Made by a program: the position numbers and the translations under genes. Below, in pieces: positions 1-64,000 of a stretch of 64,000 nucleotides of DNA (position 1 is its first letter; each line of letters starts with the position of its first letter). The stretch comes from Akkermansiaceae bacterium. GTDB taxonomy: Bacteria; Verrucomicrobiota; Verrucomicrobiia; Verrucomicrobiales; Akkermansiaceae. The stretch lies in the NCBI GenBank assembly GCA_903919975.1, contig CAIXKE010000023.1:62001-126000 (forward strand). The letters are read 5' to 3'. The notes under the pieces are model-generated. The model had not been told where the DNA came from. It saw nothing but the letters and a program-made list of their open reading frames with translations, and made no database searches.

Positions 1-273
1 ACCCAACTCCTTCGCATGCTCCAAATAGTTTTTCCCCACGCACACCAATTTCGACGGCCGGTTCACTGGCGGCCCCAAACGTTCCCGCGCATCCACCTCG
101 CCCCCTCCCGGACATCCATCCGCCACCCACTCGGCCAAGGCCTCCAAGCCACCTGTCGCGAAAAAACCCTCGTCGTAATCTTGAAACTCACCACTCGCAT
201 CCACCCGCCGGCCATTGGCCAGCAAAACCCCGGGCTCCTCGCGGCCCTCATCACCGAATCGGATCAATCTCAT
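1..273 (-). CDS. Fumarylacetoacetate hydrolase (FAH) family protein, N-terminal part only
   Basis: The first 91 codons of a minus-strand gene that runs off the left edge. Translation from the ATG at 273 gives MRLIRFGDEGREEPGVLL, an N-terminal strand region with an ALAEW segment, then RLGPPVNRPSKLVCVGKNY followed by LEHAKELG. This last part is the entry to the FAH catalytic fold, where family members read P-x-K-I-V-C-I-G-x-N-Y-x-x-H. Members cleave or isomerise C-C bonds in 2-hydroxy-dienoate or acylpyruvate substrates using a divalent metal; the metal ligands lie beyond the window, so the substrate cannot be named. The reading frame is open to base 1. No convincing ribosome binding site precedes the ATG. 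Confidence 0.75.
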   Translation of the reverse strand, partial: MRLIRFGDEGREEPGVLLANGRRVDASGEFQDYDEGFFATGGLEALAEWVADGCPGGGEVDARERLGPPVNRPSKLVCVGKNYLEHAKELG

Positions 274-520
274 GCAGCTTGTGTAGTCGATTCCTAAGAA
301 TCCCCAAATCCGAAAACAAAAAAAAATCCGAAAACAAAAAAAGAAGCGGCCCGACCGATCATCCCCTAAGGAAAACCCAATAACCTTGGAGGCATCTCAG
401 TCGGACCGCCTTGTCTTGCGACGCGGCACCCATAGCGCAAATCCCCGCATCCCGCAACAGAAATCCAGAAAATATTCGCAACATTCCCCCGGCAGGTCGG
501 ATCCGGCCAAACTAGGGAGC

Positions 521-704
521 CACCACGCTCCCGCAGCACAAGCGGAAGCAACGCCAATGAACCGCACGAAGCTCCCATAAGGAGGCACCACACTCCTGTG
601 GTGCAAGCGGAAGCGGGGTCTTTGAAAAGCGCGAAGCTCCATAAGGAGGCACCACCTTATTGTGGTGCAAGCGGATGCAAGGTCTTTGAAAAGCGCGAAG
701 CTCC
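521..704. repeat. Three tandem copies of a ~60-bp dispersed repeat
   Basis: Three head-to-tail copies start at about 521, 586 and 650 (spacing 65 and 64 bases). Each begins with CACCAC, has GCAAGCGGAAGC (or a close variant) in the middle and ends in CGAAGCTCC. Copy 1 has CCAATGAACCGC before the end; copies 2 and 3 instead share GTCTTTGAAAAGCGCGAAG. A fourth copy lies at 2062-2115. The rest of 274-856 contains no gene I can support; apparent reading frames here are translations of the repeat. Confidence 0.75.
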
Positions 705-856
705 TCCCCAAAGGCTTTCCATCCGCATCCACGACAAGAGTGTCGTAGCTCCGCGGTTCAACATCTTCTTCTTCCTCTTGGCCTTGCGTCTTGTGTCTTC
801 CCCCCATCGAAAATCTCCATTTTTGACTAATTACCATATTGATTTATCAATCAGCC

Positions 857-2048
857 ATGAATCTGGATCCCCTCTCGAGTCCCCGTCATTTAAAGACGCT
901 TGCCCCCAGCGTCACATGCAAGGATTTCCAGCCATCGCCATCACCGCCCCAGACAATCCGGGAAAACGACATTGGCCCGTGAACTCGGCGGGGACCGTCC
1001 CTACGCCAGTTTGGAAAATCCGGATGTGCGCCGCTTCGCCGACGAGGATCCGCGTGGCTTCCTCTCCCAGTTTCCGGATGGTGCGGTGCTCGATGAAATC
1101 CAGCGCTGCCCGCCGCTTTTTTCCTACCTCTAGGGCGTCTTGGATTCCGACCGCCGTATGGGACGTTTCATTCTCACCGGTTCCCAGCAATTCGGAATGA
1201 TCGAGGCCATCACCCAGTCACTTGCGGGTCGCGTTTCCTTGCTCAATCTCTGGCCATTTTCCCTAGCCGAGCTGCAGGCTGCGAATCGCGCGCCGGCCAC
1301 GCTCGATTCCCTTCTCCATGCCGGGCTCTTCCCGCCAATCCACGGCCGCCAAGTGGACTCTGATGCATGGCTCCAAAGCTACGTCGCAACCTACCTGGAG
1401 CGCGATGTCCGCATGCTGACCAAAGTCCAAGACTTGGCCGCCTTCCAGCGTTTCCTTCAATTGTGCGCGGGGCGCGTGGGTCAATTTGTGAACTTCTCCT
1501 CACTCGCGTCGGATGCCGGCATCAGCCGCGCCACTGCCGAGTCATGGCTGTCGGTGCTCCATGCTGGATTCATCGTGTTCTTAGCCCGACCCCACTTCAC
1601 CAATATCTCGAAACGCCTGATCAAAGCTCCCAAAATCTATTTCACCGATCCAGGGCTTGCCGCCTGGCTCATCGGCATCCGCACGGCCGACCATCTCCGC
1701 ACCCATCCGCTGCGCGGTTCGATTTTCGAAAACTGGGTGATGACCGAACTCGCGAAGGCCGCAGCCCACGCCGGACGCGCACCATCCATCGGTTTTCTTC
1801 GTGACAAGGAAGGTCATGAAATCGATGCCATCATCGAGAGCGACAACGTCCTGCATGCCATCGAAGCGAAATCCGGTCAAACCATCCCATCCGATGCCTT
1901 CAAAGTCCTCGACTTCTGGCGGCCGAAACTTCAGCCCGGCAAAACATCCCGCTCATGGCTGATCTACGGCGGCGACACTCCCCAATTCCGCGAACATGTC
2001 ACCGTCCTGCCATGGAACGGCCTAGCTCCACTCCTCAACCAAATCTAA
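857..2048 (+). pseudogene. Broken AAA ATPase of the DUF4143 type
   Basis: Homology to the P-loop ATPases with a C-terminal DUF4143 nuclease-like domain can be followed across several reading frames. The likely start is ATG 857 (MNLDPLSSPRHLKTLAPSV). Near 905-955 the frame shifts: the sequence before the P-loop (FPAIAIT) and the P-loop itself (PRQSGKTTL) lie in different frames, consistent with one lost G at the expected GPRQSGKT. The frame from 900 continues through VLDEIQRCPPLFSYL to a TAG at 1131-1133, where a Gln codon is expected, and then continues in the same frame through GRFILTGSQ to the natural end at 2048. The DUF4143 part (IYFTDPGLAAWLIG, FENWVMTEL, GHEIDAIIE) is intact. At least one frameshift and one nonsense codon make it a probable pseudogene. 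Intact relatives are often mobile or toxin-antitoxin-like, but their role is poorly known. Confidence 0.8.
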
Positions 2049-2061
2049 GCCAAAAATCAAC

Positions 2062-2115
2062 CACCACACCCCTGTAGCGCAAGCGGAAGCAAGGCCAATG
2101 AACCGCGCGAAGCTC
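2062..2115. repeat. Fourth, isolated copy of the ~60-bp repeat
   Basis: Starts CACCACACCCCTGTAGCG and ends CCAATGAACCGCGCGAAGCT; closest to the first copy at 521. It lies just downstream of the ATPase pseudogene, so copies bracket that gene in direct orientation. Apart from this, the repeat at 2444 and a possible promoter at 2549, I see nothing in 2049-2723. Confidence 0.7.
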
Positions 2116-2443
2116 TCCCCCTTGACTCCCTCTTCATTGAAGAATTTGAACAGGAGCACGCAGAGAATGACCATCGGAGGGCTTTCCAAGCTGACCATGG
2201 ACCCGCCATTTCGCCCATTCATGCGCTTTTCAAAAAAAGCGGCCCGCAGGAGGCTCATACAAAATCCATTTTTTAGATTTTTCGCGCCTTTTTGCGGCCA
2301 AAATAAAATGAAACCCAGGTCCGATCACAGTCCTCGACGCCTCCTCCGCGTTTCGCTTCCGCCCGCCCCAGCGCGCCAGCTCTCTTCCCCCCAATAACGA
2401 ATAACCAACAACCTCTCCCCCATCCCCCACCGATTTGCGTCCT

Positions 2444-2485
2444 TTGCGCCTTCTTGACCTGCCGTAGCCTTGGCGAAGGAGGTTG
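2444..2485. repeat. Left copy of a perfect 42-bp direct repeat
   Basis: This 42-base stretch, which contains TGCCGTAGCCTTGGCGAAGG, recurs without a mismatch at 4915-4956 in the same orientation. A shorter 26-base match lies at 38441-38466. The two full copies enclose the secreted-protein pair at 2724-4644. Confidence 0.85.
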
Positions 2486-2548
2486 CGGTCAACCTCTTCT
2501 CTTCGTTTAGTGTCTTGTATCTTCAAGTCCGTCTTTTAAAAAATCACC

Positions 2549-2577
2549 TTGTCACCCCCACTTTCTGCTGTTATTTT
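2549..2577 (+). promoter_or_regulatory. Possible sigma-70-type promoter for the secreted-protein pair
   Basis: TTGTCA at 2549-2554 and TATTTT at 2572-2577 are separated by 17 bases. Transcription would begin near 2584, giving a leader of about 140 bases before the ATG at 2724. Judged by eye only. Confidence 0.35.
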
Positions 2578-2723
2578 CACACATGTCCTATGAATCCGCA
2601 AATGCATTGTGCCCGGGACCTCCACCGCCACATCTCCAAAACGGCCTCGTCCCGACCCCAAAAACCCACTCGCCTCAAACCAACTCCCGATTTTCCTGCC
2701 ATCCCAAAAAAAACTCCATTCTT

Positions 2724-3890
2724 ATGAAGCTCTCCAAATACGCTTTGATCGCCGCAGCCTTCATTCTGCCTGCCGCCGCGCAAACGGCTTATACGAGCCC
2801 GGTGGGGTATGTGAGCCAGACTTGCCTTAAAAGCTCTGACACATTTATAGGTGTTCCTATGCGCCAACCAGCGGTCGCTGCAGCTGCCCTCACCTCAAAT
2901 CCAGTCATTGGACCGTCGGCCAGCCCAGTCGTCCAAGCGGATCAAGCTCTGCTTGTCATAACGGGAGCTGCTTTTGGGTCTTATGGGGGCACTCACTACG
3001 TGAAGTTCACTTCTGGTGGTGATAATGGTAAATTTTTCGCTATTGTTGCAAATGACACCACGACAATCACGATTGATTTGAACGGGGACACCCTAACTTC
3101 CGTCAACGGCAACACATTCTCGGTAAATAAGTTCTGGACTCTAGAAACTCTGTTTGACCCCGCTGTTACAACAAATAGCGCGCTAACAACCGGCAATGCG
3201 ATTGTCAACTCCGCGACCATTTCCAACGCAAACCGCCGCACTCAAATTCTTTTTGCAGATACTACCACAGCTAACATTAATTTGGCAACATCTGCAATCT
3301 ATTATGTATTAGCTGCACAGGTTGGACCTCCTGCCACCGCTGCTCAGTGGCGGAGAGTCGGTGACGCTACTCTAGCGAATCAAGGCGGAGTCCAGCTCTG
3401 GCCAGACATTCCTCTTAAGGTCCGTCATCCTGTATCAGTTACAAGCGATACAACTTATACTTGTCCAGGCGAAGTGGATTCCGGCAATACTGTCATTCCT
3501 CTGTACACTCGTATTGGAACTTCAACGGCTCAACGTGACAACCCGAGAATGTTAACAAGGCCTGTTGACGTGACGCTCAATGGCTTGAATTTGGGGGGGG
3601 GCGCAGCTTTCGTCACGTCCAATACAATATCCAATGCAAATCGCCGTGATACTCTTTTGGTCTTTAATAATTCCACAGCCGCCTTCAATAAGTCGGCAAG
3701 CGCGATATATTATTGGTTGGCGGCACAAGTTGGCCCTCCTGCCACGCCTGCTCAGTGGAGGAAAGTGGGGGATGCAACCTTGTCTGACGTCGGAACAGAT
3801 GTGATTCCCGCCGGCAGTGGATTTGTTATCCGTAAATATGGCACGGTTGATGGCGCGACATCATTTTGGAATAATACTCCAACATACTGA
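2724..3890 (+). CDS. Secreted protein of a Verrucomicrobia-associated family (TIGR02597-like)
   Basis: 388 residues from the ATG at 2724, chosen because it begins a clean signal peptide (MKLSKYALIAAAFILPAAAQ, likely cleavage near residue 20); the frame is open for 47 codons further upstream but that part is proline-rich with no signal. The mature start AYTSPVGYVSQTCLKSSDT and GVPMRQP resembles an uncharacterised Verrucomicrobia family that I believe is TIGR02597; no function is known. The body has an internal duplication: SNANRR, then SAIYYVLAAQVGPPATAAQW with RRVGDATL, and later SNANRR, SAIYYWLAAQVGPPATPAQW with RKVGDATL. The duplicated blocks lie in the middle and C-terminal thirds. No membrane anchor or sorting tail is seen. 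The gene is visibly AT-richer than its surroundings and is followed after 40 bases by a PEP-CTERM gene, so the two probably form a unit. Confidence 0.6.
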   Translation: MKLSKYALIAAAFILPAAAQTAYTSPVGYVSQTCLKSSDTFIGVPMRQPAVAAAALTSNPVIGPSASPVVQADQALLVITGAAFGSYGGTHYVKFTSGGDNGKFFAIVANDTTTITIDLNGDTLTSVNGNTFSVNKFWTLETLFDPAVTTNSALTTGNAIVNSATISNANRRTQILFADTTTANINLATSAIYYVLAAQVGPPATAAQWRRVGDATLANQGGVQLWPDIPLKVRHPVSVTSDTTYTCPGEVDSGNTVIPLYTRIGTSTAQRDNPRMLTRPVDVTLNGLNLGGGAAFVTSNTISNANRRDTLLVFNNSTAAFNKSASAIYYWLAAQVGPPATPAQWRKVGDATLSDVGTDVIPAGSGFVIRKYGTVDGATSFWNNTPTY

Positions 3891-3930
3891 ATGTGAAAAA
3901 TTCAGCAAATGACTTAAATCAAGATACGAT

Positions 3931-4644
3931 ATGAAAACAATTAAATATGCCAGCCTAGTGCTCGGACTGTTTGCTCTAGGCAGCTCAGTGAATGCCGCGA
4001 TTACGATCAGCGCTTCGTTTGGTCAGGCCTTTAACACCGATGGAACGACACCGGTTGCAACCGGCACTTTGTGGGCTTTGATTGTTGATGGTGGAGATGG
4101 CACGCTTCCTGGTGGTTTGACTGCCAATACCTCGCTCGCAGGTCTCGTTGCCGCGAACGGTGCCAGTGCTACAACTTTAATTAATACGACATTTGATGGA
4201 GTCGATTTTACGCTTGGAACACTGTTTGGCACGGACACAGTATTCGCTTTGGGTGGATTTACTGGACTTGCTGGCGCACCTGGGACAGCCGCTCCAGTAT
4301 TGGAACTGACAATAGGCACTTATGGTGTAGCTGTTGGCAGAGTTTACGGCTTCTATTTCTTTCCTGGAAAGATTTTCACAACTCAAGGCGCTACATACAC
4401 TGCTGACGCATCTGTTGGAGGCATTAACTCCTCCATCACTGACTCAGGCGCTGGATTTGATTCCGGAATGGTCATTCCTTCGGACGGCGCCACAGCTGCT
4501 CAAGGAGCCCTTACGAATGCGGGTGGTGATCTGGGAGGCAGTATGTCAGATAGTAGTTTCGCCGCAGTAGCCATCCCCGAACCATCCGCCGTGCTTCTAG
4601 GCTCCCTAGGCGCGCTCTTTCTCCTTCGCCGCCGCCGGAACTGA
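3931..4644 (+). CDS. PEP-CTERM sorting-signal exported protein
   Basis: 237 residues. It has an N-terminal signal peptide (MKTIKYASLVLGLFALGSSV, cleavage near NAA) and a C-terminal tripartite sorting tail: IPEPS at the start, a hydrophobic stretch (AVLLGSLGALFLL) and a terminal RRRRN. This is the PEP-CTERM arrangement recognised by exosortase, which removes the tail during export in bacteria that make exopolysaccharide. The middle (about residues 25-210) is low-complexity, rich in Gly, Ala and Thr, has no Cys, and shows no domain I recognise. No exosortase gene is in the window; a possible partner is the CAAX-protease-related gene at 43466. Like its neighbour it has a lower GC content than flanking genes. 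Confidence 0.85.
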   Translation: MKTIKYASLVLGLFALGSSVNAAITISASFGQAFNTDGTTPVATGTLWALIVDGGDGTLPGGLTANTSLAGLVAANGASATTLINTTFDGVDFTLGTLFGTDTVFALGGFTGLAGAPGTAAPVLELTIGTYGVAVGRVYGFYFFPGKIFTTQGATYTADASVGGINSSITDSGAGFDSGMVIPSDGATAAQGALTNAGGDLGGSMSDSSFAAVAIPEPSAVLLGSLGALFLLRRRRN

Positions 4645-4749
4645 AGATGGATCCGTCGTCGCTTGGGCGATGACGGACAAGCCATGGAAGTGAAGACCCC
4701 GGTTTTGCTGGGTCGATTCATGGGAGGGCTTGATCTTGTGAATAAAATT

Positions 4750-4770
4750 GTAGTCCAGGACTTCAGTCCG
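4750..4770. repeat. 21-bp dispersed repeat with palindromic core (copy 1)
   Basis: GTAGTCCAGGACTTCAGTCC plus G; the core GGACT-TC-AGTCC is self-complementary. An identical 21-base copy lies at 45545-45565. Beyond these repeats the 4645-4999 spacer holds no gene I can support. Confidence 0.7.
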
Positions 4771-4914
4771 TTCTTCCGGCAGAAAAGTTGAACGCGAATA
4801 CCCCCAGCAACTCGACGCAGCAGGCTGCGAAGCAAAAGCGGCAGCAGGCTGCACGCAGTCCAAACCCTAGCGTTTTAAGTTCCATCATCCCCGCTTTGCG
4901 TCCCTTTGCGACCC

Positions 4915-4956
4915 TTGCGCCTTCTTGACCTGCCGTAGCCTTGGCGAAGGAGGTTG
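4915..4956. repeat. Right copy of the perfect 42-bp direct repeat
   Basis: Identical over 42 bases to 2444-2485 and in the same orientation. Together they bracket the two AT-rich secreted-protein genes, about 2.5 kb apart. Confidence 0.85.
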
Positions 4957-4999
4957 GGTCAGGGGGATAGCCGTTGTGCGCAAGGAGAGGGGCGCACGA

Positions 5000-6532
5000 T
5001 TACATCAACCTGGCACCTGCTTCGGCGAGTTCGGAGCGCTCGCCGCGGTTGAGGGCGACGTGGGCGGTGAACGGTTGGCCTTTCAGGCGGTTTCGGGTGT
5101 AAACGAGGCCGTTGCTGCGACTGTCGACGTAGGGGTTGTCGATTTGCGCGGGGTCGCCGACGAGCACGAGTTTCGAGTCACGGGACATGCGGGTGACAAT
5201 GGTTTTAGCTTCCTGCGGCGTGAGTTGTTGGGCTTCGTCGAGGATGAAGAAGCGGTTAGGAATCGAGCGGCCGCGGATGTAGCAGAGCGCTTCGATTTCC
5301 AGGATTCCTTGCTCCATGAGGATTTCGTAGGGCTTTTTCGCGGTGGCGGGTCCGGCGCCGGTGGGTTTTTGCTGTTTCCTGCGAGGACCGAGTGGGGTGG
5401 TCGGGCGCATGAGAAGGTCGAGTGCGTCATGGATCGGTTGCAGCCAAGGCCGCATCTTTTCGTCGAGCGAGCCAGGGAGAAACCCGAGTTGTTCGCCCAT
5501 GGCGACGACCGGGCGGCTGACGGTGATGCCGGTGTAGCGGCGGTTGAACATTTCATGCAATCCGGCGGCCACGGCGACGAGTGTTTTCCCGGTGCCGGCA
5601 TGGCCGTAGCAAGTGACGAGGGAGATTTCCGGATTGAGCAAGGCGTCGATCAGGCAGCGCTGGCCGAGATTGAGAGGCTTGAGCGATTGGCCGTCGGGGA
5701 TTTTCAGAACCTCGGGAATATTGAGGGGAACGAAGCGGCCGTCTGGGGAGAGGCGGGCGGGGATCGTTTGTTTCTCGCCGGCTCCGAGCAGCACGTATTC
5801 GTTGATGGCCACTCCTTGGATGCGGTCCTCGTGGACGGTGAGCTCCCCGGCGCTGGCGAAGCGTTGGAGTTCGTTGACGTCGACCTCGATACGGCGGACC
5901 TCGTAGTTTGAAACCTCGCGGGCGTCCACCTTATCGTTGAGGTAATCCTGGCACTCGATGCCCACGGCGCGGGCTTTGAGTTGCATATTGATGTCTTTCG
6001 TCACCAGCACGACCGGGGCCGTGTTGTATTGCATCAACAGAAGGCAGGCGGCCATGATCCGGTGATCGACCCGTTCGCGGTCCGGGAAAATCCGGTGGAA
6101 GCGGTTGAGGATATCCGAGTTTTTCGGGCAGCTTGCCGGATCGTAAATCACCAGGCGCACGGTGCCGCCAAAGGGGGTGGTGACTCCTTGAGTGACCATT
6201 TCCGAGCTGGAAAACATTTCCGTCAAGCGGCGGTGGACGCGGCGGGCATTGGCACCGCGCTCGGTTTGCTCGGATTTGAATTTATCGAGCTCCGCCAGGA
6301 CATCGACGGGGATGCACAAGTGGTTCTCCTTGAAGCGCTCAAGCGAGGCGGGGTCGTGCAGTAAGACATTGGTGTCCAGCACGTAATTTTTCACGAGTTG
6401 GGACGGAGCGGTCAGGCCGAAATCCGCGGGTTTCACCACTTCGGAATCCGCTCGCCGCCGTTTGGAGGAACCTTGGCCCGGTGAACTCTCTTCGAATAGC
6501 GCGCACTGGGGGTCGTCGGAACGGTGAATCAT
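5000..6532 (-). CDS. PhoH family protein: PIN domain plus PhoH ATPase (YlaK type)
   Basis: 510 residues if translation starts at ATG 6532 (MIHRSDDPQ); the frame is open 27 codons further, but that part looks unlike the family. Residues about 50-180 form a PIN-type nuclease domain, opening with NYVLDTNVLLHDP (an acidic Asp ligand) and containing VLAELDKFK. The C-terminal half is a PhoH P-loop ATPase with Walker A GHAGTGKT, the SRPVV segment after it, and Walker B FFILDEAQQLTPQEA. The same architecture occurs in B. subtilis YlaK and mycobacterial PhoH2, for which RNA unwinding and cleavage have been reported; a role in RNA turnover is therefore inferred. No operon partner lies on either side. 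Confidence 0.88.
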   Translation of the reverse strand: MIHRSDDPQCALFEESSPGQGSSKRRRADSEVVKPADFGLTAPSQLVKNYVLDTNVLLHDPASLERFKENHLCIPVDVLAELDKFKSEQTERGANARRVHRRLTEMFSSSEMVTQGVTTPFGGTVRLVIYDPASCPKNSDILNRFHRIFPDRERVDHRIMAACLLLMQYNTAPVVLVTKDINMQLKARAVGIECQDYLNDKVDAREVSNYEVRRIEVDVNELQRFASAGELTVHEDRIQGVAINEYVLLGAGEKQTIPARLSPDGRFVPLNIPEVLKIPDGQSLKPLNLGQRCLIDALLNPEISLVTCYGHAGTGKTLVAVAAGLHEMFNRRYTGITVSRPVVAMGEQLGFLPGSLDEKMRPWLQPIHDALDLLMRPTTPLGPRRKQQKPTGAGPATAKKPYEILMEQGILEIEALCYIRGRSIPNRFFILDEAQQLTPQEAKTIVTRMSRDSKLVLVGDPAQIDNPYVDSRSNGLVYTRNRLKGQPFTAHVALNRGERSELAEAGARLM

Positions 6533-6643
6533 GAGGATGTTGAGGTAAACAAGTCGTTTTGGCGGGCGATAGTGGACGCGCCACCGGCCCACCACCGGCA
6601 TGCGCGGTGCCAAATCGAGGCGGCGAATCTTGATGGCATTTAA

Positions 6644-6765
6644 TCAAGACACATTGACTATCTGCAGATCCTTCGGGATGACAATCCCCAAATGGCGATT
6701 TTCACGCAGGGTCTCTCCTTCGGTGTTGTAGGCCATGAGTGTGGTGATGCCGTTGGGATCGGTTT
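6644..6765 (-). pseudogene. C-terminal scrap of an RHS/YD-repeat protein
   Basis: Reading leftward, one frame gives EGLKTDPNGITTLMAYNTEG followed by ETLRE and then a non-homologous tail ending at TGA 6646-6644. The D-P-N-G-x-T-T-x-x-x-Y-N-x-E-G pattern is that of RHS/YD repeats (T-D-P-N-G-x-T-T-x-x-x-Y-D-x-x-G). Only one repeat unit remains and nothing upstream continues it, so it is a remnant at best. The match is short, so confidence is limited. Confidence 0.4.
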
Positions 6766-7111
6766 TCAAACCCTCACCCGCAGGTTTCGCATACTCCACA
6801 GATGGCCTTTCGCCCCGCTGCCGCTGCCCCTCATCGCCCGCGCGCCGTTCTTCCGCTTCGGCCCGAACCGCTCCCGCGCATTCGCGAACGCCTCGTTCAC
6901 AAATTCTTTACTGCCGATCACCGCGCCGTCCGTAAAATACCGCACCCGGCACCGCAGCATCTTCGCCATTCCTCTTCTTTCCACCGCCCACCGCTTCGCC
7001 ATAACTGCTCCAGCGATAATCCACCGGATCGTACACCATTCCCGCTCTAACCGGATTCAAATCGATATACGCCGCCATTGCGCTCTTCTCACGAACCCGC
7101 CCTATCGCCAA
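6766..7111 (-). pseudogene. REP-associated tyrosine transposase (RAYT) remnant, C-terminal part
   Basis: Two minus-strand frames together recover the end of a Y1/RAYT-type transposase. From 7111 the frame reads AAYIDLNPVRAGMVYDPVDY and RWSSYGEAVGGG, a hallmark segment of this family. The homology then jumps frame near 7000 and continues as RVRYFTDGAVIGSKEFVNEA, FGPKRKNGARAMRG and LWSMRNLRVRV, the usual C-terminus. The catalytic HUH and Tyr region, which should lie upstream (above 7111), is missing. RAYTs mobilise REP-like palindromes, and such palindromes are abundant in this window, but this copy cannot be active. Confidence 0.75.
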
Positions 7112-7249
7112 AGTTTCAGCCCAGCAAAAAGATTTTCTGATTTTTTGTCTATCACTTCGTAATATCAGCCTCTTCGTAATATCTCACTTTTAATAGCCTG
7201 CCGGTTTGCATACCCGTCTTCCCGAATGTGGGAAAATGAATCGGGATAT

Positions 7250-9475
7250 CTAGATCTCGAGCTTGAACGGTGTGGCTTTGGTGAGTTTGATCTCACGGAT
7301 GGTCTTTTCGCCGGGTAGACGGACGCGCACGGTTTGATTCGTGGTGGAAACGAGGATGGTGGAGCTGAGTTTTCCGTTGCGCCAGTTGATGTCGATGATC
7401 ACGCCGCCGCGGGCGCGTAGGCCGATGACGGATCCGGTCGGCCAAGCGGAGGGAAGGGCAGGAAGCAGACTGATTTCTCCGGCGTGGCTTTGCAGCAGAA
7501 CTTCGGTGATGCCGGCGGTGATGCCGAGATTGCCGTCGATTTGGAATGGCGGGTGAGTCGTCCACAGGTTGTCGTGCATATTGTGGGCGAGCAGGCCGGC
7601 GATGCAGCCGTGGGCACGTTCGGCTTGGCCGAGACGTGCCCATAGGGCGGTGCGCCAGGCCCAAGTCCATGAGCGACGGCTGTCGCCGACTTCCGCGCGT
7701 TTTTCCAAGGAAACACGGGCAGCCTCTGCCAGCTCCGGTGTTCCGGCGAGGGTGATTTGATGCCCCGGGTGAATGGCGAAGAGGTGACTGGTGTGACGGT
7801 GGTTGCTATTTTCAAGTTCGGGTTTTTCATCTATCCATTCCATGAGCTGCCCCCAGCTTCCGATCTTCGGGCCGACGAGCCGCTTGCGGGTGTCGCTTAG
7901 TTTTTGTTGGAATGCCGGGTCTTCGCCGAGGATTTTCGCGGTTTCGAGGGTGTTGCTGAAGAGGTCCCACATCAGTTGCTGGGCGTGGGCGGTGCCGTCT
8001 TCGTGCGGCCCATGCTCATGCGACCAGGCGTTAGGAACCACTAGGCGTCCATCCGGCAGTTCCTTGAGGCGTCCAAGCCAGAAGTGACTGACTTCACGCA
8101 GCCACGGCCAGGCACTTTCGCGAAGGAAGGTTTTATCGTTAGAGAATGCATAGTGCTCCCAGAAATGCTGGGCGAGCCAGGCAGTGCTCTCGATGTTCCA
8201 ATTCCATCCGCCACCGCCATACGGGTTGAGGCTCATGCGGGTGGTGAAACCACGGGTGTCCGCGCCGTATTCCTTGACGGTGCTTTCGCGATAGACCGGA
8301 ACGCCGGCGTTGAGCATCGAAAACAATGGTTCGGTCAACTCGGGCAGGTTCGTTGTTTCGGCGAGCCAGTAGTTCATCTGGATGTTGATGTTGGTATGGT
8401 AGTCGGCGAACCAGGCGGGTTTGTTCGAGTTGTTCCAAATCCCTTGCAGGTTGGCTGGCAGCGTGCCCGGGCGTGAGCTGGCGATCAGCAGGTAGCGGCC
8501 GTAATGGAACAGCAGCGCTTCTAATTCGGGGTCAAGACAGGGCCGCGGCAGTTCGCGTGCCTGTTCGCGGTAGAGGGAGATCCGGCGCTCGGTAGTCAAT
8601 GCGGAGATTTCAGGCGCACTAGCGCCCAGGTTGAGGCGCGTGCGATCAAACAGCGAGCGATGGTCGGCAAGGTGGTTTTCTAACAATGGTCGCCAACCCT
8701 TCTTGATCGCGCTTTCGAGACGCTTTGAGACTTTCTCTGCCGGGTCCCCGCGCATCCAACCGGCGGCGCGATCCATCACGTAGTTGGTATCGGCGGCGAG
8801 CAGTATAGTGAGTGCATCACAGTCAGTAACCTGCAGCTTGCCATTGGCAGCGCTGAGTTTTCCGCCTTCGGCGACGATGGTGGCGCGTGCTTCGTAGTGC
8901 AACCCGTTGTCGAAAGTGCCGTGCAGGCGCAGGGTGTATTGATCAACCAGTTCAAACCGGTCTTCGTCCGGGTGTGCACCGGTGATGGTGAGAGTGCCGC
9001 TGATTTCGCCCGGGTGGTCGGCGCTAATGCGCCACGCCAGCACTTGGCCCGGGTGGGAGGCGATGGCTTCGTGAGTGTAAGTCGTTCCGCCGCGTTTCCA
9101 GCTGGTGGTGTGGACGGCGCGCGCGATGTCGAGTTCTCGGCGATAGTGTTCCGGCGCGGTTTCGCTGGCAGCGCTGGTGAAGTGGAGCTCACCGAAATTC
9201 TGAAAGCTGCCGAAGTAGCTTTCACCAGGCTTGGCCGCCTGGTTTTTGTAGGATCCGCTGGGGTTTTCGTTGCCGGTCCACAGGGAGTCCACGGTGAACT
9301 GGATGACCGAGTCATCGACACCGCCGAAAACCATTGCGCCGAGAGAACCATTGCCAATCGGTAATGCGTGTTTTTCCCAATTCTTGGCCGGCTTATCGGA
9401 ATGAATCGTCGTGGAGGCCGAGCCGCCCAGTAATGGAAGGGCAAAGATCGCGGCGAGAAGGAGGATAGGTTTCAA
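7250..9475 (-). CDS. Glycoside hydrolase family 95 (alpha-L-fucosidase type), exported
   Basis: 741 residues starting from TTG 9475, which begins a typical signal peptide (KPILLLAAIFALPLLGGSAS). The frame extends upstream but there overlaps purL, and no ATG is available after the purL stop. The order of segments matches GH95: an N-terminal beta domain with LPIGNGSLGAMVFGG and SLWTGNENPSGSYKN, then an (alpha/alpha)6 barrel with NINIQMNYWLAE (family Asn residues), SHEHGPHEDGTAHAQQL (likely the general acid Glu), and HPPFQIDGNLGITAGITEVL (the conserved Asp). Members release alpha-1,2-linked L-fucose, some L-galactose, from host glycans or algal and plant polysaccharides. It lies 44 bases downstream of purL on the same strand with no other sugar-utilisation gene nearby. 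Confidence 0.9.
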   Translation of the reverse strand: MKPILLLAAIFALPLLGGSASTTIHSDKPAKNWEKHALPIGNGSLGAMVFGGVDDSVIQFTVDSLWTGNENPSGSYKNQAAKPGESYFGSFQNFGELHFTSAASETAPEHYRRELDIARAVHTTSWKRGGTTYTHEAIASHPGQVLAWRISADHPGEISGTLTITGAHPDEDRFELVDQYTLRLHGTFDNGLHYEARATIVAEGGKLSAANGKLQVTDCDALTILLAADTNYVMDRAAGWMRGDPAEKVSKRLESAIKKGWRPLLENHLADHRSLFDRTRLNLGASAPEISALTTERRISLYREQARELPRPCLDPELEALLFHYGRYLLIASSRPGTLPANLQGIWNNSNKPAWFADYHTNINIQMNYWLAETTNLPELTEPLFSMLNAGVPVYRESTVKEYGADTRGFTTRMSLNPYGGGGWNWNIESTAWLAQHFWEHYAFSNDKTFLRESAWPWLREVSHFWLGRLKELPDGRLVVPNAWSHEHGPHEDGTAHAQQLMWDLFSNTLETAKILGEDPAFQQKLSDTRKRLVGPKIGSWGQLMEWIDEKPELENSNHRHTSHLFAIHPGHQITLAGTPELAEAARVSLEKRAEVGDSRRSWTWAWRTALWARLGQAERAHGCIAGLLAHNMHDNLWTTHPPFQIDGNLGITAGITEVLLQSHAGEISLLPALPSAWPTGSVIGLRARGGVIIDINWRNGKLSSTILVSTTNQTVRVRLPGEKTIREIKLTKATPFKLEI

Positions 9476-9519
9476 GGGTGTGTATGCATATGGGTTGGAA
9501 AAGGATGATGATTCGTTGA

Positions 9520-12500
9520 TCAACCAAAGTACGCAACGCCGGCTTTGAAGATCGGCTGATGTTTGGTGCCGGGGATGTTTTTGGCGACCTGGGTGCCGGA
9601 GCGTTCGGTGTGGCCCATTTTGCCGAGGACGCGGCCGCAAGGGGACGTGATGCCTTCGATGGCGGCCAAAGAGCCGTTCGGGTTGCGAGCGATGTCCATC
9701 GAGGGGATTCCGGATTCGTCGCAGTATTGGGTGGCGATCTGGCCGGTTTTCGCGAGCTCGGCAATGACGGCATCGCTGGCGTAGAACTTACCTTCACCAT
9801 GGGAGAGCGGGATGGTGTGGATATCGCCGGCTTGGCTGTTAGAAAGCCATGGTGAGAGCGTGCTGACAACACGGGTGTGGGCGTAGCGTGAAATGTGGCG
9901 GCCGATTTCGTTGTGGACGAGTGTCGGCGCATTGGCGGCGGCCTCGCGTATTTCGCCATAGGGCACGAGACCGGTTTTGATGAGGGCTTGGAAGCCGTTG
10001 CAGATGCCGAGGATCAGCCCGTCGCGGTTTTTGAGCAGGTCCATGATGGCATCGGCGACGCGTGGGCTGCGGATGATGGTGGCGATGAATTTGGCGGAGC
10101 CGTCGGGTTCGTCACCCGCGCTGAAACCGCCGGGGAACATGAGGATTTGCGACTGTCGGATTTGCGCGGCGAGGGCTGCGATGGATTCTTCGATGTGATC
10201 AGCAGTTAGATTCCGGAAGACAAGGATCTCGGCGGCGGCTCCGGCTTCACGGAAGGCTTTGGCGGAGTCGTATTCGGAGTTGGTGCCGGGGAAGGCGGGG
10301 ATCAAAACCTTTGGTTTTGAGTGCCGAGTGATCAGTGAGCAGTGATGAGAGGAAGAGAAGAGTGGAGCATCTACGATCTTCGATCCACTATCTTCGATCT
10401 CTTCCGGCCGAGTTGGATAGACGGGTTCTAGGGTGGATTCCCAGGCGGACTGGAGATCGGTGAGTGAGTGGGACTCGCCGTTGAGGATGAGGGATTCTTC
10501 GGCGGTGGTGGTGCCGATGGGTTGGGCGTTGAGGGAGGCGGGGAGTGGCTCGGTGTGTTCTAGGAGGAAGGTGAAGTAGGCTTCGGTGAAGAGGTTGGCT
10601 GTTGGCGGGACGCCAACGCTCGTTGAGTGGAAGCCGATGCGGTTGCCGAAGGCCATTTTGGCGAGGGCGGCGGCTAGGCCGGGGGCTCCGATATGGTGGA
10701 GGGAGAGGAGTTTTCCCTCGGTGTTGAGTTGGTGGAGTTGCGCGGCGGTTTGTTTGAGCGCTTCGAAATTCGGGAGATTGTCGGCATCGCGCGGGACCTC
10801 GACAAGCGAGATGGTGGAGCCGGATTTTTTGAACTCGGGGCTGAGCGCGAGGCTGGCTTTTCCGGGGGCGAGTGCGAAGGAAACGAGGGTGGGCGGAACG
10901 TCGAGTTCGTTGAAGGAACCGGACATCGAGTCCTTGCCGCCGATGGCGGCGAGACGCAGAGAGTGCTGGGCGTAGAATGCACCTAACAACGCAGCGAATG
11001 GCATACCCCAGCGGGATGGATCGTTGCCGAGTTTCGGGAAATATTCCTGAAGAGTGAGGCGAATTTCGGAGAGTTGCGCACCTGCTGCAACGGCTTTGCA
11101 GACGGATTCGGTGACGGCGTAAACCGCGCCGTGGAAGGGGGATTTTTCCGATAGATCGGGATCGAATCCCCAGGACATGTAAGTGCAGGTGTCGGTATCG
11201 CCTTCGAGCAATGGCAGCTTGGCGACCATCGCGTCCGGCGGTGTGATCTGGTGTTTTCCACCAAAGGGCCAGAGCACGGTGCCGGCACCGACCGAGCCGT
11301 CGAACATTTCTCCGAGGCCGCGTTGGGAGGAGACGTTCAAAGAACGCAAGTGATCAGTGAGCAGTGAGCAGTGAACAGTGGAAGAGGGCGGCGGGCAGGA
11401 TGCCCGCGCCACTGTGACGGGAATGGGAACGTCAGCGGGGCGGACGTAGATGACGGGGTCGATAACGAGGAGGGCTTTCCGATTTTCGGACACGAGGACG
11501 TTTTCGTCGTGCAGGTCTTCAATGAGGAGATCGAGTTGCGGAAGGTAGTAATCGTCGTTTTTGTAGCGGAAGGCACCGAAGTGGTCACGCATCCAGACTT
11601 CCACTTCATCGCGACTGGCACCGCCAGCACTGTTTGATGCTTTTGCGAATGGTTGCCGCACCACCATGGAGATTCCAGAGTCCTCCACGAGCAGACCCAG
11701 GAGAGTGTATGCCGTTTCTGGAAAAAGAAGCTGATGGAGGTGGAGGCGTTCGAGATATTGAAGCCAGTTTCCATGAAAATTGCCGTCGTTCGCCTTGATG
11801 ACGGAGCATCCCCGCTCTTCAAAATAAACTCTCTGCTCGGCTCCAGAGATTTTTCCCTGGTGAACCCACTTCTGATTGAAGTCGGCGGCGTTCAGGACCG
11901 GGCAACTTATGCGGCGCAATTCGCGTTCTTCGATTGTGCGTAGGGCGCGCTCGAGCTCGATTCGCTCTTGTCTGTTCTTTGGCTCTGGGATGCCAGCTTT
12001 TTGACTTGCTCGATGAACTCTTGTGAGGATGTCGAGGACTGATTGGCAATTGCCTCCGAGGCGGCTTGCGAAGCCTTGCGATGCGCTTCGTTCAAGTAGG
12101 TTTGTTCGTTGTTCATGGGGATAGGTTACGCTGGGTGTCAAGGGGACGGGTGAGGAAACATGGACTTTGGCGGTTTGTTGGACGCCGTTGGTGTCGAGGA
12201 AGGCGCGGGAGAGATTGACGATGGTTTTTCCGCGCCAAGTCATGACGAGGCGGCCGGAGTCGGTGACGTCGGCGACGTGGACGCAATCGAGGTTTTCCTT
12301 GTCGGCCTCGGCGATGAAATAAGCGATATCCGAGGGATCGACACAGACGGCCATGCGTTCCTGGGATTCGGAGATGGCGAGTTCGGTGCCGTCGAGGCCG
12401 TCGTATTTTTTCGGGACGGCATCGAGGTTGATGACGAGGGACGGCGCGATCTCGCCGATGGCGACTGAGACGCCGCCGGCTCCGAAGTCGTTGCAAATTT

Positions 12501-13983
12501 TGATTTTGCGGGTGAGTTCCGGGTTGCGGAAAAGCCGTTGAATTTTGCGCTCGGTGGGGGCGTCGCCTTTCTGGACTTCGGCGGAGTTTTCGAGGGCGGT
12601 GTCCGTGTGTTCCTTGGACGAGCCGGTGGCGCCGCCGACGCCATCGCGGCCGGTGCGTCCGCCGATGAGTAGGATGACATCGCCGGGAGCCGGGGTGCCG
12701 CGAAATACGTGTGAGCGCGGGACAGCGGATACGACGGCACCGATTTCGAGGCGCTTGGCGACATAGCCGGGGTGATAGACTTCCGCAACTTGGCCGGTGG
12801 CGAGGCCGATTTGATTGCCGTAAGACGAGTATCCTTGCGCGGCGACTTGGCAGATTTTCTTCTGCGGGAGCTTGCCGGGAAGTGTTTCCGCGAAGGGCTT
12901 TAGAGGATTCCCAGCGCCGGTGACGCGCATGGCCTGATAGACATAGGAACGGCCGGATAGAGGATCCCGGATGCAGCCACCAAGGCAGGTGGCGGCACCA
13001 CCGAAGGGCTCGATCTCGGTGGGGTGGTTGTGGGTCTCGTTTTTGAACATGACGAGCCACTCCTCCGTCGTGGAATTTTGAATAGTGACGGGGACGACGA
13101 TGGAGGCGGCGTTGACTTCTTCGGAGACTTCGAGGTTGTCGAGCTCGCCGGAGGCGCGGAGTTCGCGCATGCCGATGAGGGCAATGTCCATCAGGGTGAC
13201 GGGCTTGCCGGAGCGACCGAGGCTTTCACGGGTTTCCTGATAGGTTTTCCAGGCGCGCTGGATGGGAGCAGTGCCTTCGGAGTCGAAGGTGACTTCGTCG
13301 ATCTTGGTTAGAAATGTCGTGTGGCGGCAGTGATCGGACCAATAGGTATCGAGCATCCGCAGTTCGGTGATGCTGGGCTCGCGTTTTTCCTCATCGCGGA
13401 AATAGGCCTGGCAGAAAGCGACATCCTCGGCGGACATGGCGAGGCCGAGATCGGCACGGATGGCGGCGGGGTTTTGGGTGGTGAATCCTTCCAAAATGCG
13501 GACATCTTTCGGAAGGTGTTGGGCTTGGCGGATGCAATCCGCCGCCACGGGGACCTCGTGGGAATCTACGGCGTTGATGACGTAGTTTTTGATGGCGGAG
13601 ATTTCCTCGTTAGAAAGGGCTCCTTCGAGGATGATGACTTTAGCGGAGAAAACCACAGGGCGGTCTTTGCCGGTGAGAATTTGGACGCATTGGGCGGCGG
13701 AATCCGCGCGTTGATCGAATTGGCCGGGGAGATACTCGACGGCGAAGGCGGTTTCGTTTTCCGCGAGTGAGAGCGTGGAAAAAACATCATCCACCTGAGG
13801 CTCCGAGAGGATGTGGGTGGCGGCTTCGTGGAACTCGGCCACGGTGAGTCCATCGATGTCGTAGCGCTGGACCAAGCGGACGTTTTTCAGGCCGGGGAGG
13901 CCGAGGGATTCGCGGAGATCATGCAGGAGGTGGCGCGCCCCGGCATTGTGGGCGGGCTTTTTTTCAACGAAAATGCGGTTCAT
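9520..13983 (-). CDS. purL: Phosphoribosylformylglycinamidine synthase (single-chain PurL) with a large in-frame insert
   Basis: This is the fourth step of purine synthesis: FGAR + Gln + ATP to FGAM. The start MNRIFVEKKPAHNAGARHLL and the overall order match the long single-chain PurL of clostridial type. N-terminal domain comes first, then the first FGAM-synthase half (YWSDHCRHTTF, KNETHNHPTEIEPFGGAATC), the second half (SLNVSSQRGLGEMFDGSVGA, IGGKDSMSGSF), and a C-terminal class I glutaminase (PGTNSEYDSA, catalytic Cys in LGICNGFQAL, His in SHGEGKFYASD). The family is usually about 1240 residues; this one is 1487. The surplus is a single insert at residues 623-879, exactly between the two halves, described separately. 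The frame is open throughout, so a fused enzyme could be made. The linker before the glutaminase also contains repeat-derived sequence. No other purine gene is adjacent. Confidence 0.93.
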   Translation of the reverse strand: MNRIFVEKKPAHNAGARHLLHDLRESLGLPGLKNVRLVQRYDIDGLTVAEFHEAATHILSEPQVDDVFSTLSLAENETAFAVEYLPGQFDQRADSAAQCVQILTGKDRPVVFSAKVIILEGALSNEEISAIKNYVINAVDSHEVPVAADCIRQAQHLPKDVRILEGFTTQNPAAIRADLGLAMSAEDVAFCQAYFRDEEKREPSITELRMLDTYWSDHCRHTTFLTKIDEVTFDSEGTAPIQRAWKTYQETRESLGRSGKPVTLMDIALIGMRELRASGELDNLEVSEEVNAASIVVPVTIQNSTTEEWLVMFKNETHNHPTEIEPFGGAATCLGGCIRDPLSGRSYVYQAMRVTGAGNPLKPFAETLPGKLPQKKICQVAAQGYSSYGNQIGLATGQVAEVYHPGYVAKRLEIGAVVSAVPRSHVFRGTPAPGDVILLIGGRTGRDGVGGATGSSKEHTDTALENSAEVQKGDAPTERKIQRLFRNPELTRKIKICNDFGAGGVSVAIGEIAPSLVINLDAVPKKYDGLDGTELAISESQERMAVCVDPSDIAYFIAEADKENLDCVHVADVTDSGRLVMTWRGKTIVNLSRAFLDTNGVQQTAKVHVSSPVPLTPSVTYPHEQRTNLLERSASQGFASRLGGNCQSVLDILTRVHRASQKAGIPEPKNRQERIELERALRTIEERELRRISCPVLNAADFNQKWVHQGKISGAEQRVYFEERGCSVIKANDGNFHGNWLQYLERLHLHQLLFPETAYTLLGLLVEDSGISMVVRQPFAKASNSAGGASRDEVEVWMRDHFGAFRYKNDDYYLPQLDLLIEDLHDENVLVSENRKALLVIDPVIYVRPADVPIPVTVARASCPPPSSTVHCSLLTDHLRSLNVSSQRGLGEMFDGSVGAGTVLWPFGGKHQITPPDAMVAKLPLLEGDTDTCTYMSWGFDPDLSEKSPFHGAVYAVTESVCKAVAAGAQLSEIRLTLQEYFPKLGNDPSRWGMPFAALLGAFYAQHSLRLAAIGGKDSMSGSFNELDVPPTLVSFALAPGKASLALSPEFKKSGSTISLVEVPRDADNLPNFEALKQTAAQLHQLNTEGKLLSLHHIGAPGLAAALAKMAFGNRIGFHSTSVGVPPTANLFTEAYFTFLLEHTEPLPASLNAQPIGTTTAEESLILNGESHSLTDLQSAWESTLEPVYPTRPEEIEDSGSKIVDAPLFSSSHHCSLITRHSKPKVLIPAFPGTNSEYDSAKAFREAGAAAEILVFRNLTADHIEESIAALAAQIRQSQILMFPGGFSAGDEPDGSAKFIATIIRSPRVADAIMDLLKNRDGLILGICNGFQALIKTGLVPYGEIREAAANAPTLVHNEIGRHISRYAHTRVVSTLSPWLSNSQAGDIHTIPLSHGEGKFYASDAVIAELAKTGQIATQYCDESGIPSMDIARNPNGSLAAIEGITSPCGRVLGKMGHTERSGTQVAKNIPGTKHQPIFKAGVAYFG
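10326..10355. repeat. Repeat-derived segment inside purL (glutaminase linker)
   Basis: Contains AGTGATCAGTGAGCAGTGAT. The core AGTGATCAGTGAGCAGTGA is shared with the edge of the kinase-like insert at 11349-11367. On the purL strand it encodes SSSHHCSLITRHS, which lies in the variable linker between the synthase and glutaminase domains. Confidence 0.6.
11341..11419. repeat. Repeat-derived segment inside purL (end of the insert)
   Basis: Two intergenic-repeat motifs are fused here: the GATCAGTGAGCAGTGAGCAG tract (11352 onward) and, around 11390-11412, a hairpin GCGGGCA-GGAT-GCCCGCG. On the purL strand they are read as VARASCPPPSSTVHCSLLTD. They mark the right edge of the foreign insert. Confidence 0.6.
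11347..12117 (-). other. 257-residue in-frame insert in PurL: kinase-like (polyvalent-protein kinase type) domain
   Basis: PurL residues 623-879 have no counterpart in ordinary PurL. Residues about 670-710 are charged and helical (RQERIELERALRTIEEREL). A kinase-like domain then follows: GAEQRVYFEERGCSVIKAND (residues 714-733, candidate Lys730), a helix with LHLHQLLFPETAYTLLGLL, the lobe hinge MVVRQPFAKA, a catalytic-loop-like EDLHDENVLV (822-831) and VIDPVIYV (840-847) in the place of a DFG-like metal site. This pattern resembles the putative polyvalent-protein kinase domains carried by phages and conjugative elements. The insert ends in VARASCPPPSSTVHCSLLTD, which is translated intergenic-repeat DNA. 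It has an ATG of its own at 12116 in a different frame. Whether the domain is active or is merely tolerated is unknown. Confidence 0.7.
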
Positions 13984-14072
13984 CAGCGGCGTGGCTTGGG
14001 GAAGCGCCGGATGCTAAAGGGCATGACCGCGAGAGCAAGCGGAATGGGGAATTTGACCAAATCGCGGAGAAT

Positions 14073-14333
14073 TCAACCATCGTAATGGAAACGGCATTGC
14101 ATGATCAGCAGGCTTTCCGCTTCGACTTTATAAATGAGACGATGCTCTTGAGTGATGCGGCGCGACCACCAGCCTTTGAGGTTGTTTTTGAGGGGCTCCG
14201 GTTTGCCGATCCCGGAATACGGATTTCGCAGGGCGTCTTTGATGACTTCATTGACCCGCTGGAGGATCTTTTTGTCATTTTCCTGCCAATAAAGATAGTC
14301 CTTCCAGCCGTTGGGCAACCAGGTCAATCGCAT
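14073..14333 (-). CDS. yoeB: Toxin YoeB (RelE/YoeB family mRNA interferase)
   Basis: 86 residues. YoeB is a ribosome-dependent endoribonuclease that cuts mRNA in the A site and stops translation. The sequence aligns position for position with E. coli YoeB: the catalytic residues Glu46 (GKPE), Arg65 (EHRLIY), His83 and Tyr84 (CRFHYDG) fall at the same numbers. The gene follows its antitoxin on the minus strand with a 10-base overlap, typical of this toxin-antitoxin pair. It sits between purL and kamA, with no sign of transfer in base use. Confidence 0.93.
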   Translation of the reverse strand: MRLTWLPNGWKDYLYWQENDKKILQRVNEVIKDALRNPYSGIGKPEPLKNNLKGWWSRRITQEHRLIYKVEAESLLIMQCRFHYDG

Positions 14334-14575
14334 AGCTCGCCTTCCTGAATTTTCCCCGCATCATAGTCCGCGAGGCTTTGTTGAATCTGGTCCGCGTTGG
14401 CCCGGGTGGAAAAAAGGTGCAGCGTCGTTTCCATCGCCTCATATTCCTCGATGGCGAGCAAGACGACCTTGCCGGCACCGTTACGGGTGATGGTGATTGG
14501 CTCCCGGTCGCGGGAGGCCGTTTCCATGAGGCCCGCCAGTTGGTTTCGGGCGTCGGTATAATTGATGGTTTGCAT
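14324..14575 (-). CDS. yefM: Antitoxin YefM (Phd/YefM family)
   Basis: 83 residues. The N-terminal fold (NYTDARNQLAGLMETASRDR, then EPITITRNGAGKVVLLAIEE followed by YEAMETTL) is the Phd/YefM DNA-binding and dimerisation domain. The acidic C-terminal tail (SLADYDAGKIQEGELCD) would wrap and block YoeB. In this family the antitoxin, helped by the toxin, represses its own promoter; no operator was identified by eye. The overlap with the toxin start suggests translational coupling. Confidence 0.92.
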   Translation of the reverse strand: MQTINYTDARNQLAGLMETASRDREPITITRNGAGKVVLLAIEEYEAMETTLHLFSTRANADQIQQSLADYDAGKIQEGELCD

Positions 14576-14657
14576 GCGATATTAATCGCACATGGACAGA
14601 ATTCCGTCAATGCCAGGATTTGTTGTGTCGACTTTGGGAATCGGCAAGGGCGATCAC

Positions 14658-15851
14658 TTACATCGAACGGCTGAACGCTTCTTGGTGGAGGCGGTCTAAA
14701 TCTGCTTTCGGGATCAGCGTGGGATCGGGGTATTCGAAGATTTCGCCTTCGAAATTCCGCAGGGTCACGCGGCCGGGGGAGGTATCGATGAGGTAGTTCG
14801 GGTTGATTGGGATTTTTCCGCCGCCGCCGGGACCATCGATGACGAATTGCGGGATGGCGTAGCCGGTGGTGTGGCCGCGGAGGCCTTCGATGACGGCGAC
14901 GCCTTCAGCGACCGAAGTCCGGAGGTGGGACGAGCCGTTGATCAGATCGCACTGATAGAGATAATACGGCTTCACTCGGCACATAAGCAGCTTGTGCACG
15001 AGGGCTTTTTGGATTTCCACGCTGTCGTTGACGCCGCGCAGCATGACGCTTTGGTTGCCGAGGGGAATGCCGGCATCGGCGAGGCGGCCGAGTGCATCAC
15101 GGACTTCGGAGGTGAGTTCGCGCGGGTGGTTGGTATGGATCGAGATGAACAGCGGATGGTGCTTTTTGAGCATCGCGCAGAGTTCCGGGGTGATCCGCTG
15201 GGGAAGGAAAATCGGAATGCGCGAACCGATGCGGATGAACTGCAGGTGCGGGATCGCGCGCAGGCGGGTGAGGATTTTATCGAGGCGATCGTCGGAAAAA
15301 AGCAAAGGGTCACCGCCGGAAAGCAGGACATCGCGGATTTCCGTGTGTTGCTCGAGGTATTTGAAAGCCGGTTCCCACTGGGTTTCAAGTTGCTGCTCGC
15401 CGACACCGGAGACCACGCGGGAGCGGGTGCAATATCGGCAATAGGACGCGCAGCGGTCGGTGACGAGAAACAGGACGCGGTCCGGGTAGCGGTGGACCAA
15501 GCCGGGCACGGGCATGTGGGAGTCTTCGCCGCAGGGGTCGGCGACTTCTTCCGGCGCGTTCCAACCTTCCTCGATGCGCGGAATGACTTGGCGGCGGATC
15601 GGGCAATCCGGGTCATCGCGGTCGATCAGGTTGAAAAAGTGCGGAGTGATGGACATCGCCAGCTTGTGGCCGGCTAGCAGGGCACCGGCGCGTTCCACGT
15701 CGGTGAGATTCAAGCGCGACTCGAGATCGGTGAGCGAGTCCACGCGGTTGCGGAGCTGCCATTTGTGGTCACTCCAACGGGCCATTGATTCTTGCGGCCA
15801 GTATCCGGGAGCGTGGGAAATGAAGGTGGGGGCAAGATCGGATGGGCGCAT
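14658..15851 (-). CDS. kamA: Lysine 2,3-aminomutase family radical SAM protein
   Basis: 397 residues from ATG 15851 (MRPSDLAPTF); the frame extends 16 codons upstream but without family resemblance. The radical-SAM cluster motif CASYCRYC gives Cys134, Cys138 and Cys141, preceded by HRYPDRVLFLVTDR. LLSGGDPLL follows, and near the C-terminus PGGGGKIPINPNYLI carries the PLP-binding Lys of this family. Members use a 4Fe-4S cluster, S-adenosylmethionine and PLP to move the alpha-amino group of lysine to C3. The length fits KamA-type enzymes better than the shorter EpmB, but EF-P lysylation versus beta-lysine or lysine catabolism cannot be decided: no efp or kamDE gene is in view. It is the last gene after pssA and the M28-like gene. 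Confidence 0.85.
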   Translation of the reverse strand: MRPSDLAPTFISHAPGYWPQESMARWSDHKWQLRNRVDSLTDLESRLNLTDVERAGALLAGHKLAMSITPHFFNLIDRDDPDCPIRRQVIPRIEEGWNAPEEVADPCGEDSHMPVPGLVHRYPDRVLFLVTDRCASYCRYCTRSRVVSGVGEQQLETQWEPAFKYLEQHTEIRDVLLSGGDPLLFSDDRLDKILTRLRAIPHLQFIRIGSRIPIFLPQRITPELCAMLKKHHPLFISIHTNHPRELTSEVRDALGRLADAGIPLGNQSVMLRGVNDSVEIQKALVHKLLMCRVKPYYLYQCDLINGSSHLRTSVAEGVAVIEGLRGHTTGYAIPQFVIDGPGGGGKIPINPNYLIDTSPGRVTLRNFEGEIFEYPDPTLIPKADLDRLHQEAFSRSM

Positions 15852-15907
15852 GAATGGGAAAATAATAGGAGATTTTCGGTTAGCTGGCGAAAATCGCAAC
15901 CTGTAAA

Positions 15908-16816
15908 TCAGGGAATTCCGGCACTGCGGCGGATGAGTTCCACCAAGCGCCCCGCGGAGGCCGCGACGGTCGGGGCTAAGGCGGGACGAGCGTCCGGTTC
16001 CGCGGGGGTAACGAGCGGGCGGGTGGAAACGCGCACAGCGGGGAACCCCATTTCAAAAAGAATGCTGGCAAGGTCCACGTCCTCGCCGAGGCAAATCACC
16101 TCCGCGCCGTGAATTTTCCCCAATCCTTGGATCAGAGCGTCCGGCATAGTGGAGGCATCACGCGAACTGAACCAGAGGTCTTCACCCGCGCCCATGGCTT
16201 CCACGCAGAGCACGGATTTCGGGGAAACCGCCATTTGTTTGAATTTCGCGGCGGTTTCGAGCACCGGGGATTCCGGATCATTCGCATGGGGCAGGAAGAC
16301 AAAATGGACATTCACCCCGAGCGAATCGCCAGCCAAGGCTTGGGCGGCGGCGAGGGTGGCGGCAAGTCCCGTGGCATTGGCCTCGACTCCTGGCGAGCCG
16401 GGGCGACTGTCGTAGGATGCGAGCACCCAGACGGCGGGGAGCTCCGGTCTTTTTCCCTGCAGAGTGATTTGAATCAAGGGCCAATCCGCGGGGCCTCGCT
16501 CGCGACGGATGGCATAGCCGGTGTTGGTGGGGCCAAGCAATCCCTCGATCATCGAGGCGGCGCGGGTGAGGTTTTTTGCAGCGCTTTCGTTGTCTCCGTT
16601 GCGCTCGCCGATGATTTCGACGAGTTTTTTCAGATCGTCGGCGATCATCGGGATCGAAACGGATTGGGCGAATCGTTGTTGTTCCGCTTTGGCTTGTTCG
16701 CCCTCGCGATGGAGGAGAATCCAGAGAGTCACGCCCCCGGACGCCAGCAACCAGACGGGCAGGACGACCAGCAACACGGTCAGCCATTTCGGGCGTTTCG
16801 GCAGGTCGGAAGCCAT
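15908..16816 (-). CDS. Membrane-anchored M28-peptidase-like protein lacking metal ligands
   Basis: 302 residues from ATG 16816, whose A is also the last base of the pssA stop TGA; a GTG one codon earlier is the alternative. A cytoplasmic stub (MASDLPKRPKW) leads into one transmembrane helix (LTVLLVVLPVWLLASGGVTL), so the rest is probably outside the membrane. The body follows the M28 aminopeptidase fold (WVLASYDSRPGSPGVEANAT, then GLAATLAAAQAL). At the first metal motif the expected H-x-D reads S-Y-D, and the expected N-D is replaced by N-A-T. FLPHANDPESPV takes the place of the next block. It therefore looks like a pseudo-peptidase. It lies between pssA and kamA, which suggests an envelope role, but the function is unknown. 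Confidence 0.6.
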   Translation of the reverse strand: MASDLPKRPKWLTVLLVVLPVWLLASGGVTLWILLHREGEQAKAEQQRFAQSVSIPMIADDLKKLVEIIGERNGDNESAAKNLTRAASMIEGLLGPTNTGYAIRRERGPADWPLIQITLQGKRPELPAVWVLASYDSRPGSPGVEANATGLAATLAAAQALAGDSLGVNVHFVFLPHANDPESPVLETAAKFKQMAVSPKSVLCVEAMGAGEDLWFSSRDASTMPDALIQGLGKIHGAEVICLGEDVDLASILFEMGFPAVRVSTRPLVTPAEPDARPALAPTVAASAGRLVELIRRSAGIP

Positions 16817-17685
16817 CACGGTTCGGGTTTGGTCGAGTCTTCAGGTTGCAGTTCCTCGTCTGTCTCGAATTCCACTTCGATTTCCTTCCTCATTTTTTGG
16901 GAAATCCATGGGCGGACCATGCCGTAGATCAGATAGAGACTGAAAACCACGACCGGCATCACGTAACGGAATTGCACGGTGATGAAAATCAGTAGGATCG
17001 CGATGACGATGGCGCCCAAGTTTCCACGCGTCCGCCAATCGACTTTCTTGAAGCTCGGGTAGCGCACATCGCTGATCATCAACAAGGAAAGCCCGAGCAT
17101 AGCACCGCCGAGCACATATTTCCAATATCCGAGTTCGTGATCGTTCTGATGGAGATCGATGAGCAGGAAGGTCAACGAGGCGATGAAGCCGGCGGCCATC
17201 GGGATGGGAAGCCCTCGGAAATCGGTGGAAGCTCCGGGTTTTTTCGGCAGCGAGGCGAGGCAATTGAACCGCGCGAGCCGCATCGCGCCGCAAACCAAAT
17301 AGATCAGAGCAATGCCCCAGCCGATGTTGCCAAGCGGGAACAGCACGGCTTTAGACAAGAGCATCGCCGGGGCCATGCCGAAGGAGATGATGTCAGCGAG
17401 TGAATCAAATTCCTGACCGAAGGGGGATTCCTGACCGCCGAGACGGGCGAGCCGGCCATCTAGCAGATCGAAAAAGCACGAGCCGAAAATCAACAAGATG
17501 GCGTATTCATAATACGGTTTGACGTGTTCGTAATATTCTTTGGGCGGGATCTTGGCGTTTCCGACTTCCAGCAAGCCGCGGAAAATCATCAGCACTGCGA
17601 AAAATCCACAGGCGAGATTGCAGGCCGTCATGAGATTCGGCAGAAAATAGATTTTGGGTTCGTCAGGATCGCGTGCCTTCGACAT
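16816..17685 (-). CDS. pssA: CDP-diacylglycerol--serine O-phosphatidyltransferase
   Basis: 289 residues, an integral membrane enzyme that joins CDP-diacylglycerol and serine to give phosphatidylserine, the precursor of phosphatidylethanolamine. The CDP-alcohol phosphotransferase signature is complete: D76-G77-x2-A80-R81-x8-G90-x3-D94-x3-D98, in LLDGRLARLGGQ and FGQEFDSLADIISFG. PNLMTACNLACGFFAV at residues 16-31 is the usual first helix of PssA. About six to seven further hydrophobic segments follow, and the C-terminus is acidic. It is the first gene of a leftward group with the M28-like gene (one-base overlap) and kamA. No psd gene is in the window. Confidence 0.9.
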   Translation of the reverse strand: MSKARDPDEPKIYFLPNLMTACNLACGFFAVLMIFRGLLEVGNAKIPPKEYYEHVKPYYEYAILLIFGSCFFDLLDGRLARLGGQESPFGQEFDSLADIISFGMAPAMLLSKAVLFPLGNIGWGIALIYLVCGAMRLARFNCLASLPKKPGASTDFRGLPIPMAAGFIASLTFLLIDLHQNDHELGYWKYVLGGAMLGLSLLMISDVRYPSFKKVDWRTRGNLGAIVIAILLIFITVQFRYVMPVVVFSLYLIYGMVRPWISQKMRKEIEVEFETDEELQPEDSTKPEP

Positions 17686-17771
17686 GGCGGGAAGCTATTT
17701 GATCGCGAGCAGTTTGGAAACAACGGAAAATCCCGGCGTGCCATCGAAAATCCGAATGCTATCGTGCCGCC

Positions 17772-18311
17772 ATGCAGCCGACCGATCTTTCCGCCGACAC
17801 GCCGATGGGCGTGCTTCTTGATACACTTCCCGGGGCAAAGCGAGCCTTGTTCGCCCGTTACCACCTCGGCGGATGCCAGAGTTGCGCGTTTTCCAACGAT
17901 GAGACGCTCGCCGAACTTTGCGCGCGCTCCGAGTTGCCGACCCACGAGGTGCTGGAACATTTGCTCGCCAGCCACGTCCATGATTCGGCCATGTTGATCG
18001 AGCCCGCCGCCGCATTCTCCAAGCTCGCGAAATTCCGTTTGATCGATCTCCGCACGCGTGAGGAATACGAAGCGGTGGTCATCGCCGGAGCGGAATTTTT
18101 CACGCAAGAACTCCAGCAACAACTTTTCGCAGGTGATCCGGACACCCCGATCCTACTTTACGACCACAGCGGGAAAAACGTGCTCGATCAGGTCGCTTGG
18201 TTTCGCGGGCACGGGCTGAAGGAATGTTATGGATTGCGGGGCGGCATCGATGCTTGGAGCCGCGAAGTGGATTCTACGGTTCCGCGTTACCGGATCGAAT
18301 TAGAAGAATAG
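17772..18311 (+). CDS. DUF1858-like plus rhodanese-like protein without catalytic Cys
   Basis: 179 residues in two parts. Residues 1-70 have a small helical domain with GGCQSCAF (Cys35, Cys38), like the DUF1858/DUF542 domains with a redox Cys pair. Residues 85-170 form a rhodanese fold (FRLIDLRTREEYEAVVIAGA, LRGGIDAWSREVD). Where active rhodaneses carry the sulfur-accepting Cys (C-x-x-G-x-R-S), this one has YDHSGKN, with Asp131 at that position, so it is probably inactive as a sulfurtransferase. Such domains often act as binding or regulatory modules. It is a single gene, divergent from pssA across an 86-base spacer; both promoters should lie there. The function is unknown. Confidence 0.7.
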   Translation: MQPTDLSADTPMGVLLDTLPGAKRALFARYHLGGCQSCAFSNDETLAELCARSELPTHEVLEHLLASHVHDSAMLIEPAAAFSKLAKFRLIDLRTREEYEAVVIAGAEFFTQELQQQLFAGDPDTPILLYDHSGKNVLDQVAWFRGHGLKECYGLRGGIDAWSREVDSTVPRYRIELEE

Positions 18312-18371
18312 GAGGAATAGGATGGAAGTTTAGAGCGCTTTAAGAAATCTCGTAGCCACGGTGATGGAATC

Positions 18372-18444
18372 GTGGCGGCGGTTTTTAACCGCCAAGCCTC
18401 TCTTTCTACATGTATTTGGCATGGCGGTTGAAAACCGCCGCCAC
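18372..18444. repeat. Large imperfect palindrome (REP/MITE-like)
   Basis: Inverted arms of 23 bases, GTGGCGGCGGTTTTTAACCG plus CCA at 18372-18394 and the complement at 18422-18444, with one mismatch and a 27-base loop. It lies between the ends of two converging genes (rhodanese-like and rpoC). It is not a simple terminator because it lacks a T-run on either side; its size fits a mobile palindromic repeat. Confidence 0.8.
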
Positions 18445-18482
18445 ATTTTTGCAGCCACACAATTTCTGAAAATACTCTAAAC

Positions 18483-18511
18483 AAAAAAAGAGGGGGCACG
18501 CATGCCCCCTC
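18483..18511 (-). terminator. Intrinsic terminator of the rpoBC operon
   Basis: On the minus strand a perfect 9-bp stem, GAGGGGGCA / TGCCCCCTC with a 4-base loop (18490-18511), is followed directly by seven T. It lies 35 bases past the rpoC stop. Confidence 0.92.
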
Positions 18512-18545
18512 CCCTTGTGATTGAATGTCCTGTCAGGCCTGTAAA

Positions 18546-21500
18546 TCAGGCGGTGGCGACGTCTTCGTCATCCTCGATGGATTCCGGAGTGTGGACCACT
18601 GGCTCGGGCTCCTCGACGGTGAACTCGAACTCCGAATCGCGGTGGCACGGGAAGCCGGTGCCGGCCGGAATCAGGTGACCCATGATGACGTTTTCTTTGA
18701 AGCCTGTGAGGTAATCGACTTTGCCCAAGGTCGCCGCTTCGGTGAGGACACGGGTGGTGTCCTGGAAGGATGCGGCGGAGATGAACGATTCGGTTTCCAG
18801 CGAGGCCTTGGTGATGCCAAGTAGGACGGGTTCCGCTTCGGCGGGCTTACCGCCGTTGGCGATGATCGCCTGATTGACCAGCTTGAAGTTGGTGCGGTCG
18901 ATTTGGTCGCCCCAGAGCCACTGATCGGCATCGCCGGGATCGGTGATCTTCACCTTGCGCAGCATCTGACGGATGATGACTTCGATGTGCTTGTCATTGA
19001 TTTCCACGCCTTGGACGCGGTAAACGGACTGCACTTCGTTGACCAAGTGCTCCTGGAGTTCCTGAGCACCGCAGGCTTCGAGCAAGTCTTCCGGAGACAC
19101 GGGGCCTTCGGTGATTTGATCGCCGCGTTTCACCTTGTCGCCATCGGTGACGATGATGTGCTTGCCCATAGGGACCAAGTGATCCTGTTGCTCGCCGGTC
19201 TCGGCGTGGGTGACGACGACGCGCTTCTTACCACGAACGTTGGTGCCGAAGGAAACTTCGCCCTCAATCTTGGAAATAACGCAGGAATCCTTGGGCTTGC
19301 GGGCTTCGAAAAGCTCGGCAACACGTGGCAGACCACCAGTGATGTCCTTGGTGCGCGCGACCTTGCGGGGAGTCTTGGCGAGCTGGATACCACCGGTGAC
19401 GATCTGGCCTTCCTTGACGGAAAGGTGAGCGCCGACGGGGATCGAGTAGCTGGCTTTCACTTCCTTGGTCTTCTCATCCAAGATGACGACTTGCGGGTGA
19501 AGGTCTTCCTTGTGCTCGGTGACGACCATGCCCTTTTTGCCGGTTTCTTTGTCCGTTTCGTTGGTCACGGTGATGCCGGAAATCATGTCGCGGAATTCGA
19601 CCTTGCCGGCCTTTTCCGTGAGGATGGGCACGTTGTAAGGATCCCAAGTGACGACGGTATCGCCCTTCTTCACATCCTCGCCATCCTTGATGGAGATAAT
19701 GGAACCGATGACAATGATATGGCTTTCCAGTTCAAGACCGGCCTTGTCGCGGATCGAGACCGAGCCGTTTTTGTTGAGCACAACCCAAGTGCCATCGGCT
19801 GCCTGAACGGTGCGGAGGTCCTTGTAAACGAGGCGTCCGGTGTTCTTGATCTTGATGATCGGCTGCTTGAATGTGGCGGCGGCCACACCACCGACGTGGA
19901 AGGTCCGCATGGTGAGCTGGGTGCCGGGCTCGCCGATCGACTGAGCGGCGATGATGCCGACCGCTTCCCCGATTTTCACCGGCAAGCCGGTGGCGAGGTT
20001 GAGGCCGTAGCAATTCGCGCAGCAACCGCGCTCGGATTCGCAGGTGAGGACCGAGCGGATCTTGAGGGTGATAACACCGATGCGCTCGATGGCCTTGGCT
20101 TGCTTCTCGTTGATGACGTCATCGACGTTGACCAGGATTTCTCCGCTAACGGGATCCTTGATGAGTTCGCAGGAAACGCGGCCGTAAATGCGGGTTTCCA
20201 GCGAAGCGGATTCTTCATCGCCGTCCATAATGGCTGCCACGGAAATACCGTTGGCAGTGTTGCAATCCTGTTGGGTGATGATGACGTCCTGCGCCACATC
20301 GACGAGCTTGCGGGTCATGTATCCGGAGTCCGCAGTTTTGAGCGCGGTATCGGACAGACCCTTACGGGCGCCGTGAGTGGAGATGAAGTATTCGAGCACC
20401 GAGAGTCCTTCGCGGAAGTTCGAAATAATCGGGCGCTCAATGATCTCACCGGAGGGCTTGGCCATGAGGCCGCGCATACCGCCGAGCTGTTTGATCTGGG
20501 ATTTGTTACCCCGCGCACCGGAATCGACCATCATGAAGAGTGGCGATGCCTTTTCCTTGCCTTCGTTGAACTCGATCTTGCGATAAAGCGCATTGGCGAT
20601 GGTGTCGGTGGCACCGGTCCAAACGTCGACGACTTTCTGATAGCGCTCGCCGTCGGTGATGACGCCGTTGCGGTATTGTTTGGTGACCTTGTCGACTTCT
20701 TCGTAAGCCTTGGCGATGACTTCCTTTTTCTCTTCGGGAATGACCATGTCCACGATTCCGATGGAAGTGCCCGAGCGGGTGGCTTCCTTGAAACCGAGAA
20801 CCTTGAGGTCATCGAGGACCTCGACGGTTTTCTTCTTACCGGAGACCTGATAGCAGCGCCAAATGATATCGCCGATCTGCTTCTTGCCGACGTTGTGATT
20901 GATGAAACCGACGCCCGAGGGCCAGATTTCATTGAAGCGAACGCGGCCGGGAGTGGTCTCGATGATCTTGCCTTGGCGGAGTGCCGCTTCGAGCGGGCTG
21001 AGTTCCTTGCGGTCTTTGGCGGACAGTTCTTCGCCCTTGTAGCCGAAGACCGATTCTTTGCCGTGATCGGGGTTACGAATGCGGATCCACTGGTGATAAC
21101 CGATCTTGCGTGAGGCGATGGCGAACTCGACTTCCGAGGAGTTTTCAAACAAGGGCATGTGCTCTTGTTTCTCGCGGTCCTTAGCGGTGCGAACGGGAGC
21201 CCAGGTCAGGTAGTAGGTGCCGAGAATGATATCCTGCGAGGGCACCGTGATCGGGCGACCGGAGGCAGGCGAGAAGATGTTGTTAGGAGCCAACATCAAT
21301 TGGCGGCACTCCATCTGAGCTTCGATCGAGAGCGGCACGTGCACGGCCATTTGGTCACCATCAAAGTCCGCGTTGTAGGCGGTACAAACAAGCGGGTGAA
21401 CGCGGATGGCCTCACCTTCGATGAGTTTCGGCTCGAAGGCTTGGATCGAAAGACGGTGGAGCGTGGGAGCGCGGTTTAGAAGGATCGGGTGACCCTTGGT

Positions 21501-22757
21501 GACTTCTGCTAGAATATCCCAGACTTCGGTCGTCTTGCGGTCGATCATCTTCTTGGCCGAGCGCACAGTGTGGCAATAGCCAAGCTCCTTGAGGCGGCGG
21601 ATGATGAAGGGTTCGAACAAAGTGAGGGCCATCTTCTTGGGAAGACCGCACTGGCCGAGCTTGAGGTCCGGACCGACGACGATGACGGAACGGCCGGAGT
21701 AATCGACGCGTTTTCCGAGAAGATTCTGACGGAAACGTCCACCCTTGCCCTTGAGCATGTCGGAAAGCGACTTCAACGGGCGGTTGCCGGCACCGGTGAC
21801 GGCGCGGCCGTGGCGGCCGTTATCGAAGAGTGCGTCAACGGCTTCCTGGAGCATCCGCTTTTCGTTGCGGATGATGACTTCCGGCGTTTTGAGGAGCAGG
21901 AGGTTCTTGAGGCGGTTGTTGCGGTTGATGACGCGACGATAGAGGTCGTTGAGGTCTGAAGTGGCGAAACGGCCGCCTTCGAGTGGCACCAACGGACGAA
22001 GGTCCGGCGGGATCACGGGAAGCACGGTTTGGATCATCCACTCGGGACGCGACTTGGATTGCGCGAAACCTTGGGTGATTTTGAGACGCTTCGAGAGCTT
22101 CTTCTTGTTCTGCTTCGAGCGGGTGGTTCCGAGTTCCTCTTCGAGTTGCACAGTGAGTTCTGCGAGGTTTGCCTGTTTGAGCAAATCCATGATCGCCTCG
22201 GCACCCATGCCGGCTTGGAACGAGCCGTCGCCGTAGGTGTCTTCGGCTTCGCGCAATTCGTTTTCGGTGAGGAGTTGGCCGCGTTCGAGAGCGGTGTTGC
22301 CGGGCTCGGTGACGACGTAATCTTCGTAGTAGATCACGCGCTCAAGTTGGCGTGCGCTCATATCGAGCATCAGGCCGATGCGTGATGGCATGCACTTGTA
22401 GAACCAGATGTGGGAAACCGGCACGGCCAATTCGATGTGGCCCATGCGCTCGCGACGGACGCGGCTGAGGGTCACTTCAACACCGCAGCGGTCGCAAACG
22501 ACGCCTTTGTGCTTGATGCGTTTGTATTTGCCGCAGGCGCATTCCCAGTCACGGGTGGGACCGAAGATCCGCTCGCAGAAGAGGCCGCCTTTTTCGGGCT
22601 TGAAGGTCCGGTAGTTGATGGTTTCCGGGTTCTTCACCTCGCCCTTGGACCAGGATCGGATGATTTCCGGAGATGCTACGATGATGGAGACTTGATCGAA
22701 GGCCTCTGGGCGCTCGTCCACACCGAATAGTTCGCGAAGGTTGTTATCGACACTCAT
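18546..22757 (-). CDS. rpoC: DNA-directed RNA polymerase subunit beta'
   Basis: 1403 residues, full length. It forms half of the polymerase active cleft. Visible landmarks in order: the N-terminal zinc site ([20 protein letters not shown]), the lid/rudder region after [20 protein letters not shown], the catalytic Mg loop [17 protein letters not shown], the bridge-helix and trigger-loop region ([25 protein letters not shown]) and the second zinc site ([13 protein letters not shown]). The C-terminal tail is acidic ([13 protein letters not shown]). It starts 44 bases after rpoB and ends just before a strong terminator, so it is the last gene of the operon. Confidence 0.97.
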
Positions 22758-22801
22758 GTTGTTAGTAACGTTTTAGGTCAGGTTAGGGTTCGCGGTTTAA
22801 A

Positions 22802-26749
<3,948 letters not shown>

Positions 26750-26896
26750 GGCGTTGTGTGGTATTCTAATGACAAATTGAGCCCGAGCCGCGAACGGTCT
26801 CAGGCAGGGTGGATCTTAAGCGTTGGATAGATGGGTCGGAATCGGCGCGAAACACGGTTTGGAATATCAGAATTTCGCGCCGATCACGACGGAAGA

Positions 26897-26924
26897 TCCC
26901 GGGATGGATTGCGCCATCCCGGGA
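26897..26924. promoter_or_regulatory. Perfect 11-bp hairpin in the rplL-rpoB spacer
   Basis: TCCCGGGATGG (26897-26907), loop ATTGCG, CCATCCCGGGA (26914-26924). It lies 15 bases past the rplL stop. Read leftward it has no T-run after it, so it is not a full intrinsic terminator. In many bacteria this spacer holds an attenuator or RNase III site that lowers rpoBC output relative to the ribosomal proteins; that role is inferred here. Confidence 0.65.
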
Positions 26925-26939
26925 AAAATCCGGTGATTG

Positions 26940-27311
26940 TTACTTGAGCTCGATTTTGGCACCAGCCTCTTCGAGTTTCTTCTTGGCGGTTTCGGCAGCA
27001 TCCTTGGCAACGCCTTCGAGGACCTTGGCAGGAGCGCTTTCGACGAGCTTCTTCGCGTCGGCGAGACCGAGACCAGGAGCGACTTCGCGCACCGCCTTGA
27101 TGACGGCGATCTTGTTCGCACCGCATTCGGTGATGACGACGTCGAATTCGGTTTTCTCTTCGACTGCTTCAGCAACTGCGGCAGGACCGGCGGCAACAAC
27201 AGCTGCAGCGGCGGAAACGCCCCAAGTTTCTTCAAGTTTTTTAACGAGATCGACAGCTTCCAGAACGGTGAGCTTGCCGAGTTCTTCTACGAGTGTATCA
27301 ATATTAGCCAT
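26940..27311 (-). CDS. rplL: Ribosomal protein L7/L12 (bL12)
   Basis: 123 residues from ATG 27311, chosen because [20 protein letters not shown] is the usual N-terminus and AAGGA lies upstream; 28 further open codons have no family match. An Ala-rich hinge (residues about 34-50) joins the N-terminal dimerisation domain to the C-terminal factor-binding domain ([40 protein letters not shown]). It forms the ribosomal stalk with L10 and recruits EF-Tu, EF-G and other GTPases. It is the last ribosomal gene before rpoB. Confidence 0.96.
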
Positions 27312-27449
27312 TTTGTTTTTTCCTTGTTCGGTATCGTCGCCTCCGGAGCCTCCGGAGATTTCAGTGCGGCAGCCGCCGCCCCGACGAGGAACCATTGTGG
27401 GTTCAGGCGGAAGCGGGAGACGCCGACGCCATCCATTCAGAGTGTTAGT

Positions 27450-28025
27450 TTATTCCGCAGCGGCTTCGACCGGAGCAGCAGCTTCTTCGGCAACTGGGGC
27501 GGTTTCGGCTTGGGCGGCAGGAGCGGTTTCTTCCTTCGGGCTCGAATCGCCGTCCGGACTGAATTTGTTGTGAACGATGCGAGCGATCCGAGTCGCCGGT
27601 TCGAGGATCGTTCCCAAGAGTTGGGAAAGAACCGCTTCGCGGGATGGGATGTCAGCGATGGCCCTGAGTTTTTCGGCATCGAGCACGGCATTGCCAAGTA
27701 GGCCGACTTTCATCTCCGGCTTTTTGAATTCCTTTTCGAAATTCTTGATCGCCTTGGCGGCAGCAAACACCTCGCTATCGCCCATGACGAAAGCGGTTTG
27801 GCCGACGAGGCCTTCACCGATGTCCGGCAGGCCGGCTTCGGTCAGGACCTTGCGCATGTAGCTGTTTTTGGCGACGGTGCAGCGGGCACCACCGGCATCG
27901 AGACGATTGCGGAGCTCGGTGAATTGCTTCACGGTGAGGCCGGTGTAATCGATGACGATCAGGTAGGGCGACGCGTTGACGCGGTCCAGCAGGCCGTTGA
28001 TGATGATTTTCTTATCGGGATTCAT
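27450..28025 (-). CDS. rplJ: Ribosomal protein L10 (uL10) with an extended Glu/Ala tail
   Basis: 191 residues; it anchors L7/L12 to the large subunit and usually represses its own operon. NPDKKIIINGLLDRVNASPY and LIVIDYTGLTVKQFTELR are family-typical, as are ARCTVAKNSYMRKVLTEAGL and the L7/L12-binding helix region near VLSQLLGTILEPATRIARIV. The family is usually about 165-175 residues. Here an extra tail of about 30 residues, almost only Ala, Glu and Pro (EETAPAAQAETAPVAEEAAA), follows the usual end. It starts 18 bases after rplA and is 138 bases from rplL. Confidence 0.95.
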   Translation of the reverse strand: MNPDKKIIINGLLDRVNASPYLIVIDYTGLTVKQFTELRNRLDAGGARCTVAKNSYMRKVLTEAGLPDIGEGLVGQTAFVMGDSEVFAAAKAIKNFEKEFKKPEMKVGLLGNAVLDAEKLRAIADIPSREAVLSQLLGTILEPATRIARIVHNKFSPDGDSSPKEETAPAAQAETAPVAEEAAAPVEAAAE

Positions 28026-28043
28026 GGTCGTTGGCGTGCTGGG

Positions 28044-28751
28044 TTAGGCGGAAGCTTTGGTGTAGGTGGCAGCTTCCAGCGGGATGCCGGGAAGCATGGT
28101 CGCCGCGAGAGTGACCGCTTGAATGTAGTTGCCTTTGGCGGATGCGGGCTTGGCGCGGACGACGCCGTCCACGAAGGAGCGGGCGTTTTCAGCGAGTTGT
28201 TCGGGTTCGAAGGAGGTTTTGCCGATCGAGCCCGAAACGTTGCCGTTTTTGTCGAGTTTGAAGTCGATGCGGCCGGCCTTCACTTCGCGGACCGCCTTGG
28301 CGGTATCGTCGGTGACGGTTCCGGTTTTCGGGTTCGGCATCAAGCCGCGCGGTCCGAGGACGCGGGCGATTTTCCGAACTTCGGTCATGGCGTCCGGAGT
28401 GGCGATGGCGGAATCGAAATCGGTGAAGCCGTCCTGAACTTTTTTGATCAGGTCTTCATAACCGACGAACTCGGCACCAGCTGCGAGGGCCGCTTCAGCA
28501 GCAGCGCCTTGGGCGAAGACGGCGACGCGGACATTCTTACCGGTGCCGTGCGGCAGTGAGACAGAACCGCGGACCATTTGGTCGCTCTTTCGTGGGTCCA
28601 CGCCGAGATGGAACGAAAGAGTGACGGTCGGGATGAATTTAGGCGCCGGGAATTGCTTCACGGTGCTGATTGCGTCGTTCAGGGAGTAGCTCTTGCCGGA
28701 TTCGACGAGGGCTGCTGCCTTTTGGTAGCGTTTGCTGCGATGTTTGGCCAT
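28044..28751 (-). CDS. rplA: Ribosomal protein L1 (uL1)
   Basis: 235 residues, normal length. L1 forms the mobile stalk at the E site and in many bacteria represses translation of the L11-L1 mRNA. Typical blocks: MAKHRSKRYQKAAALVESGK, HLGVDPRKSDQMVRGSVSLP, the signature GRIDFKLDKNGNVSGSIGK near the end, and GLMPNPKTGTVTDD in the middle. It lies between rplK (132 bases upstream) and rplJ. Confidence 0.96.
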   Translation of the reverse strand: MAKHRSKRYQKAAALVESGKSYSLNDAISTVKQFPAPKFIPTVTLSFHLGVDPRKSDQMVRGSVSLPHGTGKNVRVAVFAQGAAAEAALAAGAEFVGYEDLIKKVQDGFTDFDSAIATPDAMTEVRKIARVLGPRGLMPNPKTGTVTDDTAKAVREVKAGRIDFKLDKNGNVSGSIGKTSFEPEQLAENARSFVDGVVRAKPASAKGNYIQAVTLAATMLPGIPLEAATYTKASA

Positions 28752-28883
28752 TTTGGTATTGGTTTTGCAGTTCGTTCGGAAATTGCGGATTGCGTTTCCC
28801 TCCTGCGGGTGCCGTGGGCGTTTAGGCCTTTGGCTGAGAATTTGAGAAAAGAGAATTGTGGGCGAGACGCCAACGCTCCTTGA

Positions 28884-29312
28884 TTACATGCCTTCGATTT
28901 CGAGGCCCATCTGGCGGGCGGTGCCGGCGAGGATGCGGCATGCGGCTTCCGGGTCCTTGGTGTTGAGGTCGGGCATCTTGATTTTGACGACCTCCATCAA
29001 CTGAGCCTTGGTGATTTTACCCACCTTTATTTTGTTCGCTTCCTTGGAGCCTGATGCGAGACCAGCGATCTTCTTGAGGAGATTGCCGGCGGGTGGCTTT
29101 TTGGTGATGAATGAGAAGGACTTGTCCTTGTAAACCGAGATCACGACGGGAAGCACGTCACCCGCTTGGCTCTGGGTGGCGGCGTTGAATTCCTTACAGA
29201 ATCCCATGATGTTGACGCCAGCTTGACCGAGGGCAGGACCGACGGGTGGTGACGGGTTGGCGGCTCCGGCTTTGATCTGGAGCTTGATGATTTTGACGAC
29301 TTCCTTGGCCAT
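28884..29312 (-). CDS. rplK: Ribosomal protein L11 (uL11)
   Basis: 142 residues, normal length. It binds 23S rRNA at the GTPase-associated centre together with L10/L12. [20 protein letters not shown], then [20 protein letters not shown] is the family N-terminus with the conserved proline helix (thiostrepton region), followed by [18 protein letters not shown] and the C-terminal rRNA-binding domain. It starts 81 bases after nusG. Confidence 0.97.
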
Positions 29313-29393
29313 GATGAATGCTTTGTTACGTTCGGGAGAGGGGTGGTAGGGTAAACCTGAGTTACTGAAAAGCTGAAATACTAAAATCTGCGA

Positions 29394-29963
29394 TTAGGCG
29401 CGTTCGACTTGCCAGTATTCGAGTTCGACCGGTGTGCTGCGTCCGAAAATGGTGACGGAAACGCGAAGTTTGCCGCGTTCCGGGTCGATTTCCTCGACAA
29501 TGCCGTTCTGGCTTTGGAAGGGACCGTCCGCGACTTTGACTGTGTCTCCGACTTCGAAGCTGATGGCCGGGCGGACGCTTTCTTCGCGCTCCTTGATTTG
29601 GGAGAGCATGGCGTCCACTTCGCGTTGGCGCATGGGGGCGGGACGGTCTTTGGTTCCGGCGAAGCCGATCACGCCGTCCATCTCCTTGATGAAAAACCAG
29701 GTCTTCTCGACAAGCTGGCCATCTTCAGTGGAGAGATACATGTTTACGATGATATAACCGGGGAAGAATTTCTTCTTGGTCTCGGTTTTCTTGCCACGGC
29801 GGATCTCGGAGACCATTTCCGTAGGCACGAGGACCTCGCGGATGTATTCAGTCATCCCCTCGGCTTCCGCGGTGCGTGCGATTCGGTCACGCACTTTCCC
29901 CTCTTGTCCGGAGAGAACTTGGACAACATACCACTGGTCGCGGAAAGACTTGGTTTCTGACAT
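29394..29963 (-). CDS. nusG: Transcription termination/antitermination protein NusG
   Basis: 189 residues. The N-terminal NGN domain (QWYVVQVLSGQEGKVRDRIA, FFPGYIIVNMYLSTEDGQLV) binds the polymerase clamp, and the C-terminal KOW domain (VGDTVKVADGPFQSQNGIVE) binds Rho or ribosomal S10. The segment VGFAGTKDRPAPMRQREVDA links them. It follows secE after 42 bases, the standard secE-nusG-rplK order. Confidence 0.96.
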   Translation of the reverse strand: MSETKSFRDQWYVVQVLSGQEGKVRDRIARTAEAEGMTEYIREVLVPTEMVSEIRRGKKTETKKKFFPGYIIVNMYLSTEDGQLVEKTWFFIKEMDGVIGFAGTKDRPAPMRQREVDAMLSQIKEREESVRPAISFEVGDTVKVADGPFQSQNGIVEEIDPERGKLRVSVTIFGRSTPVELEYWQVERA

Positions 29964-30005
29964 GACGGGTCGGTCGGAGATAGGTGAACTAAAAAAGATT
30001 TCGGC

Positions 30006-30233
30006 TTAGCGGCCGAGGTTGGTGAAGAATCCCACGATCAAGACGTGGAAGAAGTCCCAGAATTGCACGAAGCCGGCGAGTAAGATCATCGCGATGAGCA
30101 CCACGATGGTCGAATCCACCAGTTCCTTGTATTTCTTCAATCCCTTGATTTTCGGATCAGATTCCCAAGGCCAACTCGCTTTGCGAAGTTCGCCTTTCAC
30201 CTCACCCAGGAAACCGGAGATTTTTGAAAACAT
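30006..30233 (-). CDS. secE: Preprotein translocase subunit SecE
   Basis: 75 residues from ATG 30233 (MFSKISGFLGEVKGELRKAS, then WPWESD); longer readings run into the tRNA gene. The amphipathic helix with KGELRKASWP and one transmembrane segment (STIVVLIAMILLAGFVQFWD) are the minimal SecE type. It stabilises SecY in the membrane channel. It lies between tRNA-Trp and nusG. Confidence 0.93.
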   Translation of the reverse strand: MFSKISGFLGEVKGELRKASWPWESDPKIKGLKKYKELVDSTIVVLIAMILLAGFVQFWDFFHVLIVGFFTNLGR

Positions 30234-30265
30234 GATACGTTGAAAAATGGAACGAATGATAAGTT

Positions 30266-30341
30266 TGGCACGGAAGGTGGGACTCGAACCCACAACCAAC
30301 GGTTTTGGAGACCGCTACTCTACCAATTGAGCTACTTCCGT
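30266..30341 (-). tRNA. trnW: tRNA-Trp (CCA)
   Basis: 76 bases including an encoded 3' CCA. Acceptor arms ACGGAAG / CTTCCGT, discriminator G; the anticodon loop CTCCAAA gives anticodon CCA for UGG; the T arm has GTTCGAGTC. It lies between tuf and secE, probably cut out of the common transcript. Confidence 0.96.
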
Positions 30342-30356
30342 ATTGAGGCGACTGAA

Positions 30357-30382
30357 GGGCACCCCGTTTGGACGAGGTGCCC
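30357..30382. promoter_or_regulatory. Hairpin between tuf and tRNA-Trp
   Basis: GGGCACC (30357-30363) and GGTGCCC (30376-30382) form a 7-bp stem with a 12-base loop, 62 bases past the tuf stop and 15 bases before the tRNA. It has no T-run, so it may protect the tuf mRNA end or aid processing rather than terminate. Confidence 0.45.
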
Positions 30383-30444
30383 CTGAGTCCAGCGTGCCGA
30401 ATTTCCCCTTTGAGGAGGAAACCCGGACGCCTTGTTTTGATTGC

Positions 30445-31629
30445 TTAGTCGAGGATTTCACCGACACGACCGGCACCCACGGTGCGGCCGCCTTCGCGGA
30501 TGGCGAAGCGCATGGTTGGTTCCATGGCAATCGGGGTGATCAGCTCGACTTCGAGACCGATGTTGTCACCAGGCATCACCATTTCGACACCTTCCGGGAG
30601 CTTAATGCTGCCGGTAACGTCGGTGGTGCGGAAGTAGAACTGCGGGCGATAGTTCGAGAAGAACGGGGTGTGGCGTCCGCCTTCTTCCTTGGAAAGGACG
30701 TAGATCTCGGACTTGAACTTCTTGTGACCCTTGACGGTGCCTGGCTTGGCGATAACTTGACCGCGCTCGACCTGATCCTTTTTGAGACCACGGATGAGGA
30801 GGCCCACGTTGTCACCCGCACGACCTTCGTCGAGGAGCTTGCGGAACATTTCGATGTCGGTAACAGTCGTCTTTTGGGTATCGCGGATACCGACGATTTC
30901 GACTTCTTCCATCTTCTTGACGATACCGCGTTCGACACGGCCGGTGCAGACGGTTCCACGGCCTTCAATCGAGAACACGTCTTCGATGGGCATGAGGAAA
31001 GTCTTGTCGATCGGACGCTCAGGCTCGGGGATGTAAGAATCCACGGCATCCATGAGCTTCATGATATTTTCCATTTGAGCGGTGTCGCCTTCGAGGGCGG
31101 CCTTGGCGGAACCCATGACGATCGGAATTTCGTCGCCGGGGAATTCGTAGGAAGAAAGGAGGTCGCGGACTTCCATTTCGACGAGTTCGAGGAGCTCTGG
31201 ATCATCCACAAGGTCAACCTTGTTCATGAACACCACGAGGGCTGGGACGCCGACCTGACGGGCAAGCAGGATGTGCTCGCGGGTCTGGGGCATCGGGCCG
31301 TCTGCGGCAGAAACCACCAGAATGCCGCCGTCCATTTGGGCAGCACCGGTGATCATGTTCTTCACATAGTCGGCGTGACCGGGGCAATCCACGTGAGCGT
31401 AGTGGCGCTTCAGGGTTTCATATTCCACGTGGGCGGTGTTGATGGTGATCCCGCGCTCGCGCTCTTCGGGGGCTGCGTCGATATCGGCGTAGCTTTTCTT
31501 TTGTGCTAGGCCCTTTTCGGCGAGCGTATTGGTGATCGCTGCGGTGAGGGTGGTTTTGCCGTGGTCAACGTGGCCGATAGTGCCGATGTTAACGTGCGGT
31601 TTATTGCGCTGGAATGCTTCTTTAGCCAT
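30445..31629 (-). CDS. tuf: Elongation factor Tu
   Basis: 394 residues, full length. It is the GTPase that brings aminoacyl-tRNA to the ribosome. G1 GHVDHGKT with TLTAAIT, G2 [15 protein letters not shown]3 [13 protein letters not shown]4 [11 protein letters not shown]5 [10 protein letters not shown]; domain 2 begins at [20 protein letters not shown], and domain 3 ends [20 protein letters not shown]. It is flanked by two tRNA genes in the usual tRNA-tuf-tRNA-secE arrangement. It is the only tuf copy in the window. Confidence 0.98.
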
Positions 31630-31677
31630 GGTGGTTGTTGTTCTTCTTGAGACTGTTGAGATTTATCGTGATCGCTC

Positions 31678-31752
<75 letters not shown>

Positions 31753-31863
31753 GACGTCAGACGTTGCTTTTCCTTTGACTCGACAAAAACACCGCGTCCG
31801 TTCCCGATAAAAACACGGGACTGGGCGCGGCACCCCTGACTTGCTGTGGGGAAGAGCGGGCGG

Positions 31864-31891
31864 ACCATAGCAAAGCCGACCATACTGTCAA
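31864..31891 (-). promoter_or_regulatory. Sigma-70-type promoter of the tRNA-Thr/tuf/secE/nusG transcript
   Basis: On the minus strand TTGACA (31891-31886), a 16-base spacer and TATGGT (31869-31864). The start would be near 31857, about 105 bases before the tRNA. The spacer 31753-32066 otherwise holds no gene; an A/T-rich stretch at 31888-31925 just upstream could act as an UP element. Confidence 0.65.
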
Positions 31892-32066
31892 AAAAAATCT
31901 CAATGAAAAGAAAATTTCTTCAAATCCCCTGAAAATGGGGGATTTGCGGGGATTTTCAAGTGGTTGAATGGACCCAAGAGCCGCCATTTTATCGAATCTT
32001 CGTGGATCCGCGCCCGGTTGGGAAATTAGCATGCTCTGTTGACGGGGTGGCTTGGAAGAATGGATT

Positions 32067-34835
32067 TCACGGCGCCACGCGACGATGGGTCATGTCCCTG
32101 GATATTGAAGATGGCGAGTGGCGGCTGAGACGTCGGGCGAAAAACTTCCGGATTTCCTCGGTCCACAGGACGCTGCTCGCCAGCGCGCCGATCAATATAA
32201 AGTGCGCGGCGGGGATGGGCGAGGTGTGAAACAACCGGTTCATCGGCGCGAGATACACCACGGCGAGCTGCATCAAATTTGCGAGCACCAAGCCGCCGAG
32301 CAACCAGCGGTTTTTCAAAATGCCAAGCCGCAAGGCCGAGCGAGTGGGGCTCTCGCAGTTGATGACATTGAACCACTGGCAAACGGCGAGCAGGGTGAAT
32401 GTTTCGGTTTGCACCAACTCCAGGGGCACGTCGGTGCCGAGACGCCAGATGAAATACCCGAGCGTGGCGGCCACCGAGGTCGGGATCATCACGGCCATGC
32501 GCTGCAACATCCCGAGACTCACGAGGCGCTCGCCGGAGCGAATCGGATCGCGGTCCATTTCATCCCCTTCCGGGCCTTCCATCACCAGATTGACCGTGAG
32601 CGTGCCTTCGGTGACCAAGTTGATCCACAGGATTTGCACCGCCGCCAACGGCAACGGATATCCGAGCCACAGCGCACCCAACAAAATAATCACTTCATCG
32701 ATGGACGTGGCGAAGAGAAATAGGAGCAATTTCCGGATGTTTCCATAAATCAGGCGACCTTGTTCGACCGCATCGACGATCGTGGAAAAGCGATCGTCCG
32801 TGATGACGATGTTGGATGCGCTTTTTGCCACCTCGGTGCCCGTGATACCCATGGCCACGCCGACATCGGCGCGGGCGAGCGCGGGCGCGTCGTTGACGCC
32901 ATCACCGGTCATGGCCACCACGTGATTTTGGGATTGAAACGCCTCAACGATGCGTAATTTCTGAGCCGGATGCACCCGGGCAAACACGGCGATGTGATCC
33001 AACCCGGCGATGATCTCCGATTCCCCCATCGCATCCAATTCTCGCCCGTCCACCGCGCGGTCACCGTCCCGTGCGATATCGAGTCTGCGGGCGATCGCGA
33101 GGCCCGTAGCCTGGTGATCGCCCGTCACCATCACCGGCCGGATCCCAGCCGCCCGGCATTCTTCCACTGCGGCTTTCGTTTCCTCGCGCGGTGGATCGAG
33201 TTGGCCGACCAGCCCCAGAAACATGGCGCGACCACGAAACGGCGCGAAACCTGCGGATTCGTCGATTTCCGCACCCTCCAGCATGGCGAAGCCGAGCAAG
33301 CGCAACGCTTGTTCCGCGAGTTGATTGGCGGTTTGTAAAATCTCGCCCTTCCGGCTTTCCTCCAGCGGCTGTGGATCGCCATCCTGCCAAACATAACCGC
33401 AAAGCGGCAGAATCCATTCGGGAGCGCCCTTGATGAACACTCGGGAGGCCTGCCCGCTGCGGCCGTGCTGGGTCGCCATCAGTTTGGCTGCGGAATCAAA
33501 CGGGATTTCCGCCCGACGCTGCCAATCATGGCGCAGCCGCGCGGGCTCAATCCCGGCTTTCATCGCCAAGGTGAGCAACGCGGCTTCCGTGGGGTCGCCG
33601 AGGGCACGCCAACGGGACTCCTCGGCATCCGGCGGGACGAGTTGCGTATCGTTGCACAAGACACCGGCCTCCAAAATATGGCGCAGCACCGGATCCGCAG
33701 CGGGATCGAGAGTCACGCCGTCGCATGAAACATCGCCATCGGGGGCGTAGCCGGATCCGGAAACCTCAACCGTGCGCCCATCCGCCAGCCACATGGTGGT
33801 GGCGGTCATTTCATTTTTGGTCAGGGTCCCGGTTTTATCGGTGCAGATGATCGTCGTGCAGCCGAGCGTTTCCACTGATGCGAGGGTGCGCACGATCGCC
33901 CCACGGCGAGCCATCCGCTGCATACCGACCGCCAGCGCGATGGTGAGAGCGACGGGTAATCCTTCCGGCACCAAGGACACCATTTGGCTGACCGCCACCA
34001 TCAGGATGGCCACTAGCGGCATGCCACGCAGGTAGCCGGCTATCATGACGACGAGGAACAGCAAAATGGCGACCACTACGAGCATGCGCCCGACTTGCTC
34101 CATGCGGAGTTCCAACGGCGTCTTGGGTGGCTGCGCCGCGGCGGTTAGACTGGCGATTTTCCCCACTTCCGTGCCAAGCCCGGTGGCCACGACCACAGCC
34201 TTCCCCCGCCCCGCCGTGATGTGGGTGCCGGAGTAAACCATGTTGGCCCGATCTGCTAACAAGGCGTCCTCAGGCAACGGCTCGACCTGCTTATGAACCG
34301 GCAGGGATTCACCGGTTAGGGCGGCTTCCGCCACCTCCAGCACCCGCGTCTCCAACAACCGCGCGTCCGCCGTCACCGCATCGCCGGCCGCCAATAACAT
34401 GAGATCGCCGGGCACCAATTCCTCCGCCAGAATGGCTTGTGGGACGCCATCCCGCAGGACGTTCACCTTGAGAGCCGAGAGTTTTTTCAATGCGGTCATC
34501 GAGCGCTCGGCCCGATCCTCCTGAAACGTGCCGATCACCGAATTGATCAACACCACGATCAGAATCACCCACGAGTCCTCGTGCTTGCCCAGCGAGAATG
34601 CGAGCACTGCCGCCGCAAATAAAATATAAATGAGCGGACTCTGGAATTGGTGAAAAAACACCCGACAAACCGTCTTGCGAGCCTCCTCCGGGAGCGTGTT
34701 TCGCCCATGTTTCGCAAGACGTTCACCAGCCTCCGCCGCACTGAGCCCGCCCGATGAAACTTGGAGTCGCGCAAGGCTTTCCGCCACAGATGCGGAGTGC
34801 CACGACGGTGGGCGCGAAACCGGTTCGGCATTCAT
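32067..34835 (-). CDS. Cation-transporting P-type ATPase (P2 type)
   Basis: 922 residues from ATG 34835 (MNAEPVSRPPSWHSASVAES); open codons upstream lack resemblance. It starts with the cation-ATPase N-terminal domain (GLSAAEAGERLAKHGRNTLP). TGES (actuator), VPEGLPVALTIALAVGMQRM (helix M4 with the PEGL ion site), the phosphorylation site CTDKTGTLTKNEMT, KGAPEWIL (nucleotide binding) and TGDGVNDAPALARADVGVAM (hinge) follow in order, then six C-terminal helices. PEGL places it among Ca/Mn or Na/K-like P2 ATPases rather than heavy-metal pumps. The ion cannot be named from this. It stands alone and diverges from the J-domain gene. Confidence 0.85.
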   Translation of the reverse strand: MNAEPVSRPPSWHSASVAESLARLQVSSGGLSAAEAGERLAKHGRNTLPEEARKTVCRVFFHQFQSPLIYILFAAAVLAFSLGKHEDSWVILIVVLINSVIGTFQEDRAERSMTALKKLSALKVNVLRDGVPQAILAEELVPGDLMLLAAGDAVTADARLLETRVLEVAEAALTGESLPVHKQVEPLPEDALLADRANMVYSGTHITAGRGKAVVVATGLGTEVGKIASLTAAAQPPKTPLELRMEQVGRMLVVVAILLFLVVMIAGYLRGMPLVAILMVAVSQMVSLVPEGLPVALTIALAVGMQRMARRGAIVRTLASVETLGCTTIICTDKTGTLTKNEMTATTMWLADGRTVEVSGSGYAPDGDVSCDGVTLDPAADPVLRHILEAGVLCNDTQLVPPDAEESRWRALGDPTEAALLTLAMKAGIEPARLRHDWQRRAEIPFDSAAKLMATQHGRSGQASRVFIKGAPEWILPLCGYVWQDGDPQPLEESRKGEILQTANQLAEQALRLLGFAMLEGAEIDESAGFAPFRGRAMFLGLVGQLDPPREETKAAVEECRAAGIRPVMVTGDHQATGLAIARRLDIARDGDRAVDGRELDAMGESEIIAGLDHIAVFARVHPAQKLRIVEAFQSQNHVVAMTGDGVNDAPALARADVGVAMGITGTEVAKSASNIVITDDRFSTIVDAVEQGRLIYGNIRKLLLFLFATSIDEVIILLGALWLGYPLPLAAVQILWINLVTEGTLTVNLVMEGPEGDEMDRDPIRSGERLVSLGMLQRMAVMIPTSVAATLGYFIWRLGTDVPLELVQTETFTLLAVCQWFNVINCESPTRSALRLGILKNRWLLGGLVLANLMQLAVVYLAPMNRLFHTSPIPAAHFILIGALASSVLWTEEIRKFFARRLSRHSPSSISRDMTHRRVAP

Positions 34836-35007
34836 AACAGCTCGGGAGTGAAAACCTTGGAAACAAAATTCAATATACCCCCGCAGACATCGTTCAGCCA
34901 TCGACAAATCACCCACTTGAGCGGACAGCCACCCGTCTGCGCGCTCGACAGATGCCGCCAATCGGGCTATCAGTTACCCCTCCCCCATCACGACCGCCCC
35001 ATCCTCC

Positions 35008-35970
35008 ATGCCCGTCGAATTCAAAGATTACTACACGATTCTCGGCGTGCCGCGCGATGCCAGCCCTGAGGATATCAAGAAGGCTTTCCGCAAACTGGCG
35101 CGAAAACACCACCCGGATGTGGCCAAGGACAAAAAAACCGCCGAGGCCAAGTTCAAGGAAATCAACGAAGCCAACGAGGTGCTTGGCGATCCGGAAAAAC
35201 GCCGGAAATACGACCAACTCGGGGCCGACTGGCAAAACGAAGGCGCCTTTCGCGGCGCCGGCCGCGGACGCCCCGCAGGCACCCACGAATTCAACTTCGG
35301 CGGCACCGGGTTCAGCGATTTTTTCGAACAATTTTTCAGCGGCGGCCGTGGCGGATTTACCGAAGAAATGGATTACGGCCAACGCCCGAGCGCGGGCCGC
35401 CGCAGCCGCAAAGGCAATGACATCGAGGGTGATATCCTCGTCACTTTAGAAGAAGCCATGAACGGCTCGGTGCGCGCGGTTTCGCTTAAGATGACCGATC
35501 CACGCACCGGTAACCCGGAAACCCACACCTTCCAAGTCCGCATTCCACCCGGCGTCACCAACGGCCGCCGCATCCGCGTCCCTGGCCAGGGCGAACCCGG
35601 CACCGGCGGTGGCGAACCCGGCGATCTCTTTCTGCGAGTCCGCCACGCCGCCCATCCGGATTTCAGCACCGATGACGCGGACGTCTTGCACGAACTCGAA
35701 ATCGCCCCATGGGAAGCCGTGCTCGGCGCGGATATCCCGGTCCCCACGCTCGATGGCATCGTGAAACTCCGGATTCCTCCGGGCAGCGAACACGGCCAAC
35801 AACTCCGTGTCCGCAGCCGCGGCCTCCCCAAAGGCAAAACCGGCGAACGCGGCGATTTCTACGCAGTCCTCTCCATCCAACTGCCCACCACCCTCAGCGT
35901 CCCCGAACGCGAACTCTGGCAAAAACTCCGCGACACCTCCGACTTCCACCCTAGGACGCGCCCGTCCTGA
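35008..35970 (+). CDS. cbpA: DnaJ-like co-chaperone of CbpA type
   Basis: 320 residues. The J domain (residues 6-72) carries the HPD triad in ARKHHPDVAKDKK, which stimulates DnaK ATPase. A Gly/Phe-rich linker follows (GGTGFSDFFEQFFSGGRGGF), then two beta-barrel substrate-binding domains (IEGDILVTLEEAMNG, VRIPPGVTNGRRIRVPGQGE, APWEAVLGADIPVPTLDG). The zinc-finger domain of true DnaJ is absent, hence CbpA type. No dnaK or cbpM is nearby. The spacer to the divergent ATPase gene is 172 bases. Confidence 0.9.
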   Translation: MPVEFKDYYTILGVPRDASPEDIKKAFRKLARKHHPDVAKDKKTAEAKFKEINEANEVLGDPEKRRKYDQLGADWQNEGAFRGAGRGRPAGTHEFNFGGTGFSDFFEQFFSGGRGGFTEEMDYGQRPSAGRRSRKGNDIEGDILVTLEEAMNGSVRAVSLKMTDPRTGNPETHTFQVRIPPGVTNGRRIRVPGQGEPGTGGGEPGDLFLRVRHAAHPDFSTDDADVLHELEIAPWEAVLGADIPVPTLDGIVKLRIPPGSEHGQQLRVRSRGLPKGKTGERGDFYAVLSIQLPTTLSVPERELWQKLRDTSDFHPRTRPS

Positions 35971-36040
35971 TCCTCCCAAAAAATGGTTTAGCGCATTCCC
36001 TCACGGAGGGGAGAAACGGGTTCGCCCCGAACATGAAGTG

Positions 36041-36214
36041 ACCATGGCAAACGCTTCACTCACCTCATTGGCTTTTTCATGGACATCGGCGGACATGTTC
36101 CGCCGCTCCGGAGGGGCGATGCATGATCGCCCTGACCATGGGGGGACCATGGCAAGCGGATTCCTCACCTCATTGGTTTTTTCATGGACATCGGCGGACA
36201 TGTTCCGCCGCTCC
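36041..36214. repeat. Two direct copies of a ~70-bp repeat
   Basis: Copies at 36041-36110 and 36146-36214 share ACCATGGCAA, CACCTCATTGG and a nearly identical TTTTTCATGGACATCGGCGG followed by ACATGTTCCGCCGCTCC. The last part contains the small palindrome GGCGGACATGTTCCGCC. No gene is supported in 35971-36305; frames that seem to run on from cbpA here only read the repeats. Confidence 0.75.
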
Positions 36215-36248
36215 TTCGGGCTCAACCCGGATCTGAATCCTCGGCCAC

Positions 36249-36282
36249 AAAAAAACCGCCGCCCGGACGAACCGGACGGCGG
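36249..36282 (-). terminator. Intrinsic terminator of rpmI-rplT
   Basis: Minus strand: CCGCCGTCCGG and CCGGGCGGCGG form an 11-bp GC stem with one mismatch (36256-36282) and a 5-base loop, followed by seven T. It lies 23 bases past the rplT stop. Confidence 0.9.
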
Positions 36283-36305
36283 AGGTTGATTTCAAGTTTC
36301 GCGGA

Positions 36306-36686
36306 TCAGGCGCTGGCTTTCGCAGCTTTCGCTTCGAGGGCCTGCTTCGCCTGGGCGACGATGGCGGAAAACGCGGCGGCATCGGTGACAGCGAGATCCG
36401 CGAGGATCTTGCGGTCCGCTTCGATACCGGAGGCTTTCAAACCTTCGATGAATCGCGAGTAAGTCATGTCCTGAGCGCGAACGGCGGCGTTGATACGCTG
36501 CGTCCACAAACGACGGAACTGACCCTTGCGATTCTTCCGGTCCCGATACTCATACTCTTGCGCCTTGCGGACAGCGTCCTTGGCGTAACGAAAGAGTTTC
36601 GAGCGGAACCCGCGGAAGCCCTTGGCACGAAGCAACGTCCGCTTGCGGCGGGCGCGACTGGCCGGGGAATTGGTGGCACGTGGCAT
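36306..36686 (-). CDS. rplT: Ribosomal protein L20 (bL20)
   Basis: 126 residues. The basic N-terminal half ([40 protein letters not shown]) and the globular C-terminal half ([20 protein letters not shown]) are typical. L20 is needed early in 50S assembly and in many bacteria represses the infC-rpmI-rplT mRNA. The tail has a few extra Ala/Lys residues ([12 protein letters not shown]). It follows rpmI after 137 bases and ends at a terminator. Confidence 0.96.
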
Positions 36687-36823
36687 GTTTTGTTTTTCTG
36701 TTGGAACAGGTCGTTGTTTTCATTCCTTCCGCAGTCTCACCTGTTCGTGCTTCCCTTGCGGGATCAGGCTGCGTGAAGGCCGTCCGATTCGCGGACGGGG
36801 GCGTATGCAGTTGCGGGTTTCGG

Positions 36824-37036
36824 TTACCGGGAGAAAGGAAGATTTTCCCTGACGTTTCTAAGGTCAGCATCGGAAACGAGGCACGCTTGGCCCAGCCTGC
36901 GTTTCCGCTTGCTGTTCTTGCCTTGCAGCAAGTGGCGTGCGCCTTGTTTACGACGTAGGATCTTCCCCGTCCCAGTGACTTTGAAACGCTTGGCAACGGC
37001 TTTCCGTGTCTTTGCTTTTCCAGAGACTCTTGGCAT
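36824..37036 (-). CDS. rpmI: Ribosomal protein L35 (bL35)
   Basis: 70 residues, normal for the family: [40 protein letters not shown], and a C-terminal [16 protein letters not shown]. It is paired with rplT as usual. The expected third member, infC, is not found upstream; a decayed group II intron begins within about 130 bases instead. Confidence 0.95.
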
Positions 37037-37168
37037 GGGAGGGGCAAACTAGGGATCGCAACTCTCTTGGCAAGCCAAAAATGGAGGTTTTTTCCACCAT
37101 GCCGCGCCCTCGCTGACTGCTTCCGGGATAGGGCCGCCCGACTCGAAAGCCGGACGATGCCCCCCACT

Positions 37169-37204
37169 GATCCGGACGAGCGCAATTAACGCATCCGGTT
37201 CCTC
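37169..37204 (-). ncRNA. Group II intron domain V
   Basis: Minus-strand sequence from 37204: GAGGAACCGGATGCGTTAAT, then TGCGCTCGTCCGGATC. This is the 34-base domain V hairpin of bacterial group II introns (R-x-CCGGATGCGTTAATTGCGC-x-CGTCCGG), with both stem strands still complementary. It is the catalytic core of the ribozyme and appears intact although the protein gene is ruined. Confidence 0.75.
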
Positions 37205-37640
37205 GGGGTTGTGGTTTCATTGCATTCTTGAGTGAACGATCCGAGCAGGAAACAAAGGGAAACACTCAGCATGCCTTGGAACCGTTCCCAGTTCGGGCTG
37301 CTGCTGCGATTGCGCCGCTGAATCCACCCCCAGTAATGGGTGAAGCCAAGGAAGTCGAAGGTCGCCGGTTTGTCGCCGGTTACTCCAGCCCGCGGCGGCC
37401 GCCCGAAGCGCACCAGCCGCGTTTTCTCAGTATTGATCTTCAGCCCGAAACGCGCAAACCGCTTTGCGATCACCCGCTGGACTTTATGAACATCCTCCAG
37501 TCGCTCAATACCCATGACAAAGTCATCGGCATATCGCACCATGAAAGTTCTCCCCTGACACGCGGCCTAGACGGATTCCACGAACTATTTGTCCAGCACC
37601 TCGTGCAGATAGATGTTACTGAGCAGTGGTGAGATTACCC
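37186..37640 (-). pseudogene. Group II intron reverse transcriptase fragment
   Basis: Homology starts near 37640 with GVISPLLSNIYLHEVLDK, meets a TAG where a Trp is expected, a second TAG eight residues further in, then reads TFMVRYADDFVMGIERLEDV with the YADD polymerase motif, and LKINTEKTRLVRFGR and FDFLGFTHYWG of the palm and thumb. After that the maturase (X) domain is missing and the frame ends in unrelated residues. It is therefore nonfunctional. Confidence 0.8.
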
Positions 37641-38440
37641 CGGCATCCTCCTTTGCTACTCACAGACTTCCTCGGGATGGTTCCCCTGCTTTCAACCGCT
37701 ACTATGAAGATACTAAGACTGCCTCTATCCATCTCTCGCGCCTTCGCATTCCGCTCGGCGTCCGATACCACGCTTGCTTCTTTTTTTCTTGGCGACCACT
37801 GGCGAGAAGCACGCCCATGATCCGGGATCTTGTTGCGCCGGGGTGATCCAAATCCGGCTGATGTCGTGGAAACAGGAGACTTTGATTCGCTACGCTCACC
37901 CCTCGCGGGGCTCCCCTCCGGGGACTCTATGTCCGCTGCGCTCCCATTCCCAGCTTCCCTGAAAACCCTGTTTGTCGCTCTGCCCTGTTCTCTGACCCCG
38001 GGCGGACCTCCACGCCAGACCATTGCGGCGCTTCAGCGTTGCCCCCCCGCTATTCCTAACACGAAGACTCCCCCATCCATAAGCATTTCGAGGCCCAATC
38101 ACACGGCTTTACGACCTGCCGTCTACGCTTGAAGACGCCATTTCTGGACGCCGACCAAGGCTCGCTTCCGGTGGGAGGTCAACCCTTTCCGGGCGGGTTG
38201 GTTTGATGCTCCCCTCCGGTCGCACCCCTTCGGGGCACGTCGCTTCGCTCCTGTCTATCTCGCTCCGCTCGGTTCCGACGGGTTTCAATAGAGTCTTTCA
38301 GTCGTTCGTTTGACGTTCTCCTTTCGGTTCATGGTTTTGGTTTACGAGCGTCATCCCCGTCTCTCAGGGCTTTGGCTGGCACCAAGGAATTTGCTTTTGA
38401 TGTGAAGGCCTAAGTAAAAGCTCATGTGGGGTCCGGCTTG

Positions 38441-38466
38441 CCTGCCGTAGCCTTGGCGAAGGAGGT
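38441..38466. repeat. Partial copy of the 42-bp repeat
   Basis: Matches the central 26 bases of the direct repeat at 2444 and 4915 (CCTGCCGTAGCCTTGGCGAA followed by GGAGGT). Intergenic, upstream of the caspase-like gene. Confidence 0.75.
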
Positions 38467-38548
38467 GGCGTTTCATCCAAATCTTTTTCATGCGCCGGCC
38501 CTGGCCATTCGGATTGACCTGTGACGGTGTGGACGGCAAAACCTTCCC

Positions 38549-39658
38549 GTGACCAATCGCCTTTCACTCGCGATTTTCGCCATCCAAGGATTGGCGCTGG
38601 TTTTCGCGACGGCGAAAACGCACACCAAACCCCACGTCGCACTCGTCATCGGCAACGCGAAATATGAAACCGCTGTCGGTCCATTGCGCAACGCGGTCAA
38701 CGATGCCAAGGCGGTTTCGAAGGCCCTGCGCGGTCTGGGATTTCCCGTCACCGAGGAGCACAACGTCTCGCGCGACGACCTGATGGAATCCGTCGCTGGA
38801 TTCCGTTCAAAAATCAAAGGCACGGAAGTCGCCTTGTTTTATTATGCCAGCCACGGCGTCTCCGTCGCAGGCTCAAACTATCTCATCCCCATCAAGTCCG
38901 GCTATCAGCCCGATCAAGCCGATGAAGTGACGCTGCGGATGCTCGCGGAAACGAAACTTTTCAATGCGGAGCAAGTCGTGGCCGAGATGAGCACCGGCGG
39001 CGGAGCCTGCAATCTGGTGATTCTCGATGCCTGCCGGAACACGCCCGTGGCGCGCAACCCGCGCCACGGGAATGCCGCTAATCCCGGATGCCTAACAGAA
39101 ATAAAACCGCCCGCCGGATCGCTCATCGCCTTTGCCACCGATGCCGGCCGCGCCGCGCAAGATGGCGAGGGCGCCAACGGCCTTTACACGGGAGAACTGC
39201 TCAAATACTTGCAAAATCCCGGACTGACCATCGAGCAGGTTTTCAAACGCACCCGCGCTGGAGTCATGGACCGTTCCAATGGCGGGCAGATTCCCGCCGA
39301 GTATTCGCGCCTGATCGGCGATGATATCTATTTAGCAGGCCCCGCAGCGCCCGCACCACCACCACCGAAACCTACCGCGCCCAAAGCCGAGCCCGTGAAT
39401 ATCCCAACGCCCCGCGCCATCAACCAACTGGCCGCCGCCGGTCGCGCCACGGAATGCATCGAAGCGCTGCAATGTTACAACATTGCCGTCGAACTCGCAC
39501 CCGAAGATTTCTACCCCCTTTTCAATCGTGGCCGCGTCCATCTCGCCCTCGGCCACAAGGATGAGGCGAAAGCCGACTTCACCACCGCCACCAACCCGAA
39601 GTTCAAGCAACCCACGGCACGCAAACTCTCCCAGAAGGCGCTGGCCGAGATCCCATGA
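38549..39658 (+). CDS. Secreted caspase-like (C14) protein with C-terminal TPR
   Basis: 369 residues from GTG 38549; no ATG exists in frame before the domain. Residues 1-22 are a signal-peptide-like hydrophobic stretch (RLSLAIFAIQGLALVFATA). The caspase-like domain spans about 28-260: KPHVALVIGNAKYETAVGPL, NDAKAVSKALRGLGF, the catalytic His102 in FYYASHGVS, Cys162 in ILDACRNTP, and RAAQDGEGANGLYTGELLKY. A Pro-rich linker (APAPPPPKPTAPK) leads to a single TPR-like pair (ALQCYNIAVELAPEDFYPLF, HLALGHKDEAKADF). Both catalytic residues are present, so a cysteine protease of metacaspase/EcoCaspase type is likely; its target is unknown. No partner gene is obvious. Confidence 0.82.
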   Translation: MTNRLSLAIFAIQGLALVFATAKTHTKPHVALVIGNAKYETAVGPLRNAVNDAKAVSKALRGLGFPVTEEHNVSRDDLMESVAGFRSKIKGTEVALFYYASHGVSVAGSNYLIPIKSGYQPDQADEVTLRMLAETKLFNAEQVVAEMSTGGGACNLVILDACRNTPVARNPRHGNAANPGCLTEIKPPAGSLIAFATDAGRAAQDGEGANGLYTGELLKYLQNPGLTIEQVFKRTRAGVMDRSNGGQIPAEYSRLIGDDIYLAGPAAPAPPPPKPTAPKAEPVNIPTPRAINQLAAAGRATECIEALQCYNIAVELAPEDFYPLFNRGRVHLALGHKDEAKADFTTATNPKFKQPTARKLSQKALAEIP

Positions 39659-39751
39659 TGATTCGCGCCTCCAATCCATCGCCACCCTATATTCTTCATT
39701 GAAATTCCAGCCCCTGCTTCAGCGTATCGCTTAACCGTTCCCAACCATCCA

Positions 39752-40408
39752 ATGTTCACCTCTATGATCACACCACGCCTGCTTCTCACCGCCATTTTCT
39801 GCCTCAGTTTCACCCCTGCCATCGCTGCGGAGAAAGACGCTCTCAATCCGCTCTTCGACGGCAAAACGCTCACCGGTTGGAAAAACCCTTATGAGTGGGG
39901 CACCGCCGAAGTCGTCGGGGGCGAAATCCATCTGAAGGCCGACAAAAAATTCTTTCTCGTGACGGAAAAAACCTACGGCAATTTCGTTTTTGAAGGAGAG
40001 GTGCTTCTCCCCAAAGGCAAGGCCAACAGCGGCTTCATGTTCCGCGCCCATGTCGAACCTAACAAAGTATTTGGCTATCAAGCCGAGGTCGATGGCGATC
40101 CAGCCCGTGGATGGTCCGGCGGGCTCTACGATGAAAACCGCCGGCAGTGGTGCGCCAGCCCGATCAAGGGCGACACCGCCAGCGAGGCAGCATTCAAAAA
40201 GCGCGCCGGCAATGCCTTCAAACGCGATGACTGGAACACCTACCGCATCACCTGCAAGGGCAACAAAATCAAAATCGAAGTCAACGGTGTGATTACCACT
40301 GAAATCGAAGACAACACGGACGCCAGCGGAGCCATCGGCATCCAACACCACGGCGAAAAGGGAGCGGTCTATAAATTCCGCAACCTGCGCATCCAAGAAC
40401 TCGATTGA
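39752..40408 (+). CDS. DUF1080 (3-keto-disaccharide hydrolase-like) secreted protein
   Basis: 218 residues with a signal peptide (PRLLLTAIFCLSFTPAIAAE); start ATG 39752, with ATG 39764 as alternative. The domain opens with the signature LNPLFDGKTLTGWKNP and has a concanavalin-like fold (NFVFEGEVLLPKGKANSGFM, EVDGDPARGWSGGLYDENR, DWNTYRITCKGNKIKIEVNG, GAIGIQHHG). DUF1080 proteins are greatly expanded in Planctomycetes and Verrucomicrobia; characterised members cleave 3-keto-glycosides, and others may only bind sugar. The gene stands 93 bases after the caspase-like gene and 25 bases before the CLC gene. Confidence 0.85.
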   Translation: MFTSMITPRLLLTAIFCLSFTPAIAAEKDALNPLFDGKTLTGWKNPYEWGTAEVVGGEIHLKADKKFFLVTEKTYGNFVFEGEVLLPKGKANSGFMFRAHVEPNKVFGYQAEVDGDPARGWSGGLYDENRRQWCASPIKGDTASEAAFKKRAGNAFKRDDWNTYRITCKGNKIKIEVNGVITTEIEDNTDASGAIGIQHHGEKGAVYKFRNLRIQELD

Positions 40409-40433
40409 GGCTACGGCAGATTCCCTCCATCCG

Positions 40434-41693
40434 ATGATTTCCCGCCCGTTCCAACTCCTTGCCGCTGCAAAATGGCTGGCGGTGCTCATCCCGATGGCGG
40501 TGGCGATCGGTTCGGCATCGGCCTTTTTCCTGTGGAGTCTGGATGCCCTCACGCGCGTGCGGTTTTCAAACCCGTGGCTGTTGTGGTTGCTGCCACTCGG
40601 CGGGCTGGCGGTGGGCTGGCTTTACCATCACCATGGAAAATCCTCGGCGGCGGGAAACAACCTGCTCATCGATGAAATCCACCAACCGGGTGCGGGCGTG
40701 CCGCTGCGCATGGCTCCGTTGGTATTGATCGGCACGCTCGTGACTCACTTGTTCGGAGGATCGGCCGGTCGTGAAGGAACCGCCTTGCAGATGGGCGGCA
40801 GCATCGCCGGCGCCTTCGCCCGGTTTCTCAAACTCGATGCCGGGAGCGTCCGCCTATTGCTCATGGCGGGGGTGGCCGCCGGTTTCGGCTCTATTTTCGG
40901 CACGCCCATCGCCGGAGCGGTGTTTGCTCTGGAAGTGTTAGTGATTGGCCGGATGCAATACGATGCGCTGATTCCATGTTTCATCGCATCACTGGTAGCG
41001 GACTGGACATGCGCCGCATGGGGAATCGGCCACACGCAATACCACGTGGCGGTGGCCACTGCCGCCCATCTCGATCTTTGGTTGTTTGGAAAAGTGGTGA
41101 TCGCGGCGATCGCCTTCGGCTTGGCGGGAAGATGTTTCGCGCTGAGTTCGCACCAACTCACGGAACTCTTCAAGCGCTTCATCCCACGCCCCGAGCTTCG
41201 CCCTGCGATGGGCGGAGTGTTGGTGATCGGCATGTTTTTTCTAGCAGGAACCCCCGATTATCTCGGCCTTGGCGTGCTCGGCAACCGACCGGATGCGATC
41301 ACCCTGCCCGCAATATTCGGCAACATGGACATCCCGGCAAGCGCGTGGATCTGGAAACTCGTTTTCACGGTAGTGACGCTGTCCGCCGGCTTCAAAGGCG
41401 GCGAGGTGACTCCGTTGTTTTTCATCGGCGCGGCGTTGGGAAACACCCTCGCGATCTCCCTTGGCGCACCTGTCGATCTATTTGCCGCGCTGGGATTCGT
41501 CGCGATTTTCGCTGGAGCGACGAACACCCCGCTGGCCTCGACTTTGTTAGGCATGGAGCTTTTCGGCGCGGGCAACGGTCTTTATCTAGCAACTGCCTGC
41601 ATCATCGCCTACCGCTTCAGCGGCCACACCGGCATCTATTCCGCCCAGCGCCTCGCCGAGCCGAAATTCCGGGCCCTGAAACACGATCGGTGA
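40434..41693 (+). CDS. CLC-family antiporter, probably the fluoride (CLC-F) type
   Basis: 419 residues with about ten membrane helices. The CLC gating-glutamate motif is present as GGSAGREGTALQMGG, with Thr where chloride-type members have Pro (GREGP). The chloride-coordinating GSGIP motif is absent; its place has AGNNLLIDEIHQPGAG. IFGTPIAGAVFALEVLVIG and FKGGEVTPLFFIGAALGNTL are family-typical. These two differences match what I recall of the CLC-F clade, fluoride/proton antiporters that protect against fluoride. The fluoride assignment is an inference. No fluoride riboswitch is visible in the 25-base leader. Confidence 0.72.
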   Translation: MISRPFQLLAAAKWLAVLIPMAVAIGSASAFFLWSLDALTRVRFSNPWLLWLLPLGGLAVGWLYHHHGKSSAAGNNLLIDEIHQPGAGVPLRMAPLVLIGTLVTHLFGGSAGREGTALQMGGSIAGAFARFLKLDAGSVRLLLMAGVAAGFGSIFGTPIAGAVFALEVLVIGRMQYDALIPCFIASLVADWTCAAWGIGHTQYHVAVATAAHLDLWLFGKVVIAAIAFGLAGRCFALSSHQLTELFKRFIPRPELRPAMGGVLVIGMFFLAGTPDYLGLGVLGNRPDAITLPAIFGNMDIPASAWIWKLVFTVVTLSAGFKGGEVTPLFFIGAALGNTLAISLGAPVDLFAALGFVAIFAGATNTPLASTLLGMELFGAGNGLYLATACIIAYRFSGHTGIYSAQRLAEPKFRALKHDR

Positions 41694-41739
41694 ACCCATT
41701 TCCCACAAAGAAAGTCACGCAAGCGGCACGACGAACTGA

Positions 41740-41761
41740 AGCGCGGAATGAATTCCGCGCT
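41740..41761. terminator. Palindrome between converging genes
   Basis: AGCGCGGAAT-GA-ATTCCGCGCT: a perfect 10-bp inverted repeat lying between the ends of the CLC and Sel1-repeat genes. No T-run follows on either strand, so it may be a REP-like element that also helps end both transcripts. Confidence 0.5.
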
Positions 41762-41806
41762 CCAATTGAAGAGTCACCTCGCTGATAAGTTCCGGCGCGG
41801 AAACGA

Positions 41807-43396
41807 TTATTTGCCTGGCTTCACCTTTTTTGGCCCAGGTGCGGCGGGTGGTGCAGTAGGCGTGGGGGCTGGAGCGACGTCCTTTTTCTCGGGGGCTTTA
41901 CCGGACTTTATGGTCTCCAGTTCTTTGAGGGCCGCCACGCGTTGTTTTTCATCGAGTTTTGTAGCGATCTCGGTGACGAGGGCATCGGCTTCCTTTTGGC
42001 CACGTTCGACGGCGAGGGTCGCGAGGGCCCAGGCCTTGACGGAATCCGACTTGGTGCCGACGCCTTGGTAAACCAAGCGGGCGAGGGCCAGAGTGGCGGG
42101 ACCGTGGCCTTGGTTCGCCGCGAGGGCGTAGAGTTGTCCGGCATTTTCGATATTCCGGGGCAAGCCGGTAATACCGCGCTCATAAACGGTGGCGAGATTG
42201 TTCTGAGCTTGGGCGCTTCCACCTTGGGCGGCGCGAGTCAGCCAAGCGATGCCAGCCGAGGTATCGGCGACGCCCAGTTTTCCGGAGAGATAAAGCAACC
42301 CGATTTCATTCTGAGCTTCGGGCAGGTTGCCATTAGCGGCGGCAAGCAAATAACCATAGCCACCGAGGAGATTTGCGACTTCCGGTTTTTCCGTAGCGAG
42401 CAATTGCGCGGCGATGCGGAAATTGGCGATCGGATTTCCAGCTTCGGCGGCTTTGCGCAGCAGCACTAAACCGCGATCAACATCTTTTTCGACGCTTTTC
42501 CCTTCAATGTAGAAATCCGCCGTCCGTAGCATGCAATCGATTTGGCCAGCATCCTCGCCGCGTTCGTATTCCGCAAGGGCGGCTTTGAGGTCTTTTTTGA
42601 CGTTTTCCTCGTAATCACCGAGGGCGAGATAGGCCGAGTATTCCTTGGCCTCGATGGCCTTTTTGAGCCACTCGCGGCCTTTCTTTTCATCACGGTTTTT
42701 TTCGTCACCACTGAGCAGGCGGGAACCAAGGGCGGCCATCGCACCGGCATTACCAAGCGTTGCGGCCTTGGTGTAATTGACGAGCGACTGCTTCAGATCC
42801 TTCAGCTCGGGAAATCCGAATTGGCCTTCGTAGAAACGGGCGAGAAGCAGCACCGAGAGGATGTCGCCATCGGTAGCGGCGCGATCCCACCAGAAAACCG
42901 CTTTGTCCGGGTCCGGCGCGGGAGTGAGGAGGCCGCGCAGGTAAGCTTCCCCTAGAATGCGGCCGGCCACGGCGGGATCGTCTTTGGCGGCGTTTTCAAG
43001 CGCTTGGCGCGCCTGATCGCGTTCCTCTTCCTTGTCGGAAGCAAGCAGGATGAAGGACATGCGATAAATAGCATCCTTGTGTTTACCGACAGCGGCCTTG
43101 CGATAGTATTCTAGAGCCTTTTCCTTCGAAGCCTCCGCGCCTTGGCCGGACTCGTGGGCGAATCCCAGCAGGTAAAGCGCTTCGGCATTGCCTTGTTCTG
43201 CCAGTGGAGTGGCGAGCTCGACGCCCTTGGCGTGTCGGCCTTCTTTATAAGTGTCCATCGCGGCTTTCGCGGGGCCTTCCGCCGTGGTGGGCATAGAAAC
43301 GGAGTTATCCGTAGGCAGCGAAACTGCAGCTTGTAGGGGGGCGCTGAATGCGGTGAACAACAACAAGGTGGAAATCAGGCGGGGATACATGCGCAT
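41807..43396 (-). CDS. Exported Sel1-repeat protein
   Basis: 529 residues. Signal peptide MRMYPRLISTLLLFTAFSAP with cleavage near LQAA. The rest consists of about ten Sel1-like helical repeats of 34-38 residues; examples are GNAEALYLLGFAHESGQGAE, GNAGAMAALGSRLLSGDEKN and GHGPATLALARLVYQGVGTK. The C-terminus is Pro/Ala/Lys rich (VAPAPTPTAPPAAPGPKKVK). Sel1 repeats mediate protein contacts, often in envelope or signalling complexes. No partner is evident; the CAAX-protease-related gene starts its own transcript 70 bases upstream on the same strand. Confidence 0.85.
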   Translation of the reverse strand: MRMYPRLISTLLLFTAFSAPLQAAVSLPTDNSVSMPTTAEGPAKAAMDTYKEGRHAKGVELATPLAEQGNAEALYLLGFAHESGQGAEASKEKALEYYRKAAVGKHKDAIYRMSFILLASDKEEERDQARQALENAAKDDPAVAGRILGEAYLRGLLTPAPDPDKAVFWWDRAATDGDILSVLLLARFYEGQFGFPELKDLKQSLVNYTKAATLGNAGAMAALGSRLLSGDEKNRDEKKGREWLKKAIEAKEYSAYLALGDYEENVKKDLKAALAEYERGEDAGQIDCMLRTADFYIEGKSVEKDVDRGLVLLRKAAEAGNPIANFRIAAQLLATEKPEVANLLGGYGYLLAAANGNLPEAQNEIGLLYLSGKLGVADTSAGIAWLTRAAQGGSAQAQNNLATVYERGITGLPRNIENAGQLYALAANQGHGPATLALARLVYQGVGTKSDSVKAWALATLAVERGQKEADALVTEIATKLDEKQRVAALKELETIKSGKAPEKKDVAPAPTPTAPPAAPGPKKVKPGK

Positions 43397-43465
43397 AATT
43401 AGGAGGCATTTTCGGACAATAGCAAGCGAGATTCACGCCCTGCTAGGCCGATGGACACCATCGAT

Positions 43466-44233
43466 TCACCAGAGGCCGTATTTCCCATATGCCATGATGT
43501 AGAGGCCCATGAGTAAATTCGCCGTGGCGTGCATGATGACGCAGGCCCCAAGGCTTTTGCTCCAGACACACAGCAGATACGTGAGGCTGCCGTATGCCCA
43601 TGCCCCGGCGTAATCGATGGGCGCGTGCGCCAGCATGAACATTCCGGTGACGATGAGGTAAGACTTCCAGCGTGCCCGGCCGAAGGGCTGTTTCCAGTAG
43701 TCCCCTTCCCAATCGCAAACAAACCGCATGAGAAAACCGCGCCAGAAGATTTCCTCGACGAGCGCCACAACCACCACCGCCCTCAGGAACCGCAACACCA
43801 CCACCAACCAACAGGCGGCTGGATTCTCGAAAATCGATGGATCAAAGCCCTCGCCACGGGCATCCACCCCCAAAAGATGAAGCAGACCGCTGGTTTTCCC
43901 GGTGAGATTCCAGAAATCGTAAAGCACCGTGGGCAAGAGCCAGAAACCAATCCCGATCGCGCCGAAAACCAAGCCCGCCATCGATCCTTTCCATGACCAG
44001 CGGAAATCATAGTTCCTCCAATAATAGATCAGCACGCCCAAGGTCACCAGCGTCTGGATCGGATAGATGAAATGCGCCGGATCCTGCCGCCACCATGGAG
44101 CTTCAGGATGTTTCCACTCGATCTTCACCGCTACGAGCATCAGCACGAACATGAAGCCCATGAACACTGCGAACGGCGTCACATGCGCCCGTGTGAGACG
44201 CGCAGGATTCTGGGCTGCCGAATTCTCGCTCAT
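43466..44233 (-). CDS. CAAX-protease-related (CPBP) membrane protein, PEP-CTERM-associated type
   Basis: 255 residues, about six to seven membrane helices. The ABI/CPBP motifs are intact: LVEEIFWRGFLMRF (Glu160, Glu161, Arg165), GMFMLAHAPIDYAGAW with a His ligand, and GACVIMHATANLLMGLYI with the second His and Asn. The length, ending YGKYGLW and this last block look like the CAAX-protease-related family found next to or fused with exosortases (TIGR03008, from memory). Enzymes of the superfamily are intramembrane glutamic proteases. The link to PEP-CTERM protein handling is supported only by the sorting-signal protein at 3931 in the same window. It starts 5 bases after the aminotransferase stop. 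Confidence 0.7.
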   Translation of the reverse strand: MSENSAAQNPARLTRAHVTPFAVFMGFMFVLMLVAVKIEWKHPEAPWWRQDPAHFIYPIQTLVTLGVLIYYWRNYDFRWSWKGSMAGLVFGAIGIGFWLLPTVLYDFWNLTGKTSGLLHLLGVDARGEGFDPSIFENPAACWLVVVLRFLRAVVVVALVEEIFWRGFLMRFVCDWEGDYWKQPFGRARWKSYLIVTGMFMLAHAPIDYAGAWAYGSLTYLLCVWSKSLGACVIMHATANLLMGLYIMAYGKYGLW

Positions 44234-44238
44234 GGCCG

Positions 44239-45405
44239 TTAGAGCCTACCCACGAAGCGCTCGATTCTATCGGTGGCAGTTCGGATGTCCTCGAAGGCCG
44301 TGGCATAACAGCAACGAAGGAAACCCTCGCCGGATGGGCCGAACGCACCGCCGGGAACGCAGGCGACGTTTTCCTGCTCGAGCAATTTCATGGCGAAGTC
44401 CTTGCTCGAAAGCCCGGTGCTCCGGATGTCCGGAAAGACATAAAACGCGCCGCCGGGAGAGTGGCAATCGAGGCCGATTTCATTGAGTCGACGGACGAGA
44501 AAATCACGGCGTTGATGATAAGCGGCGCGCATTTCCAACATCGCGGGCGTGCCATTTTCCAACGCCTCAATGGCCGCGTTCTGGCTCATGATCGGCGCGC
44601 AGAGCATGGCGTATTGGTGGATTTTCATCATCGCCTCGATGATCGGCTGTGGCGCGCAAGCATAGCCAAGCCGGAAACCGGTCATCGCGAAGGCCTTGGA
44701 AAACCCGTGCAGCAGAATCGTCCGCTCACGCATACCCGGCAGCGACGCGATGGAAACATGCGGCTCATCGTCGTAGCGGAGCTCGCTGTAGATTTCATCG
44801 GTCATGACGATCAAATCATGCTCGATGGCGAGTTTGGCGATGCCTTCGAGGTCTTCGCGCGACGCGCAGGCCCCGGTTGGATTGGTTGGGAAATTGAGCA
44901 TCAGCACCCGGGATTTCGGCGTGATCACCTTGGCCAGCGCCTCGGGCTTCAGCGAAAACCCGTCCTCCTTGGTGGTGACCACCGACACCGCGACCCCATG
45001 CGCAAGCACGATACTCGGGCTGTAGGAAACGTAGCAGGGCTCGTGATAAATCACCTCGTCACCGGGATTGATCAGCGCGCGCAGGGCAATATCGATGGCC
45101 TCGGAAACGCCCACAGTGACAAGGATTTCACCCGCCGGATCGTAGGAAACCCCGAAGAATCCGTCCACGTAGCGGGCGATCGATTTGCGCAGCGAGAGCA
45201 GGCCGAGGTTCGAGGTATAGGTCGTCTGGCCTTTTTCGAGCGAATAAATGGCGGCCTCGCGGATGTGCCATGGCGTGACAAAGTCCGGCTCGCCCACGCC
45301 CAACGAGATCACATCGTCGCGGCCTTGCACGAGTTCGAAGAAGTCGCGGATGCCCGAGCGCGGGATCGAGGCGACATTGCGGGCGATTTTCGCTGAATAG
45401 TCCAT
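44239..45405 (-). CDS. Class I/II PLP-dependent aminotransferase
   Basis: 388 residues. Fold type I: SLGVGEPDFVTPWHIREAAI, YTSNLGLLSLRKSIARYVDG, VTVGVSEAIDIALRALINPG, NFPTNPTGACASREDLEGIA, the PLP Lys in LHGFSKAFAMTGFRLGYACA, and a C-terminal GGAFYVFPDIRSTGLSSKDF with GEGFLRCCYA. It resembles the AspC/PatA branch that uses aspartate, aromatic or LL-diaminopimelate-type amino acids; the substrate cannot be fixed from the sequence. It is the first gene of a two-gene group with the CPBP protease. Confidence 0.85.
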   Translation of the reverse strand: MDYSAKIARNVASIPRSGIRDFFELVQGRDDVISLGVGEPDFVTPWHIREAAIYSLEKGQTTYTSNLGLLSLRKSIARYVDGFFGVSYDPAGEILVTVGVSEAIDIALRALINPGDEVIYHEPCYVSYSPSIVLAHGVAVSVVTTKEDGFSLKPEALAKVITPKSRVLMLNFPTNPTGACASREDLEGIAKLAIEHDLIVMTDEIYSELRYDDEPHVSIASLPGMRERTILLHGFSKAFAMTGFRLGYACAPQPIIEAMMKIHQYAMLCAPIMSQNAAIEALENGTPAMLEMRAAYHQRRDFLVRRLNEIGLDCHSPGGAFYVFPDIRSTGLSSKDFAMKLLEQENVACVPGGAFGPSGEGFLRCCYATAFEDIRTATDRIERFVGRL

Positions 45406-45879
45406 GGAGAATCCGCCGACGGCGGAAGCGGAATCTCACCCGGCCAAGCCTCCCGCGTCAATCCCGGGACTGGTTTTTGTTTGCCCCGAGTCCTTGCCCC
45501 CACTCAACGACCGCACAAAAGCACCAAACACCCGCCCCTCAAACGTAGTCCAGGACTTCAGTCCGCCCACGAAGCGAAAAGCTAAAGACCCGCCTCCGTC
45601 CCGCCCGTGACACAACCCCGCTCTATCTACTCAACCGCCTCCAGACCAGAATAAAGTCCTCAACTACATTTCAAAAGGCCCTTAATTCATGAGATTCACC
45701 CACTCGCCAATGTGGCTAAGACGCATTTCTGCAAGAGGAAGAGAGCTTCGCGCTGATCATTCGCATCGGCGCTCATAGAGCGCCGCTAAAAGCGATTTCT
45801 TTCACCAGAATCACCAGAGCCCGCCCATGCAGTCGCGAGTTCTTGTCTTGCGTTTTGTCGTCTTGTGTCTCAGCAGGGG
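45406..45879. other. Gene-free spacer with a dispersed repeat
   Basis: No frame here has coding character. The only recognisable element is the second copy of the 21-bp repeat at 45545-45565 (identical to 4750-4770). The bases just before the FHA-MoxR stop (45830-45875) are rich in TCTTGT/GTCTTG words also seen at 775-795 and 2505-2520, which suggests another short dispersed repeat. Confidence 0.6.
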
Positions 45880-47286
45880 TCACCCCGCCTGCTGATAATC
45901 CTTTTCCCCAGGTTCCTGGACGTCCTTAAGCACCTTCGCGATGATTTCATCGACATCGACGCCCTCGGAGTCGGCGGCGAAATTGGTAAACATCCGGTGG
46001 CGCAGGACTGGCAGCGCGGCGAGCCGCACGTCATTGCAATTCACTACCAAACTGCCACGCATCACCGCACCGGCCTTGGCGGCGAGCAGGAGGTATTGGG
46101 TGGCGCGCGGACCGGCGCCGCAGTGGATCCACTTCTTCACCGCCTCCGGAGCACGCGGATCTCCGGGGCGTGTGGCGCGGGCGAGACGAGTGGCGTATTT
46201 CACGACATGCTTTGAAACTGGCAAGCGACGCACCAGTTTTTGGAGTTGCAGGATCTCCTCGCCACTCATGCGTTTTGATAGACTGATGCTGCGGTCGGAG
46301 GTCGTGCTTTCCGCAATTTCCTCTTCCTCCGCCTCGCTCGGATAGTCCACCCGCAGGCTGAACATGAAACGGTCGAGCTGCGCCTCGGGGAGCGGATAGG
46401 TTCCTTCCTGCTCAAGCGGATTCTGCGTGGCTAAGACAAAAAACGGCGGGGCCAGCGAATAAGTCTCGCCCGCGGCAGTAACGTGGGCTTCCTGCATCGC
46501 CTCCAACAGCGCGGCCTGTGTCTTAGGCGGCGTCCGGTTGATTTCGTCAGCTAACAGAATATTGGTAAACACCGGACCACGGATGAAACGGTAGCTCTTG
46601 CGGCCCGTCGCCTCATCCACTTCAAGCACATCGGTGCCCGTGATGTCGGTGGGCATCAGGTCGGGCGTGAACTGGATGCGTCGGAATCGCAGGTCGAGCA
46701 CTTCCGCCAGAGTGCGGATCATCAGCGTTTTCGCCAGGCCGGGCAAACCGATCATCAACACATGCCCCCGCGAAACCAAGGCCAGCATCAGGCTGTGAAT
46801 GATTTCATGCTGCCCGACAATCGCCTTACCGATCTCCGCGACCACGCCTTCAAGTTTTGGAATCAGCACACGCAGTTCCGCGGCGGTTTCCTCCGCGGCC
46901 TCCGGCGAGTCTTCCCGGCTATCGAGATTCACGGTGGGTTCTCCGGATTTAATCACCGACTTCTCCTCGACAGCGGCACCCTCCCCGGCATCTTCAAACA
47001 CAAACACATCACCCGCGATCTTGATCACATCGCCCAGCTTCAGTGCGCGCGGCCACTCGATCCGCTCGCGGTTGACATAAGTTCCGTTCATGCTGCCCAG
47101 ATCGCGCACGGACCAGACACCATCATCTTCTATCAGCTCCGCATGGTGCCGCGAGGCGCCCGTTTCAGGAGTAAGAGAAATCCGGTTGTCATCGGCGCGA
47201 CCGATTGTGACAGGCGACGATTTCAGCGGAATGCGACTGCCTTTCGCTTTGCCGACGGTGGCTTTCAAACATTTGGGTGTGCTCAT
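45880..47286 (-). CDS. FHA domain-MoxR AAA+ ATPase fusion
   Basis: 468 residues. Residues 20-100 are an FHA phosphothreonine-binding domain with the expected contacts: Gly29-Arg30 (VTIGR), Ser45-Arg46-His47 (GASRHHAEL) and Asn67-Gly68 (GSMNGTYVN). After an acidic linker (about 100-135) comes a MoxR ATPase: VGQHEIIHSLMLALVSRGHV, Walker A GLPGLAKT (180-187), Walker B ILLADEINRTPPKTQAALLE, sensor 1 VLATQNPLEQEGTYPLPEAQ and the lid with GAGPRATQYLLLAAKA. MoxR ATPases work with VWA proteins as chaperones, often maturing envelope or metal enzymes. It is the last gene of the operon, overlapping its predecessor by four bases. MoxR is usually first in such clusters and usually has no FHA domain. Confidence 0.9.
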   Translation of the reverse strand: MSTPKCLKATVGKAKGSRIPLKSSPVTIGRADDNRISLTPETGASRHHAELIEDDGVWSVRDLGSMNGTYVNRERIEWPRALKLGDVIKIAGDVFVFEDAGEGAAVEEKSVIKSGEPTVNLDSREDSPEAAEETAAELRVLIPKLEGVVAEIGKAIVGQHEIIHSLMLALVSRGHVLMIGLPGLAKTLMIRTLAEVLDLRFRRIQFTPDLMPTDITGTDVLEVDEATGRKSYRFIRGPVFTNILLADEINRTPPKTQAALLEAMQEAHVTAAGETYSLAPPFFVLATQNPLEQEGTYPLPEAQLDRFMFSLRVDYPSEAEEEEIAESTTSDRSISLSKRMSGEEILQLQKLVRRLPVSKHVVKYATRLARATRPGDPRAPEAVKKWIHCGAGPRATQYLLLAAKAGAVMRGSLVVNCNDVRLAALPVLRHRMFTNFAADSEGVDVDEIIAKVLKDVQEPGEKDYQQAG

Positions 47287-47969
47287 GGGGTGTGAATTTT
47301 TGGGAGATCAATGATACCAAGATCCTTGGGTGTTCCAGCGAGGCGCAAACCGCCCAATGCGGGAAGATGAATGTGGGAAAGAAACGGAATGCCTTTGATC
47401 TGCGGCGTCTCCTCACGATAGAGGTGGCGGGTTCCAACCATTTGCCATTCGTCGTCGGCCTCTCTCAGCTCGATGATTTCGAGGCGCCGCAGGCAGGCAT
47501 CGATCTTCTCGCCTGAGCCCCGCAGGATAACCCCATCGCGAATCCGTTCGGCAAACACCAAGACAAATCCCTCACCCACTCCGATCCGGTGGATCTGGTG
47601 TCGATTGAAAAACGAATCGGCTTTGGCCACGCCTTCTTTCAGATGCTTCGCCCGGTCATCTATCAGCTTGGTTTCCGCACCCAGGCCGACTCCTTCGACC
47701 ACACGGTTGTCGCTTGTCACGAGCACTAGGTCGAATCGACCTACCGGGAGTTTTTCAAAATAAAAGCCAGTGCCACCGCCATCGAGAGTCGCCAGATAAA
47801 CCCGTTTCCGGTCACGCTCCACGGCCATCGCGTGAGTCAACTTGGAGCCCGACACCTTGCCGCTCATAACACCGGAATCAGCATCCTCCAGCTTGGTGTA
47901 AATGCGGCCGGGACCATCGCCCCGCGCCAGCGGGGAAACAGCCAGCATCACGGCCGTCAAAAGCCTCAT
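47283..47969 (-). CDS. Small exported protein of unknown function
   Basis: 228 residues from ATG 47969, which overlaps the upstream stop (ATGA). Signal peptide MRLLTAVMLAVSPLARG. The body is beta-rich and Lys/Arg-containing, with RVYLATLDGGGTGFYFEKLP and VGRFDLVLVTSDNRVVEGVG suggesting a transthyretin-like or carboxypeptidase-regulatory-like sandwich. No catalytic motif or known domain is recognised. Coupling to the FHA-MoxR gene by a four-base overlap implies a joint role. Confidence 0.7.
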   Translation of the reverse strand: MRLLTAVMLAVSPLARGDGPGRIYTKLEDADSGVMSGKVSGSKLTHAMAVERDRKRVYLATLDGGGTGFYFEKLPVGRFDLVLVTSDNRVVEGVGLGAETKLIDDRAKHLKEGVAKADSFFNRHQIHRIGVGEGFVLVFAERIRDGVILRGSGEKIDACLRRLEIIELREADDEWQMVGTRHLYREETPQIKGIPFLSHIHLPALGGLRLAGTPKDLGIIDLPKIHTP

Positions 47970-49978
47970 GGTTTTTCCGCCCATAACTTCGCTGCCTCCG
48001 CGCGTTCGTGTTTTGGATAATCCTTCACCAACAAATTCCATACCTCACGAGCGTCGTCCTTGCGACCGATTTCGTAAAGCGCTCTTCCCCACCAAAAACG
48101 CAATTCAATCTCTTCCGGCGCTCCCTGCCTCACTTTGAGGCTCGTCTCGATGTCCTGCAGGGCCCGTGCGTAATCCTGCGCAAGGAACATCACTCGAGCC
48201 CGCCACAGCAATTGGTCACCCTCGATCTTCGCCGCGGGTCTTTCAATCTCCCACGCCGCAAGTTTTTCTAACGATTCGTCAAGGTGCTTGCCATTGACTA
48301 GTTCTTCAATAGCCAGCGAGCGCGCACGATCAATCACGGGGGATCGACCATCCGTCTTGGCATCACCCGAAACCGCATTCGCAAAGCTCCGCGCCGCATC
48401 CTCGGTCCTGCCGTTGAGAAGTTGATAGTCCCCAAGCCGGATCAGCGCCATGCGGGCGAGCAACTTGTCGCCGCTCTTTTCCAAATTCGCCACAAGCCCG
48501 ACCACCTGCGGGTCATTGAGCCGGAAAACCCGGATATCGAGTTCCAGCAGGTTCACTGAACGACCCAGAGCTTTTCTCGCATCCTCGGGCAGGCTTTCGA
48601 GTCGCGCCAGCGCCGCCTTCGGATCACTCTTCGCGGTCTCCTGAATCCCCATTGTCATGGCCGAGGTCCAGTATCCGCTATCCGGTTTCGCCTTCTCAAG
48701 CCATGCTTCGGCCCACCGCGCTGCCTGCGCCGATGGCAGAAAACCCCGCGCAAGAATAAACCCCGCCTTCCTCGCGGGCTCGGCCAAAGCCAACGGATCT
48801 TCTTTTTCCAACAGCTTCAGATAACTCTTAATTTGTGAATCATTGTTGACGGATTCGGCAACCAAATCACGGGGAATCATCAACATTCGTCGCCCCTCGA
48901 TGCCGCGCCCTCCATTTCTCAAACGCACAATCACAAGCACCGGATCAAGACTCGTCCATAGCCGATGGACGTCATTTCCATGATCCACCCTGCCATCCGG
49001 CCACAGCCACTCAACCTTCCAATCCGCGCCCGGATCGGGAATTGCCACCGATACTTTGACATACCATTCCCCGCCAAATCCGACATAACTCACCGCCTGC
49101 AAATCCACCAATGGAACCGGCGTGCCATCTGCGGATTCAAACGCATCCGCCTTAACCTTGCCCGGATGCACCCAGGCATCCGGCGGAACGTTGCCGAGTT
49201 TTCCGCCCTGTTCCCAACCAAGCACCATCGCGCCCGGAGCATCGATTGCCCCATGGCTATACTCCACATTCGCAAATTTCCCGTTCGTCCGGACTTTCGT
49301 CACAGGCGCCTTCCGCGGATCCAGCGGGGGCGGTTGGTTTTTCTGCCAACTCATGACCGGATTACCGTCCATCATCACGTAAGAAACATCATCTGATAGA
49401 GTGTAGAATTTCATTTCGCCTCCATCGCCGGTCTTGATCATTCCGGTGTAACGGCTAAGATAACGGCTCTCTTTGCCAAACGGATTGCCTCCGTGAAAAA
49501 CCAATGGCACGAAGCCAACGCCATCCACTGCCGTTGATTTCTTCCACGCCTCCTGCCAGCCGGAATACGTCGTGATATTCGCCCCATCCGGCATCCGCCG
49601 CGTTTCTAGCAAAAGACTACGCGCCGCCGACCAAGACTGCATCCGCCGTGACGAATTCCCCCCGAAATACAAAGTTGCGCCTCCCTCGGATGGCATCGAT
49701 TCCGCCAGCATGAGAAGCTTTCGGCCGCTGCTTCTCCAGACGCCATCAAGAGCGATCTCCTTGCCATCAGGGCCCATCAGAACCGCATCACGCATGTCCG
49801 GCCGTCCACCACCGAAATCCGGTAAATCGATCTCCCATCCCGCTTCAGGCGCTCCCGGCTCTTCTCCCGCATGCAACGCCACGCGCCACGGAGCTCCCGG
49901 CACAGCCCAATCTTTCGGGGCCGCTGAGACATTCCCGAAAACCACAACTAACAAAAAATAGGAATATTTCCGTATCAT
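47966..49978 (-). CDS. Exported PA14-like and TPR-containing protein
   Basis: 670 residues with signal peptide MIRKYSYFLLVVVFGNVSAA. The segment around residues 165-250 (RYLSRYTGMIKTGDGGEMKF, then YTLSDDVSYVMMDGNPVMSW) has the pattern of a PA14-type carbohydrate-binding domain. The C-terminal third is helical with TPR-like units (RMALIRLGDYQLLNGRTEDA, MFLAQDYARALQDIETSLKV, WWGRALYEIGRKDDAREVWN). It lies outside the cytoplasm and could tie an envelope complex to glycan. It overlaps its upstream neighbour by four bases. Confidence 0.75.
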   Translation of the reverse strand: MIRKYSYFLLVVVFGNVSAAPKDWAVPGAPWRVALHAGEEPGAPEAGWEIDLPDFGGGRPDMRDAVLMGPDGKEIALDGVWRSSGRKLLMLAESMPSEGGATLYFGGNSSRRMQSWSAARSLLLETRRMPDGANITTYSGWQEAWKKSTAVDGVGFVPLVFHGGNPFGKESRYLSRYTGMIKTGDGGEMKFYTLSDDVSYVMMDGNPVMSWQKNQPPPLDPRKAPVTKVRTNGKFANVEYSHGAIDAPGAMVLGWEQGGKLGNVPPDAWVHPGKVKADAFESADGTPVPLVDLQAVSYVGFGGEWYVKVSVAIPDPGADWKVEWLWPDGRVDHGNDVHRLWTSLDPVLVIVRLRNGGRGIEGRRMLMIPRDLVAESVNNDSQIKSYLKLLEKEDPLALAEPARKAGFILARGFLPSAQAARWAEAWLEKAKPDSGYWTSAMTMGIQETAKSDPKAALARLESLPEDARKALGRSVNLLELDIRVFRLNDPQVVGLVANLEKSGDKLLARMALIRLGDYQLLNGRTEDAARSFANAVSGDAKTDGRSPVIDRARSLAIEELVNGKHLDESLEKLAAWEIERPAAKIEGDQLLWRARVMFLAQDYARALQDIETSLKVRQGAPEEIELRFWWGRALYEIGRKDDAREVWNLLVKDYPKHERAEAAKLWAEKP

Positions 49979-52900
49979 GGCGCATCAAGTGAGCGAAAAT
50001 AATCATCCACCGGTTGTTGGAACCCGGACGGCACCGCGACATCGGCACCACCGGGAAGGCGTTTCTCACCGACAAAACGGCTGCCGCCGGCTCCGAGAAC
50101 CTTCACATCGCCGGTGCTGGATCCCTCGCCGATTTCCCGTAAGCCCGCCACGATCCGGCGGTGCAGCGCTTGATAATCCGCCATGCGCCCAGCCGACAGC
50201 GCCTCGCGGGACTCATCCATCAACCGCACCACCTCCGGCATGGCTCCGGTCCGCAGATAGAACAACCGCGCGGTGGCATAACTCTTCGCCGTTTGCTGTG
50301 CGAGCAAAGCCTGCTCCGCAGCAAGCGCGTCATTGAGAATCTGATCCGGCGCGTTAACCGACCGCAGCGGCGCCTCGCCGGTCATACCCGCGCGTTGGCT
50401 CGCACCACCCGCCTTGCCTCCACCGGTCGCCTTGGCGTCTGATGGCGGTCCATCGTCCTGCACCTGTCCCTTCTGCAATGGATCATTGGTGCGGCGCGCG
50501 TCGATCGAACTTCCCTCAAGTTTATCCGCGCGCTGGTTGACCATCTCACCGCTCGACATTCCCTCGCGCCCACCGCTGGATCGACCGGTTTGCTCATTTT
50601 TGTTAGGTGGCGTGTTACCGGATTTCCCCTGCGCGTTGAAACCGGGCATCGGACCGTCCGCCACCTCCCAGCCATTCGCTGGATTGACCGCAAATGCATT
50701 GTTGGAAGCGGCGTCCTGAACTTGCTCTTCGAGGCCTTCCTGCTTCTGAAGCAAATCGCCCACCAAATCCGTAAACGCATCCGGCAAAGGCAAATTCGGA
50801 ATTTCCGGCATCTCGGTAAGATCAAAATTCTCCATCAACCACTTGGTCGTCTCATTTTTATCCGGCAACCACATTTCCATGTCTTCGGCCGTCTCAGCGG
50901 CTTTTTCCATCGCTTCCAATAAACTCTCCTCTTTCTGCACGGCGACCTCCGACGGTTTCAACTCACCCGCCAAGGCCTGCTCGGTGTCCTGTTGGATCAC
51001 ATCCTCATAAATCTTCGTCAACTCCTCGCGTAGTTCATTCATCGGCTTCAAATCAGGAAACGCGTGCGCGTCCTTCAGCATTTGCTCGATGAGCTTCTCG
51101 ATCGCCGCTTTCTGCGCAGCCAACTCCTTCGCCTTCGCGACATCCTCGGGAGTAAAATCATCCTTGGAGGCCAACTCCTTACTCTTCTCCACCACCGCGC
51201 GTTGTTGTTCGACCAGCGCGTCGAGTTTTTCGTGAATGTCCGCAGCGGATTCCTTCATGGATTCCGCCTGTTCGCCCGCCTCACTCCGCTGCGAGGTGTT
51301 GAGCAATTCGAGCACCTTCGCAAGATCCACGAGCACCTGCTTGCAGACTCCCGAGGCATCGAAAAACGCCTCTTCTTCGGTTTTTCCGGCCGCCAGAATC
51401 ATCTGCTCGTAAATCTTCGACGCACTCATCAACTCCGCTGCTTTCACCAGCACCTTGCGGAACGCCGCATCGCCAAGTGAAGCGTTGCTAGATCCATCCG
51501 CAAGCGCCTGACGCACCACCCGCGATTCATCCGCCAGCGCGTCCTGATCCGCAGCCATCGCAGCCCCCTCGCCCTTCACACCTTTCAAAACCCGATCATG
51601 CAAGGCCTTCTCGCGATTGAACAGAACTTCCACCCGTCCGATCAAATCTCGCACGGCAGTTCCAGCGGTCTCATCATGCAAATCCGCCGGCAGGTTTTTC
51701 AAACGCGCGAGAATCGCCACCTCCAGTGCCTCGCCCTTCGCCAGCGCCTCGTTCCGTTTCGTGCCCTTGGCGGCAGCCGCATCCCTCAGGGCAAGCACCG
51801 CCTGCGGCATTTCCTTCGCCGCAAGCGATCCTAACACATCACGCCACGCCGCCGATCCCGCCGGAGTCGTCGCCACCAATTGGCGCGCTTCCTCCTCGAT
51901 CCGCAATTGCCGTTCCGCGACCGATGCGACATCGGCGGCATCGTCACCACGCGGCAATGCCCGAGTGGCATCGAGGTTTTTCTGTTGCAGCCGCAGCAGG
52001 TCATCAAGACCAGCTAACACCTCGCCTTGCCGCTGTTCATTGGCGCGCCGCAATTCTTCCGGAGTGACGATGCGCACCACCAGCATCCGCGAGAGCGTGC
52101 GACCGGGACCGGCCACATCATTACCATCGATCGCGGCGACGCAAAACCACGCCTCGTTCTCCCCTTTTTCGACCCACCGCGAAAGTTGGATATCCACCGT
52201 CTGCTTGAAAGCGGGTGCCGCCGGCTTCCACGACTGAATCACCTTCCCGTCCGGCTTCTCGGCCGTCCCGCGGAACACATCCACTTGGGCGAGCCCATAA
52301 TCATCAGTCGCCTCAAAACTCAGCCGCAACCATGCGTCTCTTGTGAGTAAAACCTCTTCCTCGCCGGTCGGATCGATCAAACGAATGCGCGGCACCTCGT
52401 CTGCTTTGACATTAAATTCGACCCGGGATTGATCAGTTAGGCCATTCACATCCGTCCAACTTGCAGTCCAAGGCCGGTTGTTCATCAGACGACCACTCAA
52501 TTTCCATGTTTCCGGGTTACCGCCAGCGGCGACCTTCACATCGTCGTGATCGACTGATAACTCTTTCAAGCCATGGTCAAAGATCCAGCCCACGTTGACA
52601 TCCGACCCCTGCGGAATCGCTGGCCATGTCGCACCGTCCGCCACCTGCACGGGTTTCAGTTTCGTGTAGTTGGGCGGCGTGAACACCAGATCCCGCGCCA
52701 CCACTTTCGCCGGAACGCGCACCTTAATACGACGTTCAAACGACTTCGCGTCTCCAGCCTCAAACCAATACGTCCCGCTGTCAGGCCACTTGCGCTCGAC
52801 CGACCACGCCATCGTCGCTCCCTCGCGATTCACCGCATGACGGTCGATTCGGCCATCACTGTTAGAAACCACCAACCAGACATCCTTCGGTGCCTCGCCC

Positions 52901-53568
52901 GCCAGCGTCACCCGCATCGGGACCTGGGCGCCGCGCGCTACCACCAAATCGCCTGGAGTGACATCCAGCACGCGGGTTTTCGTGATTGGCGGGATCTCCC
53001 GGGCAGGCATCAACACCCGGCCCACGCGGTTGCGAAATTCGTCGGGTTTCAGGAGAAACAACAACGCCCCGAGACACACTAGCACGCCCACGCCCGCCGA
53101 CCACCTCCGCAACAAGCGCCAGTCATACACGCGTTTCCATGAAATCCCGCCCCACAGGCCGGACAGCTCGCCTAACAAAACCGCGCGCCACGATGAACCC
53201 CCGTCGAGCGTGCGATCAAGCTGCACCGCATTCACCAGCGCGTTGTCGGTCCGCCCGCTCGCCTCTTCGAGTCGGCGCGCCAGAGCCGCATCGTCCATGC
53301 GCCGGAGCCCGACCTGCAGCGCACGAACCAGTGCTACCATCAACGGCAGCATGAATGCGACAAACCCGACCCAACGCCCGAAAGCGCCGAACTTCGCCCG
53401 CGCATCCGCCACCAACCACACGGCCAGCACCACACCCGCCACCACGAAACCGGCGGAAAGCGCCGTAAATCCCCGTCCGATCTTCAAGGCCCGACCGGCG
53501 CGATCCAGCATCCGGCGCGGTGACGCCGAGTCGGAAGTCTCCCGATGCGATGTGGGATGGGATTTCAC
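49975..53568 (-). CDS. Large membrane protein with DUF4175-like layout
   Basis: 1197 residues. Residues 35-95 form two membrane helices (TALSAGFVVAGVVLAVWLVA, FVAFMLPLMVALVRALQVGL), a third lies near 155-170 (VGVLVCLGALLFLL). Between them DDAALARRLEEASGRTDNAL is typical of DUF4175-like proteins. Ig-like beta domains follow (VLDVTPGDLVVARGAQVPMR, LVFTPPNYTKLKP), then about 500 residues of charged coiled coil (FTPEDVAKAKELAAQKAAIE) and a low-complexity Gly/Ser/Asn-rich tail. Such proteins recur in MoxR-DUF58-VWA clusters of Planctomycetes and Verrucomicrobia but have no known function. It is probably the scaffold of the system. Confidence 0.75.
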   Translation of the reverse strand: MKSHPTSHRETSDSASPRRMLDRAGRALKIGRGFTALSAGFVVAGVVLAVWLVADARAKFGAFGRWVGFVAFMLPLMVALVRALQVGLRRMDDAALARRLEEASGRTDNALVNAVQLDRTLDGGSSWRAVLLGELSGLWGGISWKRVYDWRLLRRWSAGVGVLVCLGALLFLLKPDEFRNRVGRVLMPAREIPPITKTRVLDVTPGDLVVARGAQVPMRVTLAGEAPKDVWLVVSNSDGRIDRHAVNREGATMAWSVERKWPDSGTYWFEAGDAKSFERRIKVRVPAKVVARDLVFTPPNYTKLKPVQVADGATWPAIPQGSDVNVGWIFDHGLKELSVDHDDVKVAAGGNPETWKLSGRLMNNRPWTASWTDVNGLTDQSRVEFNVKADEVPRIRLIDPTGEEEVLLTRDAWLRLSFEATDDYGLAQVDVFRGTAEKPDGKVIQSWKPAAPAFKQTVDIQLSRWVEKGENEAWFCVAAIDGNDVAGPGRTLSRMLVVRIVTPEELRRANEQRQGEVLAGLDDLLRLQQKNLDATRALPRGDDAADVASVAERQLRIEEEARQLVATTPAGSAAWRDVLGSLAAKEMPQAVLALRDAAAAKGTKRNEALAKGEALEVAILARLKNLPADLHDETAGTAVRDLIGRVEVLFNREKALHDRVLKGVKGEGAAMAADQDALADESRVVRQALADGSSNASLGDAAFRKVLVKAAELMSASKIYEQMILAAGKTEEEAFFDASGVCKQVLVDLAKVLELLNTSQRSEAGEQAESMKESAADIHEKLDALVEQQRAVVEKSKELASKDDFTPEDVAKAKELAAQKAAIEKLIEQMLKDAHAFPDLKPMNELREELTKIYEDVIQQDTEQALAGELKPSEVAVQKEESLLEAMEKAAETAEDMEMWLPDKNETTKWLMENFDLTEMPEIPNLPLPDAFTDLVGDLLQKQEGLEEQVQDAASNNAFAVNPANGWEVADGPMPGFNAQGKSGNTPPNKNEQTGRSSGGREGMSSGEMVNQRADKLEGSSIDARRTNDPLQKGQVQDDGPPSDAKATGGGKAGGASQRAGMTGEAPLRSVNAPDQILNDALAAEQALLAQQTAKSYATARLFYLRTGAMPEVVRLMDESREALSAGRMADYQALHRRIVAGLREIGEGSSTGDVKVLGAGGSRFVGEKRLPGGADVAVPSGFQQPVDDYFRSLDAP

Positions 53569-53577
53569 TAAGGTGCG

Positions 53578-54255
53578 TTACGGTTTCGTTTCAGGCTTTT
53601 GATCGGACGAACCGTCATTCACGAAGGTCAGTCGGAAATTCGTGAAATAGGACTTCCCGGCGCCCATGGTCGCGCCGTAGTTGACCACCTTCACCGAGAT
53701 GAATTCCGGTGCCTGATCCTTACCCGCGATCACCACGGTCTTCGGCACTTTGAATTCGCGCCCCGCAGTTGTCCAAACCTTGGAGTTTCCGGGCGGCGAA
53801 GGCACCTGTGCCCGATAACACATCATCATGGCCGGCCGGCCATCCGCCGGAGCGCGGCGGAAAATCGTGCGCTTCTGCTCCGGATGCGGATCAGCGCTCC
53901 AAGCCTCCGCATGGATCTTCGCGGAAAGATCCCATGTCATGCAATCGACCTCCACCTTGTAGGTCGCACCTGCCACCACCGGCACCGGCACGCTCTCAAT
54001 CTTGCCACCTTGGTTTCCGGCAATGCCTGCCGGCAAATCGAGCACCACCGCCTTGCGCTCGCCCGCCGCGGCCATCTTCACATAGGGCGAATTGCCCTTG
54101 TAAAATGCCTCGTCGGGGAAATCCGTCAGCCACCCCTTCAGCGGCTCCTTGCCTTCGAAATTTCCGTTAGGCAGCAGATTCTTCTCTTCGCCGCACGCGA
54201 TTACCGGCCACAGAAGCGCGGAAATGATCAGGAAACTGGCTTTACGAGAGTTCAT
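53578..54255 (-). CDS. Probable lipoprotein with carbohydrate-binding-like domain
   Basis: 225 residues from ATG 54255 (MNSRKASFLIISALLWPVIA then CGEEKN); open codons upstream overlap the previous gene and lack resemblance. The sequence VIAC-G at residue 20 fits a lipobox. The mature part opens NLLPNGNFEGKEPLKGWLTD, a common start of CBM4/9-like beta-sandwich domains, and contains GATYKVEVDCMTWDLSAKIH. No active site is seen. It sits 9 bases before the DUF4175-like gene and may be the outer surface component. Confidence 0.7.
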   Translation of the reverse strand: MNSRKASFLIISALLWPVIACGEEKNLLPNGNFEGKEPLKGWLTDFPDEAFYKGNSPYVKMAAAGERKAVVLDLPAGIAGNQGGKIESVPVPVVAGATYKVEVDCMTWDLSAKIHAEAWSADPHPEQKRTIFRRAPADGRPAMMMCYRAQVPSPPGNSKVWTTAGREFKVPKTVVIAGKDQAPEFISVKVVNYGATMGAGKSYFTNFRLTFVNDGSSDQKPETKP

Positions 54256-54328
54256 GGGCGGTCTGGTAAGATTGAACCCCGAAATCATGAATGGTTTTTT
54301 CCTTCCCGTCCACGCCCGTTTCCGCCAT

Positions 54329-56470
54329 TCACGCCAGCCCTCTCCTCCGGCGCAGCCACCACTCACCGCAGAGGCAGGCAAGTAGCAAGGCCACAATCAG
54401 CGGGTGGTTCCAGATGTCGGTGACAACTTCGCGCTCGATCTGGCGTTTGGGTTTCGGAAGCATTTCCAACCACTTCTCACCCTCACCCCGGGCGAAATAC
54501 GCGCCACCGCTTTGTTTGGCGAGCTGCTGGAGAAACTCCGCGTCAGGTGACTCACCGCGACGTTCCTCAGGCGAGGCCGCGACGGCGAAACTCATGTGGG
54601 CGCGCACCTCGCCGCCAGCCCACGATGCCAGCGCATCGACCTGATAGACACCGGTGGCATCCGCTTCAGTTTCACCCCGGAAGCCGGTCACGCGACGACC
54701 CTCCGGGTTTTGCCAAACTGCGGCTTGCAGGGTCTGCGGTCGGATCGTGCCGGATGGCGACTTGATCGTGACGTCGAGCGATTCAAAAGGTGCAACGCCT
54801 TTGCCGATCCACTCGGCCTGAATGGAGACTTTGCCGCCTTGTTGATAGAACGTCCGGTCGCTCGTGAGTTCGATGCGACCGCGGCTTTGCAATCCTTCCT
54901 GATCGGGCGCGAGCCAATCGAGCATCTGCGACCAAAAGGTATCGTAGGCGGAGAGTTGGCCGCTCCATCCCGGCGAGGCGACGCGCCAGCGCCAGAGCGT
55001 GTCGCTGAGCAATACCGCTACCCGTCCCGCGCCCTGTTGTTTCACCACGACCAACGGGCGCGCCTGCCCGTCTGCAATGGCCTCCATCAGCACCTGCGCG
55101 TTGCCGACCACACCGTTAGCGAGATTCGCACCCTGCAAAGCGGGAAAATCCTTCACCGCCTCGAACAACGGACCAAACACCGGATGGCGCAAACCCGCGT
55201 CGGTGAGTTTTACGCCGAAGCGCCCGTCGCGATGCGGCGCGGGCGTTGGCACCGGCAACACGCGTCCGAGACATTCAGCTGCTCGCGGCGAGTCTAACAA
55301 ATTCGATCCCCCGAGCAAGACCAAGCCCCCGCCCTTGTCCGCGAAATCCGAGATGGCCTGCCATTGCGCCGGGTTGAGCGCGTCCGGACTGACATCCTCC
55401 AGCACGATGGTGGAGCGGGACGAAAGCGCCGCCGCGCTCAGATCGAGCGTGTCCTTGCCGCCGTCGATGCTCGCCCAGTGGCCGTCCTGCCAGCGGGCAT
55501 AACTGTCGAGCCGCACATTACGGTCCGTGGTGAGTGCGCGACGCAGGAATTTCCCTTCAAACCCGATTGTGTTAGAAATCAACAACACGCTGCGTCCTTC
55601 CTGCCGCACGGCGACCACAAAGGGCTGAGACTTCGCAGAACCATCCGCCGCGGGATCGGCAACGCGCAACTCGTAAGCATAACTTCCCGGACGCTCGGGT
55701 TTCAGCGGAAGAATCGCCTCCACCACATCGCCACGGCGCATGAAACGCACGCGTTTCTCTACAAGCTTACGACCCTCACTCCACAGCTCGACCGGGATAT
55801 CCTTACCATCCACGCCCCAGCCCTGCAGAACGACCCGCACGCTGGTTTCCGCGCCTGCCTCGGGGCGGCGCGGCGGTTCGACCTGCCACACCGCCACCCG
55901 CGCGGTGGTGTCGGACCCCGGCGGCTCCACTTCCATCACCCAGCACGGAAGACTCAGGCTAACAGGTGGGCCGCCGCCGGTGTCCAAGCCATCGGAAATC
56001 AAGACAATGCCCGCCGCACCCTCGCGGCCCCAGCGGCGCGACCAATCGCTGAGTGCGGCGTTGATACGCGACTCGGCTCCCTTGAATGAAAGCTCGCCGG
56101 GGATGGTTTCCTTGATTTCCCTATCGACCGAGAAAAACCGGAAATCGCACGTTTCCCGGGCCTTGCGGAAGGCGGCGGATTCCAACCACTCGCGGGCCAC
56201 CATGGCGCGCGTCTCGGGCGTCGGGCCGTCGTTCATGCTTTGTGAATCGTCGATCAACACGCCCACCAGCGGTCGCTCGACCACCCACTCGCTGCGCTGA
56301 AATTGCGGCTGCAACAGAACAATTCCTAACAAAATAGCGGATGCGCCGCGCAGCCCGGCAAGCCACGCCGCTCGCCGCCGGTCCGGATCCTTCCGCAAGC
56401 CCGCGAATGTCCATGCTGTGAGTCCGAGCACGCCGGCGGCCAGCAAACCAAACCACAAATGGTGCATCAT
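54329..56470 (-). CDS. VWA-like / glutamine-amidotransferase-like membrane protein
   Basis: 713 residues from ATG 56470 (MMHHLWFGLLAAGVLGLTAW), overlapping the upstream gene's stop; the next ATG at 56467 is equally possible. Two N-terminal helices are followed by a VWA-like domain with a MIDAS-type DDSQSM (RPLVGVLIDDSQSMNDGPTP) and VLISDGLDTGG. In the middle there is a class-I-glutaminase-like fold without catalytic Cys (ISDFADKGGGLVLLGGSNLL, VVVKQQGAGRVAVLLSD). One C-terminal helix (PLIVALLLACLCGEWW) returns to the membrane. This is the architecture of VWA partners in MoxR systems. Confidence 0.8.
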   Translation of the reverse strand: MMHHLWFGLLAAGVLGLTAWTFAGLRKDPDRRRAAWLAGLRGASAILLGIVLLQPQFQRSEWVVERPLVGVLIDDSQSMNDGPTPETRAMVAREWLESAAFRKARETCDFRFFSVDREIKETIPGELSFKGAESRINAALSDWSRRWGREGAAGIVLISDGLDTGGGPPVSLSLPCWVMEVEPPGSDTTARVAVWQVEPPRRPEAGAETSVRVVLQGWGVDGKDIPVELWSEGRKLVEKRVRFMRRGDVVEAILPLKPERPGSYAYELRVADPAADGSAKSQPFVVAVRQEGRSVLLISNTIGFEGKFLRRALTTDRNVRLDSYARWQDGHWASIDGGKDTLDLSAAALSSRSTIVLEDVSPDALNPAQWQAISDFADKGGGLVLLGGSNLLDSPRAAECLGRVLPVPTPAPHRDGRFGVKLTDAGLRHPVFGPLFEAVKDFPALQGANLANGVVGNAQVLMEAIADGQARPLVVVKQQGAGRVAVLLSDTLWRWRVASPGWSGQLSAYDTFWSQMLDWLAPDQEGLQSRGRIELTSDRTFYQQGGKVSIQAEWIGKGVAPFESLDVTIKSPSGTIRPQTLQAAVWQNPEGRRVTGFRGETEADATGVYQVDALASWAGGEVRAHMSFAVAASPEERRGESPDAEFLQQLAKQSGGAYFARGEGEKWLEMLPKPKRQIEREVVTDIWNHPLIVALLLACLCGEWWLRRRRGLA

Positions 56471-58533
56471 ACGCCCGCCCTCCTTTCCATCCACTTGGGC
56501 AGGCCGCCACCCGCAGCCACCGCACGTTGTTTCGCGGCCCGCGCGCTCATCCGGCCCTCCGCCAGAAAAACCAGCGCTGCAGCAGTAAGAAACCACGGCC
56601 AGAGCGGCACCTCGCGGCGGATTTCCTCGCGCCATTCGCGGATGCCCTGCTGACCGGCGGCCACCTTGCCGGGCAGTATCGCCTGAAGTTTCGCCGCTTC
56701 CACCGACCGCAGGTCGGACTCCGCACGACGCACGTTGACCGCACAGCGCCAGAGGGGCTTTCCATCTTCGGAAATCGCGTCGAACATACCGGACCGCAGC
56801 GGTCGGACAGCTGACTCGCCATCCTCTCTCCTAGGCCACGTAGCGGCGATGGAAAACTTCGAGAGATCCGGCCAAGCCTCGCCAACCCAACAAGTAGTCG
56901 TCGTCTGCAAAGCAAGCTCCTGCGCCCGCGCCATCTGCTGGATCAAAACCACGAACGCGGGAGAAAGCGACAGATCGCCCCAACTCCGGTCCGCACTCGA
57001 GTTGAGCCAAAATACACGACCCTTTCCGCGCGGAGCCTCGACCATGAACGGATAGGCTCCCGCCAGCGTGGCTAACAACTTACCGCCATTTGCCGGCACA
57101 CAACTCCGGGCGATCCGCTGCGGCAGTGGAGGAAACGGAGTTTGATCGCTCCAAACACCGTCGAAGAGAATGTGGTCCGAAGCTAACAACCGCGTCGCCA
57201 TCCGCCCGGCGGGCAAACGGACTTCCTCACCCACGGTGACCGGCCAATCGGCGGGCAAGGGGTCTGGTTGTAAATCTCCGGTCACCACCACGGTGCCACC
57301 GGCATTGGCGAATTCCATCGCCTTTTCCCATGCGGCTTCGTTCGTTAGAGACCCGCCGGTAAACCACAGCGATTCGATGCCTTCGGTCGATTGTTTCAGC
57401 CACGCATCGGATTCGATGGCCGTGGCCTTACCCGCTCCGCCAGCCGCGATGGCTCTTGTCAGGAAAAACGACGGCTTCATGCCACCACCGACGCCCGCCA
57501 CGTGCTCGACCACGAGCGCTTGGATCGGATGCCGCACCGGCAGCGCGAAGTTCCATTTGTCGTCACACGCCAACGCGTCACCGGCCAGCGTAACCTCGCC
57601 AGTCAAAACCGGGCCGTCCACTGAAGGAACCGCCAGCGACAAGGGTACATCCACCGAGCCACCAGCTGGAATTTCCAAGGGTTTGCGAAAAACTATTTTC
57701 CCGTCGATCCGGCACTCTAGCAAATCACTCACTGCGGTATCGCCGTGGTTCATGACTTTCGCCACGCCGCTGAGCAACGCCCCTTCACGCACCGCCCGCA
57801 AATCCCACGCCACCGATTCCACATTCACGTTCGCGGCACGCACCGTGTCCGGCGCCAAAACGACGAGCCCCACTCCAGCTCGATCCCACGAGTTTCGGAA
57901 AAAATCCTCCGCCGGCCAATCCCACGCGGCGGACTGATTGTCGGTGATGATCACCAATTCTTTGCGACCAATGCTGCGAGCCTCAGCCCACTCGTGGGCG
58001 GCGTTGAAGACAGGCGCCAGACCGGAAGAACCGTCCGAGGCGGTAACGGCAGCGAGTTGCTTCAAAAGAAATGCTCGATCGGCGATGGGAACCGGCACCG
58101 GTTTCTCCAGACGGTCCGTTAGAACCCAAAGCGCCACCGCATCCGAGCGGTCGAGGCCGTCGATCCACTCGCGGGCGAGGCGTTTCGCCGTGTCCATGCG
58201 CGTGCCGGATTCACCGCGCCAACCCATGCTGGCGGTGGCATCGATCACCACCACGGATTCCACCGAGCGCGCGGCACCCAGCCAGCCGCCGCTCGAACGC
58301 ACCACCGGCCGGGCGAACGCCGCCGCCAACAGCGCAATGAGCAAAAGACGCAGTAACAGCAAACCAAGATCCTCCACCTTCGCCTGCCGCTTCATCCGCG
58401 CTGTCGCAGATTTCAAGTAACGCAACGAAGGAAACTCCACCGGCGTCTGCCGCCGCTTCCGCCGCAAGTGCAGCCACAGCGGCACCGCCAAGGCGGCGGC
58501 GCTCACTAATAGGAATGGCGAGAGAAATCCCAT
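56467..58533 (-). CDS. BatA-type VWA protein (aerotolerance-regulator N-terminal domain)
   Basis: 688 residues. The N-terminus MGFLSPFLLVSAAALAVPLW, LHLRRKRRQTPVEFPSLRYL is the BatA domain with one membrane helix and a membrane-proximal hairpin; a second helix covers LLLLRLLLIALLAAAFARPV. VESVVVIDATASMGWRGESG is the VWA start; the MIDAS reads D-A-T-A-S, with Thr where Ser is usual. A glutaminase-like region without Cys follows (GGTVVVTGDLQPDPL), and a C-terminal helix (LWPWFLTAAALVFLAE). It begins 4 bases after DUF58, the standard pairing. Confidence 0.85.
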   Translation of the reverse strand: MGFLSPFLLVSAAALAVPLWLHLRRKRRQTPVEFPSLRYLKSATARMKRQAKVEDLGLLLLRLLLIALLAAAFARPVVRSSGGWLGAARSVESVVVIDATASMGWRGESGTRMDTAKRLAREWIDGLDRSDAVALWVLTDRLEKPVPVPIADRAFLLKQLAAVTASDGSSGLAPVFNAAHEWAEARSIGRKELVIITDNQSAAWDWPAEDFFRNSWDRAGVGLVVLAPDTVRAANVNVESVAWDLRAVREGALLSGVAKVMNHGDTAVSDLLECRIDGKIVFRKPLEIPAGGSVDVPLSLAVPSVDGPVLTGEVTLAGDALACDDKWNFALPVRHPIQALVVEHVAGVGGGMKPSFFLTRAIAAGGAGKATAIESDAWLKQSTEGIESLWFTGGSLTNEAAWEKAMEFANAGGTVVVTGDLQPDPLPADWPVTVGEEVRLPAGRMATRLLASDHILFDGVWSDQTPFPPLPQRIARSCVPANGGKLLATLAGAYPFMVEAPRGKGRVFWLNSSADRSWGDLSLSPAFVVLIQQMARAQELALQTTTTCWVGEAWPDLSKFSIAATWPRREDGESAVRPLRSGMFDAISEDGKPLWRCAVNVRRAESDLRSVEAAKLQAILPGKVAAGQQGIREWREEIRREVPLWPWFLTAAALVFLAEGRMSARAAKQRAVAAGGGLPKWMERRAGV

Positions 58534-58537
58534 GAAT

Positions 58538-59437
58538 TCACGCGCCTAGGCGCTTGCGTTCGGCTAACAGTTCATTGAGGAAATCCGACGGGCTGCGGTC
58601 GGTGGTGGCGATCCGGAAATCGACGCGCAACGAGCCGCAGCGCGCGCGGAAGCCATCGATAGCTGCGCCGATGGCTTCCTGATAAGCATGGCGAACGAGC
58701 GCGGCATCCGCTTCTAAGCGCTCGTCGGTTTCCATGTCGATGAAATCGGAGACGCCGTCGAAGGGCAGGTCGAGTTCGGCAGGATCGAGCACTTGAACGA
58801 GCACCACGTCATGGCCGCGGCGGCGGAAGTGAGCCAGCGCGCGGAACACCGCTTCCGGATCATCTAGCAAATCCGACATCATCAGCACCAGCCCACGGCG
58901 GGCCATGCCTTCGGCGAGCGCCTCAAGCGCCTTACCGGAATCCGTGCGGCCGCCGGGTTGGTGGGAACCGAGAGCTTCGAGAAAATGCCGGACATGGCGC
59001 GAGCCGCCCTTGGCCGGAAGCCAGCGCCGAACCTCGTCATCATAGATGACGAGGCCCACGGAATCCTGCTGGTGATTCGCGAGATAAGCGGCTTGGGCCG
59101 CGAGTTCGCGGGCGAATTCGAATTTGGTGATTTTTCCCGAGTGTTTGAAATCCATCGACGCCGAGGCATCGAGCACGAGGTGGACGCGAAGGCTGGTTTC
59201 CTCCTGAAACTGTTTGATGTAATAGCGCTCGCTGCGACCAAAGACCTTCCAGTCCAGATGCCGAAGGCTGTCGCCCTGGACATAGTCACGGTGATCGCGG
59301 AACTCCACGCTCGCACCTTTCAACACGCTCGAATGTCGGCCCGCCCTCCCGCCCTCCGCCGTCCAGCGCGAGCCGAGCAGAAGATGATCGAGCTGCCGCA
59401 TGGTCTCGGCTGATAGAAAGTCGCTGAATCCGGACAT
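58538..59437 (-). CDS. DUF58 (VWA-like) protein of the MoxR system
   Basis: 299 residues, soluble. DYVQGDSLRHLDWKVFGRSE is the DUF58 signature (usually R-x-Y-x-x-G-D-x-x-R-x-I-D-W), here with HLDWK. A VWA fold follows with intact MIDAS DASAS in HLVLDASASMDFKHSGKI, and LVLMMSDLLDDPEAVFRALA. DUF58 proteins are standard cytoplasmic partners of MoxR ATPases. A run of heptamer repeats lies directly in front of its start codon. Confidence 0.9.
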   Translation of the reverse strand: MSGFSDFLSAETMRQLDHLLLGSRWTAEGGRAGRHSSVLKGASVEFRDHRDYVQGDSLRHLDWKVFGRSERYYIKQFQEETSLRVHLVLDASASMDFKHSGKITKFEFARELAAQAAYLANHQQDSVGLVIYDDEVRRWLPAKGGSRHVRHFLEALGSHQPGGRTDSGKALEALAEGMARRGLVLMMSDLLDDPEAVFRALAHFRRRGHDVVLVQVLDPAELDLPFDGVSDFIDMETDERLEADAALVRHAYQEAIGAAIDGFRARCGSLRVDFRIATTDRSPSDFLNELLAERKRLGA

Positions 59438-59439
59438 GT

Positions 59440-59488
59440 GAAAATTGAAAATTGAAAATTGAAAATTGAAAATTGAAAATTGAAATTT
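59440..59488. repeat. Heptanucleotide tandem repeat (GAAAATT)n
   Basis: Six perfect GAAAATT copies (59440-59481) plus one altered copy (GAAATTT, 59482-59488). It fills nearly all of the 58-base gap between the DUF4159 stop and the DUF58 start, ending three bases from the ATG, so it occupies the ribosome-binding region of DUF58. Confidence 0.9.
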
Positions 59489-59495
59489 CAGATCA

Positions 59496-60971
59496 TCACC
59501 GGATGAGGGCGTGGAAGAGGATGTTCACGCCGAGCGCGGTGGAATCGGCGGATTCATAGCCGATGGCGTAGGGCGCGGGTGCTTGTTCCCATCCGGCGGA
59601 TAGATCCCGAGGGCAATAGATCACCGCGGCGGTGCCGTTGATTTCCGCAGAGAACAATTCGGGAGCGGTCATTGCGCGTTTGTCGAGCACGGCGGCGAGC
59701 GCCGGACGGGTTTTCACGGTGGCTAATGCGTTGGGTTCGTGGAGCAGTGAGGAGTCAGCGGTGACCGGCAAGAGCGGATGCTCGGGCAGGATTTTCGCTA
59801 TTTCCGCGCGGAAGGCGGTATCGAAGGTGGATCGTCCCTCGCCGGCCTCGGCGAAGAGCACGCCACCCTTCATGAGGAACTGCCGGAGGTTCGCCCGCTC
59901 GTTGGCGCTGAGCGCGAAGTCGGTGGTTCCGGTTAGATAAAGCAGCGGAGTCTCGAACATCGAGGCGTCGGACAACGTGACATCGCGCGACTCGAAGGAG
60001 ACAGGTGCGCCGGTGGTTTCGTTGAACTTGCGCAGCAACATCGGCAACGCGGACGGCCGGGTTTTCCACGGCCCGGCATGAGCGACCCAGCCGACACGCA
60101 GGCTACCCGCCTTGCTGCCGCCAGCGTCCGCGAGTTCCACACTCTTACCCGCGCTGTGACCGGCCTCTTGCATGGCGGTGACGTAGGAAATCAGATTCGC
60201 GCCGAGCCGTTGGGCGTCGGCATCCTCATAGCCCCAGCTATCATGGCGGTTTTTTTCCCAGCCCATCGCAATATCGAAACGTGAGATCAGGATCGCCGTG
60301 CGGTTGTCGATGTCCACGCCATCGATCCATGGAAAATTGTCAATGACCACGCCATCCTTGATGGCGCGCTCGCGGTATTTCACGTGCTTGATGTCGTGGT
60401 AGGCGTGGAATGCCGGGTGATCGAGCCGCAAGCGATAGACCGGGTTTTCCGGCAGAATCTGCTGCGCAGCCTTAACGGCGGACTGATAGAAATCCGGGTG
60501 TCCGACCAGCGCGTTGAACAGGATGGTTCCGCCGTTGCGGACATATTCCCGTAGGCGTGATATTTCCTCCGGTGTCAGTTCGAAAGGCTTGTAACCGGAG
60601 CGGTAAAGCACCGGGTTTTCGCGGGGATTGGTGGAGACTTCCTTCCAAGTCTTGATGTTCGAGCTGAAGCTCGCGCCCATTTCACCGCTCATCCACTCGA
60701 GAAGCTTCTTCAGGTCATTGGGCGTGCGCGACCAATCCTCGGCGTCGTTGGTGCGGATCTTGGTGAGCAGGACCGGTGGCTGCGGCGGGTTTTTGCGTTC
60801 CTGGCGTTTCTGCGGCACTACCGGATACGGCAGCGGCGGCATGCCTTCAGACGAAGAAACTTGAGCGGGTGGCGGTTTCGGTTTCTCAAGCGGCGGCGGC
60901 TCGGGTGGTAGCGGCAACGCCGCCGCAAAGCCAGCGAAGATAGCGCAAATAATGACGAACCGAGTTTTCAT
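59496..60971 (-). CDS. Exported protein with two DUF4159 domains
   Basis: 491 residues from ATG 60971 (MKTRFVIICAIFAGFAAALP, signal peptide); 34 further open codons upstream show no resemblance. A Pro-rich stretch follows (PLPPEPPPLEKPKPPPAQ). DUF4159 appears twice: TPEEISRLREYVRNGGTILF with AILISRFDIAMGWEKNRHDS, and SANERANLRQFLMKGGVLFA with AAVIYCPRDLSAGWEQAPAP. Each half resembles a class-I-glutaminase-like fold. DUF4159 proteins accompany MoxR/VWA clusters; their role is unknown. It is the first gene of the operon. The 345-base spacer upstream (60972-61316) has no gene and no clear -35/-10 pair I would defend. Confidence 0.82.
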   Translation of the reverse strand: MKTRFVIICAIFAGFAAALPLPPEPPPLEKPKPPPAQVSSSEGMPPLPYPVVPQKRQERKNPPQPPVLLTKIRTNDAEDWSRTPNDLKKLLEWMSGEMGASFSSNIKTWKEVSTNPRENPVLYRSGYKPFELTPEEISRLREYVRNGGTILFNALVGHPDFYQSAVKAAQQILPENPVYRLRLDHPAFHAYHDIKHVKYRERAIKDGVVIDNFPWIDGVDIDNRTAILISRFDIAMGWEKNRHDSWGYEDADAQRLGANLISYVTAMQEAGHSAGKSVELADAGGSKAGSLRVGWVAHAGPWKTRPSALPMLLRKFNETTGAPVSFESRDVTLSDASMFETPLLYLTGTTDFALSANERANLRQFLMKGGVLFAEAGEGRSTFDTAFRAEIAKILPEHPLLPVTADSSLLHEPNALATVKTRPALAAVLDKRAMTAPELFSAEINGTAAVIYCPRDLSAGWEQAPAPYAIGYESADSTALGVNILFHALIR

Positions 60972-61316
60972 GTCTGTGAGAAGCATGCACCCCTTTCCTG
61001 AAAAGGGAAGCATGGGAATACAACGCCTCAATGTTCCCAAATGTTTCGCAACCAAGAGGCATTTGCAAACCAATCACAAGCATCTCCGCTGACCACGTCT
61101 CGTTCTTGGGCCCGCGACGGAACCCTTTTAAATCATCGTGCGGGGCAAGATAGGGAGTGATGAATCGGTTTTCGAAAGATCACGACAGGTGAATTTACAC
61201 TGCGGCTCAACCAGTCGCCTGCGGCCAAAAACCACAAGACAAGAGAACTTCGCGCGTCTCTTTGGTCCAATGGACAGGAATGTCCACCCTCCGACAAAAG
61301 AACTCCACATTACTGC

Positions 61317-62813
61317 TCAGCGGCCACTCATCGATCCGATCAGGGCAGCGGTGATCGGATCTAGCAAGAGCGCGGGGAACAGCCCGAGAACAACGAGCGC
61401 CGCTGCGGGAATTCCGACCGCCAGCGCGTGACTCGCCGTGATGGGGCTCTCCTCTCCCGCTTCAGCGGACTCCTTGACAAAGGCTTGTTTCAGGATACTC
61501 AGATAGTAGTAGAGCGAGATCGCACTCATGATCGAAGCGAGTCCGACCAACCAGGTCAGGCCTGGATCGCCGCCGTGGGTGGATGCGGACAGCGCGGCGC
61601 TGAACATGGCGAACTTGCCGGCGAATCCCGCTAAGGGTGGAATCCCGGCAAGTGAGGCGAGGAACACTAGCAAAGCCACCGCCTGCAGCGGCGAACGGTG
61701 GACAAGTCCGGCAAATGAGGTGGGCGAATCGTTTCCGCGATTGCGCTCGACGGCGGCAGTCACGGCCAATGTGCCGAGCGTGGCGAGGCCATAGACGACC
61801 ACGTAGAACAAGGCGGCTCCTGCGGCGGATGCACCATTCGCACAGAGACCGACGAGTAGGTAACCGGTATTAGCGACGGCCGAGTATGCGAGCAAGCGCC
61901 GGACGCTGGTTTGGGCGAGGGCGAGAACGTTTCCGAAAATCATCGAAACCGCAGCCAACACGCCGATCCACAGCGACCAACCGGCGACCATGCCACCCCA
62001 TGCCGCGGAACCGGAGGCGGCGCTGAAACCGATCAACAGAAAACGCACAAGCACCACCATGCCGACCGCTTTTGAGGCGGCGGAAATCAGCGCGACGCTG
62101 GTCGCCGGAGCACCCTGATAGACATCCGGAGCCCAGTAGTGGAATGGTGCGGCGGCGAGCTTGAATCCAATGCCGACGACCACCATCACGAGCCCGGCGA
62201 TGGCCAGTGGCGATGTCGGGTTTTCAGCGAGTTTCACGGCCAATTCCGGCAGCGTGGCCGCATTCGAAAAGCCATAAACCAAACTCAGGCCGAACAGCAG
62301 GAAGGCTGCCGAGACGCCGCCAAACAAGAAATACTTGAGCGAAGCCTCCGAGGCGCGTGCCGTACGTGGAAATCCGGCGAGCAGATAGAGCGAGAGGCTC
62401 GCAAGTTCGAGCGCTACGAAGAGGAATAGCAGATGGTTGGTTCCGCTCGTCAGCGACAACCCGGTCAAGGCGAACAATATCAGCGCGAAGAACTCGCCGG
62501 GGTTCTGGATTTCCCGCCGGGCGGGCGGAAGAAGAATGGCTAACAATCCGAGCCCCAGCACCACCGCCTTGAAGATTCTTGCGAGCGGATCCATCGAGAT
62601 CAACTGGCTGCCCGAATCGATATTCGACGGCATGTTGAAGATTGCGAATCCCGCGAGAATCACCCCGATCGCCGAGATGGCGGAGGCGGTGGCATTGGCG
62701 ATCGGCTTGCCGGTTTTCGCCTCGGTGGCGACGGCCACACCGAGTAGAAGAAGCGCCGTGACGACCAGCACGGCCTCCGGTAACAATTGGATGAATAGCG
62801 TGGAATAATTCAC
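61317..62813 (-). CDS. nuoN: NADH-quinone oxidoreductase subunit N
   Basis: 498 residues with about 14 membrane helices; start GTG 62813, overlapping the nuoM stop as GTGA. It is one of the three antiporter-like proton-pumping subunits of respiratory complex I. Conserved features are LELASLSLYLLAGFPRTARA with the key Glu, KYFLFGGVSAAFLLFGLSLV with the Lys, GIGFKLAAAPFHYWAPDVYQ, and LAYSAVANTGYLLVGLCANG. It ends the nuo operon in this window; a non-coding spacer follows. Confidence 0.95.
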   Translation of the reverse strand: MNYSTLFIQLLPEAVLVVTALLLLGVAVATEAKTGKPIANATASAISAIGVILAGFAIFNMPSNIDSGSQLISMDPLARIFKAVVLGLGLLAILLPPARREIQNPGEFFALILFALTGLSLTSGTNHLLFLFVALELASLSLYLLAGFPRTARASEASLKYFLFGGVSAAFLLFGLSLVYGFSNAATLPELAVKLAENPTSPLAIAGLVMVVVGIGFKLAAAPFHYWAPDVYQGAPATSVALISAASKAVGMVVLVRFLLIGFSAASGSAAWGGMVAGWSLWIGVLAAVSMIFGNVLALAQTSVRRLLAYSAVANTGYLLVGLCANGASAAGAALFYVVVYGLATLGTLAVTAAVERNRGNDSPTSFAGLVHRSPLQAVALLVFLASLAGIPPLAGFAGKFAMFSAALSASTHGGDPGLTWLVGLASIMSAISLYYYLSILKQAFVKESAEAGEESPITASHALAVGIPAAALVVLGLFPALLLDPITAALIGSMSGR

Positions 62814-64000
62814 GGCAGGGAGAGGATCGAGTTGAACAAGGGCGAGCGCAGGCCGTCATCGATGAGGACAATCCATGGTTTCGGATAGATCCCGATGGCG
62901 AGCGAAACAGCGAGCAACAAGCTGATGGCGGAGATTTCAGGCCAGGTCAGCGGCGGTAACGCGTGCGCTGCGGCATCCGTCGGCGTGCGATTGGGGAAGC
63001 AGGTTTTCTGCAGCGCCCGCAATGAGAAGGCCCCCGTCAGGATGATGCCGATGGCCACTGCGATGGTCAGCCATGGGTAGGCTTGCCAGAGACCGATGAC
63101 CACCGAGATTTCCGCGACGAATCCGCTGAAGCCGGGCATGCCCATCGAGGCCGCGGTGGCCAGAGTGAAGGCGATCGCCACGCCTGGCAGGGTTTTCCAG
63201 AGATCGAATTCCTTGAGCGCAGCAAGGTCCCGCGTGTGGGTGCGTTCATAGACCACGCGCCCGGCGATACCGAACAGCAGACCGGCGATGATGCCGTGGG
63301 AAATCATCTGCAACACCGCGCCGCGCAGACCCCAGTGGGTGGCGGCAGCCATGCCTAACAGAATGAATCCCATGTGGCTCACCGACGAATAGCCGATCAC
63401 AAATTTCAAATCCTTCTGCGAAAGCGCGGTGAGCGCGCCATAAATGATTCCGATCACGGCCAACCCGGCGATCACCGGTTGCCATTGCGCGAATCCCAAA
63501 GGAAACAAGGGCATCGCCACGCAGAGTGCGCCGAAAGCTCCGAGCTTCATCACCACGCCTGCGAGCAACATTGAGGCCGCAGTGGGTGCGGCCACGTGAC
63601 CCGTTGGGGCCCAAGTGTGGAACGGCCAGATGCCGGCCAGCACCGTGAAGCCGAGGAAGAGAATCGGAAACGCCCATGATTGAAGTGCGGGCGAATAACT
63701 CGCGGCGGCCAAGTGCGCGATATCAAAACTGGTGCCGCCCGCCGCCGCATAGGCCACCGAGATTCCGATCAAGATCAGCGCGCTGGCACCGATCGAATAC
63801 ATCGTAAGCTTCATCGCGCCGTATTCCTTGTTCGTCGATCCCCAGATGGCGATGAGCATGTATTTCGGTAGGATCACGATTTCATAAAACACGAACAGCA
63901 AGAAGGCATCGCGGCTGAGAAACACGCCATACACGCCGCCGATGATCGTCATGAAGAATGCAAAGAACGCCCGCGGACGATGGGTTACATTCCATGAAAA
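62810..64000 (-). CDS. nuoM: NADH-quinone oxidoreductase subunit M, 3' part
   Basis: 396 residues are visible; the frame continues past the right edge, so the ATG near 63952 is internal, since the residues before it (HRPRAFFAFF) still read as NuoM. Complex I proton-pumping subunit. FLLFVFYEIVILPKYMLIAI has the essential Glu; GIWPFHTWAPTGHVAAPTAA, SQKDLKFVIGYSSVSHMGFI, and GFSGFVAEISVVIGLWQAYP are family-typical. It overlaps nuoN by four bases. Confidence 0.94.
   Translation of the reverse strand, partial: FSWNVTHRPRAFFAFFMTIIGGVYGVFLSRDAFLLFVFYEIVILPKYMLIAIWGSTNKEYGAMKLTMYSIGASALILIGISVAYAAAGGTSFDIAHLAAASYSPALQSWAFPILFLGFTVLAGIWPFHTWAPTGHVAAPTAASMLLAGVVMKLGAFGALCVAMPLFPLGFAQWQPVIAGLAVIGIIYGALTALSQKDLKFVIGYSSVSHMGFILLGMAAATHWGLRGAVLQMISHGIIAGLLFGIAGRVVYERTHTRDLAALKEFDLWKTLPGVAIAFTLATAASMGMPGFSGFVAEISVVIGLWQAYPWLTIAVAIGIILTGAFSLRALQKTCFPNRTPTDAAAHALPPLTWPEISAISLLLAVSLAIGIYPKPWIVLIDDGLRSPLFNSILSLP

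What the first reader, a model, noticed from the sequence alone, without database searches (positions are those of the whole stretch)
11347..12117. Kinase-like domain inserted in frame into PurL
PurL is about 250 residues too long. The excess, residues 623-879, sits precisely between the two internally duplicated halves of the synthase and reads as a kinase-like domain (IKAN, DLHDENVLV, IDPVIYV) of the type carried by polyvalent proteins of phages and conjugative elements. Both flanks keep the PurL frame, so an essential purine enzyme may be made as a fusion with a mobile-element domain. Possibilities: a tolerated insertion, a spliced or proteolysed insert, or a regulatory domain acting on purine synthesis.
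Basis: partly seen in the sequence, partly recalled or inferred. Interest (0 to 1): 0.82.

Follow-up and report, generated by a model that had tools for sequence, protein, structure and literature searches.

The report
Two-gene kinase module inside essential enzymes
In this bacterium and its relatives a kinase gene, together with a second small gene hidden in another reading frame, sits in frame inside the genes of two enzymes that cells normally cannot do without (a purine-making enzyme and DNA ligase), which looks like a natural case of a possibly toxic gene pair made hard to lose by welding it to host genes.

Summary
PurL (window 9520-13983, minus strand) carries about 250 extra residues between its synthase halves, in frame, with an intact Kinase-PolyVal domain (PF18762, E 1e-30). 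It is not an assembly error: 14 genomes carry the insert, including the isolate Roseibacillus ishigakijimensis KCTC 12986, and it is under purifying selection.

The finding is larger than reported. (1) Two other kinase subfamilies sit in frame elsewhere: in LigA (33 of 60 readable genomes of the genus, this one included) and at a second PurL site (3 of 63). (2) Every insert with a complete 5' part holds a second gene (51-84 codons) in the +1 frame over the start of the kinase part (window 11907-12116). It shows no stops in the aligned overlap, protein-level selection (clear in LigA, weaker in PurL), and a conserved promoter-like element before it. (3) Most stand-alone kinases examined in Verrucomicrobiota and Bacteroidota have such an ORF too. 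(4) Three partial deletions lost the kinase and kept the small gene; no intact insert lacked it.

Best reading: an overlapping small-protein/kinase pair, probably toxin-antitoxin-like, embedded in essential genes. The architecture is well supported; the toxin-antitoxin function is inferred (about 0.5).

The parts
9520..13983 (-). purL, single-chain FGAM synthase, 1487 aa with the insert
   Evidence: open frame; TIGR01857; GATase_5, AIRS_C, FGAR-AT linker
12154..13983 (-). PurL N-terminal part and first synthase half (residues 1-610)
   Evidence: alignment with relatives
11410..12153 (-). insert: promoter-like element, small +1 gene and kinase, continuous in the PurL frame (about residues 611-858)
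   Evidence: absent from 53 of 63 genomes, present in 9, partly deleted in 1
12123..12141 (-). promoter-like element TTGACA (12141-12136), 7 nt, TAACCT (12128-12123), 6 nt before the small gene's ATG
   Evidence: same spacing in 9 of 9 PurL inserts of the genus and 13 of 13 named PurL-insert loci, together 14 distinct genomes; window letters checked
11907..12116 (-). small gene in the +1 frame, 69 aa (MNNEQTYLNEAHRKASQ...)
   Evidence: no stop in +1 over 518 aligned codons of 9 PurL inserts against 22 in +2; pN/pS of +1 .59 in the overlap against 1.38 outside it (4 pairs)
11443..11853 (-). Kinase-PolyVal core (PF18762), residues 711-847; K730, D823, N828, D842 kept
11380..12090 (-). stretch modelled alone: helical N part and kinase fold, mean pLDDT 86.9, pTM .83
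   Evidence: fold searches
11344..11409 (-). linker from two interspersed repeats (GCGGGCATCCTGCCCGC palindrome and TTCACTG-type)
   Evidence: all 34 further matches of the insert DNA in this genome fall in this stretch; similar peptides in empty PurL linkers
9520..11343 (-). PurL second synthase half and glutaminase domain

Best explanation
The insert is a compact two-gene unit. One frame codes for a Kinase-PolyVal protein kinase; overlapping its start, one base out of frame, lies a second gene for a small protein (51-84 aa in the inserts). As a free gene pair it occurs in Verrucomicrobiota and Bacteroidota. In this genus such units have become embedded in frame in purL (two sites) and ligA, so that the host frame runs through the small-gene region and the kinase and out into the rest of the enzyme. 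The kinase is then made as a domain of the enzyme, while the small protein is probably made separately from a promoter inside the host gene, as a leaderless or nearly leaderless message. I infer that the small protein restrains the kinase (toxin-antitoxin-like), so the unit persists because the kinase cannot be silenced or broken by frameshift without losing the enzyme. It is lost only by in-frame deletion, with the kinase going first. Shown: intact kinase in frame, +1 gene under selection, conserved upstream element, recurrence at three sites, patchy presence. Inferred: separate expression, that the kinase is toxic, and that the small protein neutralises it.
For: Kinase: PF18762 E 1e-30. In 53 aligned kinases E85 and Q146 are invariant, K99 is kept in 52, D192 in 51, N197 in 52 and D211 in 51. 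Fold search: the 50 PDB hits listed are kinase or pseudokinase structures (best E 8.5e-4, only that one under .001, TM-scores by query length .27-.38); best viral hit a phage polyvalent protein, E 4.9e-8, TM .59. Purifying selection outside the overlap: dN/dS .03-.23 in 6 PurL pairs.05-.40 in the 11 of 12 LigA pairs with unsaturated dS.10-.11 in 3 second-site PurL pairs. Small gene: in the aligned overlap 0 stops in +1 over 1678 codons of LigA inserts (79 in +2) and 0 over 518 codons of 9 PurL inserts (22 in +2). pN/pS in the LigA overlap is .36 in +1 and 1.03 in the kinase frame; outside it 1.51 and .24 (14 pairs). Codon-position diversity shifts accordingly. Upstream element: TTGAC exactly 36 nt before the start in 34 of 36 LigA inserts with a complete 5' part, in both LigA partial deletions and in 3 of 3 second-site PurL inserts; the same phase and spacing occurs at 0 of 25127 codon positions of these ligA genes outside the insert. 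The element holds the same DNA while the kinase-frame amino acid changes (codon before Asp: GTT 17, ATT 11, CTT 5, TTT 1), and T-ending codons are only 6-15% of those families in this genome's ligA. Recurrence. Partial deletions G006, G020 and G032 keep the small gene and lack the kinase core.
Against: No expression, toxicity or binding data exist. In the PurL overlap the contrast between frames is weak (+1 .59, kinase frame .73), and one pair (G018/G070) gives dN/dS .86 in the small gene's frame. The PurL element has a 7-nt spacer, not the 17 of a normal promoter, and the second-site hexamers are CATATT or CAACTT. One PurL insert (G091) has Glu in place of the catalytic Asp. The link between PurL-type and Bacteroidota small proteins is only moderate: profile match 91.9%, E 7e-7 with two bridging rows, 68.4%, E 4.7e-5 without them. 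The three partial deletions are few, and geometry helps: the small gene is at the 5' end, so a deletion starting later spares it; two further ligA scars, G035 and G036, have lost both. Some stand-alone kinases show no such ORF (5 of 39; L233 and L254). The small proteins hit no Pfam family over cut-off, and neither they nor the kinase hit PADLOC. Long retention of the active site could equally mean a useful regulatory kinase.
Confidence: 0.55

Rival explanations
1. Regulatory domain: the kinase domain controls the enzyme that carries it, or its partners, for instance shutting purine synthesis and DNA ligation when a phage is sensed; the small protein is its sensor, activator or substrate.
For: Both hosts act in nucleotide or DNA metabolism, and purL was hit at two sites by two kinase subfamilies. 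Kinase dN/dS is well below 1 and the active site is kept in nearly every insert.
Against: Presence is patchy: about 8 changes of state on the host tree for the first PurL site and about 15 for LigA. Close relatives do without it (LigA of G077 has it, of G071 does not). Partial deletions keep the small gene without the kinase.
Confidence: 0.3
2. Tolerated passenger: a mobile-element gene landed in permissive loops, perhaps by recombination at the interspersed repeats, and is merely tolerated; the conserved +1 frame is inherited from the free gene and has no present role.
For: The sites lie in variable linkers already rich in repeat-derived sequence; in G023 the same repeat flanks the insert on both sides and in G073 two copies stand side by side. 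Patchy presence.
Against: Kinase dN/dS is well below 1 and the +1 frame is constrained between carriers. No intact kinase insert without the small gene among 36 LigA inserts with a complete 5' part, 14 PurL first-site genomes and 3 second-site genomes.
Confidence: 0.12
3. The +1 frame is not a gene but a DNA or RNA signal that happens to stay open.
For: Only sequence evidence exists for the small gene; the upstream element is itself a DNA-level signal.
Against: Protein-level signature in +1, clear in LigA, a start codon in every insert examined, and protein similarity across two phyla, though moderate.
Confidence: 0.05

Closest known systems
Kinase-PolyVal domains of polyvalent proteins (Iyer et al. 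2017, PMC5512222; the section 'Protein kinases' and search passages read, not the whole text)
   Same: Same domain family, with the glutamate and glutamine the paper names and the active-site residues; described from Verrucomicrobia-Chlamydia and Bacteroidetes (pro)phages and, stand-alone, from Bacteroidetes
   Different: The kinase section does not mention an overlapping small gene or insertion into host enzymes, and the words 'overlapping' and 'inserted' occur 0 times in the main text
Type II toxin-antitoxin pairs with kinase toxins such as HipBST (recalled; PMC10653801 seen only in the listing)
   Same: Small gene next to or overlapping a kinase gene; the partial states here keep the small gene
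   Different: Here the small gene is one base out of frame over the kinase start, and the kinase is welded into an essential enzyme; no toxicity shown
Inteins (recalled)
   Same: In-frame elements inside essential genes with patchy presence
   Different: No splicing domain listed by Pfam or NCBIfam at E up to 1; sits in variable loops; carries a kinase
Engineered entanglement of relE within ilvA (PMC10359631; abstract and outline read)
   Same: A harmful gene stabilised by overlap with a needed gene
   Different: Engineered; there the toxin is the out-of-frame gene, here the kinase is in frame and the small gene is out of frame

Membership tests
Kinase-PolyVal (PF18762) | Profile match over the curated cut-off | tested here: met
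   107.2 bits against 27; LigA copy 47.9 and R. ishigakijimensis PurL 83.6. The second PurL site (G008) is not matched by Pfam but is 42% identical, E 1e-61, to a stand-alone gene of this genome that has a sub-cut-off match
Kinase-PolyVal (PF18762) | Conserved E before strand 2, Q at the end of the N lobe, K-D-N-D active site | tested here: met
   In 53 rows: E 53, Q 53, K 52, D 51, N 52, D 51; the window's own copy has all
Toxin-antitoxin system | Two adjacent or overlapping genes kept together | tested here: met
   36 of 36 LigA inserts with a complete 5' part, 14 of 14 PurL first-site genomes, 3 of 3 second-site genomes
Toxin-antitoxin system | One product toxic, the other neutralises it | not testable with these tools
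   needs expression in a laboratory strain
Toxin-antitoxin system | Putative antitoxin outlives the toxin on decay | tested here: inconclusive
   3 partial deletions keep the small gene, 2 scars lost both; few cases, and geometry favours this outcome
Intein | Hint-type splicing domain | tested here: not met
   Pfam and NCBIfam at E up to 1 list no such domain in PurL or the insert; terminal splice residues were not examined separately

The most novel reading that the evidence does not exclude
A natural 'gene entanglement' system: a kinase and antidote pair known from two phyla, coded one base out of frame over each other, has at least three times been built in frame into essential enzymes, so that the enzyme itself carries the toxin domain and the antidote is transcribed from a promoter inside the enzyme gene. 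The host cannot discard the toxin by ordinary mutation.
Probability: 0.4. Interest if true: 0.93.

Novelty: new variant of a known kind. Interest (0 to 1): 0.85.

Why it matters
The Kinase-PolyVal domain was defined from sequence as a predicted weapon of phages and conjugative elements; the listings showed no paper that tests it (the one further paper that holds the name, PMC9758233, was not opened). A conserved partner gene gives a direct way to ask what it does. The embedding in purL and ligA is a natural version of a trick that synthetic biologists build to keep harmful genes stable, and a new answer to how selfish or conflict genes survive in genomes. It also warns annotators: a gene of 50-84 codons that overlaps another gene is easily missed. 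An isolate with the PurL insert makes it testable. The architecture has no precedent that I found; I file it as a new variant because its parts (the kinase, overlapping genes, toxin-antitoxin logic) are each known.

Tried and rejected
Rejected: assembly chimera (14 genomes, one an isolate). Rejected: the +1 ORF as chance, and my first thought that it was the true frame and the PurL frame a chance read-through (both frames are open, and the +1 frame is the more constrained one over the overlap in LigA). Rejected: PheT of G069 as a further host (by eye the frame shifts before the end of PheT, so the reading into the kinase looks accidental) and the SDR/kinase reading in G074 (C-terminal run-on, not followed).

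Led nowhere: a viral-contig scan with the PurL-type kinase found no relative. The AlphaFold model of the kinase within PurL was poor (pLDDT 68, pTM .57) and is not used. The small proteins gave nothing over cut-off in Pfam (5 proteins) and nothing in PADLOC (2 small proteins and 2 kinase inserts). Paper searches for nested antitoxins or for insertions in PurL or LigA listed nothing of this kind. The direction of change (many losses or some transfers) was not settled: the 9-row insert tree agrees with the host for most rows but places G076 with the G002 group.

Limits of counts. PurL and LigA were fetched from those genomes of the genus where a match could be placed, not from all 73. The tree counts are approximate: G019 is scored as lacking the LigA insert although its LigA is split over contigs, and G034, whose PurL does not span the site, is scored as lacking that insert. 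Pairs for dN/dS and pN/pS were chosen by hand; of 12 LigA pairs one (G001/G011) had saturated dS and is left out of the quoted range. The count of TTGAC by codon was made only on loci that have TTGAC, so by itself it shows the spread of amino acids, not the rate; the rate (34 of 36) and a control are. In one search I examined 52 of the 70 loci: 47 have an ATG-started +1 ORF of 40 codons or more at the kinase start (13 of 13 PurL, 34 of 39 others; L279, L287, L322 and L323 had none and L293's was not counted); I did not test each for homology. For the profile comparison 13 of the 22 small proteins that came from loci were aligned (12 Bacteroidota, 1 Verrucomicrobia by record title); leaving out the two rows nearest the PurL type lowered the match.

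Full report
CHECK OF THE OBSERVATION. The minus-strand ORF 9520-13983 is open over 1487 codons. It scores as a complete single-chain FGAM synthase, with PF18762 Kinase-PolyVal at residues 711-847. In the first set of relatives most same-genus PurL are about 1250 aa and lack this part. After extending to the 73 genomes of the genus that are held, 63 have a fetched frame spanning the site: 9 with the insert, 1 with a 66-aa remnant (G032), 53 without; 2 more could not be read across. One is an isolate, Roseibacillus ishigakijimensis KCTC 12986 (L262). The nearest named carrier is an Akkermansiaceae MAG (L258). The window's genome shows this PurL alone.

WHAT THE INSERT ENCODES, FRAME 0. The insert modelled alone folds well (pLDDT 86.9, pTM .83). 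The 50 listed PDB hits are kinase or pseudokinase structures, though with modest scores (best E 8.5e-4, TM up to .38); the best viral hits are phage polyvalent proteins (E 4.9e-8). The conserved residues are in place (K730, D823, N828, D842 in the window); one PurL insert, G091, has Glu for the catalytic Asp. Outside the overlap described next, kinase dN/dS is .03-.23 in 6 PurL pairs.05-.40 in 11 of 12 LigA pairs (the twelfth had saturated dS) and .10-.11 in 3 second-site PurL pairs. For comparison it is .02-.10 for a PurL core segment in 3 pairs.

A SECOND GENE, FRAME +1. Over the first part of the insert runs a 69-codon ORF, 12116 to 11907. All 9 PurL inserts of the genus have it, with an ATG and a common sequence, and so do all 13 named PurL-insert loci. 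The LigA inserts have a counterpart of 68-84 codons with a common motif (MTSEQAMEQMFRNGSDRKPNP in this genome); all 36 with a complete 5' part have it, one with a GTG start, and two more are cut by contig ends. The second-site PurL inserts have one of 51 codons in 3 of 3. Pooled pN/pS in the LigA overlap is .36 for +1, 1.03 for the kinase frame and 1.85 for +2; outside it is 1.51.24 and 1.99 (14 pairs). For PurL (4 pairs) it is .59.73 and 1.43 in the overlap and 1.38.31 and 2.05 outside. No stop occurs in +1 over 1678 aligned codons of LigA inserts or 518 of PurL inserts, against 79 and 22 in +2. So over the overlap the small gene is the frame under selection in LigA, and both frames share a weaker constraint in PurL.

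AN UPSTREAM ELEMENT. In ligA, TTGAC stands exactly 36 nt before the small gene's start in 34 of 36 inserts with a complete 5' part (exceptions G018 and G066) and in both partial deletions. It is followed after 17 nt by a TAT/TAC-type hexamer in most and then 7 nt to the start: the layout of a promoter whose message would begin at or near the ATG. The same arrangement in the same phase occurs at 0 of 25127 codon positions of these ligA genes outside the insert. The DNA is kept while the kinase-frame amino acid before Asp changes (GTT 17, ATT 11, CTT 5, TTT 1); in this genome's ligA T-ending codons are 5 of 53 for Val, 6 of 60 for Ile, 6 of 101 for CTN-Leu and 5 of 34 for Phe. The second-site PurL inserts show TTGACA at the same distance in 3 of 3, with CATATT or CAACTT as hexamer. 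At the first PurL site the element reads TTGACA (TTGACG in one genome, TTAACA in two), 7 nt, TANNNT, 6 nt, ATG, in 9 of 9 and 13 of 13. The 7-nt spacer is not that of an ordinary promoter, and I do not know how it would be read. No ribosome-binding site was evident by eye.

OTHER HOSTS. The second PF18762 copy of this genome lies in ligA on contig C37: the adenylation domain is split and the kinase sits between. Across the genus 33 of 60 LigA whose frame spans the site have an insert, 25 do not and 2 are partial; 8 could not be read across. One of those 8, G069, has a frame break just before the insert. A different genus of the family shows it too, by eye (G337, L247). At a second PurL site (residue about 300), 3 of 63 carry a third subfamily (G008, G090, G092), 42% identical to a stand-alone gene of this genome.

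FREE RELATIVES. Stand-alone kinases in this genus, in other Verrucomicrobiota and in Bacteroidota usually have a +1 ORF at the same place: 34 of 39 non-PurL loci examined. In Bacteroidota it is about 49 aa with a common sequence, and an in-frame kinase ATG lies 7-28 nt before it in 16 of 22 loci examined (21 of them Bacteroidota). The Bacteroidota and PurL-type small proteins match by profile with 91.9%, E 7e-7 when two bridging rows are included and 68.4%, E 4.7e-5 when they are left out, so common descent is likely but not certain. Large multi-domain proteins of G077 (two) and G071 (one) that look like phage polyvalent proteins carry the same arrangement. PF18762 itself is found in 49 of 73 genomes of the genus but 19 of 288 drawn from the phylum, own genus included.

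HISTORY. On a tree of PurL and LigA cores (65 rows) the first-site PurL insert needs about 8 changes of state and the LigA insert about 15 (scoring limits in Tried and rejected). The tree of the 9 PurL inserts mostly follows the host (G000 with G023; G002, G012 and G024 together), with G076 odd. The simplest reading is old insertions, often lost, with some transfer possible. Partial states: G006 and G020 (ligA) and G032 (purL) lack the kinase core and keep the small gene, with the upstream element. G035 and G036 appear, by eye, to keep only a scar of the upstream region. No intact kinase insert lacked the small gene. Geometry favours this order, so I count it as suggestive only.

MECHANISM. 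Shown: a kinase welded in frame into two enzymes, and a conserved small gene out of frame with a conserved element before it. Inferred: the small protein is made separately and restrains the kinase. That PurL and LigA are essential or conditionally essential is established knowledge, not tested here. The main rival is a useful regulatory or defensive kinase domain; the preference for two nucleotide/DNA enzymes speaks for it, patchiness against it.

NOVELTY. The domain is known (PMC5512222; section on protein kinases read). I found no description of its overlapping partner or of its embedding in PurL or LigA in the searches, in a library that lacks most subscription papers.

The TTGAC rate, its control, the Glu in G091 and the profile match without bridging rows were added or corrected. 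They cut both ways and I left the odds as they were.

Noticed in passing
window 14073-14575 (-): A YefM/YoeB toxin-antitoxin pair lies about 90 bases upstream of purL (PF06769 E 6e-38, PF02604 E 2e-21).
   Followed up: partly
L222:285-2378 (genome contig C90): This genome holds a second, only about 36% identical NAD-dependent ligase without an insert; foreign or contaminant origin not settled.
   Followed up: no
window 11344-11409 and the stretch before the glutaminase domain (HHCSLITRHSK): Interspersed short repeats are read in frame as linker peptides in PurL, and similar ones (QNSKFKI) in LigA of several relatives, with or without the kinase.
   Followed up: partly
L341 (R. ishigakijimensis, G373:C22:74518-75060): A decayed second kinase copy with two stops in the isolate that carries the PurL insert.
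   Followed up: no
L132 and L157: Large multi-domain proteins (open frames of 872, 1688 and 1950 codons) that look like phage polyvalent proteins carry the kinase with a small +1 ORF inside them.
   Followed up: partly
L328 (G069): PheT reads on into a kinase gene after an apparent frame shift; probably accidental.
   Followed up: partly
G010, G069 and G082 PurL or LigA: Some genomes have broken PurL or LigA frames, assembly errors or decay.
   Followed up: no
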